Made by a program: the position numbers and the translations under genes. Shown here in pieces: positions 1 to 64,000 of a stretch of DNA of 64,000 nt (within the stretch, counting starts at the first letter, position 1; every line of letters starts with the position of its first letter). The DNA lies in contig JAFXZF010000005.1 of the NCBI GenBank assembly GCA_017541365.1, positions 1 to 64,000 of the forward strand, in the 5' to 3' direction. Below the pieces are notes generated by a model. That model did not search any database. It was not told the origin of the DNA and saw only the letters and a program-made list of their open reading frames with translations. The DNA is from Prevotella sp. (GTDB lineage: Bacteria > Bacteroidota > Bacteroidia > Bacteroidales > Bacteroidaceae).

Positions 1-663
1 ATGATAACCATCAACGGACAGAAGATGGGCAAGTCATACAATAACTTCATCACGCTCGACCAGTTCTTCAAGGGTGAACACGAGTTGCTCAGCAAACCAT
101 TCGCTCCGATGACCATACGTTTCTTCATCCTATCGGCACACTATCGTGGTACCGTTGATTTCTCAAGCGAAGCGCTCGAGGCAGCAGAGAAGGGTTTTGC
201 ACGACTGATGCAGGGATTGAAAGACCTCAAGCGCATACAGCCTGCCAAGGGGTCTTCGCCAGAAGTAGCGAAGTATGTCAGCGAACTGCCACAGAAACTG
301 CATGATGCAATGAACGACGACCTGCAGACGCCAATCGTCATCTCCGAACTCTTTGAGGCGTGCCATCAGGTGAACCTGCTTGTGGATCGCAAGGCAAAGA
401 TAAGTGCCGATGATCTCAAAGCCCTTTCTGATACCATGCACCTCTTCATAGAGGATATCCTAGGACTAACCAATGCAACAACTGTGGGTGCTTCATCAGA
501 AAAGGATAAGGCTCTCGACATGGTGATGCAGATGGTGCTCGATATGCGTCAGAAGGCAAAAGAAGAGAAGAACTGGGCGGTATCCGACCAAATACGCGAC
601 GAACTCTCCGAAGCAGGCGTGATAGTAAAGGACACACCAGACGGCGCGGTATGGGAAGTGTAG
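1..663 (+). CDS. cysS: Cysteinyl-tRNA synthetase, C-terminal part (5' end outside window)
   Basis: Class I aminoacyl-tRNA synthetase that charges tRNA-Cys in the cytoplasm. The window opens in frame just before the signature loop GQKMGKSYNNF, the KMSKS motif in its KMGKS form, followed by the helical anticodon-binding region (roughly residues 40-170) and the C-terminal end with WAVSDQIRDELSEAGV, typical of CysRS. About 220 residues remain; the family is usually 460-500 residues, so roughly the first 270 are upstream of the window. The in-frame ATG at base 1 is internal, not the true start. A heptamer repeat follows the stop codon. High confidence. Confidence 0.95.
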   Translation: MITINGQKMGKSYNNFITLDQFFKGEHELLSKPFAPMTIRFFILSAHYRGTVDFSSEALEAAEKGFARLMQGLKDLKRIQPAKGSSPEVAKYVSELPQKLHDAMNDDLQTPIVISELFEACHQVNLLVDRKAKISADDLKALSDTMHLFIEDILGLTNATTVGASSEKDKALDMVMQMVLDMRQKAKEEKNWAVSDQIRDELSEAGVIVKDTPDGAVWEV

Positions 664-675
664 GTCGTTGACAGT

Positions 676-712
676 TGATAATTGATAATTGATAATTGAC
701 AATTAAGAATTG
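676..712. repeat. Heptanucleotide tandem repeat (TGATAAT unit)
   Basis: Between cysS and the U32 gene lie about four to five imperfect copies of the 7-bp unit TGATAAT, degrading to TGACAAT and TAAGAAT. It runs up to the proposed TTG start of the next gene. It belongs to the widespread 7-bp-period tracts of this window. Confidence 0.8.
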
Positions 713-1957
713 AACAAAGGAGAACTGTATGAAATAATGGCTCCCGTGGGGAGCCGTGAGAGTCTCGCAGCAGCTATCAATGCAGGAGCTGATTCTATCT
801 ACTTCGGCATTGAGAAACTAAATATGCGTGCCCATTCAGCAAGTACCTTCACTATAGACGACCTCAAGGAAATAGCTGCACTGACAGCAGAGCACGGCAT
901 AAAGTCATACCTTACCGTCAATACCATTATCTATGGCGAGGACTTGGAACAGATGCGTGAGATAATAGATGCTGCCAAAGAGGCAAATATCTCTGCCGTG
1001 ATAGCCAGTGATGTTGCAGTGATGATGTACTGCAAGCAGGTGGGACAGGAGGTTCATCTCTCTACCCAACTTAACATCTCCAATATCGAGGCACTGCGCT
1101 TCTATGCACAGTTTGCCGATGTGGTGGTCTTGGCTCGCGAACTGCATATGGATCAGGTGAAAGCCATCCACAAGCAGGCTGTGAAGGAGAATATCTGCGG
1201 TCCGTCGGGCAAACCCATCCGCATCGAGATGTTCTGTCATGGTGCTTTGTGCATGGCGATATCAGGCAAGTGCTACCTGTCACTGCATAACGCAAACCGT
1301 TCTGCCAATCGTGGTGAATGTGTGCAGATATGTCGCAGGGGCTACAGAGTGGAGGATGTGGAGACAGGCAACGAATTGCTTGTTGACAACAAATACATCA
1401 TGTCGCCCAAAGACCTGAAAACCATCCGTTTCATTGACAAGATGATGGATGCGGGTGTGAGGGTATTCAAGATAGAAGGCAGAGCACGCGGTCCTGAATA
1501 TGTTGATACCGTAGTGCGCTGCTATAAAGAAGCCATAAAGGCTGTAGAGGAAGGCACCTTTACCGAAAAAGCCAAAGAAGCCTGGGATGAAAGACTCGCC
1601 ACAGTGTTCAACCGTGGGTTCTGGGACGGCTACTATCAGGGGCAGACTCTCGGAGAATGGAATGACAGCTACGGCTCTAAGGCAACAGAAAAGAAAGTCT
1701 ATGCCGCCAAGACCATAAAGTATTTCTCAAAGATAGGAGTGGCAGAGTTTCAGGTAGAGGCTCATGAGATAAAAGTGGGCGACAAACTGCTTATCACTGG
1801 TCCTACTACTGGAGCTATGTATATAGACGAAGTAAAGGAGATACGTTACGACCTGAAGCCCGTCAACGTGGCAGAGAAAGGACAGCGCATCAGCATCGCC
1901 GTGCCAGGCAAGGTGCGCCCAAATGACAAACTGTTTGTGTTAGAAAAGGTACAATAG
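710..1957 (+). CDS. Peptidase U32 family protein (TrhP/YegQ-like)
   Basis: Member of the U32 'collagenase-like' family. Characterised relatives (TrhP/RlhA) act in tRNA or rRNA hydroxylation rather than proteolysis, so the real substrate may be RNA. A TIM-barrel-like N-terminus starts near YEIMAPVGSRESL. The family signature EMFCHGALCMAISGKCYLS is at residues 173-191, with more cysteines at about 204 and 208, consistent with metal or Fe-S binding. The length of 415 residues fits the short YegQ-type form. The frame opens after TAA at 704-706, so the start is either TTG at 710 or ATG at 737; TTG keeps the whole first beta strand and is preferred, though ATG 737 has an AAAGGAG 14 bases upstream. 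Confidence 0.85.
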   Translation: MNKGELYEIMAPVGSRESLAAAINAGADSIYFGIEKLNMRAHSASTFTIDDLKEIAALTAEHGIKSYLTVNTIIYGEDLEQMREIIDAAKEANISAVIASDVAVMMYCKQVGQEVHLSTQLNISNIEALRFYAQFADVVVLARELHMDQVKAIHKQAVKENICGPSGKPIRIEMFCHGALCMAISGKCYLSLHNANRSANRGECVQICRRGYRVEDVETGNELLVDNKYIMSPKDLKTIRFIDKMMDAGVRVFKIEGRARGPEYVDTVVRCYKEAIKAVEEGTFTEKAKEAWDERLATVFNRGFWDGYYQGQTLGEWNDSYGSKATEKKVYAAKTIKYFSKIGVAEFQVEAHEIKVGDKLLITGPTTGAMYIDEVKEIRYDLKPVNVAEKGQRISIAVPGKVRPNDKLFVLEKVQ

Positions 1958-1990
1958 TAACTATACGCACTATAGTAACTATAGGCACTA
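1955..1990. repeat. Two tandem 18-bp units
   Basis: Unit TAGTAACTATACGCACTA (1955-1972) is followed directly by TAGTAACTATAGGCACTA (1973-1990), with one mismatch. The first unit contains the TAG stop codon of the U32 gene; the second ends 16 bases before the sufE start. Confidence 0.8.
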
Positions 1991-2006
1991 TATAAAATAA
2001 AAAGAA

Positions 2007-2429
2007 ATGACAATCAACGAGATACAAGACGAAGTAATAGAAGATTTCAGCGCCTTCGACGACTGGATGGACAAGTACCAGATGCTCATAGACCTGGGCA
2101 ACGAGCAGGAGCCTCTGGCTGATGAATACAAGACGGAGCAGAACCTTATTGACGGTTGCCAAAGCCGTGTGTGGGTGCAGTGTGACAAGGCTGAGGACGG
2201 AACGCTCAGTTTCCTTGCCGACAGCGATGCACTCATAGTAAAGGGCATCATTGCACTGCTCATAAAGGTTATCAACCACCAGCCGGCAAAGGACATACTC
2301 GATGCAGACCTCTACTTCATAGAAGATATAGGACTGAAGGAGCACCTCTCGCCAACGCGCAGCAACGGACTGCTCGCCATGGTAAAGCGCATCAAGGCAT
2401 ATGCCCTCGCTTACTCAATTGAGAATTAA
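2007..2429 (+). CDS. sufE: SufE family sulfur acceptor for Fe-S cluster assembly
   Basis: SufE accepts persulfide sulfur from the cysteine desulfurase SufS and passes it to the SufBCD scaffold in the cytoplasm. The 140-residue protein has the expected length and the active-site loop NLIDGCQSRVWV with the acceptor cysteine at residue 51. The C-terminal LSPTRSNGLLAMVKRIK segment is also typical. The ATG at 2007 follows an A-rich stretch without a Shine-Dalgarno site. It sits alone here, without sufS or sufBCD, between the U32 gene and the helicase. Confidence 0.93.
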   Translation: MTINEIQDEVIEDFSAFDDWMDKYQMLIDLGNEQEPLADEYKTEQNLIDGCQSRVWVQCDKAEDGTLSFLADSDALIVKGIIALLIKVINHQPAKDILDADLYFIEDIGLKEHLSPTRSNGLLAMVKRIKAYALAYSIEN

Positions 2430-2488
2430 AAATAGAAAAAATCTGATTCCTAATTATAGATAATCTCTCACATACCGAGCAATATCTG

Positions 2489-5400
2489 TTGTGTATATAC
2501 ACCCTTTTCAATGTTGACGGAGCACAAGCAGGAAGGGTGCGCAACATTGTGAAGTCGCTGACAGGACAACCTCTCATTGACTTTAAGTCCACCCTTGCAG
2601 CAATAAAGTCCAAGGGGTACCTTGAGGAGACGGGTTACAATTGGCGTAACGACACTTACGACTACCGAGTATCAGCCCCACAGCTCATACCGCTGATGCT
2701 TTATTTCTATGAGCAGAAGCCACAATTCACTATACAGGTGTTGGAAGAGGCACGTGGTATGCAGCCCTCCAACATACAGAAAATGCTGTGGCAGTTTATC
2801 AGTTCCGCTTTCGAGAATATACGCATCGAGGAAATCAGCGACTACGACATCGGCGAGGCTCTCCGTTACTTCGTACCTGCAGTGCTTGACAATCGTTTCA
2901 TGCCATTGCTGATGGTATTCAGTGCCACAAATTTCCATGACCTTGTGGAGATTACACTGACTGATGCCATAGAAGGCGAGGAAAGGGTTGACATGGCATA
3001 TCTACGCACACTGATACGCCGTTATCGCTTTGACACCACCCAGACCGAACAGTCTCTCAGCGAACTGCTGTGCATGTGTGACCTTTTGGAGTATTTTATG
3101 GAAGGCAAAGTGCCTGTTCATCTGAATACCGCCGACCGTTACCATCTCATGCTCGCCGCAGTAAACGAGGCCTCCCACAGTAATGTCAGCAAGGCATTCA
3201 CTCTATTTAAAAACGCCGTAGCAAGAGTCAACAAACCTGGCAGCTACTACGCTACAACGAAAAACTACTTACCTTTCAGCATCGTCAACTTCTATTATGT
3301 GTTGACGGCATCCCACGTCGGCAACGACGAGGGGCGCAAGAGAGCTCTCACCATAGCAAAAGCTCCCGAGGGACATGTCACGTCGGCAGCAAAGGTGCTG
3401 TATGACATACTCTATCGCAATACCAGCGAACGCCAACTCCTCATGCGCCTCAACCAACTGCATGACAATGGAGGTATCAATGCCACCCTCGCTACCCTGA
3501 TGTGTCATCATATAGGTAAGGATTTCTCACATCCTACCACACCGCACTGGGACATCGTAAGACACGACATACCTCTTCTATCCACCATATACCGTCATCA
3601 TCCTACAGAGAGCATCATTGACCCTCTCGCCAATCTCAATGACATGGGTATTGATGTTGCTCTCACGGCAAAGAAGGATGTGCGCATAGGTTATTTTATG
3701 CGCAATATCACCGATTCCTATGTTACACCACGACAGCAGGCAACACTCAAAAATGGTGGATGGGGAGCAGGACGCCAGGTCAGCATTCCTGCATTCCTGA
3801 TGAGCACTGTGGAAGGTACCAACGAAGCCGATAAGAGGATTATTGATAATAACAAGAATGACAACGTAAACGGCAGTTCTCCTGCGATAAGCCTTCTCAG
3901 CATACTGCCCGAGATGGTACAGGATAGCCGTCTCTACGTAGGACGCTATGCACCATTTACACTTGTGGAAGTAGTAGAGGAGATGCCCTATATCACCTTG
4001 CATCATGACAGCGAGGGCTTTCACGTCAGCAGCAATGTGTCGGCCTCTGAAGTTGATTCCGACATCATCATAACCTACCGCGGCGTGGCAAGTATCAACT
4101 TCATGCGTCTCACTCCACGTCAGCGTCCCTACTATCGACGTCTGCTCAACATCGGTTCTTTTGTCAACGAGGCAGAGCCAATGCTGCGACGTTTCCTAAA
4201 GTCACTTGACAGCGACATGGAGGTACACAGCGACCTCATAGAGGGCGGCAGCACACTGCCCATATGCGACGGTTCACCGCTGCTGACTATGCAGATGCGC
4301 CCCGACCGTAGCGTACGTGGTGGCGAACAGCACTACAGGGTATCATTCTTCGTTCGACCGCTGCCGGGTGGCAAGATACGTCAGGTGCCTGGCGAGGGCA
4401 ATGAGGTGATTGTTGACAACTGCAATGATAAAGACAATCATACCGTACGTACCCGAGTAAAACGCAACCTTGTAGCAGAACGTGACAATGTAAACCACCT
4501 CATCAATTCCGTCAGCGATGACGTATCAGAGATACAAGGTCTGATGAAGGGACACGACAGCCTTATCACCTCCAGCCAGCTCCTGCCGCTCATAGAATAT
4601 GCACAGACCAATACTCACCGTATCATCTGCGAATGGCCCGAGGGAGCACGTTTACACATACGTCAGCGTAGCAGCACCACTACATGGAATGGTACCATCA
4701 CCAAAAATGACAATGGATGGTTTGAGATAGAGGGTTCTGTACACCTCGACCAGGACAAAGTCATCAGCATGGCACATCTGCTCGAACTCGCCAGTCATTC
4801 GCAAGGACGCTATATCACCCTCGGTGGTGGCGACTTCCTCGCTATCAGCCAACAGCTGCGCCGCCAACTCGATACCCTCAATGCACTGGCATCACGTCAT
4901 CACGGACATCTGCAGATGTCACCCTTCTCTGCTGCACTGCTCGGTGCCGACATACTGGAAGGCGACGAACTCATGCTCACCGCCGATGAACAACTCCTTG
5001 AGATACGCCGACGCATAAAGGAGGCAAGCCTCTACACCCCCGAGATACCATCCACCCTCAATGCTACACTGCGCCAGTATCAGGTGGAGGGTTATCAGTG
5101 GATGTCACGTCTCAACTACTGGGGAGCAGGAGCACTGCTCGCCGATGATATGGGTCTCGGCAAAACCATACAGACCATCACCTTCCTCCTGTCAAAAGCT
5201 GACGAAGGACCTGCACTCGTCATAGCACCCGCCAGTGTGGCACCCAACTGGAAAGTGGAGTTTGAGAAGTTCGCCCCATCACTGCGCGTACGTATGCTCA
5301 ACTTCGAGACCGACCGCATCGATGCCATACGTAGTGCCGAGGCAGGCGACGTAGTGGTATGCACATACATGCTGCTGCTCAGCGTCAAGGACGAGATTAC

Positions 5401-6469
5401 ACGAAAACAGTGGAACACCATCTGTCTCGATGAGGCACATATCATCAAAAACCGTGGCGCCAAGACATCTGCCGTTGCCATGAAACTGAAGTCAAAAAAC
5501 CGCATCATGCTCACCGGTACTCCAGTGCAAAATCATCTCGGCGAACTGTGGAACCTCTTCCAGTTTGTCAACCCAGGACTGCTCGGCACCTTCGAAGACT
5601 TCAACCGCCACTTTATACAACCCATCGAGCAACGCGGGTCACTGTTCAGCAACGATGCCTCATCATCACGCCGAAACAGCCACGGCGAGAGTGCCCAGCA
5701 TCAACTCGACCGTCTCGTGAAACCCTTCATGCTGCGTCGCACCAAGGATAAGGTAGCACGCGAACTGCCTGAAAAGGAGGAGATATATCAGCATGTCACC
5801 ATGAGCGAGACGGAACAACTCTCCTATGAAGCCATGCGACAGAAGGCTGAAGCCATGTTGCTCGCCAACGGACCTGGCACACTTTCCATCAATACCCTTG
5901 CAGAGATCACACGCCTCAGACTTGCCGCATGTTGTCAGTCCAAGGTCACGGCACTCCTCGAATTGCTTCAGACCGTCACCGACGGTTACGAACAGCTACC
6001 TGTCGAGCAACGTGGCGGAGCACTCGTCTTCTCACAGTTTACCACCTACCTCGCCAACATACGTCAGACACTCGACGAAGCCTCCATACCTTATTTATAT
6101 ATAGATGGCAGCGTACCCATCAAGGAGCGTCAGCGTCTTGTGGAGAAATATCAGGCAGGCGAATGCCCCGTATTCCTCATATCACTCAAGGCAGGCGGAC
6201 TGGGCTTGAACCTCACTCATGCCAACTACGTCATCCACATGGACCCATGGTGGAACCCCGCCATCGAGGCACAGGCCACCGATCGTACACACCGCATAGG
6301 ACAGCAGCGTGCCGTCACCGTCTATCACCTCATCAGCGAGGGCACCATAGAGGAAAAGATACAACGCCTCCATGAGCGTAAGCAAGCACTCGTCACCAAT
6401 ATACTCTCAGCTACCGACATGAGTCACAAACTCACCGGCGAGGAACTCCTCGAAATGGTAAGAGGATAA
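2489..6469 (+). CDS. SNF2-family DEAD/DEAH-type ATPase/helicase, 1326 aa
   Basis: Large DNA-dependent ATPase of the SNF2/RapA type, expected to remodel protein-DNA complexes. The motor is in the C-terminal third: Q-like LRQYQVEGYQWM at about 860, Walker A DDMGLGKT at about 887, DEAH at about 980, and the second RecA lobe with DPWWNPAIEAQATDRTHRIGQ at about 1252-1272. The first 850 residues are predicted helical, with no domain I can name. A small Asn/Asp-rich stretch (IDNNKNDNVNG, about 452) looks like a repeat-derived linker. No ATG lies near the N-terminus; the frame opens after TGA at 2444 and TTG at 2489 is the first plausible start, so the exact N-terminus is uncertain. Confidence 0.88.
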   Translation: MCIYTLFNVDGAQAGRVRNIVKSLTGQPLIDFKSTLAAIKSKGYLEETGYNWRNDTYDYRVSAPQLIPLMLYFYEQKPQFTIQVLEEARGMQPSNIQKMLWQFISSAFENIRIEEISDYDIGEALRYFVPAVLDNRFMPLLMVFSATNFHDLVEITLTDAIEGEERVDMAYLRTLIRRYRFDTTQTEQSLSELLCMCDLLEYFMEGKVPVHLNTADRYHLMLAAVNEASHSNVSKAFTLFKNAVARVNKPGSYYATTKNYLPFSIVNFYYVLTASHVGNDEGRKRALTIAKAPEGHVTSAAKVLYDILYRNTSERQLLMRLNQLHDNGGINATLATLMCHHIGKDFSHPTTPHWDIVRHDIPLLSTIYRHHPTESIIDPLANLNDMGIDVALTAKKDVRIGYFMRNITDSYVTPRQQATLKNGGWGAGRQVSIPAFLMSTVEGTNEADKRIIDNNKNDNVNGSSPAISLLSILPEMVQDSRLYVGRYAPFTLVEVVEEMPYITLHHDSEGFHVSSNVSASEVDSDIIITYRGVASINFMRLTPRQRPYYRRLLNIGSFVNEAEPMLRRFLKSLDSDMEVHSDLIEGGSTLPICDGSPLLTMQMRPDRSVRGGEQHYRVSFFVRPLPGGKIRQVPGEGNEVIVDNCNDKDNHTVRTRVKRNLVAERDNVNHLINSVSDDVSEIQGLMKGHDSLITSSQLLPLIEYAQTNTHRIICEWPEGARLHIRQRSSTTTWNGTITKNDNGWFEIEGSVHLDQDKVISMAHLLELASHSQGRYITLGGGDFLAISQQLRRQLDTLNALASRHHGHLQMSPFSAALLGADILEGDELMLTADEQLLEIRRRIKEASLYTPEIPSTLNATLRQYQVEGYQWMSRLNYWGAGALLADDMGLGKTIQTITFLLSKADEGPALVIAPASVAPNWKVEFEKFAPSLRVRMLNFETDRIDAIRSAEAGDVVVCTYMLLLSVKDEITRKQWNTICLDEAHIIKNRGAKTSAVAMKLKSKNRIMLTGTPVQNHLGELWNLFQFVNPGLLGTFEDFNRHFIQPIEQRGSLFSNDASSSRRNSHGESAQHQLDRLVKPFMLRRTKDKVARELPEKEEIYQHVTMSETEQLSYEAMRQKAEAMLLANGPGTLSINTLAEITRLRLAACCQSKVTALLELLQTVTDGYEQLPVEQRGGALVFSQFTTYLANIRQTLDEASIPYLYIDGSVPIKERQRLVEKYQAGECPVFLISLKAGGLGLNLTHANYVIHMDPWWNPAIEAQATDRTHRIGQQRAVTVYHLISEGTIEEKIQRLHERKQALVTNILSATDMSHKLTGEELLEMVRG

Positions 6470-6475
6470 AAAATA

Positions 6476-6507
6476 TTTGGAGGAAAGAAAAATTATTGTT
6501 ACTTTTG
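6476..6507 (+). promoter_or_regulatory. Promoter of the papain-like lipoprotein gene
   Basis: TTTG at 6476-6479, 20 bases, then TACTTTTG at 6500-6507: a full match to the Bacteroidota consensus. It lies 43 bases upstream of the ATG at 6550 and supports that start over the earlier in-frame ATG at 6496, which overlaps the promoter. Confidence 0.75.
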
Positions 6508-6549
6508 TCACGTAATTGTTCTGGATTGCAAAATAGATATCTGAAACCT

Positions 6550-7449
6550 ATGAAGGTTAGGATTTACATCATCACCATCGTTACGTCAGCCCTGCTGTTG
6601 GTCTCTTGCCATGACAGAAGAGCAAGCGACGACCAGGGCAGGACGTCGGCATGCTGGATATATGCCATGCTGACGTGCATCGAACGTGAGGCGGCGCTGC
6701 ATGGCGACAGCATCACGCTGTCACGGCAGTGGCTCATGGCAAAGGAACTTGAAGAACAGACGGAATGGGCATATTTTAACGCTAACGCTAACCTTAACCA
6801 TTGTTGTCTCTCCATGCGTGGCGTAGGTCCCGAGGCTATCCGACTGATAGAGCGCTACGGACTGATACCATATCAGAACGAAAAGACGGAGATAACAAAC
6901 AGCAGCGTGCTGGAACGCAAACTCACCCTCCTTGCCCGTCAGGCACTGTCGCTCGATGATTTACACGACCGCATGAAGGCACTGTTGCCACAGTTTACAC
7001 TATCACCGCACGGTGCTTTCTACTATCTCTCCATGCGCTACAACCCATATCAGTTTGCCGAGAGCATCATGTACCGTCAGCACTGGCAATTTATCACATC
7101 GGTGTCCTATCGTGAGTACGGCACGACGTTTCCCCTCGAAGTAGCCGACAACAGCCGCCATCATGAATATCTCAACATGCCAATAGACAGCCTCACCTCA
7201 CGTGTCATGACATCGCTCCGTGCAGGACATGCCGTGTATTGGGAGTATGGCAAGCGCACTGCTGACGGTCTGGTGACCAGCGACCACGCCATGGCGATAG
7301 TGGGACTGCGCAAGTCGAAGGAAGGCAAGACTATGCTGCTCTGCAAAAACTCCTACGGCAAAGAGTGGGGCAGAAATGGCACATGCCTCGTCAGCATTGA
7401 CGATTTCAAGAAAAAGACCAGCAACGTCGGAGTGCTTTTAGACGAGTAA
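6550..7449 (+). CDS. Papain-like (C1 family) cysteine protease lipoprotein
   Basis: Predicted envelope lipoprotein of 299 residues with a papain-like fold related to bleomycin hydrolase/aminopeptidase C. The ATG at 6550 gives a clean signal MKVRIYIITIVTSALLLVSC with the lipobox Cys at residue 20. The nucleophile is the Cys in GRTSACWIYAML (about 35), the His is in SDHAMAIVGL (about 246), and the Asn is in CKNSYGKEWGRNG (about 267), so the catalytic triad is complete and in the right order. The substrate is unknown; a role in surface protein or peptide processing is inference. It has its own promoter and is followed by another lipoprotein gene. Confidence 0.8.
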   Translation: MKVRIYIITIVTSALLLVSCHDRRASDDQGRTSACWIYAMLTCIEREAALHGDSITLSRQWLMAKELEEQTEWAYFNANANLNHCCLSMRGVGPEAIRLIERYGLIPYQNEKTEITNSSVLERKLTLLARQALSLDDLHDRMKALLPQFTLSPHGAFYYLSMRYNPYQFAESIMYRQHWQFITSVSYREYGTTFPLEVADNSRHHEYLNMPIDSLTSRVMTSLRAGHAVYWEYGKRTADGLVTSDHAMAIVGLRKSKEGKTMLLCKNSYGKEWGRNGTCLVSIDDFKKKTSNVGVLLDE

Positions 7450-7507
7450 TGTTTTTTCAACATACTTCTTTTTTTTACCTAACAACAAAACTAACAACAA
7501 AACTATT

Positions 7508-8122
7508 ATGAAGAAAATGATTTTAGCAGTGATGGCTGTTGCAGCCATCGGTTTCACATCATGTGGCAACAAGACTCAGCAGGGCGAGGCTATCGACTCT
7601 GTTGCCGTGGCTGACTCTATCGCTGAGGCAGAGGCTCAGGGTGTCATCGATGCCCTCAAGGCTGCCATAGCAAACAAGGACGCCGCTGCCCTCAACGGTG
7701 TATTGGAGCAGTGCAAGGCAAAGATTGCCGAACTGGTAAAGCAGAATCCAGAGTTGGCTAAGGAATATGCTGCCAAGGTACAAGACTTTATCAAGGAGAA
7801 CAAGGAGAGCATTCAGCAGGCTTTCGCAGGCAATGCTGCTGCCGCTGCAGCTGTCAATGCGCTGACATCCGACGAGGCTGCTGATGGTCTGTCAGGTGCT
7901 ATCGACAAACTCATCGGAGATGCTGCTGACGTAAAGGATGCTGCAGAGGGTGCTGCAAAGGCTCAGGTTGATGCTGCCAACAAGGCTGCCGACAAGGCAG
8001 TGGAAGACACCAAGGCTGCTGCAAAGAAACAAGCTGACGACGCTAAGGCTGCTGCAAAGGAAAAGGCCAACAGCGCTATCGACAATGCTGCTGCAAACGC
8101 TAAGAAGTCACTTGGTCTGTAA
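7508..8122 (+). CDS. Ala/Lys-rich helical lipoprotein
   Basis: Secreted lipoprotein of 204 residues: signal MKKMILAVMAVAAIGFTSCG with lipobox Cys at 19. The rest is strongly helical and low in complexity, rich in Ala, Lys, Asp and Glu. Near residues 140-195 are repeated AAxKAADDAK-like heptads resembling the LEA/apolipoprotein style of amphipathic helix. It has no recognisable enzyme motif. The heavy use of GCT codons and the proper terminator suggest good expression. Function unknown; a periplasmic or outer-membrane structural or stress role is a guess. Confidence 0.7.
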   Translation: MKKMILAVMAVAAIGFTSCGNKTQQGEAIDSVAVADSIAEAEAQGVIDALKAAIANKDAAALNGVLEQCKAKIAELVKQNPELAKEYAAKVQDFIKENKESIQQAFAGNAAAAAAVNALTSDEAADGLSGAIDKLIGDAADVKDAAEGAAKAQVDAANKAADKAVEDTKAAAKKQADDAKAAAKEKANSAIDNAAANAKKSLGL

Positions 8123-8145
8123 TATTAGATTAGAGATTATATGGC

Positions 8146-8172
8146 GGGCACCCTGCATTTCGCAGAGTGCCC
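8146..8172 (+). terminator. Hairpin downstream of the Ala-rich lipoprotein
   Basis: GGGCACCCTGC (8146-8156) pairs with GCAGAGTGCCC (8162-8172) with one mismatch and a 5-base loop. The T-tract after it is weak. It is followed at 8173-8205 by a 7-bp-period tract (ACTTTAT/ACCCTAT). Confidence 0.6.
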
Positions 8173-8205
8173 GTACTTTATACCCTATACTTTATACTGT
8201 ATACA

Positions 8206-9216
8206 CTACTCCTCATTCATCTCCTTATTGAGTTGATCGTACCTATCCTGCATATTCAGCATTTTGTAGCACAGCAGCAGAGGTTCGCCCCATAGCGAGT
8301 AGTTGTCTGGCATCAGTTCGCGAGCCATCTCGTAGTATGTGCGTGCATTGAAGAAGTAGGTCTGGGCTTCGGCAAGTTCCTTCTTATATACCGACTGCTT
8401 CACCTGCTGATTGGAAGTGGTAAACACAAGTTTAAACTTTCCCTGTCTGCGCAGTATGTTGATATCCTCTATGTAGGTATTTCCCATACCGGCACAAGCG
8501 TAGGCATAGTATTCGTTGATGGCTATCGCCTTGCTGAAGCAAGAGCGTGCTTCGCTGTTATTGCGCTGTAGGTCGAAGTACAAAATTCCTTTGATATACC
8601 ATGCATCAGGAGAGTCAGGATGAGCACTTATCATCTTGTCAAGGTCAGCCTGCGCCCCAGCTATATTGTTGGCATAATATTTCTTGTAGTACTCGGTGAG
8701 TTGGTCAGTAAAACTCATGTTTCGAGGACAGCGCACCACAGCCTCTTTCAGCAGCTCTATGTAGAGGTCGTTCATACCCTTTGCTTTTGCTGCCTCCATA
8801 CCACTTATATATACGTTGGTGATACCCTTGTTTGTCATTTCCCATGGCTTTGCCTTTTGCTCCACCCGCACTCTACGACCATATGGCAGAGCTTTGAGCA
8901 CTCCGTCCATATCATTTACAGAGAAATATAGGTATATAGCATTCAGAGCAGCCTGGTCATATACTCGCTTGTCTGCTTGATACAGTGAGTCCTGCTGTGC
9001 CTGTGTCATACCGCGCTTTGCAGGTTCCTCAAGGTATAGCATGAAATTCTTTGCCGCCTCAGCCTTGTCACCACGTTCGTTGGCACGATATGCCTGACTG
9101 TTATAGTAGTCTATGCGCTCAGCCGCACCATCTCTGCCGTCACCTTCTGGTATTGAAGTGCCGGCATTGGCACTCATCGCCACACAGCATGCTGCTAGTA
9201 GTATTATATTCTTCAT
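8206..9216 (-). CDS. Secreted tetratricopeptide-repeat protein
   Basis: Exported TPR protein of about 336 residues. Starting at ATG 9216 gives the signal MKNIILLAACCVAMSANA, with cleavage after ANA. The longer frame from 9234 adds six residues and is less likely. TPR-like helix pairs are recognisable around residues 200-300 (DAWYIKGILYFDLQRNNSEARSC is one), typical of periplasmic scaffold proteins. Partner unknown. It is transcribed alone from a promoter embedded in a repeat of about 73 bp that recurs upstream of rpoN. Confidence 0.75.
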   Translation of the reverse strand: MKNIILLAACCVAMSANAGTSIPEGDGRDGAAERIDYYNSQAYRANERGDKAEAAKNFMLYLEEPAKRGMTQAQQDSLYQADKRVYDQAALNAIYLYFSVNDMDGVLKALPYGRRVRVEQKAKPWEMTNKGITNVYISGMEAAKAKGMNDLYIELLKEAVVRCPRNMSFTDQLTEYYKKYYANNIAGAQADLDKMISAHPDSPDAWYIKGILYFDLQRNNSEARSCFSKAIAINEYYAYACAGMGNTYIEDINILRRQGKFKLVFTTSNQQVKQSVYKKELAEAQTYFFNARTYYEMARELMPDNYSLWGEPLLLCYKMLNMQDRYDQLNKEMNEE

Positions 9217-9241
9217 ATTGCGTACGTTATACATATATTGG

Positions 9242-9314
9242 CTGCAAAGTTACGAAAAGTCGAGCACAAAACAAAGAAACGAGCTTCTTTTTTTGTCAAG
9301 ACGGAGTAACTTGA
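9242..9314 (-). repeat. Promoter-bearing repeat, copy 1
   Basis: Read on the minus strand this is about 90% identical by eye to 27558-27632 upstream of rpoN, and recognisably related to 43852-43913 upstream of tRNA-Leu. It carries TAACTTTG (9245-9252) with a TTTG box 19 bases upstream (9272-9275). An A-run, a short inverted repeat around a GAAxCxxGTTTC core, and near-inverted ends (CAAGTTACT ... CGTAACTTTG) complete it. Confidence 0.75.
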
Positions 9315-9346
9315 TATTTATTTTTTTATGCCGAGTGCATTAAAAC

Positions 9347-9378
9347 AATACCCCCCAGCGATGTTGCTGAGGGGTATT
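9347..9378 (-). terminator. Terminator of the M15 / HU-like / smalltalk unit
   Basis: AATACCCCCCAGC (9347-9359) pairs with GCTGAGGGGTATT (9366-9378) around a 6-base loop, with one mismatch. Both flanks are T-rich on the outgoing strand, so it may work in both directions. It lies just past the stop codon of the small ORF at 9387. Confidence 0.75.
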
Positions 9379-9386
9379 TTCGTTTA

Positions 9387-9491
9387 CTACATAGTGCAGC
9401 TGCTCACGGTCATTGCACTGATGATGGAGGTGATACAGGTAAGTATGGCGTTGATTATAACGCTCCACTTTTGAGAAGTACTGTTGCTCAT
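9387..9491 (-). CDS. Smalltalk-type 34-residue peptide
   Basis: A 34-codon ORF (ATG at 9491-9489, TAG at 9389-9387). The peptide begins MSNSTSQKWSVIINAIL and ends near VSSCTM. The pattern (short polar N-terminus with a KW, a single Ile-rich hydrophobic segment, and a C-terminal V-x-S-C) matches the very short 'smalltalk' proteins of Bacteroides and Prevotella, which sit next to HU-like DNA-binding proteins and peptidoglycan hydrolases, exactly as here. One membrane helix is likely. Function is unknown in the whole family. Too short for ordinary gene calling. Confidence 0.72.
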   Translation of the reverse strand: MSNSTSQKWSVIINAILTCITSIISAMTVSSCTM

Positions 9492-9520
9492 AACTGTGAA
9501 TTGTGAACTGTGAACTGAAT

Positions 9521-9549
9521 AAGCAAGCCCCCGTCGAGGGGGCATGCTT
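9521..9549 (-). terminator. GC-rich hairpin between the HU-like gene and the smalltalk ORF
   Basis: AAGCAAGCCCCC pairs with GGGGGCATGCTT across a 5-base loop, directly after the HU-like stop codon. With only a weak T-tract, it may act as an attenuator or mRNA-stabilising hairpin rather than a full terminator. A 7-bp-period TGTGAAC tract follows at 9493-9518. Confidence 0.55.
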
Positions 9550-9551
9550 AT

Positions 9552-9992
9552 TTACTCTCCCTCTTCCTCCTGCTTTTTCTTGTCGGCGAGGTCTATTACG
9601 GTAGCCTTGTAGCCGAAACCGAATGACTTGCCGGTTATCTTGCCGGTAGCAGCATCGCGGTTCATGGTAGGACGGAAGTTGATGTGGAAGTTCTTGAGGT
9701 TCTCGGGTACGTTCCACTCATCCTTGGCGAGTGCGCCAGAGGTCTTCACACCTACTGAGAAGTATCCGAATCCGTCAAGCTTGATTTTGTTGGAGTTAGC
9801 GAGTTCGTAGTTCATTACCTCCACGAGTTCGGTGAGTACTGCCACCACGTCACTCTTCTTCACAGTACAGTTGGCCTGTATGCGCTCTGCGAGCTGGTCG
9901 CTGTTGATGGTGTTGAGGTGATACGCCCTGCCGTAGAAGAGCTTGTTGGAGTTCTTACGAGTGTCCTGATAGACTTTTACTTGAATTGCCAT
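9552..9992 (-). CDS. HU/IHF-like DNA-binding protein (HU-HIG type)
   Basis: 146-residue member of the Bacteroidales-specific HU-like family, longer than true HU. It starts MAIQVKVYQDTRK and has the HU-type helical dimerisation region (about 30-75: LAERIQANCTVKKSDVVAVL), followed by a beta-arm region containing GFGYFSVGVKTSG (about 92-104), NFHINFRPTMN and a charged tail. It lies between the M15 peptidase gene upstream and the smalltalk ORF downstream, all on the minus strand. DNA binding is inferred from the fold; targets are unknown. Confidence 0.85.
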   Translation of the reverse strand: MAIQVKVYQDTRKNSNKLFYGRAYHLNTINSDQLAERIQANCTVKKSDVVAVLTELVEVMNYELANSNKIKLDGFGYFSVGVKTSGALAKDEWNVPENLKNFHINFRPTMNRDAATGKITGKSFGFGYKATVIDLADKKKQEEEGE

Positions 9993-10059
9993 AGTGTTTT
10001 TTTAGTTTTTAATGGTTAATGATTAAATGGTTAATAAAAAAAAGAAAAAAGAAAAACTA

Positions 10060-10530
10060 CTACTCTTTGATTTCGTAGTTTGAACTGACCTTACGTCTGT
10101 TGGGCCCATCCTGGCGGTAGCTGATGTGCAGGCAGTGCACTTTGCCTCGCTTCATCTCCACCAGCATCTGATCGAAGGTCAGGTTGTTGATTACAAAGTT
10201 GTACATCTTCAGTGCCACCTCCACTGAGCTTACATGTATGTCGGCAGCCTCGCCCAGTAGGTGCTGTGATGTACGCGAACCGCCTACAGCCTGATTGAGT
10301 TTCATGCAACGGTATCCGCTCGTTATCCTTATCACGCCAAATCGCTTGCGCAGTGGTTCCAGCACATGGATACACAGAGCCTGCAGTGCTTCTATGTCTT
10401 CTATCGTCGGATTGTTGTCTATGCCCAGTCGTAGGGCTGTGGCGCTGCGTGTAAACTCCACGAGGTGGAAATGTTGCGACAACTGCATATCGCATAGGTA
10501 GTCCTGGTTTGTAAAAGTAGTGTTTTTCAT
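10060..10530 (-). CDS. Peptidase M15A-like (D-Ala-D-Ala carboxypeptidase / endolysin type)
   Basis: Cytoplasmic-looking (no signal peptide) zinc peptidase of 156 residues, the size of phage M15 endolysins. The metal motif SQHLLGEAADIH supplies His and Asp in the HxxxxxxD spacing, with the second His near VHCLHISY. SGYRCMKLNQAVGG precedes it, as usual in M15A. Expected to cut peptidoglycan peptides. It is first in the minus-strand unit with the HU-like and smalltalk genes, which gives the unit the look of a domesticated lysis module (inference). A good promoter and a hairpin lie upstream. Confidence 0.85.
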   Translation of the reverse strand: MKNTTFTNQDYLCDMQLSQHFHLVEFTRSATALRLGIDNNPTIEDIEALQALCIHVLEPLRKRFGVIRITSGYRCMKLNQAVGGSRTSQHLLGEAADIHVSSVEVALKMYNFVINNLTFDQMLVEMKRGKVHCLHISYRQDGPNRRKVSSNYEIKE

Positions 10531-10554
10531 GGTATTGGATTACGTTATATATTA

Positions 10555-10626
10555 TAAAAGGTACGTGCGACCTTTTACCTGTGATTTCTGTTTGCAAATT
10601 TAATAAATCTGCAAGGCGAAAGCAAA
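10555..10626 (-). promoter_or_regulatory. Promoter and leader hairpin of the M15 gene
   Basis: On the minus strand TTTG (10623-10626) and TAAATTTG (10595-10602) are 20 bases apart. The leader then contains an inverted repeat AAAAGGT...ACCTTTT (about 10556-10576) before the ATG at 10530, which could be a regulatory hairpin. Confidence 0.65.
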
Positions 10627-10674
10627 TTTTACGTGTTAATAAAAGTTATAAAAAAAACGATGAAATCGGCATTA

Positions 10675-10706
10675 TTTGCGCATCTCATTCTTTCTTAGTA
10701 ATTTTG
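10675..10706 (+). promoter_or_regulatory. Promoter of the DUF4254 gene
   Basis: TTTG 10675-10678, 20-base spacer, TAATTTTG 10699-10706; the ATG is 36 bases downstream. Confidence 0.75.
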
Positions 10707-10741
10707 CAATTACTTGTTAAAGTAAAACTTTTTTCCAGCGT

Positions 10742-11341
10742 ATGTTTACCAAAAAAGCTAATGAAATTTTCCGCAAGGCCATTGCCGATTATCATGTAAA
10801 GGACAATATCGAGACACCTATCCTCAACCCCTTTGAGGAGGGTAGCATAGAGGCTACGCTATACCATAAGTGTTGGATAGACACCGTGCAGTGGCATTTC
10901 GAGGATATCATACGCGACCCCGAGATAGACCCCAAGGATGCACTGGTGCTGAAGCGTCGCATCGATAAGTCCAACCAGGATCGCACCGACATGGTGGAGG
11001 ATATCGACACTTACTTCCGTGAACTATATAAAGATGTGAAGGTACTTCCTGATGCCACCATCAATACCGAGTCACCTGCCTGGGCTGTGGACCGCCTCTC
11101 TATCCTTGCGCTGAAGATATGGCACATGACGGAGCAGACAGAGCGTAAGGATGCTTCTGAGGAGCACCTCGCTACCTGTCGCGGCAAACTCGCCGTACTG
11201 CTTGAGCAGCAGAAGGATCTCTCCACTGCCATCGACCAGTTGCTTGCCGACATCGAGGCTGGCAGGAAGTACATGAAGGTATATCGTCAGATGAAGATGT
11301 ACAATGACCCAAGCACTAATCCAGTACTTTACAAGAAATAA
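10742..11341 (+). CDS. DUF4254 protein
   Basis: 199-residue soluble helical protein beginning MFTKKANEIFRKAIADYH. It matches what I know of DUF4254, a Bacteroidota family usually found next to family 9 glycosyltransferases, as here. Typical features are the conserved HKCWIDTVQWHFEDIIRDPEI segment (about 42-62) and a long C-terminal coiled helix (about 140-190). No catalytic motif is known. The adjacent GT9 gene is convergent and their 3' ends overlap by 26 bp, so the genes are not co-transcribed here. A role in surface polysaccharide or LPS core synthesis is inferred from context only. Confidence 0.75.
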   Translation: MFTKKANEIFRKAIADYHVKDNIETPILNPFEEGSIEATLYHKCWIDTVQWHFEDIIRDPEIDPKDALVLKRRIDKSNQDRTDMVEDIDTYFRELYKDVKVLPDATINTESPAWAVDRLSILALKIWHMTEQTERKDASEEHLATCRGKLAVLLEQQKDLSTAIDQLLADIEAGRKYMKVYRQMKMYNDPSTNPVLYKK

Positions 11342-12368
11342 TTTCTGGCGAAATATCCATACAAGCCATGTCTCCCCTGAGGCATGGTTTGTTGCCATAT
11401 ATAGAGCAGGGGCGGCACTTTAGGTCATGGCGCTGTATGCAGTCGTCCATGCTCTGTCCCCAACCAAGGAAACCCGCATACGGATGCGTGGCACCCCATA
11501 TGCTCACCACCCTCGTGCCCACGAGCGATGCAAGGTGCATATTTGCCGAGTCCATCGTCAGCATCACGTCGAGCTCCCTCATCAGTTGCAGTTCCTCTCT
11601 CAGGTTCTTGCAGTATTCCGATGCAAGGTGCACATTAGGGTATTTGTCAGCCCACTCCTGCATCTTTGCGCGCTCCTCGCCGCCACCGCCGAAGAGGATG
11701 ACTTTTTTAGCAATGTCACTTGGGGAGGGAGTTTTTTTATTTGCAATGTCATTGCAAATAATCATCCGCACCACCTCCTCCATCTTATCGAGCGGATAAA
11801 TCTTTCCCTTGTGGGCAGCAAAGGGGGCGATGCCGATTAGAGGTTTGAGGTTTGAGGTTTGAGGTTTGAGGTTTTCGTTTACGTTTACGTAGCGAAGCAT
11901 ATTTTTTTCTCCCTCCCTACGGGGGAGGGCTGGGGAGAGGCTGTCTTTATAATTCTCAAACGCCGTGGGCAGTTGTATCAGCTGCTTCTTGTCGCCCTCC
12001 GCAGTTATCACCTTACGCAGTTCGCGGTGCTTGTTTATCTTATACACCTTGTATCCATGCAGGCGGAAGAGTTTCCTCAGCACCTTGGTCCTGAGCACGT
12101 CGTGCATGTCGCATACGCAGTCGAAGTGCATCTGGTCCAGTTCCTTAAACAACCTGTACAGTCCCTTCAGTCCCTTATAGTCCTGTCTCACGTCCCTGCC
12201 TATAAAGTGCACATTCTCCCCAATATTCTCAAACAATGGTTCACACATAGGGCGTGACAGTACGGTAAACTCCGCATCACCATTCTCCAGTGCCACCTCC
12301 CTCACCACGGGAGCCAGCATCGCCACGTCGCCCAGCGCACTAAATCGTATAAGCAGTATATTCTTCAT
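11316..12368 (-). CDS. Glycosyltransferase family 9 (heptosyltransferase-like) with repeat insertions
   Basis: GT9 enzymes (WaaF/WaaC type) transfer heptose or related sugars to lipid A-core on the inner face of the inner membrane. The N-terminus MKNILLIRFSALGDVAML is the standard GT-B start, and the second Rossmann half has VILFGGGGEERAKM, LTMDSANMHLASL and SIWGATHPYAGF. The linker between the halves is unusual: about residues 140-178 (SLSPALPRREGE..., then a YVNVNENL tract and LKPQTSNLKPL) are encoded by a GC-rich palindromic repeat plus five 7-bp AGGTTTG units. A second insertion (NKKTPSPSDIAKK, about 210-222) follows. All stay in frame. The TACCTTTG box ends 7 bases before the ATG. Confidence 0.85.
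   Translation of the reverse strand: MKNILLIRFSALGDVAMLAPVVREVALENGDAEFTVLSRPMCEPLFENIGENVHFIGRDVRQDYKGLKGLYRLFKELDQMHFDCVCDMHDVLRTKVLRKLFRLHGYKVYKINKHRELRKVITAEGDKKQLIQLPTAFENYKDSLSPALPRREGEKNMLRYVNVNENLKPQTSNLKPLIGIAPFAAHKGKIYPLDKMEEVVRMIICNDIANKKTPSPSDIAKKVILFGGGGEERAKMQEWADKYPNVHLASEYCKNLREELQLMRELDVMLTMDSANMHLASLVGTRVVSIWGATHPYAGFLGWGQSMDDCIQRHDLKCRPCSIYGNKPCLRGDMACMDISPEIISCKVLD
11697..11765. repeat. Repeat insertion 2 inside the GT9 gene
   Basis: A stretch with GCAATGTCACTTGGGGAGGG and the near-palindrome ATTTGCAATGTCATTGCAAA encodes a Lys/Ser/Pro linker that has no counterpart in ordinary GT9 proteins. Confidence 0.5.
11838..11945. repeat. Composite repeat insertion 1 inside the GT9 gene
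   Basis: Three parts in a row: five AGGTTTG heptamers (about 11841-11875), a CGTTTA hexamer tract (about 11876-11890), and a GC-rich inverted repeat CCCTCCCTAC / GGGGGAGGGCTGGGGAGAGG (about 11910-11942). A diverged form of the last part sits in the pectate lyase gene at 56757-56793. Confidence 0.75.
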
Positions 12369-12421
12369 TGCTCTGCAAAGGTACTTATTTTTTTTATAAT
12401 TCCACTTTTTTATCCTTTCTT

Positions 12422-12452
12422 TTTGCCGTAAGAAAAAAAAATCGTAATTTTG
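12422..12452 (+). promoter_or_regulatory. Promoter of tRNA-Arg
   Basis: TTTG 12422-12425, 19 bases, TAATTTTG 12445-12452. A leader of about 90 nt precedes the tRNA; it contains a second copy of the tRNA's first ten bases (GCTCTGATAG, near 12473-12482). Confidence 0.7.
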
Positions 12453-12547
12453 CAGAGCGAAATAGAAAAAAGGCTCTGATAGCTAAATACTATCCTATCG
12501 CTCGAAAACAAATAAAGTAAGCAAGCTCACTTTGCTCTGTCTTTCTC

Positions 12548-12622
12548 GCTCTGATAGTTCAATGGATAGAACAACTCTCTCCTAAAGAGTAGATCCGAGT
12601 TCGATTCTCGGTCGGAGTACCA
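12548..12622 (+). tRNA. tRNA-Arg (anticodon CCU)
   Basis: Complete cloverleaf: acceptor GCTCTGA with TCGGAGT, D arm AGTTCAATGGATAGAAC, anticodon stem ACTCT/AGAGT around loop CTCCTAA (anticodon CCT), T arm CCGAG-TTCGATT-CTCGG, discriminator A and an encoded CCA (12620-12622). Pairing is full apart from G-T wobbles in the acceptor stem. Confidence 0.95.
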
Positions 12623-12671
12623 GGAAAAACATTAAATTTGGCGGTTTAAAGTTATATTTTTACATAATTTT

Positions 12672-12702
12672 TTTGTGGTTTCAGGAAAAATGAGTAATTT
12701 TG
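12672..12702 (+). promoter_or_regulatory. Promoter of the duplicated-domain secreted protein
   Basis: TTTG 12672-12675, 19 bases, TAATTTTG 12695-12702, then an AT-rich leader of about 80 nt to the ATG at 12790. The good promoter fits the strong codon bias of the gene. Confidence 0.75.
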
Positions 12703-12789
12703 CAGCCAATAATTCAATCATTTGTATTATAAACTAGCTTTTACTAATCAACTAATCATATTTATTAACAGTTTAAAAAATTACAATCA

Positions 12790-13983
12790 ATGAAAAAATT
12801 TTTTACTCTTATTGCAACAGCTCTTGTAGCTCTTACAGCAAGCGCTGAGTACAAGATTACATGGTCTGAGGCAGTTGCAGCAGGTAGCCTTGCAGCAACC
12901 TACGAATCAAATGGTTTGGTTCTGACTCGTACAGATGGCAACAACAAGCACGCTATCGATGCTAACAATGCTTACTTCGGCGATGCAGATTCTCAGGAGA
13001 AGTTCTCTTTCCGTTTCAAGACTGGTGGTACTGGTGGTTCTAAGAACGCTCTTTCTCTTACTGTTCCTGTAGCAGGTACACTGAAGGTATGCGCTCGTAC
13101 AGCATCAAGCTCTTCTCCACGTGCTATCGTAATCAACGGTGTTTCTACAACACTTGACGACTCTTCTATCTCTGTTGATATGGAGGGTAACATTTCAGAG
13201 ACAAACCCAACAGGTGCTACTAAGGTTTATCCTGTTATCTCTGTTCCTGTAACTGCAGGTACTGTTTCTATCAATTATCCTGATGGTGCTGTTAACATCT
13301 ACAGCATTGAGCTCGTTGCAGGCGAAAGTGGTGGTACCGATCCTGTTACTCCTGTTACTCCTGTTACTCCTTCTGGTGAAGTTCAGGAGATTACTTGGTC
13401 TGAGGCTGTCGCAGCAGGTAGCCTGGCAGCAACATATGGTTCTAACGGCTTCGTTCTGACACGTACAGACGGTAATAACAAGCAGGCTGTCGATGCTAAC
13501 AACGCTTACTTCGGTGACGCTTCTGCACAGACAAAGTACTCTTTCCGTTTCAAGACCGGTGGCACAGCAGGTTCTAAGAACGCTCTTTCTCTGAGCATCC
13601 CTTCAAAGGGCACACTTGAGGTATGCGCTCGTACAGCATCAAGCTCTTCTCCACGTGCTATCGTAATCAACGGTGTTTCTACAACACTTGATGACTCTTA
13701 TATCTCTGTTGATATGGAGGGTAACATTTCAGAGACAAACCCAACAGGTGCTACTAAGGTTTATCCTGTTATCTCTGTTGCTGTAACCGCAGGTACTGTT
13801 TCTATTGGCTATCCTGACGGTGCTGTTAACATCTACAGCCTGAAGTTCATCCCAGAAGGTGCAGCTACTGCAGTAGAGGCTATTGCTGAGACCAAGGCTG
13901 AGGCTCCAAAGGCAGTGAAGGTTATCAAGAACGGTAAGCTCTTCATCGGTAACTTCAACGTTGCTGGTCAGCAGGTAAAGTAA
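12790..13983 (+). CDS. Secreted protein with two near-identical beta-sandwich-like repeats
   Basis: 397 residues: signal MKKFFTLIATALVALTASA, repeat 1 (about 20-180), a PVTPVTPVTP linker made of 9-bp DNA repeats, repeat 2 (about 200-360), and a tail ending in NGKLFIGNFNVAGQQVK, similar to tails of secreted Prevotella proteins. Each repeat starts ITWSEAVAAGSLAATY and contains ARTASSSSPRAIVINGVST. The fold class resembles the C-terminal modules of the two pectate lyases in this window, suggesting carbohydrate or surface binding (inference). Two DNA blocks of about 70 and 79 bp are identical between repeats, including silent sites. Codon choice (GCT, TCT, GTT, CGT) indicates high expression. No catalytic residues recognised. 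Confidence 0.75.
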   Translation: MKKFFTLIATALVALTASAEYKITWSEAVAAGSLAATYESNGLVLTRTDGNNKHAIDANNAYFGDADSQEKFSFRFKTGGTGGSKNALSLTVPVAGTLKVCARTASSSSPRAIVINGVSTTLDDSSISVDMEGNISETNPTGATKVYPVISVPVTAGTVSINYPDGAVNIYSIELVAGESGGTDPVTPVTPVTPSGEVQEITWSEAVAAGSLAATYGSNGFVLTRTDGNNKQAVDANNAYFGDASAQTKYSFRFKTGGTAGSKNALSLSIPSKGTLEVCARTASSSSPRAIVINGVSTTLDDSYISVDMEGNISETNPTGATKVYPVISVAVTAGTVSIGYPDGAVNIYSLKFIPEGAATAVEAIAETKAEAPKAVKVIKNGKLFIGNFNVAGQQVK

Positions 13984-14064
13984 AAATAGACTCACTTCGT
14001 TCGTACGAAACGGTCTTCGACCTACGAAAACGAAACGCTTCGCTACGAAAACTTATATAAAAAG

Positions 14065-14097
14065 TCCGCTGGGCATTATGCTCGGCGGATTTTTTTT
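14065..14097 (+). terminator. Intrinsic terminator after the duplicated-domain gene
   Basis: TCCGCTGGGCA pairs with TGCTCGGCGGA (with G-T wobbles) around TTA, followed by nine T. Upstream, 13990-14050 is full of ACGAAA-type short repeats. Confidence 0.9.
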
Positions 14098-14127
14098 TAC
14101 ATAAAATCTAATAACTCATATAATAAC

Positions 14128-14155
14128 TTTATACATTATACTTTGTACTTTATAC
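14128..14155. repeat. Heptanucleotide tract (TATACTT unit)
   Basis: Imperfect 7-bp tandem units (ATACATT, ATACTTT, GTACTTT, ATACTAT). The TTTG box of the ABC gene promoter is inside the tract. Confidence 0.65.
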
Positions 14156-14172
14156 TATTTTTTGTAATTTTG
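14142..14172 (+). promoter_or_regulatory. Promoter of the ABC ATPase gene
   Basis: TTTG 14142-14145, 19 bases, TAATTTTG 14165-14172. The ATG at 14181 is only 8 bases past the box, so the transcript would be essentially leaderless. Confidence 0.7.
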
Positions 14173-14180
14173 CAAATGCA

Positions 14181-14807
14181 ATGAAACTCAACAACGTTAC
14201 ACTCTCATACGGCAAGAAGGTGGTGGCAAAGGATATCAATGCCGAGCTGCTGCCAGGCGAACTGGTGTGCCTCGTAGGGCGCAATGGAGTGGGTAAATCT
14301 ACTCTTATAAGACATATACTGCAGACTTATCCTGACCCCAAACTCATCAGCGTAGTATTGACCGACAGAATAGACATAGAAAACATGACCGTGCGCGACG
14401 TAGTGGCGATGGGCAGGATGCCATACACGGGGTTCTTCGGCAGACTGAAGGATGAGGACCGCTTAATAGTGAATGATGCCATTAAGACACTCGGCATGGA
14501 GACATTTGCTGAAAGACATATAAAAACCCTCAGCGACGGAGAGCGCCAGAAGGTGATAATAGCCAAGGCACTGGCACAGCAGACACCTTATATACTCCTT
14601 GACGAACCGACGGCATTTCTCGATCACCCGTCAAAGGTAAGCACCATGCAGCTGCTCAGCCGTCTGTGCAAGGAACAGCATAAGGCGATACTCATCTCAA
14701 CACACGACCTTGAAGTATCACTGCCTCACTGTGACAAGGTATGGCACATGGCTGACGGAACACTGAAGGAACTGTCACCAAAAGATTTTCCTATTACTTC
14801 ACTATAA
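14181..14807 (+). CDS. ABC transporter ATP-binding protein (FecE/BtuD-like), orphan
   Basis: ATPase of the iron-siderophore/cobalamin importer class. Walker A GRNGVGKST (about 33-41), signature LSDGERQK (about 118-125), Walker B YILLDEPTAFLD (about 137-148) and the switch His in STHD are present. The segment MTVRDVVAMGRMPYTGFFG is typical of FecE-type proteins. At 208 residues it is shorter than the usual 250 and lacks the C-terminal extension. No permease or binding protein is adjacent; the + strand downstream is empty for almost 400 bp, so its partners must lie elsewhere. Confidence 0.85.
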   Translation: MKLNNVTLSYGKKVVAKDINAELLPGELVCLVGRNGVGKSTLIRHILQTYPDPKLISVVLTDRIDIENMTVRDVVAMGRMPYTGFFGRLKDEDRLIVNDAIKTLGMETFAERHIKTLSDGERQKVIIAKALAQQTPYILLDEPTAFLDHPSKVSTMQLLSRLCKEQHKAILISTHDLEVSLPHCDKVWHMADGTLKELSPKDFPITSL

Positions 14808-14925
14808 CTCCACCTTATTCCTCTGAAGTTTATCACCCCCTCAAAAAAAAACATCATTATATTATTCTTTTTATTTTTTATTTAATATATAAGAAAAGAA
14901 ATAATGAAGATGATTATGTATGGTG

Positions 14926-15198
14926 GAGAAGTGGATAACACCTAAAAAATATCCTTTTCATACCCTAAAAGGATACCTTTAATGAGCTAAAACATATGCT
15001 TTTAGCCCCTAAAAGGATATGTTTTCTAAACGGGTAAAAATGGTAAGAAAATCTGTGGAAAAACTCTTTAAAGTGATATAGTAAAATAGTGGAAATCCAC
15101 GATGGAATGGACTTTTATTACAATGTGTGAATAAACTGTAGGTTATAAAAAAATAATAAGAAAGTTTTCAAGGTATTTTTCCACAGATTTATCAACGT
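14926..15198. other. AT-rich gene-free region with DnaA-box-like sites and inverted iterons (candidate replication origin)
   Basis: This region of nearly 400 bp between stop codons has no convincing ORF. DnaA-box-like 9-mers: TTATCCACT on minus 14930-14938, TTTTCCACA on minus 15054-15062, TTATTCACA on minus 15126-15134, TTTTCCACA on plus 15177-15185, and a weak TTATCAACG on plus 15189-15197. A GTGGAAATCCAC palindrome is at 15089-15100. Two inverted repeats share the core CCCTAAAAGGATA: ATATCCTTTT/AAAAGGATAC (14949-14976) and a 15-bp pair with one mismatch (14991-15005 / 15009-15023). The base composition is very AT-rich. This is the architecture of a DnaA-dependent origin, but dnaA is not in the window and strand bias of genes does not clearly flip here. 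Confidence 0.45.
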
Positions 15199-16319
15199 TG
15201 AATTTTCAATTTACAAGTGATAGGTTGATGGTCCGATACTTTAATATCCTTCACTATGTGGCAATTATAAGGTGTGAAGTGTGATGAGCAAAATATATTG
15301 TCTATCCTTTCCCTTATGCCGAAATGCTTAAAGGTATAGCCTGGTCCGAAACCAGTCTCTTGATAGCAGTCGGTGAAGCTTACCCCCTGTCCATCATTTT
15401 TTAGGGAGTTAACAATGGTATGGTGAACAAACGAGTTTGGTATATCGTTAAAATCGCCTGCGAGTATGATAGGTGTGTCGGCATGTTGCTTGATAAAGGC
15501 AGCAATAGTCTCTGCCTGCTTGGCACGTTTCTTAGTAGAATTGTATATCTTGCCTATCAGCGTATGTGATGTGGTGCGTATTGAGTCATGGTCCTTCTGA
15601 TTGCCATGCACTATGGTGCTCAGTTCCGTGCGTTCCTTCATAGAGAAGTGCATCACCTCAAGGTGAGTATTTATCACTATCACCTCCCTGCCATCCATGT
15701 CTATCCAGAAGGCGCCGCATGCATTACCCTTCGACTCTATATTTATATGTTCTTTCTTTTTTATAGGGTAGCGTGAGAAGAGTGTCAGCGTGATGCCATT
15801 TTTACGTGGAGCAACTAAAGTGTCGGCATACTGATACATATCAGTAGTGCTTACAGAATTTTTTTTGAGTGGTGACTCCTGCATTACGATGATGTCGGCA
15901 TTGATATTTTTCATCATCTCCGCTATGATACTTTCCTTCTCCTCCGGAGTAGATATTTTATCGGGCGAGGTGACGAGGTTGCCCCAGTTGCTGCTATTGT
16001 ATGATAGTACGGTGATGAGGCTGTCGGGCAGGTCGCCATCAGCTGTAGCAGTGTTTATAGGACAGTAGAGCGTGACGGGTTGATAAGCTGCTATGAGGGC
16101 TATAAAGGATATGAGTATGTAGCGCTTTTTTATAAACACCCATATCAGCATCATCGCTATTGTGGCAATGATAAAAAGGGGTAGGGCATAGCCTGCCAAA
16201 CTAATCCATCCATAAGTGTTGGGATCGAGATACGCGGCATAGCCTGTCAGCAGCAACCCGAGAGCCACTGCGACATTGATGATAATGAGTGTATATATAG
16301 GTATGCGCCTAACCTTCAA
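15192..16319 (-). CDS. Membrane-anchored endonuclease/exonuclease/phosphatase (EEP) family protein
   Basis: 375 residues. Three N-terminal membrane segments (about 8-28, 38-60, 67-88) are followed by an EEP catalytic domain. Motifs in order: VLSYNSSNWG, IIVMQES (metal-binding Glu), VINTHLEV, LAGDFNDIPN, ERIDNIFCS and SDHQPITCKL, all needed for catalysis. Such Bacteroidota proteins are often annotated as endonuclease/exonuclease/phosphatase without a known substrate; a phosphodiesterase acting outside the membrane is possible. The 3' end overlaps the last DnaA-like site of the preceding gene-free region. Confidence 0.88.
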   Translation of the reverse strand: MKVRRIPIYTLIIINVAVALGLLLTGYAAYLDPNTYGWISLAGYALPLFIIATIAMMLIWVFIKKRYILISFIALIAAYQPVTLYCPINTATADGDLPDSLITVLSYNSSNWGNLVTSPDKISTPEEKESIIAEMMKNINADIIVMQESPLKKNSVSTTDMYQYADTLVAPRKNGITLTLFSRYPIKKKEHINIESKGNACGAFWIDMDGREVIVINTHLEVMHFSMKERTELSTIVHGNQKDHDSIRTTSHTLIGKIYNSTKKRAKQAETIAAFIKQHADTPIILAGDFNDIPNSFVHHTIVNSLKNDGQGVSFTDCYQETGFGPGYTFKHFGIRERIDNIFCSSHFTPYNCHIVKDIKVSDHQPITCKLKIQR

Positions 16320-16412
16320 TAGAATTGAGAATTGAAAATTGAAAATTGAAAATTATGATTACCTCTTTCTAATTGAAAATTGAGAATTGAAAATTATGAT
16401 TAGTATGAAGTG
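16320..16412. mobile_element. Heptamer-arm element, rearranged copy
   Basis: Two direct half-elements: AATTGAA heptamers ending in AATTATGATTACC (to 16362) and again AATTGAA units ending in AATTATGATTAGTATGAAG (to 16410). It shares its termini with the fuller copies at 17971, 30377 and 42811, but they lie head to tail here. Confidence 0.55.
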
Positions 16413-16448
16413 AATTGTGACATTAATATGATGAGCTTTGCAAACTAA

Positions 16449-17432
16449 TTATGAATTGAATTTGCTTTGGTCAAAAAGTTTCTTTTTCTCCTCCTCGCTG
16501 AGTGAGGCATATCCTGAGCGGCGTATCTTGTCGAGTATGATGTCTATCTCGGTCTCCTTTTTCTTTTTCTGGGCGTTATACTCCCAGTCGTCCTGGCGCT
16601 TATTGTAGGCAGAAGAATTTTCGTTATCGTTATCGTTAACGTTATCGTTAGGGTTATCTATATGAAACCATCTTCTTATCTTTGACAGTATGCCACCGGA
16701 GTTTTCTTCCTTTATCTCATATCCGTCCCATCCGTCGCTGTAGTGACGCGTGTGGTTATTATAGTCCCTGCCTGAGTTGCGCCACATGCGTATCATGATA
16801 TATCCAAAGAGCATACCACCGAGGTGAGCCACGTGAGCCACTCCGTCACCAATATTTGAAATAGCAAGGTAAAGTTCTATTATCACATAGCCGCACACAA
16901 ACCATTTTGCCTTCAATGGTACTGGTAGAGGGAATACGAAGAGACGCTCTTCAGGATAACTCATACCGAATGCAAGTAAAAGACCATATATAGACCCAGA
17001 TGCACCAACTGTTGGTACATCCATAATATATTTATATATAGTAGTGGTACGTACAATTCCTTCATTTGTTTTTATAGAAATAATAGTATCAGGAATATTA
17101 TTTATAGCTATAGTCTGTGATATTTCCTGACACAGTGCTGCACCGAGTCCGCACACCATATAATATATAAGGAAGCGCTTCTCACCAAATGTTCGCTCAA
17201 TTATACCGCCAAACATCCATAGGGCAAACATGTTGAAGAACAGGTGCGTCCATCCGCCGTGCATAAACATATAGGTGATGAACTGGTAAACGTGGAAGTT
17301 GGTAGCCTGCCAATAGTGCAGTCCAAAAATAGCATTGAGGTCTATGCCTATGCCACCCATCACTACCGTAGCAAGGAAGCAGACGATATTGATGATGAGC
17401 AGATTTTTCGTTATTGTCGGTATCTGTTGCAT
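16449..17432 (-). CDS. Rhomboid family intramembrane serine protease
   Basis: 327-residue multi-pass protein. The catalytic Ser is in VGASGSIYGLL (about 150) and the catalytic His in AHVAHLGGMLFGY (about 205); HGGWTHLFFNMFALWMFGG (about 58-76) is the conserved L1/TM2 region. It cleaves substrate helices within the inner membrane. The cytoplasmic C-terminus (about 240-327) is charged and carries an Asn/Asp tract NPNDNVNDNDNENS, encoded by hexanucleotide repeats (GTTATC, 16619-16660). The minus-strand TAACTTTG box (17460-17467) lies 27 bases before the ATG. Confidence 0.92.
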   Translation of the reverse strand: MQQIPTITKNLLIINIVCFLATVVMGGIGIDLNAIFGLHYWQATNFHVYQFITYMFMHGGWTHLFFNMFALWMFGGIIERTFGEKRFLIYYMVCGLGAALCQEISQTIAINNIPDTIISIKTNEGIVRTTTIYKYIMDVPTVGASGSIYGLLLAFGMSYPEERLFVFPLPVPLKAKWFVCGYVIIELYLAISNIGDGVAHVAHLGGMLFGYIMIRMWRNSGRDYNNHTRHYSDGWDGYEIKEENSGGILSKIRRWFHIDNPNDNVNDNDNENSSAYNKRQDDWEYNAQKKKKETEIDIILDKIRRSGYASLSEEEKKKLFDQSKFNS

Positions 17433-17551
17433 TTACACGTATTTATAGTAATAATGCTACAAAGTTACTAAAAAATGGCGGCAAAATAGCATGAAATGGG
17501 CATTTTAGTGGTATTTTTACGTAATTTTGATTATTTTTTATATAGAAAAAT

Positions 17552-17581
17552 TTTGTAGAAAGAAAAAATTATGTAACTTTG
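17552..17581 (+). promoter_or_regulatory. Promoter of the HU gene
   Basis: TTTG 17552-17555, 18 bases, TAACTTTG 17574-17581; leader of about 62 nt, longer than for most genes here. Confidence 0.75.
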
Positions 17582-17647
17582 TGCCAAGAATATACACGTA
17601 CTAACGTATTTTTTAATACTAATTTAAACAAATTAAATTACACAACT

Positions 17648-17908
17648 ATGAACAAATCAGAATTGGTAAAGGCTATTGCTGAAAAGGCAGGCATTTCACA
17701 GGTAGCAGGTAAGGCAGCTCTCGAAGCAGCTCTCGAGTCAATCGCAGGTGCACTGAAGAAGGGTGAGAGCGTACAGCTCATCGGCTTCGGCACATTCTCT
17801 GTAGCAGAGCGCGCTGCACGTAAGGGTAAGAACCCACGTACTAAGGAGGTTATCCAGATTCCTGCTAAGAAGGTTGCTAAGTTTAAGGCTGGTGCTGGTC
17901 TTATCTAA
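17648..17908 (+). CDS. hup: HU family nucleoid protein
   Basis: 86-residue HU: MNKSELVKAIAEKAGISQ start, helical dimer region, GFGTFSVAERAARKGKNPRTKE (beta arm, PROSITE-like) and the basic C-terminus KKVAKFKAG. An in-frame ATG at 17579 exists but lies in the promoter, so ATG 17648 is the start. Strongly biased codons, a long leader and an excellent terminator mark a highly expressed nucleoid protein that bends and compacts DNA. Confidence 0.96.
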   Translation: MNKSELVKAIAEKAGISQVAGKAALEAALESIAGALKKGESVQLIGFGTFSVAERAARKGKNPRTKEVIQIPAKKVAKFKAGAGLI

Positions 17909-17935
17909 TCAGCAAAACCTTTATAAAAAAACATT

Positions 17936-17970
17936 CCCCGCGAAGTTCGCTTCGTGGGGTTATTTTTTTT
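17936..17970 (+). terminator. Intrinsic terminator of HU
   Basis: CCCCGCGAAG pairs with CTTCGTGGGG around a short loop, followed by TTATTTTTTTT. Confidence 0.92.
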
Positions 17971-18101
17971 AATTGAAAATTGAAAATTGATAATTGAAAA
18001 TTATGATTACAATTATCTATTGAGTAAATTCATCCAGCGAATAAACCTATAAACTTCGTACTAATCATAATTTTCAATTATCAATTTTCAATTCTCAATT
18101 T
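17971..18101. mobile_element. Heptamer-arm inverted-repeat element, copy A
   Basis: Left arm: AATTGAA units to AATTATGATTAC (17971-18010). Right arm, inverted: TACTAATCATAATTTTCAATT and further units (18059-18101), with AACTTCGT just inside (18052-18059). The interior is about 50 bp. Same termini as the copies at 30377 and 42811. It sits between the HU terminator and the convergent esterase gene, whose 3' end it touches. Confidence 0.65.
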
Positions 18102-18684
18102 GTCTCACCAGCGGCACGACAACTTTCCTGAGGACCTTCTCGTTGAGCTGGTGCTCACCGTCGAAGCGCTGGCACTGTGGGTAGTGTTTGGAGAAGCCAC
18201 CGTAGGTGTTGCACGTAGTGTCGTGTATGCCGAAGAGTCCCCATACATTCTTTTTATCCTCGTCGGTGATGCCCTTAAACTGTTGGCGCTCTATCTGGTT
18301 GTGGTGCTGTATGATGTCGCGCGTGATACGGAAGGTCTTTGCGTTGTCTTTCCTGCCGTTGAGAAACTTGTGCTCGCCCGTCTTGAGCACGTGGCTCATC
18401 GTTGACATGTTGATGGCGGGGTTTACGCATATTATCTTCACTGGCACACCTTTGGCACTCATTATGCCACGCATCTGGTGAGCATACATGCCACCCATCG
18501 ACGTACCTATGATTACGTCGGGCTGTTCCTTTTCACACAACTCGCGCAGGAAGGGCAGTGCCTCCAGCGGTTCTACGGGGATGTCGGGAGCTATCACTTC
18601 ATCCTCAGGCATGAGACGTCTCAGCGTCTGCACCGTGCCCGAAGCACCAGAGGAAGAAAAGCCGTGAAAGTAAATTATCTTCAT
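18088..18684 (-). CDS. YqiA/YcfP-like alpha/beta hydrolase (esterase)
   Basis: 198-residue cytoplasmic alpha/beta hydrolase of the UPF0227/YqiA type. It begins MKIIYFHGFSSSGASGT, with the oxyanion HGF; the nucleophile elbow is IIGTSMGGMYA (Ser about 63), the acid lies near LFGIHDTTCN and the His in GEHQLNE. Members hydrolyse short acyl esters; the natural substrate is unknown. The TACCTTTG box (minus, 18693-18700) ends 8 bases before the ATG, predicting a leader of only a few bases. Its last codons come from the right arm of the neighbouring repeat (PLVRQIEN). Confidence 0.82.
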   Translation of the reverse strand: MKIIYFHGFSSSGASGTVQTLRRLMPEDEVIAPDIPVEPLEALPFLRELCEKEQPDVIIGTSMGGMYAHQMRGIMSAKGVPVKIICVNPAINMSTMSHVLKTGEHKFLNGRKDNAKTFRITRDIIQHHNQIERQQFKGITDEDKKNVWGLFGIHDTTCNTYGGFSKHYPQCQRFDGEHQLNEKVLRKVVVPLVRQIEN

Positions 18685-18838
18685 AACAGGTGCAAAGGTA
18701 CAAATTTTAAATCAAACAAGAATAAAACACATTTATTTAACAAACTTTAAAGGGGGAGTAACGCTTGTTAACGAGAAATTAGTTAACTTTGCAGACATAT
18801 AGGACAAAATATCTACTAATTTAATAAAAACAAAGATT

Positions 18839-20116
18839 ATGACAAGTAAATGGATTGTTGCCGTGACTATGCTTGTGGCTGTTTCTACCAATGCTGATGC
18901 CCAGGGATGGCTCAACAAAATAAAAGAAAGGGCACTGGAAACCGTAAAGGGAAAGGTGGAGGACAAGATTGACAACACGGTGGGCGACGCTACCGACAGC
19001 GTGCTTGACGGAAGCATCCCGACATCAGGAAAGGGTGAAAGTACTCGCAGTGGGAGTCAGGAAGACGTAAGCGCAGTACAGTCTGAGGCACCAAGGGTGA
19101 ACACTTCGTCAGACTTCAAGCGCGGCAGCGTAATACTGTTTCAGGATGATTTCGCGGGAGAGACCGTAGGCGAGTTTCCTTCAAAATGGGACTTGCTGGA
19201 CGGTTCAGCAGAGGTGAAATCCATTGGTGGAGTAAAAGCTGTAGAGGTGACAGAAAACGGCGTTATCACTCCACTCATAAAGGAACAGGGAGCATATCTG
19301 CCCGAAGAGTTCACCATCGAATATGACTTCTATTATTGGAGTGACGGCAATCAGGTAAGGGGCAACGATGGTATAGGCTTGAATGACATGAAGCTGAGGC
19401 TATATACCACGACGGACCGTACAAATCCCAATACGGACGACGGCAACGTTTCTTTTGAGCTTGTTCATGGAGTTTGCGATACCTATGACCATACCTACTA
19501 CAACATGGGCAGACCTACACAAATCCACTACAAGTTCCAGCAGGGCTGGCACACGGTGGCAATTTCGTTCAACAAGCGTGCCCTGAAGGTTTACTTCGAT
19601 GGCAATCGCGTAGTCAACCTGCCCAACGTAAAGCAGCCTACGTGGTTTGCCTTCCAGGTGCCTTTCGATTATCATAATCTTACCTTTATCCGTAATGTGG
19701 TTTTTGCCAAGGGTGCCGTCGCCCTCTACGACCGCAATGCTCAGGATATGACAGCCGTTGAGAAGGCTATTGCCGAGACAGGAAAGTTTGTGACCAACAA
19801 CATTTTGTTCGAGACGGGCAAGGCTACACTGAAACCAGAGTCGATGACGGAGATTGAGAAGGTGGCTGCTTACATGAAGAAGAACCCACGGGTTCGCTTC
19901 GAGGTGCAGGGACATACCGACAACCAAGGCTCCGACAAGATTAACGACCCACTGTCTCAGCAGCGTGCAGAGGCTGTGGTCAAGGCACTTGCAGGCCTTG
20001 GTGTTGATGACTTCAACCTGAAAGCCGTAGGCAAGGGCTCACACGAACCCATTGCCGACAACAAGACGGAGGCAGGGCGTGCCAAGAACCGAAGGGTGGT
20101 ATTCGTAAAGAAGTAA
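18839..20116 (+). CDS. OmpA-domain outer-membrane-associated protein
   Basis: 425 residues: signal ending in NADA before QGWLNKIKER, an amphipathic region, a middle beta-rich region (about 90-300) resembling a concanavalin/laminin-G-type sandwich, and a C-terminal OmpA peptidoglycan-binding domain (about 315-425) with NILFETGKATLKP, VQGHTDNQGSDK, LSQQRAEAV and AKNRRVVFVKK. It anchors the outer membrane to peptidoglycan. The promoter box is TAACTTTG 18784-18791. It starts a run of envelope genes; the next gene begins 20 bases later with a similar N-terminus. Confidence 0.85.
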   Translation: MTSKWIVAVTMLVAVSTNADAQGWLNKIKERALETVKGKVEDKIDNTVGDATDSVLDGSIPTSGKGESTRSGSQEDVSAVQSEAPRVNTSSDFKRGSVILFQDDFAGETVGEFPSKWDLLDGSAEVKSIGGVKAVEVTENGVITPLIKEQGAYLPEEFTIEYDFYYWSDGNQVRGNDGIGLNDMKLRLYTTTDRTNPNTDDGNVSFELVHGVCDTYDHTYYNMGRPTQIHYKFQQGWHTVAISFNKRALKVYFDGNRVVNLPNVKQPTWFAFQVPFDYHNLTFIRNVVFAKGAVALYDRNAQDMTAVEKAIAETGKFVTNNILFETGKATLKPESMTEIEKVAAYMKKNPRVRFEVQGHTDNQGSDKINDPLSQQRAEAVVKALAGLGVDDFNLKAVGKGSHEPIADNKTEAGRAKNRRVVFVKK

Positions 20117-20136
20117 CAACAAAAAGATAAAATCGT

Positions 20137-21738
20137 ATGAAAAAGATGATGTTCATGCTGGCTGCTCTATTGATGTTCAGCACAGCAGATGCCGATGCCC
20201 AGGGATTCTTGAAGAAGCTGAAGCAGAAGGCTCAGCAGGCTGTTTTAGGAAATCAGGCTACAAGTGAAAATGTAGAGGAACAGCAGGTAGAGAACGATGA
20301 ACCTGCTGATCCATCAAACCTTGCAGTAGCACAGGGAAGTGATATCGTGCCAAAGCGCAAGACCGCTACTATCACATGGGATGGCACTGTCACTCCCAGT
20401 TCGGCATCGTCAGCCTCGGCTTTGATGGCTGAACTGCCAGCACTGCCATCGGCAGAGAAGATGGCTCGCAGTACTATGGAGGAGCGCGATGCCTATACAC
20501 AAAAAATTGCAGCTGTACTGGCTCGTGTCGAACAGTTGTTATCCAATGAGAAAGGATGTTCTGATGCTGAAATGGAAGCACTTCGCTTGAAGTGGGAAAA
20601 TAAGATTAAGGACATGTTCGGCTTGACTAAGGACGAGATGGCAATCCTGAACGATGAGAATGCCCCTGAATCGAAGAAGAAACCTATTCAAGACAAGGTG
20701 ATGGCGAAAATCATGGGTGGCAATGTTGATCAGGCAGAAATGGCACGCTTCGAAAAGATGAGCGAAAAAGAGCAAGAGGCATACATACGTCAGCATCCTG
20801 AGTTCATACAGAAAATGCAGGAGATGGCAATGAATGCCGGCAACTTTGCCAATAATGTAAAACAAATGACGGCGGCTCTCAATGGTTACGAGTCTAAAAT
20901 TGGCAAACTGGTACAGGATTATGCGAAAGCTATCGAACGCGAGGAGAATCATAGCTATGATGGTATAGCCAGAAAGTATGAGAGTAAACTGAAGAAAATA
21001 TACGGTCAGATATGTGATATTGACGATGCTACACAGATTGACAACCTCTATGCTGAGGCTGACGAACTGCTATATAACTATCGCTTTGAGGCAGCCAAGG
21101 AGTATCGTGCTTCATTACAACGCAAGATAGACGAAGCTAAGAAGTTTGCCGTTGAATATACCCGTCTGACAAGAAAGGTGGTTGATAGCGGTGACCTGCC
21201 CGAGTGTGCCATCGGACGTACCGACCTGAATACAGTAATCATGGTGGGCAACATATTGGACGAAGCATATAAGGAACTGCCAAAGTTGGAGAGTTCTCCT
21301 GTGTGCGAAACAACCATCTATGAATTGCAAGAGGGTTGGTCGTTCGCTCCATGGGAGTGTCGTGGCTACATCGGCGGTGTAAGCGATTTCAGGACACCTG
21401 GTGGTTCTTGGCCCCTGTTGGCACAGAACGATGAAACCAATGAGTATGGCGTCTTGGAAAATGGCAAATTCCGCAAAATAAGTGAGGATGAGCTGAATAG
21501 CATCAATAAGAAAGCAGACCAACGACTGAAAAAGGGTGGTAATATGGACAAGACCCCGCCTTATGGCGTTTATAAGAGTCGCAGCGGCAAGCGCATGGTG
21601 GAATACAGCAAGTCAGGTGAGATTATTATCAATGGTATGACAACCTATACACCTTCTGCCTTTACTTCCTGTCCAGACCGTTTAGAGTGGATAAACATTA
21701 AAGGCGGCAAGATAGTTAAATGCATTTACAAACTCTAA
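20137..21738 (+). CDS. Secreted coiled-coil protein, unknown function
   Basis: 533 residues. Signal MKKMMFMLAALLMFSTADADA, then QGFLKKLKQKAQQAV, the same opening as the OmpA-type neighbour. Residues about 100-370 are mostly charged helix with coiled-coil character (EKMARSTMEERDAYTQKI, AMAKIMGGNVDQAEM). The C-terminal 130 residues are beta-rich with a GYIGGVSDFRTPGGSWPLL segment. No family recognised. It is almost certainly co-transcribed with the OmpA protein (20-base gap) and overlaps the next gene by 19 bases. Confidence 0.6.
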   Translation: MKKMMFMLAALLMFSTADADAQGFLKKLKQKAQQAVLGNQATSENVEEQQVENDEPADPSNLAVAQGSDIVPKRKTATITWDGTVTPSSASSASALMAELPALPSAEKMARSTMEERDAYTQKIAAVLARVEQLLSNEKGCSDAEMEALRLKWENKIKDMFGLTKDEMAILNDENAPESKKKPIQDKVMAKIMGGNVDQAEMARFEKMSEKEQEAYIRQHPEFIQKMQEMAMNAGNFANNVKQMTAALNGYESKIGKLVQDYAKAIEREENHSYDGIARKYESKLKKIYGQICDIDDATQIDNLYAEADELLYNYRFEAAKEYRASLQRKIDEAKKFAVEYTRLTRKVVDSGDLPECAIGRTDLNTVIMVGNILDEAYKELPKLESSPVCETTIYELQEGWSFAPWECRGYIGGVSDFRTPGGSWPLLAQNDETNEYGVLENGKFRKISEDELNSINKKADQRLKKGGNMDKTPPYGVYKSRSGKRMVEYSKSGEIIINGMTTYTPSAFTSCPDRLEWINIKGGKIVKCIYKL

Positions 21739-22502
21739 AACATATCGTATTGCTGTGGCTGATGCTCTACGTGGGCACTGCCACAGCATTTTCTGTGAAT
21801 TATCGTAATGTCTTCGGCAGCGATTGGACAGAGGCCGAATGTTATGTCAGGGAGCATCACGAAGAGTGGAAGAAGGAGTTCGACCTCTTCAATGTCGATA
21901 GTCGTGTGGCAGATGCAATAGTCTTTCCAGAACTCATCCGTTATTCCATGTGGAAGGACGAGATAGAGAAGGTTGCTGTCAACGGACTTTATGTCACGAA
22001 GGGTAAGGAAGGGGCAAACTTTTCCGTCGGACGGTTCCAGATGAAGCCCTCGTTTGCAGAGGATGTTGAGCGAGCATGGAACTCGTCGCCCCTTGCTCAG
22101 AAGTATGGTTTCTCATTCAATCTTGCAGACAATAATGAGGCTCGTCGCAGCCGTGTGCGTCGTCTTAGCACCGAAGAGGGACAATGTCGTTATTTGGCAA
22201 TATTCATTCGTTTGCAACAAATAAGACATCCAAAATTGCTGCAGCTCAGTCAGCAAGAACAGATTGGCTTTTTAGCAACGTCCTATAATTGCTCATTTGA
22301 TGCTTCATGGGACGCTATTAACAGAATGCGACACGAACGTCACTTTCACACAGATGTTGTCAAAACCAGGAAGACGCATTTCTACTGTTATGCGGATATC
22401 GCTATAGCTTATTATTTGACGAAAACTTCCAGCTTATCCGCACAGAGCAACGTCCACATGAATAGGAATACAAAAAAATCGTTACGAAAATTTCTTTCGT
22501 AA
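21720..22502 (+). CDS. Secreted lysozyme-like / transglycosylase-like protein
   Basis: 260 residues with an N-terminal signal (to about residue 24, TATAFS). The region VFPELIRYSMWKDEIE followed by NFSVGRFQMKPSFAEDVER resembles the catalytic Glu and GxFQMxP segments of lytic transglycosylase/lysozyme folds, and NCSFDASWDAINRM could be the C-terminal lobe. Cutting of peptidoglycan is inferred, not shown. It overlaps the end of the preceding gene. Its stop codon (TAA 22500-22502) lies inside the right arm of a perfect 18-bp inverted repeat, so the terminator overlaps coding sequence. Confidence 0.6.
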   Translation: MHLQTLKHIVLLWLMLYVGTATAFSVNYRNVFGSDWTEAECYVREHHEEWKKEFDLFNVDSRVADAIVFPELIRYSMWKDEIEKVAVNGLYVTKGKEGANFSVGRFQMKPSFAEDVERAWNSSPLAQKYGFSFNLADNNEARRSRVRRLSTEEGQCRYLAIFIRLQQIRHPKLLQLSQQEQIGFLATSYNCSFDASWDAINRMRHERHFHTDVVKTRKTHFYCYADIAIAYYLTKTSSLSAQSNVHMNRNTKKSLRKFLS

Positions 22503-22512
22503 CGATTTTTTT
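22472..22512 (+). terminator. Perfect 18-bp inverted repeat: terminator overlapping a stop codon
   Basis: AAAAAAATCGTTACGAAA (22472-22489) and its exact reverse complement (22495-22512) flank a 5-base loop. The right arm ends in seven T, and the TAA stop of the lysozyme-like gene is inside it. The next promoter box begins 3 bases later. Confidence 0.9.
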
Positions 22513-22514
22513 CG

Positions 22515-22522
22515 TAACTTCG
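22515..22522 (+). promoter_or_regulatory. Promoter box of the 22.5-25.5 kb operon
   Basis: TAACTTCG (one mismatch to TAnnTTTG) abuts the terminator hairpin. The ATG at 22530 is 7 bases further, giving an almost leaderless mRNA. Confidence 0.5.
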
Positions 22523-22529
22523 CAACAAC

Positions 22530-23114
22530 ATGAACGAACGTAGGATAATACATATTCTTGCCGTTACTACGGCTAATGTGATGCTCGCTGCCTGTGGCGG
22601 CAAGGTGAGCCATGTGGGCAACGACGGTGACAGCATAGCCTGCGACACCATCGTGGAGGAGGCAGTGGTTGACTCTGCAGCCATCAAGGACTCCATACGC
22701 CATACCGTGGGTTATATCAAGCAGCGCATAGACTCGCTATACAAGCACCGCAGCGATAGGTACGGCTGTTCAGAGGAGTACAACCGTCTGAACAATATTG
22801 CCGACAGCATCTGCGAGGCGCAGGGAGGTGTATGGGTTGACGGCGACCACTGGATAAACGGACAGGACAAAGACGAGAACTGGTGGTACAAGGTAAAGAA
22901 AGTGACCGTCGGCAAGGATGGCAATACTGCCATAGCCGAGGTCGTGGTGCACAACTTTGAAAACAACACCATATACCTGCACCTGGTATATGAGCGCGGG
23001 GACTGGTATGTCGATGACTTCAGATTCAGGTGGAACGGCAACAAGGCGATGGAGGAACTCTCCGAGAAAAAGCGCACAATAGAATATCTTCAAGAACAGA
23101 ATGTGAAATATTAA
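22530..23114 (+). CDS. Lipoprotein of unknown function
   Basis: 194 residues; signal MNERRIIHILAVTTANVMLAAC with lipobox Cys at 22. The mature part has a helical segment (about 50-95), then a beta-rich domain with VTVGKDGNTAIAEVVVHNF and YERGDWYVDDFRF, the look of an NTF2-like/DUF3828-type fold common in Bacteroidota lipoproteins. First gene of an apparent operon with the AAA+ ATPase (23-base gap) and a secreted protein. Confidence 0.6.
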   Translation: MNERRIIHILAVTTANVMLAACGGKVSHVGNDGDSIACDTIVEEAVVDSAAIKDSIRHTVGYIKQRIDSLYKHRSDRYGCSEEYNRLNNIADSICEAQGGVWVDGDHWINGQDKDENWWYKVKKVTVGKDGNTAIAEVVVHNFENNTIYLHLVYERGDWYVDDFRFRWNGNKAMEELSEKKRTIEYLQEQNVKY

Positions 23115-23137
23115 CTCCCCCTAACTCTCAAAAAAAA

Positions 23138-24157
23138 ATGCAGATACAAGATGAAAATGTAAACAAGGTGCTTAAAGGCTGTGGATGTATTTCTATAGGC
23201 TTTTTTATTTTCACCATTATACTTGCCATCATCGGTGCCTTTGTGGGTGATGACGACAGCAGTTCTGATGGGCAAAAGACGGAGCAGGTGGAGAAACGAG
23301 ACAGCCTCGCCACCGATACCGTGGTGGTGGGCGACCCCTATAAGGAACTTGACGAACTGATAGGTCTCGATGATGTCAAAAAAGAAGTACACATGTTGGC
23401 AAACTTCGTGAAACTGCAGAAGCAGCGCGAGGCACAGGGACTGAAGACGGCAAAGGTGTCATACCACCTCGTATTCTATGGTTCACCAGGTACGGGAAAG
23501 ACCACTGTGGCACGTATCGTGGGCAGGATATACAAAGACCTCGGAGTGCTGAAAAAAGGACATACCATAGAGACCGACCGCAGCGGACTCGTAGCAGAGT
23601 ACGTGGGACAGACGGCGACGAAAACCGATACAGTGATACAGCGTGCTCTTGACGGAGTACTCTTTATCGACGAGGCGTATTCACTCGTGCCGGAGGGAGG
23701 CAGGTCTAACGACTACGGACAGGAAGCCATATCGACACTGCTCAAGCGCATGGAGGACTACCGCGACCGACTGGTGGTAATCATAGCTGGATACAAGGGC
23801 GAGATGAAACGCTTCATAGACTCTAACCCTGGACTGCAGTCGCGATTCAACCGATACATAGACTTCCCCGACTATTCGGGTGGAGAACTGACGGAGATAT
23901 TCAAGATGTATATGAAGAAAAACCAATATATACTGGCTCCAGATGCTGAGGAATATCTACGCAAACGCTTTGACTATGTAGTGGCGCACAAAGACCGTAA
24001 CTTCGGCAACGCACGTTTTGCACGCAATGTGTTTGAGAAGAGCATACAGCACCAGGCCAACCGTCTGGCCAGCCATGGTAACCTAAGCAAGAAACAGCTT
24101 ATGGAACTGACCATCGATGACCTCAAGGAAGGATTTGCTGGAAAGACAAATATTTAA
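23138..24157 (+). CDS. CbbX/SpoVK-like AAA+ ATPase with N-terminal membrane anchor
   Basis: 339 residues from ATG 23138 (the longer frame from 23030 overlaps the preceding lipoprotein and is unlikely). One membrane helix at about 13-37 is followed by a linker and an AAA+ module of the CbxX/CfqX type: FYGSPGTGKTTVARIVG (Walker A, about 113), GLVAEYVGQTATKT, VLFIDEAYSLVPEG (Walker B, about 173) and GLQSRFNRYIDFPDYS (sensor/arginine finger region). Such ATPases act as small remodelling chaperones; a membrane-anchored one between two exported proteins suggests a role in their assembly or quality control (inference). Confidence 0.82.
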   Translation: MQIQDENVNKVLKGCGCISIGFFIFTIILAIIGAFVGDDDSSSDGQKTEQVEKRDSLATDTVVVGDPYKELDELIGLDDVKKEVHMLANFVKLQKQREAQGLKTAKVSYHLVFYGSPGTGKTTVARIVGRIYKDLGVLKKGHTIETDRSGLVAEYVGQTATKTDTVIQRALDGVLFIDEAYSLVPEGGRSNDYGQEAISTLLKRMEDYRDRLVVIIAGYKGEMKRFIDSNPGLQSRFNRYIDFPDYSGGELTEIFKMYMKKNQYILAPDAEEYLRKRFDYVVAHKDRNFGNARFARNVFEKSIQHQANRLASHGNLSKKQLMELTIDDLKEGFAGKTNI

Positions 24158-24179
24158 AGTTTATAGGAGTGATAGGGGA

Positions 24180-25460
24180 GTGAAAAAATATTTTATCATA
24201 TTACTTGTCACTATGGTGACGATGCCACTGCTGGCGCAACAGCAGTACGAGCGTAAGGACTTCTCCTTCCGTTTGACTTATGAGAAGAATGCCGAGGGAG
24301 AGATAAACCTTGTCAACGTAGGCACCTATGTGGGTGATAAAAAGTTTGATGAGTTTAGCTTCGAACTTGCCCTTGCCCTTTCGGAGGAGGCGGCAAAGGA
24401 GACCATCAGCTACAGCGAACCAGACATAAACTTCGACGGCTATCCCGATTTCGACATATACCTGGGTTATATGGGCGGCTTTGCCAACAACACGCAGCAC
24501 GAGGCACTGCTGTGGGATCAGTCGCAGCACCGCTTCAAAGAGCCCGAGGGATACGGTGGCATCGGCGAACCCGATTTTGACAGTGTGAGGAAGGTGATAT
24601 CCACCGTACTCTCGGCAGGACCTGACCACAGGGTGACGACATACTACGGATGGCAGGGAAGCAAACTCACGGAATATCTGTCAGATACATGGGCGATAGA
24701 GAGTAAAGATGACTCGTTTGTGGACTACAGCGGAGTGCTGAACCTGCAGTGCCACCATTTTGATGCTAAAATAGGCGGACGCATACCCGTCACCATAATG
24801 CTTCAAAAGACCAACGACAGCATAGCGGCAGGGTATATATACTACCCCAAAGCCAAGAATCCCGCCCCAATAATACTGGCAGGAAACGTGATAAACTATG
24901 ACGGCACGGACAACTATAACGTGGCGGAATATCAGGCTGACGGTACCATCACGGGTTTTATCCACATAGAGCACAAGGCCATCGACCAATACGACAACAA
25001 GGTAGAGGGAACATGGATAAACCCCAAGACACTCAAGGAACTGCCACTCGCTGACATGCGCTACAGCCACGAGGCAGTAAAATGGTTCACCCAGTCGCTC
25101 CTCACACCTGAGGACCCAGGCAACATAGGACGGGAATACTCCTTCCAGCAGTGGGACGTGAAATACCAGTCGATGATGGGAGGCAACATCACCTTCCGTG
25201 CGGCAGGAAAAAACAAGGTGCACTTCACATGCAGCAACGCACAGCACAACATCGCTGAGGGCGGCAGCAGCAAGGACCGCCCCGCACAGCTCAACGGCAA
25301 CACTTTCGAATACTACAACCTCAACGAGTGCGGATATGGCTTTCGCGCCACCTTCTTCCCCCGCTTCGTGGTGCTGAAGACATTGACAGGCTACGGCTCA
25401 ACAGACTGCTTCGGCATGGGCGCCTCTTTCGACGGTGTGTATATTAAGGTAAAGAAATAA
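24180..25460 (+). CDS. Secreted protein with XAC2610-like segment
   Basis: About 426 residues. The frame is open from 24117 but the clean signal (VKKYFIILLVTMVTMPLLA) starts at GTG 24180, with AGGAG 11 bases upstream, so GTG is preferred. The N-terminal third has DINFDGYPDFDIYLGYMGG, the D-x-N-x-D-G calcium-loop pattern seen in XAC2610/FG-GAP-like proteins. The rest is beta-rich with no recognised motif. Last gene of the lipoprotein / AAA+ operon. Confidence 0.6.
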   Translation: MKKYFIILLVTMVTMPLLAQQQYERKDFSFRLTYEKNAEGEINLVNVGTYVGDKKFDEFSFELALALSEEAAKETISYSEPDINFDGYPDFDIYLGYMGGFANNTQHEALLWDQSQHRFKEPEGYGGIGEPDFDSVRKVISTVLSAGPDHRVTTYYGWQGSKLTEYLSDTWAIESKDDSFVDYSGVLNLQCHHFDAKIGGRIPVTIMLQKTNDSIAAGYIYYPKAKNPAPIILAGNVINYDGTDNYNVAEYQADGTITGFIHIEHKAIDQYDNKVEGTWINPKTLKELPLADMRYSHEAVKWFTQSLLTPEDPGNIGREYSFQQWDVKYQSMMGGNITFRAAGKNKVHFTCSNAQHNIAEGGSSKDRPAQLNGNTFEYYNLNECGYGFRATFFPRFVVLKTLTGYGSTDCFGMGASFDGVYIKVKK

Positions 25461-25545
25461 TCAATAATTGACACAAAATCAGCGACAACGAGATTCAGAT
25501 TTCGTCTGAAGACCTTTATTTTTGACTGAAAATGAAAAAAAAAAG

Positions 25546-25575
25546 GTCTGTACTATTGCGGTACAGACTTTTTTT
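25546..25575 (+). terminator. Intrinsic terminator after the AAA+ operon
   Basis: GTCTGTAC (25546-25553) and GTACAGAC (25561-25568) around TATTGCG, with an A-run before and seven T after. The promoter box TATATTTG of the next gene (25577-25584) starts right behind it. Confidence 0.9.
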
Positions 25576-25576
25576 G

Positions 25577-25584
25577 TATATTTG
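25577..25584 (+). promoter_or_regulatory. Promoter box of the 611-aa lipoprotein gene
   Basis: TATATTTG with an ATTG 18 bases upstream, inside the terminator loop (25555-25558). Leader about 38 nt. Confidence 0.6.
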
Positions 25585-25626
25585 CAACCATAAATAACAA
25601 TATAAATTACCTAAATCAATAATCTT

Positions 25627-27462
25627 ATGAAAAGGAAATCGTTATGGATGAAGGCAATGCTTGTGGCATGCTTCAGTATTGTATTGTATTCGTGTACAGA
25701 TGATGATTCTGCAAATCCTCCATCGCCTCCATCGTCTGGACCAGAGTTGTTGCCGAGCGTAGAGCCTCTTGACCCTATCAGGTGTTCGGCAAAAGTGGAT
25801 TTGGGTGATATCAGCAGTCTGCCTGCAGAATTGCAGACAGCTATGAGAAATCGTTTCACCAATCTGACATCCAATGGGGAGGCTGATATCTGTTTCTGCA
25901 AACCCAGTGAAACTGCAAAATTCGCTAACCAACTGCAGTCAGGCGCAACCACCATCGTGGCGGCGTCAGGCAGTGGGGAGGATATGTCCAACATAATCAA
26001 TATTGCCGGCGGTGTGGTGCCGAAACAAACGGAACTTCCAATCATGTTCTACGGCACACAGAAATGGGGACAGCACTACGTGATGCTGGACGGTCGTGTG
26101 CCCGAAGGGTTAACCACAGAGGAAAAAGTCACCTTCTATGAGAGCCGCATCATCCCCCTTATCTATTGGATTAACGACATGGAGAATTTTAAGAAAGCCA
26201 AAAAACTGCGCATAGAGGCTGCACAGAACGACAACACGCCATATGACTACGACGAACTGATTACAAACATCGAGGACGAAGGACTGAGCATGAAATACAA
26301 TTTCCCGTACTCGCTGGACAATACTCTGGACTACTATGCGTATGACTTCAATTTAAAGGCATCGAGCAGCATTGACATCGGCCTGAAGGCGTATCCGATC
26401 TACAAGCAGTCGTGCCATGGCGATAAGTCGGGCGACTACTATGTGGTGACTGCAGAGGTGACTCCATACAACCAGAACATGTGGAAGTCTTATCGTGAGG
26501 GTATTACGATGGTTGGCTATATGTACATGATGGGATACTGGTTCGACAAGTTGTTCACGGCCATCAAGCTGGTGGATAAGGACGGGAACGATATTCCAAA
26601 CATGGACTTCAACTTGATGCCTATCCCCGAGAACCAAGATGACTCACGAAGCTACAGCAGCGGAGTAAGCAATACGATAGGCGGTTCGGCATCTGCCGGA
26701 TTCGCGAGCGGGGCTCCAATGGCTAACGTGGGTCTGTCGTTCAGCCACACGGTGAACAGTAGCGTGAGCTACACAAAGGACGATATAGACTACACGCTCG
26801 ACAGCTCCAGCGAAATCAAGGAAGTGCGCTATAACTACCATTCGCAAAACGTAAGCCCGTATGCTGATGACGATGACGACGACGGGCACTACCCGAAGTC
26901 GTGCCGCTCACAGTGGACCGCACGCCAGGCATGGGTATGGTTTGTGCCAAGAGGAAATGCAGGAGTCGATGACAACAGCGACGTCAAGTTCCAGATTTGT
27001 CTGAACGGCGACCTGACGTATGCCTACTACTGGTGGGTATGGGTGCCTATAGGACCTAACATGGGTGGAGATACTAATTCATATAAAGCCCTGGAGATAC
27101 GAAACCAGTATTGGCAGCTGCCTGCACCTAAGCGAGAGACTTGGGGACTGACCTCCATCAAGAGCGAATACACTGATGCCGTGATGACGAATATCAGATA
27201 CTACAGGACAGGCGAAGAAAGCAAAGACCCCGTGGCTACGGACAACATGTCGTACCACCAGAACGACTTTGCCCTGATGGGTCTGTCTGACGGTAAAGAC
27301 CACAATCAAACCTACACAATCATCTACGAGACCAAAGACCCCAACACGGGCGAACACAAGAACACGTGGAAGTTTGAGAACGTAGCGGTGAAGCAGGGAA
27401 AAGACAAGGACGAGGCTACAACACCACTCTCGACAGTGAATGCTACCAAGATAGAAGAGTAA
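25627..27462 (+). CDS. Large lipoprotein, possibly leukocidin/hemolysin-like beta-pore former
   Basis: 611 residues; signal MKRKSLWMKAMLVACFSIVLYSC with lipobox Cys 23, then a Pro/Ser linker. The middle (about 240-310) has DYYVVTAEVTPYNQNMW. Then comes a Ser/Gly-rich alternating stretch (about 340-400: GVSNTIGGSASAGFASG, LSFSHTVNSSVSYTKDDIDY) that resembles the stem and rim strands of leukocidin-fold toxins, and an aromatic WVWVPIG segment (about 475). The likeness is to overall pattern, not a proven homology. A DDDDDD tract (about 418-423) could bind calcium. Single-gene unit with its own promoter and terminator. Confidence 0.4.
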   Translation: MKRKSLWMKAMLVACFSIVLYSCTDDDSANPPSPPSSGPELLPSVEPLDPIRCSAKVDLGDISSLPAELQTAMRNRFTNLTSNGEADICFCKPSETAKFANQLQSGATTIVAASGSGEDMSNIINIAGGVVPKQTELPIMFYGTQKWGQHYVMLDGRVPEGLTTEEKVTFYESRIIPLIYWINDMENFKKAKKLRIEAAQNDNTPYDYDELITNIEDEGLSMKYNFPYSLDNTLDYYAYDFNLKASSSIDIGLKAYPIYKQSCHGDKSGDYYVVTAEVTPYNQNMWKSYREGITMVGYMYMMGYWFDKLFTAIKLVDKDGNDIPNMDFNLMPIPENQDDSRSYSSGVSNTIGGSASAGFASGAPMANVGLSFSHTVNSSVSYTKDDIDYTLDSSSEIKEVRYNYHSQNVSPYADDDDDDGHYPKSCRSQWTARQAWVWFVPRGNAGVDDNSDVKFQICLNGDLTYAYYWWVWVPIGPNMGGDTNSYKALEIRNQYWQLPAPKRETWGLTSIKSEYTDAVMTNIRYYRTGEESKDPVATDNMSYHQNDFALMGLSDGKDHNQTYTIIYETKDPNTGEHKNTWKFENVAVKQGKDKDEATTPLSTVNATKIEE

Positions 27463-27489
27463 ACATTTACGGAATCAATGCCTCTACGT

Positions 27490-27529
27490 GCGGAGGCAAT
27501 GCCTTCACGTGCAGAGGCATTGCTTCCGC
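27490..27529 (+). terminator. Long hairpin after the 611-aa lipoprotein
   Basis: GCGGAGGCAATGCCT (27490-27504) pairs with AGGCATTGCTTCCGC (27515-27529), followed by ATTTTCTT. An alternative hairpin (AATGCCTCT / AGAGGCATT, 27477-27521) shares the same bases, so two mutually exclusive structures are possible. Confidence 0.75.
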
Positions 27530-27557
27530 ATTTTCTTGCTCGGCATCTGCAACTGAA

Positions 27558-27632
27558 TCAAGTTACTCTGTCTCGACAAAAAAAAAGAAACGAGTTTCTT
27601 TGTTTTGTGCTCGACTTTTAGTAACTTTGCAG
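27558..27632 (+). repeat. Promoter-bearing repeat, copy 2 (rpoN promoter)
   Basis: Matches 9242-9314 (minus strand) at about 90% by eye. TTTG 27599-27602, 19 bases, TAACTTTG 27622-27629; ends CAAGTTACT (27559-27567) and AGTAACTTTG (27620-27629) are near-inverted; AAGAAAC-GA-GTTTCTT forms a central hairpin. The rpoN ATG is at 27637. Confidence 0.75.
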
Positions 27633-27636
27633 TGAA

Positions 27637-29169
27637 ATGGCACAGAGGCTCGCACAAATAGAGGAGCAGCAGCTAATACAGCAACAACAGCAGAGGCTCA
27701 GCGCACAGCAGGTGATGACGATGCACCTGCTGCAGATGCCTATTGCACAGCTGGAGCAGAACGTGCAGACAGAGATGGATGAGAATCCTGCACTCGAGGG
27801 GGAATATGATAATGTGAACGATAACGGGACACAAAGTGATGAACCGCAGGTGAATAGCGGTAGCGTTGACGAAGGCGATAACCTGGATAACGACTATGGC
27901 GATGAACAGGAAGAGCGACGTGACGAGCTCGATGAGGCTCTCGCCATGATGGACCGCGACGACCGCATGGATACTTCTGACTACGAGCGCACAGATAATA
28001 GCGACCCTGATGCCAGACAGGAGGAGAGGGTGCAGCCACAGGTGGAGTCGTTTTACGACTTCCTGCATGACCAGATGCACGAACACTCTCTCACTGAGCG
28101 ACAGGAGATGATAATGGAGTATCTCATAGGCAACCTCGACGGCGACGGACTGATACGCAAAGACCTGCTGCAGCTGAGCGACGAGATAGCTGTGCACGAA
28201 TATATCGATGTCAGTGAGGACGAGATAGACAAGGTGCTCACCATACTGCAGTCGTTTGACCCCGCTGGCATAGGGGCGCAGTCACTGCAGCAGTGCCTGC
28301 TGATACAGATATTCCGCAAACGTCCCACACCCATCACCAAACTGATGCACAGGGTGATAGATGAGTGCTATAACGACTTTACCCACAACCACTGGGACAA
28401 GATACGACACAGGCTCGGCATAAGCGAAGATACTGCTGAAGAGGTGCAGGCGGAGATAAGAAAGCTAAACCCACGCCCAGGGGCTGCAATGGGTGAGACG
28501 ATGGGCAGAAACGTACAGCACGTGATACCCGACTTTGTCATAGAGTGCGATGAGGAGGGAGGACTGTCATTTACCCTGACAAGGGGTAGGGTACCCGACC
28601 TGCATATATCGGCAGACTTCAAGGAGATGATAGCGGCATACCGACAAAATCCTACATCGATGACACGTCGCGACAAGGAAGCACTGGTGTATGCCCAGCA
28701 GAAGGTAAACCGTGCAGGGATGTATATCGAAGCCATAAAACAACGCCAACAGACCATGCGCAACACGATGAGGGCACTGCTGAAACGACAGAGGGCATAC
28801 TTCATCAGTGGCGATGACAGCGACCTCAAACCCATGAAGTTGCGTGACATAGCTGACGATACGGGGCTCGACATCACGACGATATCACGTGTGTGCAACA
28901 GCAAGTATGCCGATACGCCATGGGGCAGCATCATACAGCTCAGGTCGCTATTCTCACAGGGCATGAGCACCACCGACGGCGAGGAGGTATCAACACGCGA
29001 AATAAAAAACGTGCTGCGTAGCCTGATAGACAACGAGCCACAGGGCAAACCCCTCAGCGATGTCAAGCTTGCTGCCGAACTGAAGAAACAGGGATATCCA
29101 ATAGCACGGCGCACCGTGGCGAAATACCGTGAGCAACTCGGCATACCTACCTCGGCACTGAGAAAATAA
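27637..29169 (+). CDS. rpoN: RNA polymerase sigma-54 factor
   Basis: 510 residues. Region I is Gln-rich with LSAQQVMTMHLLQMPIAQLEQNVQTE (about 22-47), followed by an acidic region II with Asn/Asp tracts (about 55-110). The core-binding region is about 130-330, and the C-terminal HTH and RpoN box ARRTVAKYRE (about 489-498) recognise the -24 promoter element. Complete. The promoter is within a repeat, and the ATG lies 7 bases after the TAACTTTG box, predicting a leaderless mRNA. Activator proteins with AAA+ domains for sigma-54 are not seen in this window. Confidence 0.95.
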   Translation: MAQRLAQIEEQQLIQQQQQRLSAQQVMTMHLLQMPIAQLEQNVQTEMDENPALEGEYDNVNDNGTQSDEPQVNSGSVDEGDNLDNDYGDEQEERRDELDEALAMMDRDDRMDTSDYERTDNSDPDARQEERVQPQVESFYDFLHDQMHEHSLTERQEMIMEYLIGNLDGDGLIRKDLLQLSDEIAVHEYIDVSEDEIDKVLTILQSFDPAGIGAQSLQQCLLIQIFRKRPTPITKLMHRVIDECYNDFTHNHWDKIRHRLGISEDTAEEVQAEIRKLNPRPGAAMGETMGRNVQHVIPDFVIECDEEGGLSFTLTRGRVPDLHISADFKEMIAAYRQNPTSMTRRDKEALVYAQQKVNRAGMYIEAIKQRQQTMRNTMRALLKRQRAYFISGDDSDLKPMKLRDIADDTGLDITTISRVCNSKYADTPWGSIIQLRSLFSQGMSTTDGEEVSTREIKNVLRSLIDNEPQGKPLSDVKLAAELKKQGYPIARRTVAKYREQLGIPTSALRK

Positions 29170-29173
29170 GACA

Positions 29174-29800
29174 ATGGCTTTTAAAGAAAAAAATCTACTG
29201 CTGCTGTCAGCACGTTACATAAGTCTCATATTCACACCGTTCTTCCTACCGGTGATGGGACTCATAGCGTTGTTTCTATTCAGCTACCTCAGCATGATGC
29301 CGCTGCTGTATAAAGCGGTGGTGGTGTTTATGGTATGGCTGTTTACGGTGATAATGCCGCAACTGCTCATACGTCTGTACCGACACTACCAGGGATGGTC
29401 GCTGCTGAGGGTGCTCAAGCGTGAGGAGCGCATGATACCTTACGTTATATCCATAGCATGTTACTTCCTGTGTTACTACGTGATGAAGAGCCTTCACATG
29501 CCCCACTTCATGTATGACATAGTGATTGCCGCGATAGCTATACAGATACTATGTGCCATAATAAACCACTGGTGGAAGATATCCACTCACACGGCAGCGA
29601 TAGGAGGAACCACGGGAGCGGTGATGGCATTCTCGTTTATCTTCGGCTTCAACCCCCTATGGTGGATATGTGCCCTGATACTCCTCGCTGGCATAGTAGG
29701 TACCAGTCGCACACTGCTACGCCTGCACACCCTCGGTGAGGTGGCGGGGGGATTCCTCATAGGACTCTTCGCAGGATTCGGAGCAGTGATATTATCGTAA
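29174..29800 (+). CDS. PAP2-like membrane protein
   Basis: 208 residues, five or six membrane helices. The C-terminal half resembles the PAP2 (phosphatidic acid phosphatase) core: KISTHTAAIGGTTG stands where PSGH is normal and SRTLLRLHTLGEVAGGFLIG where SRxxxxxHxxxD is normal. The arginine and one histidine remain, but the first motif is degenerate and Asp is replaced by Glu, so activity on lipid phosphates is uncertain. It starts 4 bases after the rpoN stop and is likely co-transcribed. Confidence 0.7.
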   Translation: MAFKEKNLLLLSARYISLIFTPFFLPVMGLIALFLFSYLSMMPLLYKAVVVFMVWLFTVIMPQLLIRLYRHYQGWSLLRVLKREERMIPYVISIACYFLCYYVMKSLHMPHFMYDIVIAAIAIQILCAIINHWWKISTHTAAIGGTTGAVMAFSFIFGFNPLWWICALILLAGIVGTSRTLLRLHTLGEVAGGFLIGLFAGFGAVILS

Positions 29801-29862
29801 CGACATTTTTCGATATTTCGACATTCCGACATTTTGATAATTTTCAATTTTCAATCTTCAAT
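29801..29862. repeat. 7-bp-period tract between the PAP2-like gene and purE
   Basis: Units CGACATT, CGATATT, then TTGATAA and TTTCAAT merge into each other with a 7-base period. It shows a transition between two unit types within one tract. Confidence 0.65.
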
Positions 29863-29867
29863 AATAA

Positions 29868-30374
29868 ATGAATCCAACAGTATCAATCATCATGGGCAGC
29901 ACCAGTGACATGCCCGTTATGGAGAAAGCAATGCAGTTTCTCAACGACCAGCAGATACCCTTCGAGGTAAATGCACTGTCGGCTCATCGCACCCCCGATG
30001 CGGTAGAGCAGTTTGCACGCGGCGCTGAGGCTCGTGGCATAAAGGTTATCATAGCAGCGGCAGGCATGGCGGCAGCACTGCCTGGCGTAATAGCTGCCTC
30101 AACCACACTGCCCGTTATCGGTGTGCCTATCAAGGGAATGCTCGACGGACTCGATGCCATGCTCTCCATCATACAGATGCCTCCAGGCATACCTGTGGCG
30201 ACAGTGGGAGTGAATGGTGCTATGAATGCGGCTATCCTCGCCATGGAGATGCTGGCACTCACCGACAAGGATGTTGCCACACGACTCAAGACATACAAGG
30301 CGGGTCTCGGTAAGAAGATAGAGAAGGCAAACAAAGACCTCGCTGAGGTGAAGTTTGAGTTTAAGACAAATTGA
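29868..30374 (+). CDS. purE: N5-carboxyaminoimidazole ribonucleotide mutase
   Basis: Class I PurE, 168 residues, purine synthesis step converting N5-CAIR to CAIR. IMGSTSDMPVMEKA (about 8-21) and the catalytic loop NALSAHRTPDAVEQF (about 38-52, His active site) are intact, as is the AAGMAAALPGVIAA segment. Start ATG 29868 follows a heptamer repeat rather than a ribosome site. purK is not adjacent. Confidence 0.96.
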   Translation: MNPTVSIIMGSTSDMPVMEKAMQFLNDQQIPFEVNALSAHRTPDAVEQFARGAEARGIKVIIAAAGMAAALPGVIAASTTLPVIGVPIKGMLDGLDAMLSIIQMPPGIPVATVGVNGAMNAAILAMEMLALTDKDVATRLKTYKAGLGKKIEKANKDLAEVKFEFKTN

Positions 30375-30376
30375 CG

Positions 30377-30520
30377 GATTGAAAATTGAGAATTGAGAAT
30401 TGAAAATTATGATTTGCACGAAGTTGCTTCAATCTCTAACTATCAACTCTCAGTTTTCAATTTTCAATTTACCAAGGTAATCATAATTCTCAATTTTCAA
30501 TCTTCAACTTTCAACTTTCA
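30377..30520. mobile_element. Heptamer-arm inverted-repeat element, copy C
   Basis: Left arm: ATTGAAA-type units to AATTATGATTTGCACGAAGTT (30377-30424, with purE stop at its edge). Right arm: GGTAATCATAATTCTCAATTTTCA and more units (30476-30520), ending directly at the ispG ATG. The interior also contains TTTTCAATTTTCAATTT. Confidence 0.65.
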
Positions 30521-31909
30521 ATGAAAAGAAGACCGACCACCACTACTCACGTGGGCAACATAACGATTGGCGGCGACGCACCCATCAGGGTGCAGTCCAT
30601 GACGACTACCGATACCAACGACACTGAGGCTTGCGTGGCACAGGCAAAGCGCATCATCAGTGCCGGCGGCGAACTGGTGCGCCTCACCACGCAGGGTAGG
30701 CGCGAGGCGGAGAATATGGCTAACATATCGGCTGCGCTGAAGGCAGAGGGTATCATGACGCCTCTCGTTGCCGACGTGCATTTCAATGCCAATGTTGCCG
30801 ATGTGGCTGCACGCTGCTGTGAGAAGGTGCGCGTCAACCCAGGCAATTATGTTGACCCTGCACGCACCTTCAAGAAACTCGAATATACTGATGCGGAGTA
30901 TGCTGCCGAACTGAAAAAGATAGAGGAGCGCTTCGTGCCTTTCCTCAATATCTGCAAGGAGCACCATACCGCCGTCAGGATAGGCGTAAATCATGGTTCG
31001 CTGTCTGACCGCATCATGTCGCGCTACGGTGATACGCCAGAGGGCATCGTGGAGTCGTGCATGGAGTTTCTGCGCATCTGTAAGAAGGAGCAGTTCAACG
31101 ATGTGGTACTCTCCATAAAGGCAAGCAACACGGTAGTGATGGTAACCTCCGTTCGACTGCTCGTCAAGGCAATGGACAAGGAGGATATGCACTATCCGCT
31201 ACACCTCGGAGTGACCGAGGCAGGTGAGGGCGAAGACGGCAGGATAAAGTCGGCAGTAGGCATCGGCGCTCTGCTTACCGAGGGTATCGGCGACACTATC
31301 CGCGTAAGCCTCTCTGAGGAGCCCGAGGCAGAGATACCAGTGGCGAGGAAGTTGGTAGGCTTTATCGATGAATGTGCCGCAAAGCGTGAAGAGGCACGCA
31401 TAGAAGGTGATACGCTTTTCCTTGATTTCAATGAAGAAAATATTGAAGACCTGCAACTGAAGGCTGCAATGACATCAGGAGCACTGCTTATTGACGGCAA
31501 GGCAAAGGAACTCACCATATATAATAAAGGTGTGGAGCAGAAGGAACTTGCTGACAGCATCCTCCAGGCTGCTCGCGTGCGCTTTACCAAGACGGAATAC
31601 ATATCCTGCCCTGGTTGCGGCAGAACGCTCTACGACCTGCGTGGCACCATAGCAAGGATAAAGTCAGCAGTGAGTGAGGCGGCAAAGGAAGACCCACGCT
31701 TTAATACCTTAAAGATAGGTATCATGGGTTGCATAGTAAACGGACCTGGTGAGATGGCTGATGCCGACTACGGCTACGTGGGTGCAGGACCGAACAAGAT
31801 ATCGCTCTACAAAGGCAAAGAGTGTGTGGAGAAGGCTATCCCAGAAGCCGAGGCTGTGGACAAACTGCTGGCATTCATTAAGGAAGACCTGAAAAGTATA
31901 AAGCAATAA
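30521..31909 (+). CDS. ispG: 4-hydroxy-3-methylbut-2-enyl diphosphate synthase, short form
   Basis: GcpE/IspG of the MEP isoprenoid pathway. The TIM barrel (about 1-285) starts KRRPTTTTHVGNITIGGDAPIRVQSM. The C-terminal 4Fe-4S domain (about 360-462) has EYISCPGCGRTLYD and GCIVNGPGEMADADYGYVG with the three cluster cysteines. Bacteroidota enzymes as I know them carry a large extra domain between the two, giving about 600 residues; here only about 80 residues lie in that position, giving 462. The ends of both conserved domains are intact, so this is probably a functional shortened variant. Confidence 0.93.
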   Translation: MKRRPTTTTHVGNITIGGDAPIRVQSMTTTDTNDTEACVAQAKRIISAGGELVRLTTQGRREAENMANISAALKAEGIMTPLVADVHFNANVADVAARCCEKVRVNPGNYVDPARTFKKLEYTDAEYAAELKKIEERFVPFLNICKEHHTAVRIGVNHGSLSDRIMSRYGDTPEGIVESCMEFLRICKKEQFNDVVLSIKASNTVVMVTSVRLLVKAMDKEDMHYPLHLGVTEAGEGEDGRIKSAVGIGALLTEGIGDTIRVSLSEEPEAEIPVARKLVGFIDECAAKREEARIEGDTLFLDFNEENIEDLQLKAAMTSGALLIDGKAKELTIYNKGVEQKELADSILQAARVRFTKTEYISCPGCGRTLYDLRGTIARIKSAVSEAAKEDPRFNTLKIGIMGCIVNGPGEMADADYGYVGAGPNKISLYKGKECVEKAIPEAEAVDKLLAFIKEDLKSIKQ

Positions 31910-31919
31910 AGTATAAAGT

Positions 31920-32552
31920 ATGAAAATCAAGGAAGCATTCGCAGAAAAACTGCTCGCCGTAAAGGCTATTAAGTTGCAGCCTAATGATCCATTTACATGG
32001 GCATCTGGCTGGAAGTCACCAATCTACACTGACAACCGTCAGACGCTGGCATATCCCGCGCTCCGCTCTTTTGTGAAGCAGGAGTTGGTGCATCTCGTTC
32101 ATACGGAGTTTCCCGAGGCTGAGGCTGTGGCAGGCGTTGCCACAGGAGCTATAGCACAGGGTGCACTCGTTGCAGACGAGTTGGAGTTGCCATACTGCTA
32201 TGTTCGTCCAAAACCGAAAGACCACGGCATGGGTAACCAGATAGAGGGAACACTGCCTGAGGGTGCCAAGGTGGTGGTTATTGAGGACCTTATATCCACT
32301 GGTGGTTCATCGCTCAAGGCTGTCGATGCTCTTCGCAAGGCAGGCTTTGAGGTAGTTGGCATGGTAGCAAGCTACACCTATGGCTTCCCTGTTGCTGAAG
32401 AGGCATTCAAGGAGGCTGGCGTGCGACTCGTCACTCTCTCTGACTACGAACACACTACTGCTATAGCAGCCAAGACAGGCTATATCAAGGAAGAAGACCT
32501 TGCCGTGCTCGCCGAGTGGCGCAAGAGCCCCAGCACATGGAAGCAAGAATAG
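31920..32552 (+). CDS. pyrE: Orotate phosphoribosyltransferase
   Basis: 210 residues; forms OMP from orotate and PRPP in pyrimidine synthesis. FTWASGWKSPIYTDNRQTL is the orotate-binding start, the catalytic loop is RPKPKDHGMGNQIEG (about 95-109), and the PRPP motif is VVVIEDLISTGGSS (about 119-132). It starts 10 bases after ispG, with AGTATAA heptamers in the gap, so it is probably co-transcribed. A bidirectional terminator follows. Confidence 0.96.
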   Translation: MKIKEAFAEKLLAVKAIKLQPNDPFTWASGWKSPIYTDNRQTLAYPALRSFVKQELVHLVHTEFPEAEAVAGVATGAIAQGALVADELELPYCYVRPKPKDHGMGNQIEGTLPEGAKVVVIEDLISTGGSSLKAVDALRKAGFEVVGMVASYTYGFPVAEEAFKEAGVRLVTLSDYEHTTAIAAKTGYIKEEDLAVLAEWRKSPSTWKQE

Positions 32553-32605
32553 TTTACAGATTGTAGATTATAGATTACAGATTACCTTCTATAAGGTGTA
32601 CTAAA

Positions 32606-32635
32606 AAGGAGGTCTCCCAAACGGGGGACCTCCTT
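32606..32635. terminator. Bidirectional terminator between pyrE and the pectate lyase gene
   Basis: AAGGAGGTCTCCC pairs with GGGGGACCTCCTT around AAAC. The genes converge here. The hairpin is flanked on both sides by AGATTAT/ATAATCT heptamer tracts (about 32551-32583 and 32636-32672). Confidence 0.88.
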
Positions 32636-32666
32636 ATCTATTATCTTATTATCTGTTATCTATAAT

Positions 32667-34604
32667 CTATCTAACCACCTTCTTGCCGTTGATGATAACG
32701 ATGCCGTGGTAGTTACTGTCAACTTCCTGTCCAGCGAGGTTGTATATCTTTCCGTTAAAGTTCACATTATTATTAGCATTAACGTTATTGACACCTGTAC
32801 CTTCAGGCACGAAGTTGAAGCCGTAGAGCTTTATCTTGGTAGCTTCGCCGAAGAGGTAGTATGTCTTACCCTTTGTCACAGGGAAGGTGATGTAGCCGCT
32901 ATAGGCATCACTTGATATAGAGTTACCAGAGTTTATGGTGGTACCGTTTGCCTTGAATGATATAGCAGAGCCATTTTCTGTGACATAAACTACCTTGCCT
33001 GTATATACGTATGATGCAACGTAGAGAGTACCACTTGAGGTAGGAGTGAAGACATAGTAAGTGCCTGTGGTAGGAACGTTCTTGCTTGAAGAAGAATAGT
33101 TCTTGTTACTAGCATCCTTAGGATTATTGTTGCCCCCTGCGAGGTTGCTGAAGCCGTCACTCGCCATAGCGTCGCTTGCGACTACGGTCCAAGAGCCATC
33201 GTTGCCGTAGGTCATGGTGATATTCTTGCAGGTTATTACCTTGCCATTATATACATTCTCACCGTTTGCCACGATGTAGTTATTGCCGTCAACAGGCTGT
33301 GGTGTATCAGGCTCTTCAGGTGTTGGGTCAACTGGATTGTCACCACCGCCACTGGTAGAATTGAAGAGTGTGGCACCGGCGTATGTGCCTACCTCGGTAG
33401 GTATCTTGCTATAGTCGGCAACGGTGTAGCTGTAGGGCACCGTTACGGCAGAGCCTGACGATTCACCGCTCTTACCCTCTACGGAGTAGTTGGTATTCTT
33501 CCATGTCACCGCTTTGGCGTCTTTCTGAGCAAAGATGCTCTTGACACCCTTTGCGAAGTAGTTGCCCTCAATGAGGAACTCGGAGTTCTTGCGAGGGTTA
33601 ATGCAGTTGCCTCCTGAAGTGCAGGTGTAGTAATTGTTGAGCATGTGTATCTTGCCTACACGTGCCATAGGCATACGCGCCTTGCAGTTTGTACCCCAGT
33701 GGTTGAAAGCAAAGGTTGTGTTGAGGTAACCTGTTTTCTCACTGTCTGACGAGCCGATGAGGTTGGTATTCTGGTGCATGTATGAGCGGTCGGTATAGCT
33801 GAAGGTACACCAAGAGACTGTGTTGAAGTCAGACTGCACCGTAATGTCGAAGTTTCCGTCCATGCCGTCCTGGAAGTCGCAGTGATCTACCCAGCAGTGC
33901 TTGGTGCCGTCAACAAACGATAAGAGGTCGGCACCGCTCACGTCGATGGAGCCAGGACCCTGAAACTTCAGGTTGCGAACGATGATGTTCTCGCAACCGC
34001 TGAAACTGAATACACCTGAGTTGCGATAAGCCTCGCTTTGGTCGCCAGTCTTCTGCATGATGATTTTGCGGGTGTTATACTCTGCCTCCTCAGTAACCTT
34101 TGTGCCGTTAGGCAGTGTGCCACCGCCACCGCTGGTGCTCATATTGGGTACACCGGCATTGTCGAGTGCATTGATAATCTCCTGTGTGGCATACCACGTA
34201 GTGCACAGCTTGGCGTTGTTGATTCCAAGAAGAGTTTTGTTCTTTGTGCCGCTGAATCCTATCTTGCTTGAAAGGATGAAGTCACCCTTTGAGCCGTCGA
34301 AGATAATGACGCTGTAGTTGTTGATGGCACTCTCTATGGCGCTTCTCATATCCTTGCCGGTTGAGGTGAGCGTGATGACCTTGCTTGAACTTACGCTTGA
34401 GGGAACAGGATACGTATAGCATCCGCCACCAGTGATATTATAGGTGGTGTTGGCTGTGCGTGAACTAAGGGTGCAGAATCCGAAAGGCTTACCCAAGTCA
34501 AGTGAGGAAGTGCCTGTTTCTGCACAATATGCAGTCACTGCAGAGAGCAGCAACATTAAAAAACAAAATAGTCTGCGTGAGACGACTGATTGTAATTTAA
34601 GCAT
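32667..34604 (-). CDS. Pectate lyase-like PL1 protein with C-terminal binding module
   Basis: 645 residues. Signal peptide ends near TAYCA. The right-handed beta-helix (about 60-410) has the PL1 core HCWVDHCDFQDGMDGNFDIT (Ca-binding Asp), then FAFNHWGTNCKARMPMARVG with the catalytic Arg region. After a Pro/Asp-rich linker (about 420-440) comes a second beta module (about 440-600) and a tail with IYNLAGQEV and GIVIINGKKVVR, similar to type IX secretion or sorting tails. Cleaves polygalacturonate by beta-elimination if active. Promoter box TACCTTTG on minus 34660-34667. Confidence 0.85.
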   Translation of the reverse strand: MLKLQSVVSRRLFCFLMLLLSAVTAYCAETGTSSLDLGKPFGFCTLSSRTANTTYNITGGGCYTYPVPSSVSSSKVITLTSTGKDMRSAIESAINNYSVIIFDGSKGDFILSSKIGFSGTKNKTLLGINNAKLCTTWYATQEIINALDNAGVPNMSTSGGGGTLPNGTKVTEEAEYNTRKIIMQKTGDQSEAYRNSGVFSFSGCENIIVRNLKFQGPGSIDVSGADLLSFVDGTKHCWVDHCDFQDGMDGNFDITVQSDFNTVSWCTFSYTDRSYMHQNTNLIGSSDSEKTGYLNTTFAFNHWGTNCKARMPMARVGKIHMLNNYYTCTSGGNCINPRKNSEFLIEGNYFAKGVKSIFAQKDAKAVTWKNTNYSVEGKSGESSGSAVTVPYSYTVADYSKIPTEVGTYAGATLFNSTSGGGDNPVDPTPEEPDTPQPVDGNNYIVANGENVYNGKVITCKNITMTYGNDGSWTVVASDAMASDGFSNLAGGNNNPKDASNKNYSSSSKNVPTTGTYYVFTPTSSGTLYVASYVYTGKVVYVTENGSAISFKANGTTINSGNSISSDAYSGYITFPVTKGKTYYLFGEATKIKLYGFNFVPEGTGVNNVNANNNVNFNGKIYNLAGQEVDSNYHGIVIINGKKVVR

Positions 34605-34659
34605 TGATATAATCTTTAAGAATAGTATAATTGATAGAGTATCAATAGGTTTTCGGCTG

Positions 34660-34736
34660 CAAAGGTACTAAGAAACTTCGAAATATTCAAAAGTTATGGA
34701 GTTTTTTTCTCAATTCATAATAATTTAGTACCTTTG
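34660..34736. promoter_or_regulatory. Divergent promoters: pectate lyase (minus) and SRPBCC gene (plus)
   Basis: CAAAGGTA at 34660-34667 (minus-strand TACCTTTG) and TACCTTTG at 34729-34736 (plus) face away from each other, with 61 AT-rich bases between. Confidence 0.7.
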
Positions 34737-34781
34737 CAGGCGCAAAAGTAGGGTTTATATAGTAAAAAGTAAAAAAAAACG

Positions 34782-35270
34782 ATGACAAAATACGAAAGCG
34801 ACGTAAAGCAGATTGCCGCAACGGTGGAGCAGGTGTACCAGAAACTTAGTAATCTTGAAAACCTGCGCCCCATACTTGAGAATGCACAGGACAACGAGGC
34901 TTTGAAAGCGCGCATAGAGGCTGCGGGGCAGGATTCCTCACATCTTGAGAAGCTGAAGGATGTGCGCCTCACTGCCGACAGCATAGCTATTCCTGCACCG
35001 ATGGTGGGCGAGATAGCGTTACGCATCATAGAGAGGGAGGAGAATAAGACGGTGAAGTTTGAGACTGAACAGTCGCCTATACAAGCCAACATGTGGATAC
35101 AGGTGCTGCCCACCAGCGAAGTGACTACAGCAGAGGGACAGCAGGGCACCAAGATGCGACTCACACTGAAGGCAGACCTCAACCCTATGGTGAAGATGAT
35201 GGTGGGCTCAAAACTGCAGGATGGTATCAATAAGTTTGCAGATATGCTCGCCATGCTGAATTATTGTTAG
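34782..35270 (+). CDS. SRPBCC-fold (polyketide cyclase-like) protein
   Basis: 162 residues beginning MTKYESDVKQIAATVEQVYQKLSNLENL, with the helix-grip pattern of START/SRPBCC proteins: a central set of strands (about 65-140; DSIAIPAPMVGEIALRIIE, MWIQVLP, KMRLTLKADLNPM) and a long C-terminal helix (KMMVGSKLQDGINKFADML). A ligand is not predictable. It ends 11 bases before the miaB ATG and shares its promoter. Confidence 0.75.
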   Translation: MTKYESDVKQIAATVEQVYQKLSNLENLRPILENAQDNEALKARIEAAGQDSSHLEKLKDVRLTADSIAIPAPMVGEIALRIIEREENKTVKFETEQSPIQANMWIQVLPTSEVTTAEGQQGTKMRLTLKADLNPMVKMMVGSKLQDGINKFADMLAMLNYC

Positions 35271-35281
35271 TACAAGGATTG

Positions 35282-36625
35282 ATGAAGAAACTATATATAG
35301 AGACATATGGATGTCAGATGAACGTGGCTGACTCGGAGGTAGTGGCAAGCGTGATGCAGATGGCTGGCTACGAGTCGTGCGATACGTTGGACGATGCTGA
35401 TGCCGTGTTTCTCAACACTTGCTCGGTGCGAGAGAATGCTGAGAACAAGATATACAATCGTCTGGAGGCACTCAGTCGCGAGAAGAAGAAGCGCGGTGCG
35501 CTTATCATAGGTGTGCTGGGATGTATGGCGGAGCGTGTAAAAGACGACCTTATCAACAAGCACCACGCTAACCTCGTGGCAGGACCTGACTCATACATGG
35601 CACTGCCCGAACTCATAGCACAGTGCGAGATGGGCATGAATGCCATTGATACAGAACTGTCAACCACCGAGACATACAGAGACGTGATGCCTATGAGGGC
35701 ACACGGCTCTCACCTATCAGGCTTTGTGAGCATCATGCGTGGATGCAACAATTTCTGCCACTACTGCATAGTGCCATATACACGAGGCAGGGAGCGCAGC
35801 CGTGACGTGGAGAGCATACTGCGAGAGGTAAAAGACCTCGAGATGCGTGGATTTAAGGAGGTGACACTGCTGGGACAGAATGTAAACTCATATAAGGGGA
35901 GTTATAAGGGAGCTAAAGGGGAGTTAAAAGGGAGTGAAAGGGAAATTTCTTTTCCTGAATTGCTGAAAAGGGTGGCCGAGGCTGTGCCTGGTATGAGGGT
36001 GCGCTTCACTACGTCGCATCCTAAGGATATGAGCGACGAGACGCTGGAGGTGATTGCCAAATACCCCAATGTATGTAAACATATACACCTGCCGGTGCAG
36101 AGCGGCAGCGACCGCATACTGAAACTGATGAACCGCAAATATACACGTGAGTGGTACATGGGACGAATAGAGGCTATAAGGCGTATAGTGCCCGAGTGTG
36201 CCATCACGACAGATATATTCGTGGGTTACCACAGTGAGACGGAGGAGGACCACCAACTGTCGCTGTCGCTGATGAAGGAGGTGGGGTATGCTTCTGCCTT
36301 TATGTTTAAATACAGTGAGAGACCTGGAACATACGCTTCAAAACATCTGCCTGATGATGTGCCAGAAGAGATCAAGATACGTCGTCTCAATGAGATGATA
36401 GCCCTGCAGAACGAACTCTCCGCTGCCAGCTACAAGGCTGATGAGGGCAAGACGTTTGAGGTACTCGTGGAAGGTCACAGTAAGCGCAGTCGCCTGCAAC
36501 TCTGTGGTCGTACGTCACAAAACAAGATGGTTGTATTCGACAAAGGCAACCATCATATAGGTGAAATAGTAAAGGTAAAAATTACGGGCTCTACCAGTGC
36601 CACGTTGTTTGGTGAGGAGGTATAG
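35282..36625 (+). CDS. miaB: tRNA-2-methylthio-N6-dimethylallyladenosine synthase with in-frame repeat insertion
   Basis: Radical-SAM methylthiotransferase modifying A37 of tRNAs. About 447 residues from ATG 35282 (KKLYIETYGCQMNVADSE). The N-terminal UPF0004 domain has the three auxiliary-cluster cysteines, the radical SAM CxxxCxxC is RGCNNFCHYCIVPYTRGRERS (about 153), and the TRAM domain is at the end (about 375-447). Between NVNSYK and FPELLKRVAEA lies an odd Lys/Gly/Ser tract (YKGSYKGAKGELKGSERE, about 203-220) encoded by TAAGGGGAGTT-like tandem repeats; normal MiaB has a short variable loop there. Confidence 0.93.
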   Translation: MKKLYIETYGCQMNVADSEVVASVMQMAGYESCDTLDDADAVFLNTCSVRENAENKIYNRLEALSREKKKRGALIIGVLGCMAERVKDDLINKHHANLVAGPDSYMALPELIAQCEMGMNAIDTELSTTETYRDVMPMRAHGSHLSGFVSIMRGCNNFCHYCIVPYTRGRERSRDVESILREVKDLEMRGFKEVTLLGQNVNSYKGSYKGAKGELKGSEREISFPELLKRVAEAVPGMRVRFTTSHPKDMSDETLEVIAKYPNVCKHIHLPVQSGSDRILKLMNRKYTREWYMGRIEAIRRIVPECAITTDIFVGYHSETEEDHQLSLSLMKEVGYASAFMFKYSERPGTYASKHLPDDVPEEIKIRRLNEMIALQNELSAASYKADEGKTFEVLVEGHSKRSRLQLCGRTSQNKMVVFDKGNHHIGEIVKVKITGSTSATLFGEEV

Positions 36626-36640
36626 CCACTGACCAATATA

Positions 36641-36680
36641 AAAATAAGGTGTAACCCAATCAAGGTTACACCTTATTTTT
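36641..36680. terminator. Bidirectional terminator between miaB and secDF
   Basis: AAAATAAGGTGTAACC (36641-36656) and GGTTACACCTTATTTT (36664-36679) are exact inverted repeats with a 7-base loop; the A/T ends give a U-tract on either strand. Confidence 0.92.
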
Positions 36681-36698
36681 ATATATACATATTATATT

Positions 36699-39600
36699 TT
36701 ATTCAGCCTTCTTCTCCAGGCGGTTCTCAATCTTGCGGCCCAGGGTAAGATAAGCCACTGGAGCTGCAATGAAGATTGAAGACAGGGTGCCGAATACTAC
36801 GCCCAGTATCATAGCGAATGAGAATGAGCGAATAGAATCGCCACCGAGGAAGAAGATACAGAGCAATACGAGGAGAGTACTCAGTGAGGTGTTCACCGTA
36901 CGAGCCAGAGTCTGGTTGATAGAGGTGTTGAACACTGACTGTGTATCCCACTTGGTGTGTATCTTGAGGTTCTCACGGATACGGTCGAACACAACCACCT
37001 TATCGTTGATAGAGTAACCTATCACGGTAAGGATAGCACCGATGAAGGTCTGGTCTATCTCAAGTGAGAATGGCATCCATCCCCAGCAGAGAGAGTATAT
37101 GCCGAGCACTACGATGGTATCGACTGCCAGAGCGCAGGTAGAACCTACTGAGAATGCTACGTTGCGGAAACGTACCATGATGTAGATGAAGATAGCTATG
37201 AGGGCTATGATTACGCTGATGATAGCACCATAGGTGATATCCTTAGCTACTGATGGACCTACCTTCTGTGAACTGATGATAGAGCCACCCTCGCGTACAT
37301 CAGGATTCTTGAATGCCTCAACACTTGCCTGCTTTACCACGCCTTCCTTCTTGAGAGCCTGATAGAGGATTGTCTCTGCCTCGTCGTCAACGGTTGGGTC
37401 ATTTGACTCAATCTTGTAGTTGGTTGATATACGCACGGTCTTGTTATCGGTACCGAGGGCAATGACGCTGGTGTTGTAACCCTTGAATGCCTCAGCTACT
37501 GCACCGCGCACCTCCTCAGGCTGTGCTGCCTTGTCGAAGGTTACGACATAGTTGCGACCACCAGTGAAGTCGATAGACTGTGACAGACCGCGTACAACGA
37601 AGCTGGCGATGAATACTACTATAGCCACGCCAACGATGACGAAGGTCTTCTTGTACATCGACATAAACTTGATGTCGAGACCCTGCAGGAGGTTCTTAGA
37701 GAAACGGGTGGTGAAGTTTTGCTTCAGCCACTTGTCCTTAGCAAGACGGTTTTCGTAAACTAGACGTGTGAGGAATACAGCGGTGAAGAATGAGCAGATG
37801 ATACCGATGATCCATGTGGTAGCGAAGCCACGGATAGGACCTGTACCGAAGACATAGAGGATAACACCCGTGATGATAGATGTGAGGTTAGAGTCAAAGA
37901 TAGCAGAGAAAGCATTCTCGTAACCCTTCTGCAGAGCCTGTTTGATGCCGAGACCACCCTTCAGTTCTTCCTTGATACGTTCGTAGATAAGCACGTTGGC
38001 ATCCACTGCGGTACCTAATGAGAGCACCATACCAGCGATACCAGACATAGTAAGGGCAGCCTGGAACGATGTCAGTATGCCGAGTGTAAAGAAGAGGTTG
38101 ACAATCAGGGCGCAGTTTGCCATCATGCCTGGGATGAAGTCGTACATGCAAATCATGTATATCATCAGCAGTACGAAGGCAATGATGAATGAGATGATAC
38201 CCTGCTGGATAGACTGTGCACCGAGTGTAGGACCAACCACCTCTTCCTGTACTATACGTGCAGGAGCAGGCATACGACCTGACTTCAGTGTGTTGGCAAG
38301 ATCCTTAGTATCCTCAATGGTGAAGTTACCAGTAATCTGTGAATTACCACCAGATATCTCGCCGTTTACACGTGGAGCAGAGTAAACCACGCCATCGAGC
38401 ACGATAGCGATAGCCTTGCCCACATTCTGCTTGGTGAGCTGAGCCCATAGGCGAGCACCTTCGTTGTTCATTGACATGCTGACGCATGGATGACCGAAGT
38501 TGTCAAACTCGTCGCGTGCATCGGTGATAACATCACCCTCAAGTGGTGCACGGCCTGATGTAGAAGTAACCTTCAGAGCGTGGAGTTCGAATATATTCTT
38601 TGTGCCGTCAAGAGGCTTTGCAGACCACAGCAGCTTCACGTCAGAAGGTATGATTTTCTTTGCCTCGCTGCTATAGATAGCCTTGTTGATCTCAGCAGTA
38701 TCACGCTCATGAGCGTAACCAACTGTTGAAAGGCTCTGACCGCGTACAGGCTCGAAGATGGCGAAGAGTGGATGCTGCTTCTTTGCCTGAGCGATAGCAG
38801 CCTCGTTGGCAACCTTGTTGTCGGCAACCTCAGGCTTAGCCTCTTCGGTCTTCTTAAGTTCAAACTTAGAAGAAGCTTCCTTCTTTACAGTGTCGGCAGC
38901 AGCCTGTGCAACTTCCTTGGCAGGTTCAGCCTTTGTGCTGTCAGCCTCCTCGGTTGTCTTGCCTGATGCTATGTTGGCAAGCTGAGTATCGAGTTGCTGT
39001 AGGTAAGGCAGTACCTCCTGTGCGTTGTATGTCTCCCAGAACTCGAGGTTAGCCGAACCCTGGAGCAACTTACGTACTCGTTCTGGCTCCTTTACACCAG
39101 GCATCTCCACCATGAGACGGCCTTCCTGACCTTCGAGTTTCTGTATGTTTGGTTGTACTACGCCGAACTTATCGATACGGTTGCGTACCACGTTGTACGA
39201 GTTGTCGATAGCTGACTGCACCTCAGCGCGCAGGGCTGCCTCAACCTCGCTGTCTGTTGACTTTGTTGACACCTTGCCCTTCAACTGCTGTGTGGCAAAT
39301 ACCTCAGCGAGTCTGTGGCCGGGAGCATTCTTGTGGTAAGCATTGATAAAGAGGGTGATGAAGTCCTTCTGACTTGTCTCCTCCTCCTTCTTGGCTTCCT
39401 CGAGTGACTTCTTGTAAGCTGCATCAGTCTTGTGGTCAGCGAGCACATCGACTACGTCAGGCACACTGATTTCGAGGATTACGTTCATACCGCCCTTCAG
39501 GTCCAGACCCAGACCGATCTGAGTCTCCAGACACTGCTGATATGAATATACGCCGAGGTACTTCACACTGTCCTTGTAGTTCTGTTGCTCTACAGGGTCG

Positions 39601-39716
39601 CTGATCTTAGCTGCCTGAGAGTCGAAATAACTTGTGGCAGCTGAGAACGAAAGGTAGAAGATACTTGCAAGCGTCAGCAGTATGGCGGTTACAATTACAA
39701 TTCCTTTGTTTTGCAT
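36699..39716 (-). CDS. secDF: Fused protein translocase subunit SecDF
   Basis: Inner-membrane motor aiding Sec export with the proton gradient. 1005 residues: TM1, the large SecD periplasmic domain (P1 about 45-500; GLGLDLKGGMNVILE near 70, VEMPGVKEPERVRKLLQG near 200), five TMs with the conserved GTAVDANVLIYERIKEEL (about 585), then the SecF half starting near KTFVIVG with SIDFTGGRNYVV (about 716) and GYSINDKVVVFDRIRE (about 895). Inside P1 is an Ala/Lys/Glu-rich low-complexity insert (about 250-310). Fusion is normal for Bacteroidota. The minus-strand TACCTTTG is at 39804-39811, with a leader of about 85 nt. Confidence 0.95.
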   Translation of the reverse strand: MQNKGIVIVTAILLTLASIFYLSFSAATSYFDSQAAKISDPVEQQNYKDSVKYLGVYSYQQCLETQIGLGLDLKGGMNVILEISVPDVVDVLADHKTDAAYKKSLEEAKKEEETSQKDFITLFINAYHKNAPGHRLAEVFATQQLKGKVSTKSTDSEVEAALRAEVQSAIDNSYNVVRNRIDKFGVVQPNIQKLEGQEGRLMVEMPGVKEPERVRKLLQGSANLEFWETYNAQEVLPYLQQLDTQLANIASGKTTEEADSTKAEPAKEVAQAAADTVKKEASSKFELKKTEEAKPEVADNKVANEAAIAQAKKQHPLFAIFEPVRGQSLSTVGYAHERDTAEINKAIYSSEAKKIIPSDVKLLWSAKPLDGTKNIFELHALKVTSTSGRAPLEGDVITDARDEFDNFGHPCVSMSMNNEGARLWAQLTKQNVGKAIAIVLDGVVYSAPRVNGEISGGNSQITGNFTIEDTKDLANTLKSGRMPAPARIVQEEVVGPTLGAQSIQQGIISFIIAFVLLMIYMICMYDFIPGMMANCALIVNLFFTLGILTSFQAALTMSGIAGMVLSLGTAVDANVLIYERIKEELKGGLGIKQALQKGYENAFSAIFDSNLTSIITGVILYVFGTGPIRGFATTWIIGIICSFFTAVFLTRLVYENRLAKDKWLKQNFTTRFSKNLLQGLDIKFMSMYKKTFVIVGVAIVVFIASFVVRGLSQSIDFTGGRNYVVTFDKAAQPEEVRGAVAEAFKGYNTSVIALGTDNKTVRISTNYKIESNDPTVDDEAETILYQALKKEGVVKQASVEAFKNPDVREGGSIISSQKVGPSVAKDITYGAIISVIIALIAIFIYIMVRFRNVAFSVGSTCALAVDTIVVLGIYSLCWGWMPFSLEIDQTFIGAILTVIGYSINDKVVVFDRIRENLKIHTKWDTQSVFNTSINQTLARTVNTSLSTLLVLLCIFFLGGDSIRSFSFAMILGVVFGTLSSIFIAAPVAYLTLGRKIENRLEKKAE

Positions 39717-39861
39717 TTTTTTAAGTTAGTTGTTTATTATTTTTTGTTGTTATTTGCCTTCCGATAAGTGTCTAAACGGCACAATTACGCAATATAATGT
39801 GTGCAAAGGTAATAAAAATCTTGCAAATAACGAAACTTTTTCCACTTAATCTTTAGATTAA

Positions 39862-39905
39862 ACAAAAAAATGCCCCGCACATAGGGTTGGAGGGGTGTGC
39901 GGGGC
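39862..39905 (-). terminator. Terminator of pckA
   Basis: On the minus strand GCCCCGCACA (39896-39905 reversed) pairs with TGTGCGGGGC (39872-39881 reversed), followed by ATTTTTTTGTTT. The interval 39717-40018 otherwise holds the secDF promoter, a GC-rich CTCCCCTGGGG repeat (39914-39935) and a duplicated pckA 3' end. Confidence 0.85.
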
Positions 39906-39949
39906 GGGGGATGCTCCCCTGGGGAAGGGGAGCGGGAGGGAGAAATGTT

Positions 39950-40018
39950 TTACAACTGAGGTCCTGCAGCGACATTCCAGACATTGTTAGTCCAGAACGA
40001 AGTTGCTTTGGACTCAGC
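39950..40018 (-). pseudogene. Tandem duplicate of the pckA 3' end
   Basis: The last codons of pckA (VAAGPQL plus stop; core CTGAGGTCCTGCAGCGAC at 40025-40042 on the plus strand) are repeated exactly at 39956-39973, 69 bases (23 codons) further on and in the same frame. Between them, reading past the stop gives AESKATSFWTNNVWN and then VAAGPQL again, resembling the TNNEAGKAL that precedes the real end. A small tandem duplication downstream of the stop codon is the simplest reading. Confidence 0.6.
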
Positions 40019-41620
40019 TTATAGCTGAGGTCCTGCAGCGACTAACGCCTTGCCAGCCTCGTTGTTAGTATATTTGCCGAAGTTCTTGATGAAGCGTGCA
40101 GCGAGGTCCTTAGCCTTCTCTTCCCACTGAGCAGCATCAGAATATGTGTCGCGTGGGTCGAGGATTGCTGGGTCAACGCCAGGAAGTTCTGTTGGAACTT
40201 CGAAGCCGAACATAGGAATCTTCTTCGTAGGAGCCTCATTGATAGCGCCTGAGAGGATTGCGTCGATGATGCCACGTGTATCCTTGATAGAGATACGCTT
40301 GCCTGTGCCGTTCCAACCAGTGTTAACGAGGTATGCCTTAGCACCGCTCATGTTCATCTTCTTCACGAGTTCCTGAGCGTACTTTGTTGGGTGGAGCTCA
40401 AGGAATGCCTGGCCGAAACAAGCTGAGAATGTTGGTGTAGGCTCGGTGATGCCGCGCTCTGTACCTGCCAGCTTAGCTGTGAAGCCAGAGAGGAAGTAGT
40501 ACTGTGTCTGCTCTGGGGTGAGGATAGACACTGGAGGCAATACTCCGAATGCGTCAGCTGAGAGGAAGATAACCTGCTTTGCTGCTGGTGCTGATGAACC
40601 TGGCTGTATGTTGTTGATATGGTTGATAGGATAAGAAACACGAGTGTTCTCAGTAACGCTCTTGTCAGCGAAGTCGATCTTGCCGTCCTTGTCAACTGTT
40701 ACGTTCTCAAGGAGAGCGTTGCGCTTGATAGCATTGTAGATATCAGGCTCTGACTCCTTGTCGAGGTTGATAACTTTGGCATAGCAGCCACCCTCGAAGT
40801 TGAATACGCCGTTGTCGTCCCATCCGTGCTCGTCGTCACCGATAAGGCGACGCTTAGGATCGGTAGAGAGGGTAGTCTTACCTGTACCAGAGAGACCGAA
40901 GAAAATAGCGGTGTTCTCACCGTTCATGTCGCAGTTTGCAGAGCAGTGCATAGAAGCGATACCCTGGAGTGGGAGGTAGTAGTTCATCATAGAGAACATA
41001 CCCTTCTTCATCTCACCGCCGTACCATGTATTGATGATAACCTGCTCACGTGTAGTGGTGTTGAATGCTACGCAGGTCTCAGAGTTCAGACCGAGTTCCT
41101 TGTAGTTCTCTACCTTAGCCTTTGAAGCGTTGTAGATAACGAAGTTTGGCTCAAAGTTAGCGAGTTCCTCTTCTGTAGGCTGGATGAACATGTTGGTAAC
41201 GAAGTGTGCCTGCCATGCTACCTCAACGATGAAGCGTACTGCAAGACGTGTCTCCTTGTTGGCACCGCAGAATGCGTCAACGACGTAGAGCTGCTTGTTA
41301 GAGAGCTCGTTCTTTGCTATATCCTTTACCTTTGCCCAAACATCTTCAGACATTGGGTGGTTATCGTTCTTGTAGTCTTCTGATGTCCACCATACGTTGT
41401 CGTGTGACTGTGCATCGTCAACGATGTACTTGTCCTTAGGAGAACGGCCAGTGAAGATACCTGTCATTACGTTGACAGCGCCGAGTTCTGTTACCTGACC
41501 TACCTCGAATCCCTCGAGACCAGCCTTTGTCTCTTCCTCGAACAGCTGCTCGTAGGAAGGGTTGTGGGCTATCACTGTAGAGCCAGTGATGCCGTACTGT
41601 GTCAAATCTAATGTTGCCAT
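40019..41620 (-). CDS. pckA: Phosphoenolpyruvate carboxykinase (ATP)
   Basis: 533 residues; interconverts oxaloacetate and PEP, in Bacteroidota mostly acting anaplerotically toward succinate. The kinase P-loop [16 protein letters not shown] (about 237-252) and the metal-binding [10 protein letters not shown] segment are intact. [17 protein letters not shown] (about 52-68) binds substrate. Biased codons indicate high expression. The minus-strand promoter is TTTG 41712-41715, 19 bases, TACCTTTG 41685-41692, with a palindrome at the start site. Confidence 0.96.
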
Positions 41621-41670
41621 TTGTCGTTATAAAATATTGAATGAATAATCTTTTTACCTTAATTAGCTTC

Positions 41671-41715
41671 GCGCCAATTTGGCGCAAAGGTACTAAAAAT
41701 ATCCGACTTGGCAAA
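41671..41715 (-). promoter_or_regulatory. pckA promoter with palindrome at the start site
   Basis: The -33/-7 boxes at 41712-41715 and 41685-41692 are followed at once by the palindrome GCGCCAATTTGGCGC (41671-41685), covering the transcription start. It could be an operator or a 5' hairpin. Confidence 0.65.
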
Positions 41716-41759
41716 AAAATATAGTGGTAAAACCGCATTTTTGCTATTGTTTTACCACT
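41712..41759 (-). terminator. Terminator of the thioredoxin-like lipoprotein gene
   Basis: AGTGGTAAAAC and GTTTTACCACT (41723-41733 / 41749-41759) form an 11-bp stem, followed on the minus strand by ATATTTTTTTG. The T-tract overlaps the TTTG box of the pckA promoter. Confidence 0.85.
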
Positions 41760-41807
41760 TATTAAGTCTTTTTGTAACGTCTATATTGCAGTTTTCTGGC
41801 TTTTTGA

Positions 41808-42920
41808 CTACAAATCGCCTATTGGCACGTCGCGTAGTACCACCTTGCCACCGTCTATCACCACGTTGTCGGGAATGGTGGTGAGTGCAAATGTCTTGAT
41901 GAGCGGATTGGCCCACTGCGACTCATCACTCAGCATGGTGACGCCTGAGGCATCGCAGCGTCCCCTCATGTTCTCTGCTGCCTTTTTGTCGGCATCGAGA
42001 CATATGGCCATCACTCTCGTCACGGGCTTTGCCTCTGCCTTGTTTTTCTTCATGATGGTAAGGGGGTCGCCGCTTCTTTGTCTCGCTGCAAGGCGTCGTA
42101 GCATGTTCTGGCTGTCATAGCTCCATGATGCGCATGTCATCACTACGGTGACACCCTCTTGCAGCATTTTCTCGCTACAGTTGTTGCCGTCGATATCGGT
42201 AGTCTCAAAGTGTTCTATCCTGTCGCCCACCGTCAGCGTTCCCATGGCAGAGAGTTGGTTATACAATCGCTTGACCTTCACGTTGTCAGGCGATTTTTTC
42301 ATCATGGTCTGAAGAAGGTTTACCGCACACTTCACGTCAGTGTCAGTGTACGAGAGGTATTGCGACCTGACGAGCCACAACAGTATCTCATCTGCATACT
42401 GTCCTGACTGCACGGCATCGGCTGTAATACGCTTCATCTCAGTGGGTGTGGCATCCAGATGTTCCGTTCTGAAGAGTGTAAAGTCCTCATTCACTTTGGT
42501 GCCCTTCACCTCTACCTCGCGCAGGCGCGCTGCGTCACCTTTTATAGAAATACTCGCTCCAGGTTCTACGAACACCGGCAACTGTGAGTAATTAGGAAAC
42601 ACCATTATCAACGTTCCCTCGCGGCTAATCTCTCTGTCATACTCAAATCTTCCGCCATGTACCGTGATAGTGTCAATGCCGTCGATAGTGCCGTCGGTGC
42701 TATATACATAGAACGTCGCCTGATTCATGTGAAGCAGTCTGCCCTCTATGCTCACCTCGTCACCACCGCCGGAGCAGGAGGATAATATCAGCAGTAAGAC
42801 TGCTGATATAAATTGAAAATTGAAAATTGAAAATTGAGAATTACGATTACAAACAGACTTGCTATAAGCCTTTATTTGCTTGAAAGTATCAGATAACTTC
42901 GTGCAAATCATAATTTTCAA
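41808..42920 (-). CDS. DUF4369/thioredoxin-like lipoprotein whose 5' end lies in a repeat element
   Basis: 370 residues as an open frame. The functional part begins at a lipoprotein signal FISAVLLLILSSCSGGGDE (Cys about 49), then a DUF4369-like N-terminal domain (about 55-150; SIEGRLLHMNQATFYVYST) and a thioredoxin-like C-terminal domain (about 240-370) with MTCASWSYDSQNMLRRL. In the CxxC position only one Cys remains, so redox activity is doubtful. The first 40 residues (MKIMICTKL...; SQFSIFNFQF) are encoded by the inverted-repeat element at 42811-42943, which supplies the only ATG codons. The true start is therefore uncertain. Confidence 0.7.
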   Translation of the reverse strand: MKIMICTKLSDTFKQIKAYSKSVCNRNSQFSIFNFQFISAVLLLILSSCSGGGDEVSIEGRLLHMNQATFYVYSTDGTIDGIDTITVHGGRFEYDREISREGTLIMVFPNYSQLPVFVEPGASISIKGDAARLREVEVKGTKVNEDFTLFRTEHLDATPTEMKRITADAVQSGQYADEILLWLVRSQYLSYTDTDVKCAVNLLQTMMKKSPDNVKVKRLYNQLSAMGTLTVGDRIEHFETTDIDGNNCSEKMLQEGVTVVMTCASWSYDSQNMLRRLAARQRSGDPLTIMKKNKAEAKPVTRVMAICLDADKKAAENMRGRCDASGVTMLSDESQWANPLIKTFALTTIPDNVVIDGGKVVLRDVPIGDL

Positions 42921-42943
42921 TCTTCAATTTTCAATCTTCAATT
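42811..42943. mobile_element. Heptamer-arm inverted-repeat element, copy B
   Basis: Left arm: AATTGAA units to AATTACGATTAC (42811-42850). Right arm: GTGCAAATCATAATTTTCAA and further TCTTCAATTT units (42901-42943). AACTTCGT sits just inside the right arm. Read on the minus strand, the right arm ends in AATTATGATTTGCACGAAGTT, the same as in copy C. It overlaps the 5' end of the lipoprotein gene. Confidence 0.7.
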
Positions 42944-42950
42944 AGAATAA

Positions 42951-43038
42951 GTGCCGCGAGCGGTCTTTCCAATCCCGCTTCGGGCTGTTTCTTGCTTTCA
43001 GCAAATAACCCTTTTTTAGTGTTTCTTGCTTTCAGCAA
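42951..43038. repeat. Duplicated tRNA 3' end and twin hairpins downstream of tRNA-Leu
   Basis: GTGCCGCGAGCGG at 42951-42963 repeats exactly the 3' end of tRNA-Leu (43044-43056). Between them GTTTCTTGCTTTCAGCAA occurs twice (42987-43004 and 43021-43038); each forms a TTGCT-GAA-AGCAA hairpin. A third inverted repeat, CCCGCTTCGGGC, is at 42974-42985. Confidence 0.75.
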
Positions 43039-43095
43039 GCGGTGTGCCGCGAGCGGGACTCGAACCCGCACGACCGTTTCGGGTCAAGGGATTTT

Positions 43096-43787
43096 CATGC
43101 TACTCCTGCTTTCACACAGGCCATCTAACGTGAGATGTTGTAGTCTGGACTATTTCTTCACCATGCCCTATGGAGGGTTTAGGTGTTGCCTGTATAGTCT
43201 CTACGCCATTTACAGCATCGGGTAATGCTGATTTAGTGAGCCATCGCCTTCCCCGATGTCGCCATCAAGGAGGTTTCTGTTTGTTAGGGCAATTCTACAT
43301 CACCAGTTTCCTGATGAGCACTCTTGTTTAGTCCTCGGTAATTGTCTGTCAATGCATGACAGTTAGGACAAAGCAATTGCAGGTTTTCTATCCTGTTGTC
43401 ACTGTTATCACCATTCACGTGGTGCAGTTCCAATGGTATTTCCTTCTCCTGCCATTGAGATAATCCACAACATTCGCATTGTCTCTCCTTCAATCCTTCT
43501 CTTAAAAGCCTATTCTTTAGTTTGTAACTTTGGTAGTAGGAACCTTTTATCAAGATTTCCTTTATATCAGTTACTTTCCTTGGCTTAAACTTCAATCCCA
43601 CATTCCATCCCTGTCCTGTGAAATGAGAAGTGTCCAGATTAAATTCTTCTATTGCTCTGTGTATAATCCTGTAATTTCCACCTGTTGGTTTCAAATTAAG
43701 CATCCTACAAACCGAAGCAATACTCCGAGACATGCTTACCGCTGTTTCATATTCTTCCTTTGTATGTTTCATCTCGAGAACCTGTTA
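43096..43787 (-). ncRNA. Group I intron in the tRNA-Leu(UAA) anticodon loop
   Basis: About 692 nt. Conserved core elements on the minus strand: R element GGCGTAGAGACTATACAGGC (43189-43208 region) and S element AAGAAATAGTCC (about 43147-43158), whose GACTA and TAGTC form P7. Near the 3' end are P9-like hairpins (CATCT/AGATG; CCTG...CAGG). The intron ends in G (43096), as group I introns do, and the 5' exon ends in U with a possible P1 partner AGGTTC a few bases into the intron. The ORF sits in the 5' part. The exact 5' splice base needs RNA evidence. Confidence 0.85.
43284..43772 (-). CDS. HNH homing endonuclease encoded in the intron
   Basis: 162 residues, starting 15 bases into the intron. 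The N-terminal half (about 1-70) looks like a DNA-recognition region with a helix-turn-helix-like SMSRSIASVCRMLNLKP. The C-terminal half is a zinc-braced HNH nuclease: CECCG, then LELHHVNGDNSDNRIENLQL (HH, N) and LCPNCHALTDN (final His and Cys pair). Expected to cut intron-less tRNA-Leu alleles and so spread the intron. The stop codon is about 75 bases before the R element. More AT-rich than the neighbouring housekeeping genes. Confidence 0.88.
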   Translation of the reverse strand: MKHTKEEYETAVSMSRSIASVCRMLNLKPTGGNYRIIHRAIEEFNLDTSHFTGQGWNVGLKFKPRKVTDIKEILIKGSYYQSYKLKNRLLREGLKERQCECCGLSQWQEKEIPLELHHVNGDNSDNRIENLQLLCPNCHALTDNYRGLNKSAHQETGDVELP

Positions 43788-43851
43788 AAGTCCCTCGTGT
43801 CTACCAATTCCACCATTGCGGCAGCCATTATGGTGTGCTTAATAAAGCGAG

Positions 43852-43913
43852 TGCAAAGTTACGAAAATGAGAGCAAATAACAAAATAAATTCGTTTATTT
43901 TTTATTTGCCGAG
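43852..43913 (-). repeat. Promoter-bearing repeat, diverged copy 3 (tRNA-Leu promoter)
   Basis: On the minus strand: CTCGGCAAATAAAAAATAAA, an AAACGAATTT-type core, TTTTGTTATTTGCTC, then CGTAACTTTGCA. It follows the same order as the copies at 9242 and 27558, at roughly 75-80% identity by eye. Confidence 0.55.
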
Positions 43914-43981
43914 TGTAAATAACCAATATAAGATACAGAGAAGAGTTGATAGATTGCCTGTTCTTATATGTATACATATCG

Positions 43982-44018
43982 CCGACCCCACAGAACTCAA
44001 TTAGCACTGTGAGGTCGG
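43982..44018. terminator. Hairpin between the zinc-ribbon gene and tRNA-Leu
   Basis: CCGACCCCACAG pairs with CTGTGAGGTCGG around a 13-base loop. A T-rich tail exists only on the plus strand, so its direction is unclear. Confidence 0.5.
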
Positions 44019-44045
44019 TTTTATCAATGTTACAGAAAGGGTTTC

Positions 44046-45143
44046 TTATATCCTTCTTGCTCCAGCTTCACGTTGAGACCGTGATTCGTCGAGTTTTTCT
44101 TGAATCTTGTTATTCATCATCTTGTTTACAATAACTTTTCCTATAAACCAAACGACGAGATATATTAAAGTCCAGGTGAATCCGAGGGAGAATATCAGCA
44201 CAATAGCAAGAAGCCATAGCCATTTCACATAACTCTTTATCTTTTCCTTTCCGTTTACGAATTCTATTTCCTCCTGATCTACTGGATAACTATATTCCGT
44301 GCGCTGTCCTGTTCCATCCATTAGGAAGTGATACTGACCACCAGCATAGTTATAGTAAACAAACCAGAAAGGCGCATATACATACTTTCCCTTTGTGGTG
44401 AGATTATAACTTGATGAGGCGCGGAAATTGCGAATTTCTTGATTACCGATTTGATTAAGAGCAGCATTCTTTGCTGTCTCTTCTACCATTTCTTTACCGT
44501 GTTTCTGCCAAACGATTGTTTCATCAGCATTGCGCTCTAGTGTCATCAAATTTTCATCGTTGAAATCTATTAATCCTTCGGCATATTCTTTTGACATCAT
44601 TATGTCATATGGAAAGAGATGTGTAAATTTCCTAAGTTCTTCAGGAATTTCCTCTCCCTCATTGGCAAGACATAGGAAGGCAAAGTTGCCAGCGGCATTA
44701 CCGTTCTGTGGACGCCATTTTTTTACTGTCTTTGTAGAGATGGTCTTTCCACTGTCTGTCCAGTTTCTGCTTACATCTACCTTCTGATCTTCGTATGAAG
44801 ACTCACAACTCCATGATGCGTTATATGTTCCCTCAAAGAGGTACATAGGAAGATAAGCCTGAATGACATCGCCTGTACTGATAGCCTCAAAAATGTTTGT
44901 AGGAACATAGTCCTGATTAACAAGAGAGTTTACCAACGCATTTTCAAATGTCTGTTCGTCTGTAGTGAAAGGAATGATACGCTCTGGAACAGGTACATCC
45001 TTAGGTTTTACAAGTGGATTCACCATCTTGCTGTGGCAATAAGGACACTCTGCCATCAATTTGTTTGGATTAAAAGTGTTGATAGGTCGTTTACACGACG
45101 GACAAACTACTTGTTGAAGTCTCAACGTTGTTTCTTCTGCCAT
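44046..45143 (-). CDS. Zinc-ribbon membrane protein (YdjG-like)
   Basis: 365 residues. N-terminal TFIIB-type zinc ribbon VVCPSCKRPI...AECPYCHSKM (about 13-40), a soluble middle region (about 55-300), then one or two membrane helices (about 308-345: WLWLLAIVLIFSLGFTWTLIYLVVW) and a basic tail. The combination with an SPFH protein and a small membrane protein in one operon resembles ydjG-ydjH-ydjI of Bacillus, which goes with PspA in envelope stress. No PspA is present here. Last gene of the operon. Confidence 0.65.
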   Translation of the reverse strand: MAEETTLRLQQVVCPSCKRPINTFNPNKLMAECPYCHSKMVNPLVKPKDVPVPERIIPFTTDEQTFENALVNSLVNQDYVPTNIFEAISTGDVIQAYLPMYLFEGTYNASWSCESSYEDQKVDVSRNWTDSGKTISTKTVKKWRPQNGNAAGNFAFLCLANEGEEIPEELRKFTHLFPYDIMMSKEYAEGLIDFNDENLMTLERNADETIVWQKHGKEMVEETAKNAALNQIGNQEIRNFRASSSYNLTTKGKYVYAPFWFVYYNYAGGQYHFLMDGTGQRTEYSYPVDQEEIEFVNGKEKIKSYVKWLWLLAIVLIFSLGFTWTLIYLVVWFIGKVIVNKMMNNKIQEKLDESRSQREAGARRI

Positions 45144-45190
45144 AATTTTGTTGATTTTAATGGGTTAATAAATATGTTATTAGGATATTA

Positions 45191-45874
45191 CTAAGAAAAT
45201 CTTGCCATACGTATAGCCTTAGTTCGATGTTTTATAGCCGTTTGCACTGTCTTTATTTGCGATTCAAGTTGTTCTTGATTGCCTTGTTCAACGAAAGAAC
45301 ATAGAGTGTTAACTGCATTCTCTAACTCTAATTCTGCATCCATTGCCTCAGGAAAACTTTCTATAGAACTGCTGCTTAACGACTCGTAGCAGTTCGCCAT
45401 CTGTTTGCGCAATGTGGGATCATTTACTTGCCTCATGGCTTCTTTTAAGTCTTCAGCCAAAGAGCGTATATATACTCTTTCCTGACGTTGCTTAGCTAAT
45501 GAGGCTTTCGTAGCATCATTTGCCATAACACTCATCAACTGCAATATGAGGAACACCATCAACAAGCCACCTTGGATTATTGTCGGCCATGTAGGGTCCT
45601 CCGCATTATACCACAAGAAACCAATACCAAAAACCAACTCTGTAAAAAAGTAGAACAATGCGCGAAGATAAAGGCTGGCAGACAAGACAGTCTCACCCTT
45701 TTCTGCATTACAGAAGAGCGGAGTGGCAAGCAAACACAAATAGGCTGCATGGATAAATCCGTAACATACCCATTCTGTGTCAGAACGTTCCGTGCCTCCC
45801 AAAAGGAAAAACATCACGTTGAATCCTATGAGGAAGATAAGTCCTATAATAACTTTCAATATATTCTCTTTCAT
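45191..45874 (-). CDS. Four-helix membrane protein with C-terminal coiled region
   Basis: 227 residues. Membrane helices at about 8-27, 38-55, 67-88 and 98-117, then a helical cytoplasmic domain (about 125-225; KQRQERVYIRSLAEDLKEAMRQV). No known family recognised. It lies 20 bases after the SPFH gene and 47 before the zinc-ribbon gene, so it is likely the membrane partner of a three-protein complex (inference). Confidence 0.6.
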   Translation of the reverse strand: MKENILKVIIGLIFLIGFNVMFFLLGGTERSDTEWVCYGFIHAAYLCLLATPLFCNAEKGETVLSASLYLRALFYFFTELVFGIGFLWYNAEDPTWPTIIQGGLLMVFLILQLMSVMANDATKASLAKQRQERVYIRSLAEDLKEAMRQVNDPTLRKQMANCYESLSSSSIESFPEAMDAELELENAVNTLCSFVEQGNQEQLESQIKTVQTAIKHRTKAIRMARFS

Positions 45875-45893
45875 ACCTTTTATATTTTAGCAT

Positions 45894-47036
45894 TTATAAT
45901 CTACTCATAATTTCTGCAACTTTTGCGTCATACTGCTCTTGGTTGATAAGTCCTGCGTCCAATAATTGCTTCATCTTTGACAACGATTCCATTGGATCGG
46001 GTTGTGTTGTTGGCTGAGGCGGTGTCGTTCCTCCTGTTCCGAAACGTCCCTGTCCACCGAACCCTTGCGGCTGGGGTGGCTGTTGTGGTTGTGATGGTGT
46101 GCCAAAGGCTGTTGTCGCCATTTGGGCAAAAGCGTTTCCTGCTGCCATACCCATTCCTAAACCTGCTCCTGCACTGGCAATTCCTCCCGCTCCAGGATTT
46201 ACAGCAACATCTTTAAGAAGTTCTTGCTGAACAGCCTGATTGTAGTTAGGAGTATTGCCTATATTTTTGGCTGCTGACAGTCTGTCTCTCCAAATTCTTC
46301 TCTCTTCTGTATCATCTATGCTAAGTGCTCCAAATGAGAAATTTTCCAATTCGAAACCATATTCCAAAAACATCTCATCGAAATAAGGCTTAAGATCTTT
46401 TGAAAAGTCTTTCAATTGGCTTGAAATAGCATTGATGGAACGAGTCATGGAACGCTCCTCAAGTTTATTACCAATAAGAGTACTTATCTCCTGTGATATT
46501 TCCGATTGGAAGAAGAACTCTAAGTCTGATGTGGTATAGATACTCTTATCACCCATCAATTTCATGAAGGCTTTTACGCAGGCCTCATCATCTTCGGTAA
46601 AGTTGAAACGTATGCGGAATGTACCATATCCGCGCACCAATGTCGGAACACCGTCACCCAAGTGATGGTCTTCGATCTCTATTGGCGTTTGGGTTCCCCA
46701 GTTCACATTTTGGTAATTTGTCTGCACATGATACACCTGACAGGTGAATGTGCTCATACCGCCAGTGAGCATGTTTCTGATGCGACTCAGAATCACTATA
46801 TTTTCCGTTTTAACCTCATTTCTCCCATTTTCAAGCACCCCATAAATTTCACCGTTCTTAATGAAGATGACCTTTTCGTTAGGTGCAACTGTAATGACAG
46901 AATTAGTATTAAAGTCTTGTCTTTGATCCAGATATATCAGCGTGCCAGTATCATTTTGCCGTTGGATGGACTCCATTACGTTTTTGCTACCTCCAGCAAA
47001 ATTTGCTTCATTTTCGTTTCTGTGAAATAATCCCAT
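45894..47036 (-). CDS. SPFH/band-7 (YdjI-type) protein with C-terminal SHOCT motif
   Basis: 380 residues starting MGLFHRNENEANFAGGSKNVMESIQ. The SPFH domain spans about 40-260 (VITVAPNEKVIFIKNGEIYGVLE; EISQEISTLIGNKLEERS). Then a Gly/Ala-rich hydrophobic stretch (about 278-305) and a Pro/Gln/Gly linker lead to a C-terminal SHOCT-like helix pair SLSKMKQLLDAGLINQEQYDAKVAEIM (about 350-378). SPFH proteins form oligomeric membrane scaffolds. First gene of the operon. Confidence 0.8.
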   Translation of the reverse strand: MGLFHRNENEANFAGGSKNVMESIQRQNDTGTLIYLDQRQDFNTNSVITVAPNEKVIFIKNGEIYGVLENGRNEVKTENIVILSRIRNMLTGGMSTFTCQVYHVQTNYQNVNWGTQTPIEIEDHHLGDGVPTLVRGYGTFRIRFNFTEDDEACVKAFMKLMGDKSIYTTSDLEFFFQSEISQEISTLIGNKLEERSMTRSINAISSQLKDFSKDLKPYFDEMFLEYGFELENFSFGALSIDDTEERRIWRDRLSAAKNIGNTPNYNQAVQQELLKDVAVNPGAGGIASAGAGLGMGMAAGNAFAQMATTAFGTPSQPQQPPQPQGFGGQGRFGTGGTTPPQPTTQPDPMESLSKMKQLLDAGLINQEQYDAKVAEIMSRL

Positions 47037-47085
47037 AGTTTTTTGTATTATTTTGCATTTACATGATTGAAATGTTGTCTATCTG

Positions 47086-47262
47086 TTAAAAACCGCTTGA
47101 CATAGCTAAATACCATTTTCCGTCGTCGGCTTTTGTTACTATCATTACTGCCTTCTTAACCCTTCCGCAGGATGTGGTCACTTCATAGTAAAGGTCGACA
47201 CGATTTTCTCCATGCGCTTCTTCTTTGATAAATTTATAATTCGACTGTTTTTTATAAGATTT
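47086..47262 (-). pseudogene. C-terminal fragment of a small exported-protein gene
   Basis: On the minus strand a frame opens after TAG and runs to TAA (47088-47086), without a start codon. It reads like protein: NYKFIKEEAHGENRVDLYYE, then TTSCGRVKKAVMIVTKADDG and KWYLAMSSGF. The end pattern (strand, DDGKWYL, stop) resembles NTF2-like/DUF4878 lipoproteins. It overlaps the last codons of the 47252 gene in another frame and looks like a remnant whose 5' part was lost. Confidence 0.6.
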
Positions 47263-48433
47263 TTCCTACTGCATTTGTATATCCAACAACTCCATTAGGA
47301 TTGTAAATATAAACCGATGTTCCAAAAACAACGAGGTTTCCATCGCTATCTATACAATTGGGATTCTGGCTAACCCATATTTCTGAGAAACCATATTTGT
47401 CGAAACCTGAACGCAATAGACCTCCTAAAGGTAGGGGATTGTCAAAGTCTCCTGATTTCCAAAATTGAGTATTGTATGATTTGCGAGAACCATATAAAGA
47501 ATTTCCCTGTGTCAGCATGTCACCATTTGGTGCAATCCTTACCCATTCAAAGGTATTGTCTATATTCGCTGGCATCTTTGCATATTCGGAAATGCCATTA
47601 GGATTAACCATGTTTATTCGATAAATGCGTCTGCCGCACGCCATGTAAAGATAATCTCCTTGAGTGCAGATATCCTTTATTTCCAATGAGCTTTGATTTT
47701 GGAGATATTCAGCTACATAGCTTTGTTTTGACAAATCCCAATAAGTCTTTTTTCCGTTAACCATCAATCTATATAAATGTAATCCACTTATGTACCATGC
47801 ACATCCATCTGGAGCCCATACGGTCTTGTTACCATAAAAAAGAACCATATCTCCTTGTTCATCATAATAGTTTATTTTACTGATAATTTGCAGATTTTTA
47901 GGATTTCTCCAAGAAATAGAATAATTTGCATATCCATCTTCCTTATCCTTAGTTACGAGATAATTGTCACAACTATATAGAACAGATGAAACCTTGTTGA
48001 TATAAGGTGATGTCTTGACGGAACTGTTATTGTATATCACAACACCATTATTTTCCATTGCACCACTCTTCTTTAATGTGAGCAGTACTTTACCTCCACA
48101 GATATTAATGTCAGCAATAGGCAAACGAGCTCCCTCATATATCCCGTCTATACCAGAAATGAAATCTGTTAAGTTGCCTGTCTTCCTGTCTATACGTTTT
48201 ACTGCGTTATTTGACTTATCCTCAACGTAATATATATAATCCTTATCAACAAACCATGCCGTTGCTTTGGAACCCATTATAGCACATTTCTTGTTGACGG
48301 AAGTTCTTGGTGCTGAAGATATCTTTGAACTTGTTGTCTTTCTTGGAACACTTTTATACCATTTTCCTTTTTGTGCATCAATTGCCGTGCAACACAAAGT
48401 CAACATGAGCGAAAATATGAATATCTTTTTCAT
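47252..48433 (-). CDS. Secreted beta-propeller-like protein, unknown function
   Basis: 393 residues; signal MKKIFIFSLMLTLCCTAIDAQ. The mature protein has recurrent strand-rich units of the type xxYIYYVEDxSNNAVKRID, GDYLYMACGRRIYRIN and DGNLVVFGTSVYIYNP, suggesting a six-bladed propeller (NHL/DUF5050-like). No catalytic residues seen. It is one of five consecutive AT-rich minus-strand genes for exported proteins (47-52 kb) whose base composition differs from nearby pckA and argH, which may mean acquisition. Confidence 0.55.
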   Translation of the reverse strand: MKKIFIFSLMLTLCCTAIDAQKGKWYKSVPRKTTSSKISSAPRTSVNKKCAIMGSKATAWFVDKDYIYYVEDKSNNAVKRIDRKTGNLTDFISGIDGIYEGARLPIADINICGGKVLLTLKKSGAMENNGVVIYNNSSVKTSPYINKVSSVLYSCDNYLVTKDKEDGYANYSISWRNPKNLQIISKINYYDEQGDMVLFYGNKTVWAPDGCAWYISGLHLYRLMVNGKKTYWDLSKQSYVAEYLQNQSSLEIKDICTQGDYLYMACGRRIYRINMVNPNGISEYAKMPANIDNTFEWVRIAPNGDMLTQGNSLYGSRKSYNTQFWKSGDFDNPLPLGGLLRSGFDKYGFSEIWVSQNPNCIDSDGNLVVFGTSVYIYNPNGVVGYTNAVGKIL

Positions 48434-48462
48434 ATATCTTTTGTCTTAATATTTGTATTTTT

Positions 48463-49260
48463 TTACTCAAAAATCATGTTTTTGTATTTTCCCTGCATGA
48501 GTTCTGGTGCCAAGAAGAAGTTTTTGTCCTCCTTCTCGGTGCCATCAAACATGAAGTCAATCAGCTTCTTTGTCAAGGCTGCTGGATTCAGCTCTTCCTG
48601 AACAATGCCTCTGCCATCAGTGCTTCTATTGGTTATGGCATTTCTTTTACTGAACTTTATGTTATAGATGTTCTCATTATCAGAGTCCTTCTCCCTCTTG
48701 ACATTGACATTGCTGCCTAGACTGTTGTCGAGTTCTGTTTCTATAGATACGCGTTTGGTGAATATAAATCCCTCCTTGATTTTTCCTCCAATCCAAAGTG
48801 TTTTGTATCCTGGCAAACTGCCGCCGATGCAAATCGTGTATGCCACGTAGGTGTCGGGCATATCGCTGACCTTTGCAATAGTCCATGCCACCCCATATTC
48901 ATAGGTGTCGGCTCTGCCGAAACGCTTCTCTAACATCGTAGCGGCATCAAACTTTGCGGTGGACAAGCGCACTACACTACTCTTTATCCATCCAGGTTGA
49001 CCACTGGTACTGGCAATATAGTACCATCCGTTTTTTTCTCCAAAAGTAGGTAGTACCATGTCTTGGCTAAGTATGTCCACAACTTGAGCATTCGCAGAGG
49101 GCTCCTTTCTTATGTTAACATAGGACTGTCCCTTTACAAGCACATACTGTAGATTCTCTTCAGACACAGGGAAATTGGCTGTACCCTGAGCACTGCTTTC
49201 ACACACTGATGCGAGAAGAAATGCAATGATTGCTAAGAAAGAAATAAGAAGATTCTTCAT
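48463..49260 (-). CDS. Secreted SH3-domain protein
   Basis: 265 residues with signal MKNLLISFLAIIAFLLASVCESSAQ. A bacterial SH3 (SH3b) domain at about 38-105: YVLVKGQSYVNIRKEPSANA, VVDILSQDMVLPTF, GWYYIASTSGQPGWIKSSVVR. SH3b domains commonly bind cell-wall peptides. The C-terminal 150 residues are unknown. It lies 20 bases before the 3' end of the upstream leucine-rich repeat gene and 29 bases before the propeller gene, so the genes are probably co-transcribed. Confidence 0.75.
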   Translation of the reverse strand: MKNLLISFLAIIAFLLASVCESSAQGTANFPVSEENLQYVLVKGQSYVNIRKEPSANAQVVDILSQDMVLPTFGEKNGWYYIASTSGQPGWIKSSVVRLSTAKFDAATMLEKRFGRADTYEYGVAWTIAKVSDMPDTYVAYTICIGGSLPGYKTLWIGGKIKEGFIFTKRVSIETELDNSLGSNVNVKREKDSDNENIYNIKFSKRNAITNRSTDGRGIVQEELNPAALTKKLIDFMFDGTEKEDKNFFLAPELMQGKYKNMIFE

Positions 49261-49279
49261 AACTTTTTTGTTTAAAGGT

Positions 49280-51487
49280 TTATTTTAGAACTTTTATGAC
49301 TTGACCATTACTCATTCTGCAGATATTTAGTCCATTAACTTGTTGAGGTTGTGCAATGCCATCAATCGAATAGACGTTAGTTACAGTTGCATTCTGCTTT
49401 TCTGCGCGCACGTTTTCTACAGCAGATGCATCAAACTCTACTATGTTTATAAAACTATTCCAATTATTCGTTTTTTTGTATATTTCTGTTGTACCTTGTG
49501 GAACATAAAGAGTCACTACAAAATTTGTTATAGAACCTGATGTATTTAGGCTATATGGTTCGGTTACATAGCTATATATGGTTTTAAGATTTGTACATTT
49601 GCTAAAAACGTTACTGCCTAATGTTTGGGCATTTTTAGGAATGGTTATAGTTTCTATAGAGGAACAGCCCTCAAAGGCATTGTCGTATATGGTAGTCAAA
49701 CCATTTGGAAGAGAGATCTTCGATAAACTGCTGCAATCCCAAAAAGCATAGTTTCCCACCGAAGTCACATTGTTAGGAATTTCCACGGAAGAAAGGGATG
49801 AACAAAAAGCAAAAGCAGCATAAGGAATAGTGGTTATTCCATTAGGAATACTAATTCCTATAAGTTTGTTGCAACCACTGAATGCGTATGATCCGATAGA
49901 TGTCACTGTTGAGGGAATATCTATAGCATCCAGTTTTGAACAGCCATAAAAAGTGTAGCCATCTATCGAAGAAACAGAATTGGGGATAGTAAATATTCCC
50001 TCTCTACTGCGAGGACAGAATTTTATTGTAGTTTTATCAATATTGTACATGATCCCATCATCTATTACATATTTTGTGTTTCCACTTTCTAATGTGATGG
50101 CTAAGGATTCAGAACACCCTGCAAAAGTTCCTGCTCCAATAAAAGTTGTGGTACGAGGGATAAATATAGAGTTTAGATTACGACAGCTTTTGAATGCGCA
50201 TGAACCGATACTAGTAACGCTATTCGGAATATTTATAGAATTCAGATTAGAGCAACCTTCAAACGCATTTGTACCGATAGATGTAACGTAATTGGGAATT
50301 ATTATTGAAGAAAGAAATGAGCAACCATAAAATGTATATCGCCCAATGCTTGTTACGTAGATAGGAATGCTGACGTGAGTTAAACTTGACATTCCATAAC
50401 ATAGACCGACTGGGATTTTCTTTACACTTGAATCAATATTGAAACTGGTAATCTGTTCGCGTATATTATAGAATGGTGTGCGATTCAGAGCGTCACTTCC
50501 CCAAAAATTAAAGTCGCTATGGTTTTCAGAATTCCAGTTAATTGTTCTCAGTGATTTACAGTAATCAAATACATGCATACCCATTGACGTCACAGACCTA
50601 CCTATAGTCGCTTCCGTAACCCATGGACAATTTGCAAAAGCATAATTACCTATGGTGGTCACGCGGTCGGGTATATTAACACTGGTAAGTTCTTGGCAAC
50701 CATAAAAAGAATATGCGTCAATACTGGTGGTTTTGATAGGAATATAAAGATTCTTCAATTTTGTACAACCATAAAAAGCATAACTATTAATAGTCTTTAA
50801 TCCCTCGGGTAAAATTAATGAACCTAAACTACTGCAATTACGAAAAGCATATTTACCAATAGACTGAAGTTTTTCGCAATCTGTTAAATATTGATATTTT
50901 GCAGGATAGGGGAATTCCAAGTAAATTAAATTTGTCATGCCATCACACAAATATGCTGGAATATTAGTAACCTCCTCTTCAACATAGAATCTTTCAACTT
51001 GAGTTCTGATATCGTAAAATGGAGTGTTATTAGCATAATAGAAATCAGAGAAGTTTTTGGGTCTCCACGTTATATTTTTCAAGTTAGAACATCCTATAAA
51101 AGGAGAAGATCCAAATTTTGTAACATTCACAGGAATGTCAATATCTTTCAGTCCTGTACAGTTTCTGAAAGCCTCTTTACCTATGCTAGTTATGCTCTCT
51201 GGCATAATAACATAAGACACCCCAGAACAGTTACAGAATGCATAATCTGCTATAGCTGTTACCTTGTATGTTTTTCCATTATATGTTACCTCTGCAGGAA
51301 TTTCGATAACACCACTGTAATCTGCATTCCCATACGAGTTACCTTTATATGTTATAATACATTTGCCATTCTCATTACTAACATACGAATAGTATTTTCC
51401 ATCCACCTCAAAATTATGTGGATAAATAGCCTGCGCAAATGTAATTGCGAAAAACATGCATAATAGTTTATAATAAACGTGTTTCAT
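49280..51487 (-). CDS. BspA-like leucine-rich repeat surface protein
   Basis: 735 residues: signal to about residue 22, then more than 20 TpLRR/LRR_5 units of about 23 residues (for example SIGKYAFRNCSSLGSLILPE and SVTSIGSCAFKSCRNLNSI), a C-terminal linker, and a tail with VYSIDGIAQPQQVNGLNI plus QVIKVLK, similar to type IX secretion tails. BspA-like proteins of oral and gut Bacteroidetes mediate binding to host or other bacteria. Notably AT-rich. The near-identical repeats invite copy-number change by recombination. Confidence 0.88.
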   Translation of the reverse strand: MKHVYYKLLCMFFAITFAQAIYPHNFEVDGKYYSYVSNENGKCIITYKGNSYGNADYSGVIEIPAEVTYNGKTYKVTAIADYAFCNCSGVSYVIMPESITSIGKEAFRNCTGLKDIDIPVNVTKFGSSPFIGCSNLKNITWRPKNFSDFYYANNTPFYDIRTQVERFYVEEEVTNIPAYLCDGMTNLIYLEFPYPAKYQYLTDCEKLQSIGKYAFRNCSSLGSLILPEGLKTINSYAFYGCTKLKNLYIPIKTTSIDAYSFYGCQELTSVNIPDRVTTIGNYAFANCPWVTEATIGRSVTSMGMHVFDYCKSLRTINWNSENHSDFNFWGSDALNRTPFYNIREQITSFNIDSSVKKIPVGLCYGMSSLTHVSIPIYVTSIGRYTFYGCSFLSSIIIPNYVTSIGTNAFEGCSNLNSINIPNSVTSIGSCAFKSCRNLNSIFIPRTTTFIGAGTFAGCSESLAITLESGNTKYVIDDGIMYNIDKTTIKFCPRSREGIFTIPNSVSSIDGYTFYGCSKLDAIDIPSTVTSIGSYAFSGCNKLIGISIPNGITTIPYAAFAFCSSLSSVEIPNNVTSVGNYAFWDCSSLSKISLPNGLTTIYDNAFEGCSSIETITIPKNAQTLGSNVFSKCTNLKTIYSYVTEPYSLNTSGSITNFVVTLYVPQGTTEIYKKTNNWNSFINIVEFDASAVENVRAEKQNATVTNVYSIDGIAQPQQVNGLNICRMSNGQVIKVLK

Positions 51488-51511
51488 ATATTTCGTTTTT
51501 AGAGATTTGTA

Positions 51512-52015
51512 TTATTCTTCCGTTGCCACTTCACCATAAACACTGAGGAAATAGCCGTGGAGTTCGTCGTATGCTCCACCTTGCTCTATAACGAGAGACA
51601 GTTTTGGATAGCCTGGGTTATACTCATATATAACCATTCCCATGCCTGAGCCTGCTCCCATCCAGCTGAGTCCCATTCTTTCCAACTGGTCGTAGTAATC
51701 ATCTGCAGCCTTTTGGTTAAAGACCTGTACTTTTAGTTGCTCGCCTATCTTGAAACTTACTACGCTGCTTCTCCCCTTTGCAAAGGCGGTAGGTTTGAAA
51801 GAGGAAGTCAGATTACAGTTTTTGCACCAATAGTGATACCCGTTTCGACTTTTTCCTTTGTAGGTATAGCCTTGGGCTTGCAGAGTGCTTGTGGCATTTT
51901 CGAGTGTATTCGTCACATAGATGTTTATGGCATCTTTGGCAGATACCATTTGTTGTGCATTTGCTGATAAGGACAGCAATACAAATGCTAATAGAGTGAA
52001 AAGTATTTTTTTCAT
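51512..52015 (-). CDS. Small exported protein, unknown function
   Basis: 167 residues; signal MKKILFTLLAFVLLSLSANAQ. The mature part has HYWCKNCNLTSSF (a CxxC that could bind metal or form a disulfide), a KIGEQLKVQVFN strand pair and an aromatic, Gly-rich C-terminus with SWMGAGSGMGMVIYEYNPGY. No family recognised. First of the minus-strand exported-protein run, 25 bases upstream of the BspA-like gene. Confidence 0.55.
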   Translation of the reverse strand: MKKILFTLLAFVLLSLSANAQQMVSAKDAINIYVTNTLENATSTLQAQGYTYKGKSRNGYHYWCKNCNLTSSFKPTAFAKGRSSVVSFKIGEQLKVQVFNQKAADDYYDQLERMGLSWMGAGSGMGMVIYEYNPGYPKLSLVIEQGGAYDELHGYFLSVYGEVATEE

Positions 52016-52130
52016 AATAGTGTAGGTTAAGTTATACTTTATACCTTCTCATCGGCATAGTATTCTCTTTTTCGACTTCAGGCCCCACCGAAGTCTGATA
52101 AATAATAGGATTTAGGTTTTTCACATAAAC

Positions 52131-52226
52131 AAAAAAAGCGTGGAGCCTATACCCGTTGCTCGCTCCACATACCGAGGCCCTGAGATTGCCCTATTCGTCA
52201 GAACGAGCAACCTAAGACCCCCACGC
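52131..52226 (-). terminator. Terminator of the structured RNA
   Basis: Outer stem GCGTGG/CCACGC (52138-52143 with 52221-52226), inner stem of 8 bp, T-tract from A7 at 52131-52137. Confidence 0.8.
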
Positions 52227-52546
52227 CGATATGATGACATGTAACTTGTCTATATCATAAATAAGTATATGCACATGGAAACTCCATGTGCAGAATGTAA
52301 CTTACGTGACATGACAGGGCTTACAAAAATCATACCCATGGGCATCTATCGTTGCCGTGTCTCTTGACGAATATGAAAAGTTTCTCAGGCTTTAGGTATG
52401 TCAGAGAACAAAGCGCGTGATAAACGCCTTTTTATATTATGTTATCCCCTCCAGCGGTCTTGTCCGTCGCGGGGACGGAAACTTGCCTTTCACCCAAGGC
52501 ATACCTTTTCCCAATGCCACGCAGGGCATCATCGGCGCAGGGGATG
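52131..52546 (-). ncRNA. Unrecognised structured RNA of about 415 nt
   Basis: The minus strand has a perfect-type promoter (TTTG 52578-52581, 20 bases, TACTTTTG 52550-52557), no good ORF, and a strong terminator. The first 100 nt fold into a closed domain: ATCCCCT at the 5' end (52539-52545) pairs with AGGGGAT (52444-52450), enclosing hairpins ATGCC/GGCAT, GCCTT/AAGGC and CCGTC/GACGG. A CACATGGA/TCCATGTG hairpin lies further on. The 3' end is a long hairpin (GCGTGG/CCACGC and GTTGCTCG/CGAGCAAC, 52138-52226) followed by seven U. It does not show the hallmarks of tmRNA, RNase P RNA or SRP RNA; a 6S-like role cannot be excluded. Confidence 0.6.
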
Positions 52547-52549
52547 GTG

Positions 52550-52581
52550 CAAAAGTATATATTTTTTTTTAATATTGCAAA
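52550..52581 (-). promoter_or_regulatory. Promoter of the structured RNA
   Basis: CAAA 52578-52581 and CAAAAGTA 52550-52557 on the plus strand read TTTG-20-TACTTTTG on the minus strand. It starts 17 bases after the stop of the upstream lipoprotein gene, inside an A/T-only stretch. Confidence 0.78.
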
Positions 52582-52597
52582 TTTTTTTTGTGTTTTT

Positions 52598-53140
52598 TTA
52601 CCTTCCGTTCACTACTCTAAGGAACCTACCGTCATAGGTAGCATTATAATACAGGTCCAGTCCGTTGCCGGAAATGGAGAGGTCATAGGGGGTGCCACAC
52701 ACTGGGCACTTCACGCTTCGTGTACTGCCGTTCCATTGCAGTTTTGCTTTGGCATTGTTTTCGCAACGCGGGCAATGGCGGTCGAAGGCAAGGATTTTAC
52801 CTTCTATAGCGCTGTAGCCTATGAGCAGTCCGTTGTCCCATCCTATCACAAGACTCTCCACTGTTGGTTCGATGCCTGTGGTATATGCGTATGGAGAATT
52901 TTCGTCGGTAGTGCCGTATTTCTCCACAAACACTTTGTTGACCCCTTTGTGAGGACCTTTATATACGAGACAGAAGCCGTTGTCGCCTGTTATGGAACCC
53001 ATCAGGACTGTAGAGGGATGCATCTCAGTGCTGAATATGAAGTAGCACTGATGCCCCGAATAAGTGTTTTCAACATTACACGACGTGAGCAGCGTCAATA
53101 CACAGATTATAGAGAATAGATTATAGATTAAAGAACGCAT
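52598..53140 (-). CDS. Lipoprotein with a Cys4 (Rieske-like or zinc) motif
   Basis: 180 residues: signal MRSLIYNLFSIICVLTLLTSC with lipobox Cys 21. Near the C-terminus are two CPxC pairs, FDRHCPRCENNAKAKL and SVKCPVCGTPYDL (about 120-150), the spacing of a Rieske-like fold in which the ligand histidines are mostly absent, so a structural zinc or a degenerate Rieske site is more likely. GSITGDNGFCLVYKGP is a beta segment before it. Followed by the structured RNA. Heptamer tracts (AGATTAT type) flank its 5' end. Confidence 0.65.
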   Translation of the reverse strand: MRSLIYNLFSIICVLTLLTSCNVENTYSGHQCYFIFSTEMHPSTVLMGSITGDNGFCLVYKGPHKGVNKVFVEKYGTTDENSPYAYTTGIEPTVESLVIGWDNGLLIGYSAIEGKILAFDRHCPRCENNAKAKLQWNGSTRSVKCPVCGTPYDLSISGNGLDLYYNATYDGRFLRVVNGR

Positions 53141-53183
53141 ATTGGTTTATCTGTTATTTATAATCTTTTATCTGTTATCTATT
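53105..53183. repeat. Heptanucleotide tract (ATAATCT / TTATCTG units)
   Basis: Imperfect 7-bp units on both sides of the lipoprotein start (53107-53128 and 53148-53183), up to the argH stop. Same unit as around the pyrE terminator. Confidence 0.6.
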
Positions 53184-54509
53184 TATCAGTTTCTCCACCG
53201 CCTCATCGACTTTCTTGAAGTTGAAGCCATCGAGTATCTGCTGCATCAGTGCCTGGATGCGGTCGTTGCACAGGTTGCCGATAGAGCCCTCGTGGGTGTG
53301 GTGTATGTTCTTGTCTGGTGTGAAGTTGCCCGCCTCAATGTCGAGTCCTACCTTCTTGTAGGCATCACGGAACGGCATTCCCTCAGCAGCGAGGCGGTTT
53401 ACCTCCTCTACTGAGAAGATAGCGTCGTACATCGGGTTGTCGAGTATATCTTCCCTGACCTCTATCTTGTTTATTATGTATGCGCACATGCGAAGGCAGT
53501 CTTTCAGTTCGTCGAACGCAGGCAGGAACACCTCCTTTATTATCTGCAAGTCACGGAAATAGCCGCTCGGCAGGTTGTTTTGTATCAGCGTCACCTGCAC
53601 TGGCAGCGACTGCAGCTTGTTGCATTTCGCCCTTATCAACTCGAACACGTCAGGGTTCTTCTTATGTGGCATGATACTGCTGCCCGTGGTACACTCCTTT
53701 GGCAGTTTTACAAACTGGAAGTTCTGCGAATTGAACATGCAGGCATCAAACGCCATCTTTGCCATCGTGCCGGCAAGTCCAGCGATGGAGAATGCCACAT
53801 TGCGCTCCATCTTGCCCCTGCCCATCTGTGCATACACCACGTTGTAGTTCATGGAGTCGAAGCCTAAGAGGTCGGTGGTCATCTGGCGATTAAGTGGGAA
53901 TGACGAACCGTATCCAGCAGCCGAACCGAGTGGGTTGCGGTTGGTCATCTTGTATGCTGCCTGCAGGTAGAGCATGTCGTCGGTCAAGGACTCGGCGTAT
54001 GCACCAAACCACAAGCCGAACGATGATGGCATAGCAATCTGCAGATGGGTGTAGCCAGGCATCAGCACTCCCTTGTACTGCTCCGACTTCTGTATCAGTT
54101 CATCGAAGAGCGTCTTGGTCTCCTCTACTATCTCGCGCAGGGCAGCACGAGTGAACAGCTTCAGGTCAACGAGCACCTGGTCGTTCCTTGAGCGTCCAGA
54201 GTGTATCTTCTTGCCCATGTCGCCGAGCGCACGAGTGAGCATCAGCTCCACCTGTGAGTGCACGTCCTCTATGTCGTCCTCTATACGGAACTCGCCCTTC
54301 TCGCAGATATCATATATCTTGCGCAGCTCCTTCAGTAGCAGCGGCAGTTCGTCATCGCCTATCAGTCCTATACTGTTGAGCATGGTGATGTGCGCCATGG
54401 AGCCCATCACGTCATACTTAGCCAGATAGAGGTCCATCTCGCGGTCCTTACCCACGGTGAATCGCTCTATCTCCTTGTTTACCTCAAATCCTTTTGACCA
54501 AAGTTTCAT
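53175..54509 (-). CDS. argH: Argininosuccinate lyase
   Basis: 444 residues; last step of arginine synthesis, yielding arginine and fumarate. The fumarase-superfamily signature GSSIMPHKKNPD (about 272-283) with the mobile catalytic-Ser loop, HSRSGRNDQVLVDLKLF (about 107-123) and MPGYTHLQIAMPSSFG (about 154-169) are intact. Start ATG 54509 (KLWSKGFEVNKEIERFTVGKD). The minus-strand TACCTTTG is at 54539-54546. It shares an intergenic region with the divergent pectate lyase gene. Confidence 0.96.
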   Translation of the reverse strand: MKLWSKGFEVNKEIERFTVGKDREMDLYLAKYDVMGSMAHITMLNSIGLIGDDELPLLLKELRKIYDICEKGEFRIEDDIEDVHSQVELMLTRALGDMGKKIHSGRSRNDQVLVDLKLFTRAALREIVEETKTLFDELIQKSEQYKGVLMPGYTHLQIAMPSSFGLWFGAYAESLTDDMLYLQAAYKMTNRNPLGSAAGYGSSFPLNRQMTTDLLGFDSMNYNVVYAQMGRGKMERNVAFSIAGLAGTMAKMAFDACMFNSQNFQFVKLPKECTTGSSIMPHKKNPDVFELIRAKCNKLQSLPVQVTLIQNNLPSGYFRDLQIIKEVFLPAFDELKDCLRMCAYIINKIEVREDILDNPMYDAIFSVEEVNRLAAEGMPFRDAYKKVGLDIEAGNFTPDKNIHHTHEGSIGNLCNDRIQALMQQILDGFNFKKVDEAVEKLINR

Positions 54510-54570
54510 TCAAATTGAAAAATTAAAATTTCTGCCTGCAAAGGTACTATTTTTTCTTGTTTTATCGAAT

Positions 54571-54627
54571 AATCCACCCATTTTATTTATTAATCCACCC
54601 AAATTTTTGAATAAGTCAGTAATTTTG
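54571..54627 (+). promoter_or_regulatory. Pectate lyase promoter with two direct repeats 21 bp apart
   Basis: AATCCACCCA occurs at 54571-54580 and 54592-54601, exactly 21 bp (two helical turns) apart, just upstream of TAATTTTG (54620-54627). No TTTG box lies at the right distance; the second repeat occupies that place. This is what an activator-dependent promoter with AraC-type half-sites looks like. Confidence 0.6.
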
Positions 54628-54677
54628 CAACCACAAACAACGAGCAAAAAATTACAATCTAAACATGTAAAAAGAAA

Positions 54678-56867
54678 ATGACGAAAAAACTTTTCTCTAT
54701 GATGATTATGTTCTGCGTCTTTGCAGGAGCTATGGCAACGGAGGTCACAGTGACACGTTGTGAAGGATGGATAGAAACGGCTACCATACAATGGACAGCC
54801 GTAAAAGGTGCTGCAAAGTATGGTGTCAGCTATTCTGGCGAGGGCGTCAGCGGCAATGCCGATGACATGCTGATACGTTCTTACGAGGGTTACGTGCGTT
54901 GCGACATTCCGGGTCTGAAGGCAGGAAATTACTCGCTTACAGTGACAGCATACGGCGAGAGCGGTGAGGTGCTCCTGACATCTGATGCCAAGAGCGTTAA
55001 GGTGAAGGCGCAGAACCGCGAGGGCTATGCCTTTACTGAGGGTGTGGTGCCTGGCGGCTACAACATAGACGGAACACCCAAGGCTAATGCCAAGATAATA
55101 TATGTGACGGCAAACACGGCAAACACCGTAACATGCGACATTAGCGACGGTAAGAAGGAGAGCACCTACACAGGACTGGCTAATATTCTCAGTGCCTGTG
55201 GCAAGGACAAGACCCACACTCCTCTTATAATACGCGTGGTGGGAACGGTGAAGGATTCTGACATCGACGGACTGAAGGACGGCAACTACCTCAACTTCGA
55301 GGGTAAGAACGCCACTGACTGCTCCTTGGAGGCGGTAACACTTGAGGGTATAGGTGACGACGCGGCACTCTACGGCTACGGCGTATGCTTCAAGCGCACG
55401 AGGGGACTGGAAATCCGCAACCTCGGCATAATGCTCTTTGGTGACGATGCAGTGTCAATGGACACTGACAACTACCACAACTGGATACACAACTGCGACT
55501 TCTTCTACGGCAAGCCTGGTCCTGATGCCGACCAGGTGAAAGGCGACGGCTCGATAGACATGAAGTACCGTTCCACCCTCACCACTATTTCCTACAACCA
55601 CTTCTTCGACAGCGGCAAAGTGATGGGATGCGGCGGCGCCACGAAGGAGGAGACAAACCTGCTCATCACCTTCCACCACAACTGGTTTGACCACTGCGAC
55701 TCACGCTGTCCAAGACTGAACCACACCACGGCGCATATCTACAACAACTACTACGACGGCAATGCCACATACGGAATAGGTTGCACTGAGGTTTCAAACG
55801 CCTTTATCGAGTGTAATTATTTCCGCAACCTTCAGCGCCCCATGATGATAGCAGGACAGGGCACGGACTACACTTATGCCAGCGACCCCAACAAGGGTAC
55901 TTTCTCAGGACAGCCAGGCGGCATGAGTAAAGCATATAACAACATGGTGGAGAATAGCACCATAGAACTGCGCCTGTCGTACCAGACTGACGATGTTCAG
56001 GAATTTGATGCGTGGTTGGTAGAAAACCGTACAGACAAGGTGCCTGAGACAGTATCAGCAAAGAAGGGTGGACACGTGTATGACAACTTTGATACGGCAG
56101 ATGGAATGTATGTCTCTGCTCCTGATGCTCCTGAAAAGGTGGTTGACATAGTAACGACCTACGCAGGACGCATGAACGGCGGCGACATAAAGTGGACCTT
56201 CAACAACAGCGTTGACGACAAGAGTCACGAGATAAACACCGAACTGAAGGCTGCAATAACATCATACGTCAGCAGCATCGTAAGCATACAGGGCGACGGC
56301 AAAAAGCCCGCTGACGAAGGAGGCGATGAGGGTGGCGACGAGCCTGACCCCACACCTACGCCAAGCACAGCGACCAAGGGCGGCTACGTAGTTGACCTCA
56401 TTGCTGACACCAACTCCGGCTTCACCATCGTAGGCAGTACCAGCAACAGCAAAGGCACGGTGACAGTTAATGGTACCACCTATAACACCTGCCTGAAGAT
56501 GGGTTCTTCTTCAAGCATTACGTTCTCTATTTCTGAGCCAATGGTGATGACACTCTATTTCGCAGCCTCAGAGGGCAAGCGCATCAGCGTGACAAACCTC
56601 TCAGAGATAACCATTCCTGCTAATAACATTGTTACTGCCACGCTCCCCTCGGCAGGTGAATACACCATCAAGCGCACCAATGGAGAGTCTTATCTTTATT
56701 ACATAGCACTCTCACCTGTCGCTACGGATATTGACAACGTTAACGCTAACTTTAACTCCCTCTCTACAAGAGAGGTCTGGGGTGAGTCTTTCAATCCTTT
56801 AGGTCAGCAGGTAGGCTCCGGCTACCGAGGCATAGTAATAAAAAATGGCAGGAAAATAGTCTTTTAA
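54678..56867 (+). CDS. Pectate lyase (PL1) with binding module and sorting-like tail
   Basis: 729 residues. Signal MTKKLFSMMIMFCVFAGAMA, an N-terminal fibronectin-like domain (about 22-115), a PL1 beta-helix (about 120-500) with the Ca-site region NWIHNCDFFYGKPGPDADQV, and TFHHNWFDHCDSRCPRLN with the catalytic Arg. An Asp/Glu/Pro linker leads to a beta-sandwich (about 570-690; GGYVVDLIADTNSG) and a tail PLGQQVGSGYRGIVIKNGRK. Just before the tail, SLSTREVWGES is encoded by a GC-rich inverted repeat also found in the GT9 gene. Next to its likely regulator. Confidence 0.9.
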   Translation: MTKKLFSMMIMFCVFAGAMATEVTVTRCEGWIETATIQWTAVKGAAKYGVSYSGEGVSGNADDMLIRSYEGYVRCDIPGLKAGNYSLTVTAYGESGEVLLTSDAKSVKVKAQNREGYAFTEGVVPGGYNIDGTPKANAKIIYVTANTANTVTCDISDGKKESTYTGLANILSACGKDKTHTPLIIRVVGTVKDSDIDGLKDGNYLNFEGKNATDCSLEAVTLEGIGDDAALYGYGVCFKRTRGLEIRNLGIMLFGDDAVSMDTDNYHNWIHNCDFFYGKPGPDADQVKGDGSIDMKYRSTLTTISYNHFFDSGKVMGCGGATKEETNLLITFHHNWFDHCDSRCPRLNHTTAHIYNNYYDGNATYGIGCTEVSNAFIECNYFRNLQRPMMIAGQGTDYTYASDPNKGTFSGQPGGMSKAYNNMVENSTIELRLSYQTDDVQEFDAWLVENRTDKVPETVSAKKGGHVYDNFDTADGMYVSAPDAPEKVVDIVTTYAGRMNGGDIKWTFNNSVDDKSHEINTELKAAITSYVSSIVSIQGDGKKPADEGGDEGGDEPDPTPTPSTATKGGYVVDLIADTNSGFTIVGSTSNSKGTVTVNGTTYNTCLKMGSSSSITFSISEPMVMTLYFAASEGKRISVTNLSEITIPANNIVTATLPSAGEYTIKRTNGESYLYYIALSPVATDIDNVNANFNSLSTREVWGESFNPLGQQVGSGYRGIVIKNGRKIVF

Positions 56868-56901
56868 TTGCAAAAAGATTGGTGTTTTCATCGAAAATGA
56901 G

Positions 56902-56909
56902 TACATTTG
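56902..56909 (+). promoter_or_regulatory. Promoter box of the propeller/AraC regulator
   Basis: TACATTTG with TTGG 19 bases upstream; ATG 56919 is 9 bases further, another very short leader. Confidence 0.5.
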
Positions 56910-56918
56910 CACTCAAGT

Positions 56919-59918
56919 ATGAAACACCTTCTCGCCATAATAACAATCCTCTCTGTCACGCTTCAAGGAGCGTATGCAGAGAGGATTTTTCATGTGTCGA
57001 GTGGACTGCTCAAGGAGAAGGTGACGGGCATAGTGCAGGATGACCGCGGTTTTATGTGGTTCTCCACATGGGGCGGACTGTATCGCTATGACGGTCATAC
57101 GTTCCGTTCATTCAAGACACACCCAGGTGACGGCACGTCAATGCCCTACGACCGCCTGGATGCCGCACGCCTCGACAAGAATGGCAATATATGGTGCCGC
57201 TCGTTCTACCATCCTTATTGCTTCGATATAAAGACTTCTACGTTTATTGATGTTACAGAGTCATTGGAGCAGGAAATGCACCAAACGTTCAACATACGTC
57301 AGATATACCCCATGAGTAGCGGCTATGTGTGGCTGCAAACCGACGACGGCAGGGCGATACGTGTGAGCATCGATGACCCCAAGACTTCCGCCAGACTCTA
57401 TTCCCCTGCCAACGGCAGACTGAAAAAGGGCAAGATACTGAGCATCAACGAGGACAGTCGAGGCATGGCATGGATACTCTCCGAGGGTGGCATCACAGTG
57501 CCAGGCTCGCGTGTCACATTTCCCAATAAGCGGTTTGACCTTTGGCAGGAGACAGTGTCAGGGTGCGTATATCTTGCCACAAAAGAAGGTGAACTGTGGC
57601 ACCTCAACGCAAGAACATGGAAGATGCGCAGGGTGACATTGCCCGTAAAGACCACAAAGATACTGAGGTTGGCAGGACACAGCAACGGCGAGTTGCTTGT
57701 TGCCACCGACGAGGCACTGTTGGCGTGGCATAAAGGGAAATGGACAGTAAGCAGATACAAGGAGAGGATTGCGTCCGTGAAAAGGCTTTTCCGTGATGCC
57801 CGTGGATGCTACTGGATGATAACAGACCGCAAGGGAGTCACTCTGCTGCCATCGATAACGTCGCCCTTGCAGACATTGCTGCCCCAAGATGATGGAAGCT
57901 ACGAAAACAAACATGACAGCTGGTTCTTCGGAGAACAACCACAGAACACCGTATTGCTGATGGCAAGAGGGGGCGGACTGTGCTGTTACGATGCCGCGAC
58001 AGGACAGCTGAGCCACGTAAAGCTGGACAACGGCGAATGGTATCAGCCACAGGTGGGGCGCACCTTTGTTGACAGGGAAAACAACGTGTGGCTCTACAAC
58101 AGTGAGGGCGGACTGGACAGAATAAGCCTTCCAAGGCAGCTGTTCAGAAAATGGGGTGTGTATAACCCCGTGTGTGCACTGTTTATGGACTCAAAGAACA
58201 GACTGTGGGTGGGCGACACCAAGGGAAAGCTTACCGTATGGGGCAGGGAACTCAACCTCGGCATAGTGTATGCCATAGAGGAAATGCAAGACGGAACGGT
58301 ATGGGTAGGCACCAAGGACAAGGGACTTTACAGGATACAAGAGACAAAGGGCAAAGGACAAGGAACAAAGGCGCAAAGCGACTTCGTCATAGAGAACTTC
58401 GTCCACAACCCCCAAGACAAATATTCCATCTCAGCTAACGACGTGTTCAGCATGACTAAGGACAAGGACGGCAACCTGTGGATAGGAACCTACAGCGGAG
58501 GACTGAATATGGTCAAACATAACGAAGGCGTCAGGTTTATCAACAAGAACAACAACCTGACATGGCTGCCAACCGACGAGCGTTCGCTCAATATACGGTC
58601 GCTGCTCTGCACAAAGGAGGGTATCATGTGCGTAGGCACCAGCAGGGGCATCTATGCCTTCAAGTCGCCAAAGCAGGTATATCACCATGAGCGCAAGGCT
58701 GACGATGAGCACGGTCTCACCAACAACGAGGTGATGATGATGTACCAGGACAGGCAGGGCGACGTGTATTGCCTCACGCCCAGTTCGGGAATCTGTCGCA
58801 CCACGGTGAGCGGGCTGCTGTCCGACAATGCCGTATTCACGGTGTATGACAAGCAGAACCTTGCACCGTCAGATGCACCCCTCTCCATCACCGGCGATGC
58901 CAACGACAACCTGTGGATAGCCTACCATAGCTCCATAGCCATGCTTAACAAGAAGCGCACGGCATTCTACAACTGGCAGTCGCCGTCCATGTCGTTTGCC
59001 GAGATAGTGAGTGACGGCAACGGAGAACTGATATCAGCATCAACTGACGACATAATATCATGGAACCCACGGACACTGAAAGCCAATGAAGAAACACCGC
59101 GCATAGCCATAGCGGCACTGACGGTGGCAGGCAGGCAGGTGGACTATGACCCCGACCTCTGCGACACCATAACACTGCAGAGCAACGAACGCGACGTGAG
59201 CCTTCAACTTGCCGCCCTCACCATGCGTCAGGGTGAGAAGATAGAATACGCCTATCGCATGACGGGCGACAGCACGTGGATAACGCAAGGCGACAATGAC
59301 AGGCTCACATTCCTGAACATGAGGGCTGGCTGTCACACCCTGCAGGTGCGCTCCACCAATGCCTCGGGCGTATGGTGTGACAATGTGCGCACCATGACAT
59401 TTTATGTCACTCCTACCTTTTGGGAAACACCATGGGCACTCCTGCTCTATATCCTTATCGGAGCTCTTGCAATAGGTTCCATTGCCGTGGTGTGGGCTTA
59501 CATATACCGTCTGCGACTGAAGATGCGCACTCAGGAAGAGGTGATAAAGCAGCGCATGAACTTCATCCACCATGTGGCACCCCTCATTCGTGATGACAAG
59601 GAAGACCTGCTGGAAAGAGTGCGTAAGTATATTGACGAGCACATAAGCGATGAAGACCTGACGATACCATCCATGGCAGCGGAGATGGGCATGAGCCGTG
59701 CCACTTTCTTTACCCGCTTCAAGGAACTCTCGGGACTCAGTCCGCAGGACTACCTTATACACTATCGCATAGAGCATGCCCGCCAGTTGTTGCAGAACAG
59801 CACTGTCAGCATTGCCGAGATAGCCTACAGCTGTGGTTTCTCCGACCCAAAGTATTTCTCACGTGTATTCAAAAAAATAGAGGGCATGTCGCCCTCTACT
59901 CTCCGTGCCGAGACATAA
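56919..59918 (+). CDS. Membrane one-piece regulator: propeller sensor, Y_Y_Y domain, TM, AraC HTH
   Basis: 999 residues from ATG 56919. Signal MKHLLAIITILSVTLQGAYA; two seven-bladed two-component-regulator propellers (about 25-735; repeated DxxGxxWFSTxGGLYRYD and KDGNLWIGTYSGGLNMV units); a Y_Y_Y domain (about 735-830); one TM (about 839-861); a linker of about 40 residues; and an AraC HTH pair (about 900-999; IPSMAAEMGMSRATFFTRFKEL, SIAEIAYSCGFSDPKYFSRVF). Classical hybrid two-component systems have kinase and receiver domains between TM and HTH; here both are absent. Likely binds pectin oligosaccharides and controls the adjacent lyase (inference). A KGKGQGTKAQ insertion (about 470) is repeat-derived. 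Confidence 0.85.
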   Translation: MKHLLAIITILSVTLQGAYAERIFHVSSGLLKEKVTGIVQDDRGFMWFSTWGGLYRYDGHTFRSFKTHPGDGTSMPYDRLDAARLDKNGNIWCRSFYHPYCFDIKTSTFIDVTESLEQEMHQTFNIRQIYPMSSGYVWLQTDDGRAIRVSIDDPKTSARLYSPANGRLKKGKILSINEDSRGMAWILSEGGITVPGSRVTFPNKRFDLWQETVSGCVYLATKEGELWHLNARTWKMRRVTLPVKTTKILRLAGHSNGELLVATDEALLAWHKGKWTVSRYKERIASVKRLFRDARGCYWMITDRKGVTLLPSITSPLQTLLPQDDGSYENKHDSWFFGEQPQNTVLLMARGGGLCCYDAATGQLSHVKLDNGEWYQPQVGRTFVDRENNVWLYNSEGGLDRISLPRQLFRKWGVYNPVCALFMDSKNRLWVGDTKGKLTVWGRELNLGIVYAIEEMQDGTVWVGTKDKGLYRIQETKGKGQGTKAQSDFVIENFVHNPQDKYSISANDVFSMTKDKDGNLWIGTYSGGLNMVKHNEGVRFINKNNNLTWLPTDERSLNIRSLLCTKEGIMCVGTSRGIYAFKSPKQVYHHERKADDEHGLTNNEVMMMYQDRQGDVYCLTPSSGICRTTVSGLLSDNAVFTVYDKQNLAPSDAPLSITGDANDNLWIAYHSSIAMLNKKRTAFYNWQSPSMSFAEIVSDGNGELISASTDDIISWNPRTLKANEETPRIAIAALTVAGRQVDYDPDLCDTITLQSNERDVSLQLAALTMRQGEKIEYAYRMTGDSTWITQGDNDRLTFLNMRAGCHTLQVRSTNASGVWCDNVRTMTFYVTPTFWETPWALLLYILIGALAIGSIAVVWAYIYRLRLKMRTQEEVIKQRMNFIHHVAPLIRDDKEDLLERVRKYIDEHISDEDLTIPSMAAEMGMSRATFFTRFKELSGLSPQDYLIHYRIEHARQLLQNSTVSIAEIAYSCGFSDPKYFSRVFKKIEGMSPSTLRAET

Positions 59919-59924
59919 GTCTGG

Positions 59925-60389
59925 CTATAGTTCTATGCTATCAATGCGCAGCCTTTGCGTTCCGGCAGGTACGCGTACCTCCACGATGTCGCCCACTTTC
60001 TTACCCTTCAGTGCTTGGGCAATGGGCGATTTGATGGATATTTTCTTCTCTACTATGTTCGCCTCGTGGGGGTTTACTATGGTGTAGGCAAACGTGGTGT
60101 TGTTGGCCATGTTCGTCATACCCACCGTGCAAAGCAGCCCTACGGTGTCACCGCCCAGCAGTTTCTTGTCCAGCGGACGGGCATTCTCCAGCACCCGTTG
60201 CTTGAAGCGTATGCGGCTGAGCAGCTTCGCCTGCTCACGCCGTGCGGCGTGATACTCGAAGTTCTCGCTGAGGTCGCCCTTGTCGCGCGCCTCTATGAGA
60301 GCCTGCTTCACTTTAGGGTACTCCACGCTCTCCAATTCGTGTAGTTCGGCTACCAGTTTGTCGTAGCCCTCTTGCGACATATATTCCAT
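59925..60389 (-). CDS. greA: Transcription elongation factor GreA
   Basis: 154 residues from ATG 60389 (MEYMSQEGYDKLVAELHELE); the longer frame from 60491 runs through the promoter. The N-terminal coiled coil has the tip DKGDLSENFEYHAARRE with the catalytic acidic residues, and the C-terminal FKBP-like domain ends VEVRVPAGTQRLRIDSIEL. Rescues backtracked RNA polymerase. Minus-strand TAACTTTG at 60416-60423, 27 bases before the ATG. Its stop is 7 bases from the end of the convergent regulator gene. Confidence 0.96.
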   Translation of the reverse strand: MEYMSQEGYDKLVAELHELESVEYPKVKQALIEARDKGDLSENFEYHAARREQAKLLSRIRFKQRVLENARPLDKKLLGGDTVGLLCTVGMTNMANNTTFAYTIVNPHEANIVEKKISIKSPIAQALKGKKVGDIVEVRVPAGTQRLRIDSIEL

Positions 60390-60552
60390 TCTATCTTTTC
60401 TTTCCTTTTTGCCTGCAAAGTTAAGAAAATTTTGATTGAACGAGAACAACAGGAATGTATTTCTTTTGTCAAGTGTGAAAAATTTATCCAAAACGAGGGG
60501 AAATCCCTATCGATGTTTAGGGTTTTTTGCTCGCAGCATTAGGAACTTTTCC

Positions 60553-60635
60553 TTTGCGAGGTAAGAATTGCGACGTAACTTTGCATCAGAAAAAACAAAG
60601 AAACTGATTATTAACTCTAAAAACCAATAAGGAGG
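60553..60635 (+). promoter_or_regulatory. Promoter and unusual Shine-Dalgarno site of the His/Lys/Pro-rich peptide gene
   Basis: TTTG 60553-60556, 19 bases, TAACTTTG 60576-60583, then a leader of about 55 nt with a perfect AAGGAGG (60629-60635) 7 bases before the ATG. Consensus Shine-Dalgarno sites are rare in this window. Confidence 0.75.
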
Positions 60636-60642
60636 AAAAGTT

Positions 60643-60921
60643 ATGAAAAAGATGTTTACACTCGCAATGATGATGGTAATGACTATCACTATGAATGCAA
60701 TGACCTTTACAGTAGTAAATCGCAATGGCAACACCACGGTTACGATAACAAGCAATGATGCCTGCAACCGTTACTCACACAGGGTGGCACCTGCTCCAAA
60801 ACCCAAGCCTGCTCCCAAGCACGTTCACAAGGTAAAGCCTGCTCCTAAGCCAAAGCACGCAAAGCACCATGCCGCTACGTGGAGAGATGCTGCCAACCAC
60901 AAACCAATGATGCGCCGTTAA
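60643..60921 (+). CDS. Small exported Lys/His/Pro-rich protein
   Basis: 92 residues: signal MKKMFTLAMMMVMTITMNAM, a short strand region TFTVVNRNGNTTVTITSND, then KPKPAPKHVHKVKPAPKPKH-type repeats and a basic C-terminus. The cationic Pro-rich part could bind cell-wall polymers, DNA, LPS or metal through its histidines. No homolog recognised. It has a strong promoter and the best ribosome site of the window, so it is likely well expressed. Confidence 0.7.
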   Translation: MKKMFTLAMMMVMTITMNAMTFTVVNRNGNTTVTITSNDACNRYSHRVAPAPKPKPAPKHVHKVKPAPKPKHAKHHAATWRDAANHKPMMRR

Positions 60922-60977
60922 CACCCCCTCTATTCCCCAAAGGGGAGCCTGCAAAGTTAGTTCTATATATAAAGAAG

Positions 60978-61008
60978 GCGGGTCAAGGGAAAATTTCCCC
61001 TGGCCCGC
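60978..61008. terminator. Hairpin between the convergent small-protein and DUF805 genes
   Basis: GCGGGTCAAGGG pairs with CCCCTGGCCCGC around AAAATTT (imperfect). A CCCCTCTATTCCCCAAAGGGG repeat-like stretch lies just upstream (60923-60945). Confidence 0.65.
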
Positions 61009-61044
61009 TGTCATTTCTTTCAGTATCCCGTATATGGGCTATGC

Positions 61045-61536
61045 CTATGAGATATATTTCGGTGAAGGACCGAACTTGTTCTCTTCTGGCTTGCTATCCA
61101 TTACAGAGAATACGAAGAGTACGATACAACCGATGAAGTTTACGTATGGGATGATGCCGAGGAGGATGTACCATCCGCTCTTGCCGATATCATGGAGACG
61201 GCGAACGGTCACGGCAAGACCTGGGAGCACCAGTACCAGCCATATAATGCAAATGAGTCCCATAAGCAGGTAGAAGGTATTGTCAATAGTGTTAGCCTGA
61301 GCCATGAGAGCATCCATCTTCTCCTGGTCGAAGATTGCACTGCTTACCTGAGCCTCCAGTTTGTCACCTGCGTTGATCTTCCAAATGCAGACTGCTGTCA
61401 TACATGCACAGAGGATAAGGTTGAGCACCTGGAACCACCAATACTCGGAACGACGTGCGCGTCCGCTGAAATCTACATACTTCTTGAAACAAGTCTTAAC
61501 GGCTTCGCCGAAAGACATCATAGGTAATGCTGTCAT
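61045..61536 (-). CDS. DUF805 membrane protein
   Basis: 163 residues. FGEAVKTCFKKYVDFSGRARRSEYWWFQVLN is the characteristic DUF805 opening, followed by a TM, a longer than usual extracytoplasmic loop (about 58-85), two further TMs and VRRLHDIGKSGWYILLGIIPYVNFIG. The C-terminus has the family's NKFGPSP. Function unknown; often linked to phage or stress response in databases, which I cannot check here. Confidence 0.88.
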   Translation of the reverse strand: MTALPMMSFGEAVKTCFKKYVDFSGRARRSEYWWFQVLNLILCACMTAVCIWKINAGDKLEAQVSSAIFDQEKMDALMAQANTIDNTFYLLMGLICIIWLVLVLPGLAVTVRRLHDIGKSGWYILLGIIPYVNFIGCIVLFVFSVMDSKPEENKFGPSPKYIS

Positions 61537-61604
61537 AATTTTTAGGTTTTAATGTTGTTGGTTAGTGAAATATAAATGAAATAAAGTATTATCTATTATC
61601 TATA

Positions 61605-62642
61605 TTAACGGATATTGTTACGGAAGAAGAAGTAGTATGCCACGGCGGCTATTACAGGACGGTCGCCGGAGAACTTTACGAGGAACTTGCCTGCCTTGTC
61701 GGTTATCTTGCCGTCACTTGATACATGCGCCACCTTGGCACCTGCGGCATTGAGTATGTCGCCGTTTTCCTTCACCTGACCTATCTTGTTGCCGTTGTTG
61801 TCGTCCACGCGACCGTCATACTGCATGGCACCCACGCGGAACTTGTTGTCGCCGATGACTGTCTCATCGTCGCTGTAGTGTATGGAGCCCTGCTTAGGAT
61901 ATAGTTTGTTGGTGTTGTATATCATGCCACCCTTGATGTATCCCACCATCGTGCCGCTGGCATTGAGGAAGTTGCCGTCCATGAACTGCGTGCGCTTCAT
62001 TTTTGCCCGCATTTCGGGTGTAGCATAGTTGTTGAGGAAGAAGAACGCTACGATGTCACGCGTTGCCTCGCAACTGAACTGTCCCAGTCGGCGACCGTAC
62101 AGGTAGATGTCCTGACGTGTCACCTTGCCGCATGATTCACCGTCAATCTTCAGTCCGCCAGTGCTGTTTATCTCTACCGTGGCATTGATAGACTTGATAT
62201 ACATCTTGTCACCCTGTATCGTTGCGGCTACCTCGCCGTCGTTGCGCTTTATCTCACCTGTTGAGGGATTCCATGTATAGGTGATAAACTTGCCATCGGC
62301 AGACTGCTCTGCTGAGGTGATGGTATAGGTACGTGAGTTCCACGAACCTACGAGTTTGTCGCGCCTTGACTCGATAATCTTGCAGCCTGCCTGCTGACGC
62401 GCAGCCTCCGCCTTCTGGCGGTCAGCCTCTGCCTTCTGCTTGTTTGCCTTGATGCGGTCTATCTGGCTGGCGCCATACGGGTCGGCATCGTCAGTTGCGC
62501 TTGAACTGTTGCTGCTTCCACTCGTTGTAGATTTTGTTGCTTTGTTTATCATCTTCTTCAGACTGCCAAACTGGGCGCTTGCCATACTTGGTGCAGCGAA
62601 GAGCATGAGCCATGCCATGACCCATTGCATCACATTCTTCAT
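61605..62642 (-). CDS. Secreted protein with repeated glycine-turn units
   Basis: 345 residues from ATG 62642: signal MKNVMQWVMAWLMLFAAPSMASAQ, then FGSLKKMINKATKS, an opening shared with the two secreted proteins at 18.8-21.7 kb. A Lys/Ala/Glu helix (about 50-85) precedes a beta-rich domain with repeated short units: GEVAATIQGDKMYI, VGYIKGGMIYNT, KIGQVKENGDILNAAG, KVAHVSSDGKITDKAG. The last units resemble DUF3659-like G-x-V/I-x-x-x-G-x-I repeats. Minus-strand TAACTTTG at 62703-62710. Confidence 0.6.
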   Translation of the reverse strand: MKNVMQWVMAWLMLFAAPSMASAQFGSLKKMINKATKSTTSGSSNSSSATDDADPYGASQIDRIKANKQKAEADRQKAEAARQQAGCKIIESRRDKLVGSWNSRTYTITSAEQSADGKFITYTWNPSTGEIKRNDGEVAATIQGDKMYIKSINATVEINSTGGLKIDGESCGKVTRQDIYLYGRRLGQFSCEATRDIVAFFFLNNYATPEMRAKMKRTQFMDGNFLNASGTMVGYIKGGMIYNTNKLYPKQGSIHYSDDETVIGDNKFRVGAMQYDGRVDDNNGNKIGQVKENGDILNAAGAKVAHVSSDGKITDKAGKFLVKFSGDRPVIAAVAYYFFFRNNIR

Positions 62643-62847
62643 AGTGTTCGTTCTCATAATACGGAAATTTTGTATGGTTTTAGTTTTTGTTCTCTATGTC
62701 CGCAAAGTTAAAGATTTTTTCGTTAATTACCACCATGCATTCCTTAAAGTTTGTTAAATCACAGTTTCCTGTACCTTTTTTGCGTATTTACAATAGAAAA
62801 TCGTCTGATTCATGTCTCTATTTTCAAACTCTGTATAAATCTCAAAA

Positions 62848-62879
62848 TTTGTGAGAAACGGATTTTTTTACTACCTTTG
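62848..62879 (+). promoter_or_regulatory. Promoter of the DUF5060 glycosidase gene
   Basis: TTTG 62848-62851, 20 bases, TACCTTTG 62872-62879; leader about 46 nt to ATG 62930. Apart from this and the opposing TAACTTTG (62703-62710), 62643-62929 holds nothing I can name. Confidence 0.75.
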
Positions 62880-62929
62880 CAACCCTGAATAACTTCACCT
62901 AAGTATATAATAACTAAAACCCTGGTACG

Positions 62930-64000
62930 ATGAAGAAAATATTGATTATTGCCATTACTGTGCTGATGGCGGCAGGTGCTATGTCGGCAAAGAAACAGAA
63001 AGCAGTGCAGAATAGCGGTACGGAGCAGTGGCTGCGCTACGAGGTGATACTCGACGGTCCTAAGGAGGGTAGCATAATCGCCGAGGGTACCACCTACAAG
63101 AACCCATTTGTTGAGGTGATGCTCACTGCTGACTTCACCAGTGCCACAACGGGAAAGACGGTGAGGGTGCGCGGTTTCTACGATGGCGAGGGCAAGTACA
63201 AGGTGCGCTTCATGCCTACGGAGGTGGGCAAATGGACTTATACCACGCACAGCAACAGTTCTGCTCTTGACGGTAAGACGGGCACCATGACCTGTACGGC
63301 ACCATCGAAGGACAATCACGGCTACGTGAAGGCTGTGGGCAAGCATTTTGAGTTTGCCGACGGTACGCTCTACTACCCCGTTGGCACCACGGCGTACGCA
63401 TGGACCCACATGCCACAGTCGGTGCAGCATGAGGCGATAGAGTCGATGAAGGCGGCACAGTTCAACAAGGTCAGGATGTGCGTATTTCCCAAGCACTACG
63501 CACTGTGCAAGGATATGCCCGAGAGGTATCCATACGTCGTGCTGAGCGACAGCCACACGGCACAGCGCAGCCTCAGCGCCGACGAGGCAAGGATACTGGG
63601 CGAGGGGGGCAACGTGGATGCAGGCAAGAGCGGCGTGACATTCGACAAGCAGCGCTTCAACCCCGAGTTCTTCCGTCATTTGGAGATGATGATTGACTCG
63701 CTCGACCTTATCGGTGTGGAGGCTGACGTGATACTCTTCCACCCCTATGACAAGGGTTTCTGGGGTTTCGACGAGATGACGATGGAGGAGAACCTGCTTT
63801 ACCTGCAGTACGTAGAGGCACGCCTCGCATCGTTCAAGAACGTATGGTGGTCGCTCTCCAATGAATATGACTACGTAAAGGCAAAGACCTTCCAAGACTG
63901 GGTGGCGCTCATCAAGGCTACTCAGGATAACGACCCCTACGGCCACCTATGTAGCATACATGGCAGCACGGCAACGTATTTCCCATACGAGAAATATGGT
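62930..64000 (+). CDS. DUF5060/DUF4038-type glycoside hydrolase, N-terminal part (3' end outside window)
   Basis: 357 codons, open to the window edge. Signal MKKILIIAITVLMAAGAMSA, an N-terminal beta-sandwich DUF5060 (about 30-125; PFVEVMLTADFTS, VRVRGFYDGEGKYKVRFMP, EVGKWTYTTHSNSSALDG), then a TIM barrel of the DUF4038/apiosidase-like type starting YVKAVGKHFEFADGTLYYPVG, with WWSLSNEYDYVKA holding a probable catalytic Glu (about 315). Related enzymes act on rhamnogalacturonan II and other pectin side chains, which fits the pectate lyase neighbours. Overlooked by simple ORF calling because no stop codon is in the window. Confidence 0.82.
   Translation, partial: MKKILIIAITVLMAAGAMSAKKQKAVQNSGTEQWLRYEVILDGPKEGSIIAEGTTYKNPFVEVMLTADFTSATTGKTVRVRGFYDGEGKYKVRFMPTEVGKWTYTTHSNSSALDGKTGTMTCTAPSKDNHGYVKAVGKHFEFADGTLYYPVGTTAYAWTHMPQSVQHEAIESMKAAQFNKVRMCVFPKHYALCKDMPERYPYVVLSDSHTAQRSLSADEARILGEGGNVDAGKSGVTFDKQRFNPEFFRHLEMMIDSLDLIGVEADVILFHPYDKGFWGFDEMTMEENLLYLQYVEARLASFKNVWWSLSNEYDYVKAKTFQDWVALIKATQDNDPYGHLCSIHGSTATYFPYEKYG

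Follow-up and report, generated by a model that had tools for sequence, protein, structure and literature searches.

An interrupted tRNA-Leu(UAA) gene in Prevotella

The window analysed in this study is a stretch of 64,000 nucleotides from a Prevotella sp. contig, and the tRNA gene, its intron and the parts of both described below are on its minus strand. Two tRNA halves, a 5' exon of 35 nt that ends in ...GGGACTT (43788..43822) and a 3' exon of 51 nt that starts with AAAATCCC (43045..43095), flank a group I intron of exactly 692 nt (43096..43787) whose final base is G. The joined exons are folded by ARAGORN as an 86-nt class II tRNA-Leu(taa) with the loop CTTAAAA, and an earlier note made from the sequence alone had already read the two halves, the loop, the approximate intron length and the terminal G in this way. 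Insertion has occurred between U34 and A35 (junction CTT-AAAA). The predicted spliced product is identical in 86/86 letters to the uninterrupted gene at loci L188 and L189 (genomes G028 and G008), with which the 3' exon shares the entire 3' half of the tRNA. In these two genomes the uninterrupted tRNA is located 196 and 156 nt, respectively, from a homologue of the neighbour gene found at positions 41808-42920 of the window.

An A-C mismatch in the acceptor stem had been flagged for checking. The mismatch is real, and because it occurs with the same GCCGCAA...TCGCGGC ends in six of the seven uninterrupted tRNA-Leu(UAA) genes examined, it is a native and ordinary feature of this tRNA. Upstream of the gene is a presumed promoter region with TAACTTTG (43823..43880), and a TA..CTTTG-like element, corresponding to what we take to be a promoter consensus, also precedes the tRNA in L005, L006, L007, L010 and L218. 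On the other side of the gene, the tRNA 3' end CCGCTCGCGGCAC (43056-43044) occurs again 93 nt downstream (42963-42951), and a 19-nt motif, TTGCTGAAAGCAAGAAACA, is present twice between the two copies. The extra stretch carrying these repeats is absent from the related genome G015.

A group I ribozyme core supported by covariation

An alignment of 13 ribozyme cores, including that of the window, permitted the assignment of P2, P3, P4, P5, P5a, P6, P7, P8, P9 and two inner hairpins. Double-sided changes are present in 28/50 pairs, and 98.2% of cells pair, whereas sliding of the 3' partners lowers this value to 30.4-46.9%. As the fold was drawn from these same 13 sequences, the sliding control is biased towards it, and the held-out test described below is fairer. 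The P7 strands, which correspond to the R element GACTAT (43194..43199) and the S element ATAGTC (43148..43153), are invariant and paired in 13/13 rows, and contain the complementary GACTA/TAGTC that the earlier note had recognized. P3 is formed by TTGCC (43288..43292), within the last codons of an open reading frame (ORF), and its partner GGCAA (43190-43186). Four of its five pairs show double-sided change, with variants that include TTGCC/GGCAA, CTCCC/GGGAG and TTTCG/CGAAA among others, and P3 crosses P7 such that these elements together form a pseudoknot.

The remaining helices are supported to differing extents. The P2 hairpin CATCAG-GAAA-CTGGTG (43301..43316) is both coding and structural, with double-sided change in 6/6 pairs and 91.0% of cells paired. 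All seven counted pairs of the P5a hairpin (43251..43270) carry double-sided changes and P6 also covaries, P5 (two pairs) is invariant, and P4 has only two supported pairs, one of which covaries. The P8 stem-loop (43159..43185) has four pairs, one with a double-sided change. The P9 domain (43099..43144) contains the two inner hairpins and is closed by ACUAC/GUAGC, of which the outermost pair is A-C in 4/13 rows, including the window. The 3' strand of P1 carries the internal guide sequence GAGU (43320..43323), which resides inside the ORF at the same place as in relatives and pairs with the exon sequence ACUU (43791-43788), with a U-G pair at the splice site. This pairing is invariant and therefore exhibits no covariation.

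A covariance model, R1, was built from 13 relatives without the window, on a structure that was drawn with the window in view and with some relatives that are close, and it matches the window once in 64 kb, from the 5' strand of P3 to the start of P9 (43140..43296; 161.5 bits, E 8.8e-32). Over 51 further loci, R1 yields 50 matches at E≤0.1, distributed among 47/51 loci. A second R1 match at L157 (634-769, minus strand) lies on the opposite strand of the same contig. Because R1 matches both the window and L016, which is the sole one of 20 loci called Intron_gpI by Rfam, the window core is tied to known group I introns. The Rfam model itself, proposed beforehand as a check, would on its own have counted as a refutation of the earlier note's reading: RF00028 (Intron_gpI) has no match to the window at the gathering cut-off or at E≤5, but R1 recovers the core, and a match to the Rfam library is a label rather than a structural feature. 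Thus covariation including the P3/P7 pseudoknot, the R1 match and the tRNA fold of the joined exons support the identification of a group I intron with an HNH gene in tRNA-Leu(UAA).

In permissive mode, Rfam reports group-II-D1D4-3 (24.7 bits, cut-off 32) and LOOT (24.4 bits, cut-off 46.4) in the window. The former identity was dropped because the covarying fold is that of group I. The weak LOOT RNA match extends over 43185-43054 and is best over P8 (CCUAAACCCU..AGGGCAUGG); LOOT RNA may be related to the 3' part of a group I intron, which we retain as a lead only. ARAGORN, when run without introns, does not detect the interrupted tRNA-Leu(UAA) of the window. Since this program and Rfam both fail on the window intron, tRNA-Leu(UAA) would look absent, which shows how introns of this kind get missed.

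An HNH endonuclease ORF that overlaps the ribozyme

The ORF (43284..43772) encodes 162 amino acids and begins at intron base 16. The protein scores narrowly above the cut-offs for Pfam HNH_3 (PF13392) and HNH (PF01844), and its match to an HNH family of phage proteins (PHROG 10822) is strong (8.4e-49). Residues C99, C102, H117, H118, N130, C135, C138 and H139, which are of the Zn-type and HNH kinds, are invariant in 25/25 aligned proteins. Over the first 148 codons, dN/dS (NG86) is 0.078 versus L005 and 0.079 versus L010, with several other pairs saturated, and these values indicate that the ORF is under purifying selection. The HNH ORF noticed earlier inside the intron is thus real by Pfam, PHROG and codon substitution. 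A sequence search of the PDB with the protein returned no match, and a fold search returned none at E≤0.001; its top entry, with E 0.013, was EcoKMcrA, an HNH restriction enzyme. The AlphaFold model is confident for the body of the protein but not for its tail, with a mean pLDDT of 85.2 over all residues and values of 63, 53 and 47 for the last three blocks. A search of plasmids found nothing similar.

In ORF-less introns of Lak phages, the guide GAGUGC is close behind the exon, whereas its counterpart in the window is reached only towards the ORF end, and for this reason the HNH ORF is placed in the loop of P1. An extension of P1 could close this loop, in that its 5' strand GGUUCUCG (43775..43782), directly before the start codon, can pair with its 3' strand CGAGGACU (43330..43337), close to the ORF end. 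The duplex energy for the window is -14.5 versus -8.8 ± 2.7 for shuffled sequences, which is only about 2 SD below. Among the 29 loci entered, 26 gave a value: the extension is much stronger in several relatives with a second ribozyme type, termed type B below (e.g. L015, -26.9 versus -10.7 ± 2.7), and is no better than approximately the shuffled mean in L098, L090, L102 and L217 (guide mis-picked).

The ORF's final 13 codons, together with its stop codon, double as ribozyme sequence, in that they supply the guide, the P2 hairpin and the 5' P3 strand. Among codons for residues conserved between the window and L005, synonymous differences occur at 43/126 in the body of the ORF and at 0/14 in the tail (codons 149-162), and ten pairwise comparisons of five sequences give between 0 and 2 synonymous differences in the tail. 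As judged from this anatomy and from covariation, the transcript would fold the ribozyme by pairing exon ACUU with guide GAGU to form P1, and the 692-nt intron would then be excised to leave an ordinary tRNA. The P1 loop with its HNH ORF would be closed by the P1 extension helix, with the ORF running through the guide and P2 and into P3. Because a ribosome that finishes the ORF would have to open P1, P2 and P3, leaving the ribozyme unfolded, splicing and HNH synthesis are expected to compete, and a single RNA molecule would either splice or yield the endonuclease.

Intron alleles among relatives

The alleles of this gene were surveyed in 199 genomes near G004, G004 included. The intron-less alleles whose search had been suggested are found in 112/199 genomes, as uninterrupted anticodon arms with ≤1 mismatch and with none in G004; the other 87 genomes may have other tRNA sequences. 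In 81 genomes the uninterrupted tRNA could be related to a homologue of the neighbour gene, which is <400 nt away in 23, 400-5000 nt away in 45 and elsewhere in 13. Synteny was also sought through the 365-aa upstream gene, which has homologues in only 2/199 genomes, where the uninterrupted tRNA is on another contig. A core of the window's type (type A) was found by exact pattern in 3/199 genomes (G001, G015 and G118), and in the order at large in 1/393, again G001, with a filter strict enough to miss weak matches at times.

A search for another intact tRNA-Leu(UAA), also suggested by the earlier note, found none in the drafts of six intron-bearing relatives (G001-G004, G015 and G118, with masked bases at the tRNA locus of G015). 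The best matches in these genomes are the two tRNA halves, and four weaker contiguous matches were typed as tRNA-Leu(caa). The source genome of the window probably has no tRNA-Leu(UAA) gene other than the interrupted one. The intron of G118 has only 251 nt, in which the ribozyme is kept and the ORF is lost except for a few end codons, and no HNH relative was found in this draft genome. A homing cycle is expected to produce uninterrupted, intron-plus-HNH and HNH-deleted alleles such as these.

Both G001 and G015 carry the intron beside the same neighbour gene as the window. The HNH dS between the window and these two genomes is 1.13 and 1.04, compared with 0.57 and 0.51 for pckA and with values close to saturation for the faster neighbour gene. 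Because of these HNH values and the shared neighbour gene, the evidence points to long inheritance of the intron in the window's lineage rather than a new gain, and recent homing into this lineage is unsupported. The idea of a mobile intron that arrived by homing therefore survives in part, in that the uninterrupted alleles and the patchy occurrence fit mobility, but a recent arrival does not fit the divergence of the HNH genes. Exon co-conversion, considered on account of a shared variable arm, was dropped because the intron-less L188 and L189 have this arm too.

It is conceivable that the intron is a fixed, immobile and vertically inherited splicing element, and that its HNH protein is a relic without homing activity here. 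In its favour are the position of the intron beside the same neighbour gene in G001, G015 and the window, with an HNH dS of 1.04-1.13, and the loss of the ORF in G118. However, 112/199 relatives have an uninterrupted gene, and a dN/dS of ~0.08 over long divergence, together with invariant Zn and HNH residues, argues that the protein is still selected, such that we consider this explanation unlikely.

An HNH family associated with tRNA-Leu(UAA)

A protein search produced 3742 relatives of the window HNH, 120 of which were listed. Profile A1 was made from 24 of the 120 listed relatives plus the window and favours the ribozyme-written tail, and thus the sample leans toward such kin. Its scans were followed for the best 80 of 544 confirmed loci in GTDB genomes and the best 80 of 570 in IMG/VR. 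By an automatic test, the HNH gene is inside a tRNA-Leu(UAA) gene, or no more than 200 nt away from one, at 136/160 of these best-scoring loci, comprising 70/80 genome loci and 66/80 viral loci. The window intron is not a one-off and has many kin at this tRNA.

Among the best 80 of 544 genome loci, 30 HNH genes are inside an intron in sense orientation, 6 are antisense, 4 are beside an intron-bearing gene and 30 are beside an intact gene. The corresponding numbers for the best 80 of 570 viral loci are 21, 2, 1 and 42, where some contigs are near-copies and where phages often carry tRNA arrays. The automatic test fails for 24/160 of the loci from these two sets, of which L016, L128, L147 and L156 are placed at tRNA-Leu(taa) by the intron mode of ARAGORN. 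After removal of near-copies, and with six placements made by hand, 121/137 distinct proteins from the same best 80 of 544 and best 80 of 570 are located at tRNA-Leu(UAA); that a random gene would rarely be beside this tRNA is an arithmetic expectation. According to record titles, the hosts span Bacteroidota, Patescibacteria groups, Gammaproteobacteria, Myxococcota, Chloroflexota, Armatimonadota, Bacillota and Actinomycetota. In Pseudonocardia (L051 and L074, both among the 24 loci that fail the test), an HNH relative is beside a tRNA-Leu that is read as tag, not taa.

One HNH family occupies the P1 loop of both ribozyme types, A and B, which share their insertion site, with 11 of type A, 26 of type B (a label given by eye to a more cyanobacterial-looking core) and 1 unassigned among 38. 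In six other rows the HNH gene is just upstream of P7. A tree of 137 proteins, from which 24 rows were dropped and in which the bootstrap had not settled, requires at least 14 changes between in-intron and free-standing states and at least 3 changes of ribozyme type, and well-supported branches force 4 changes for the free-standing group. The HNH lineage is therefore associated with tRNA-Leu(UAA) and has changed its partner repeatedly, and this placement suggests that it cuts there. Free-standing HNH genes are also found beside ORF-less introns at one tRNA (L013, L029, L039, L042 and L147).

This association could instead be an old neighbourhood maintained by shared ancestry rather than a choice of target, and some clades are indeed uniform, such as eight Hymenobacter rows in which the HNH gene is upstream of the tRNA. 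Shared ancestry accounts poorly for placements that vary among inside sense, inside antisense, upstream and downstream, with at least 14 changes between the inside and free states on the tree, and that do so in many phyla and in phages. We therefore judge this to be improbable.

The overlap of ribozyme and ORF in the window would also be compatible with an HNH protein that is retained chiefly as a maturase, helping this ribozyme to splice. Such a role is very unlikely, given that the ribozyme persists in G118, whose draft genome yielded no HNH relative, and that the same HNH family occurs free-standing beside intact, intron-less tRNA genes. Finally, that the tRNA is a broken copy with a non-splicing insertion and a functional gene elsewhere is barely credible, since, even though the source genome was represented by the window alone and may have a second copy beyond it, the introns covary across 13 representatives, no intact second copy was found in intron-bearing relatives and the exon sequence is that of intact genes.

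We therefore assign a probability of about 0.86 to the reading that the locus is a mobile group I intron in tRNA-Leu(UAA), in which the ribozyme would excise itself, the HNH endonuclease in the P1 loop would promote homing, and the HNH lineage has repeatedly been joined to ribozymes. The position of the intron, the uninterrupted alleles and the preserved HNH residues suggest that the protein would cut uninterrupted tRNA-Leu(UAA) near the insertion site, after which repair would copy the intron in. Both splicing and DNA cleavage are thus predictions made from sequence. The lineage, tied to tRNA-Leu(UAA) in bacteria and phages, would have acquired different ribozyme partners on more than one occasion. 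We also find it reasonably probable that this HNH lineage is dedicated to the essential tRNA-Leu(UAA) domain-wide and in phages, being free-standing beside intact genes or ORF-less introns and captured in two or more types of ribozyme, where its position varies and both orientations occur. These arrangements would provide a series of proposed steps towards mobile introns, and in Prevotellaceae the protein tail would be written by the ribozyme, with translation and splicing mutually exclusive.

Two further arrangements were observed in this family. In gammaproteobacterial loci L052, L058, L061, L065, L070 and L076, the same HNH family is antisense in tRNA-Leu(UAA) introns. The type B introns of L015, L017, L018, L020, L021 and L023 carry, directly ahead of the HNH start, an element that resembles TATCTTTGCC or reads TTTGC and that, under a consensus that we assume, is perhaps a promoter of its own within the intron.

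Relation to known systems

Cyanobacterial and plastid tRNA-Leu(UAA) introns sit between U34 and A35 and normally have no ORF. The window intron shares this insertion site but carries its 162-aa HNH ORF. The parallel to these introns that the earlier note had drawn holds for the anticodon position. The type A core differs, by eye, from the more cyanobacterial-looking type B, though this HNH family is present in type B relatives as well.

The closest precedent is the tRNA-fMet intron of Synechocystis PCC 6803 with its PD-(D/E)XK endonuclease, I-Ssp6803I, where the anticodon region of a bacterial tRNA is likewise interrupted by a group I intron that has its ORF in P1 (PMC1995217, PMC3073962). Its dimensions as tabulated, a 655-nt intron and a 150-aa endonuclease (PMC1995217), are similar to those of the window, and Table 1 of the second report gives an overlap of 61 nt between the ORF and P1/P2 (PMC3073962). 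By comparison with these accounts, the window differs in that the host gene is tRNA-Leu(UAA) rather than tRNA-fMet, the enzyme is HNH rather than PD-(D/E)XK and the overlap reaches P3 (PMC1995217, PMC3073962). Unlike the Synechocystis system, the window HNH has many related loci in bacteria and phages.

According to passages of a 2014 review, evidence for interspecies movement of bacterial group I introns is scarce, phage introns are known only in protein genes, and collaborative homing, in which free-standing endonucleases act with ORF-less introns (its section 12), is one route to mobile introns (PMC3984707). The free-standing HNH genes beside ORF-less introns at L013, L029, L039, L042 and L147 resemble that scheme as it is outlined there, but in the present case one HNH lineage occurs free-standing, in introns and at intron-less genes of the same tRNA in many hosts (PMC3984707). 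Across many hosts and phages, this family provides, at a single conserved site, the uninterrupted gene, the intron with and without the HNH, and the free-standing HNH, and therefore the ideas on intron movement and collaborative homing in those passages become testable (PMC3984707). If our reading is true, the tRNA-Leu(UAA) HNH lineage represents a natural series of the steps that have been proposed to lead from endonuclease and group I intron to mobile intron.

In the open-access literature searched, we saw no Bacteroidales case of an HNH-bearing group I intron in tRNA-Leu(UAA), in agreement with the earlier note, and neither an HNH-bearing tRNA-Leu(UAA) intron nor a tRNA-Leu-associated HNH lineage from any source. 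The text of the 2014 review contains neither 'tRNA-Leu' (in that spelling) nor 'Bacteroid' (PMC3984707). Another report mentions tRNA-Leu-TAA genes of BOGUAY that are interrupted by putative group I introns, and similar interrupted tRNAs in Thiomargarita (PMC4853749).

Lak megaphages resemble the window in that they are phages of Prevotella with introns in their tRNAs, which the corresponding passages of the Lak report term enigmatic without naming group I (PMC6784885). For Lak-B1, Table 1 of that report gives one tRNA intron, and the accompanying text places it in tRNA-Tyr for the baboon phages (PMC6784885). Our analysis of Lak-C1 (L002, 2380-3114) and Lak-B1 (L003, 2372-3115) revealed a tRNA-Leu(UAA) gene with two ORF-less introns in each, unlike the one in the window, and the joined exons again form tRNA-Leu(taa). 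One intron is in the D loop (308 and 309 nt) and the other is in the anticodon loop (340 and 348 nt). R1 matches both, and the anticodon-loop intron (84.4 and 76 bits) is an ORF-less relative of the window intron.

Two further phage records were noted. The crAss-like phage cr115_1 (L001, 2970-3184) carries an unannotated ORF-less type A core upstream of its terminase gene. A 5-kb record filed as a phage and marked UNVERIFIED (L004, MT840028.1) contains a Prevotella-like tRNA-Leu(UAA), and may be a chromosome fragment.
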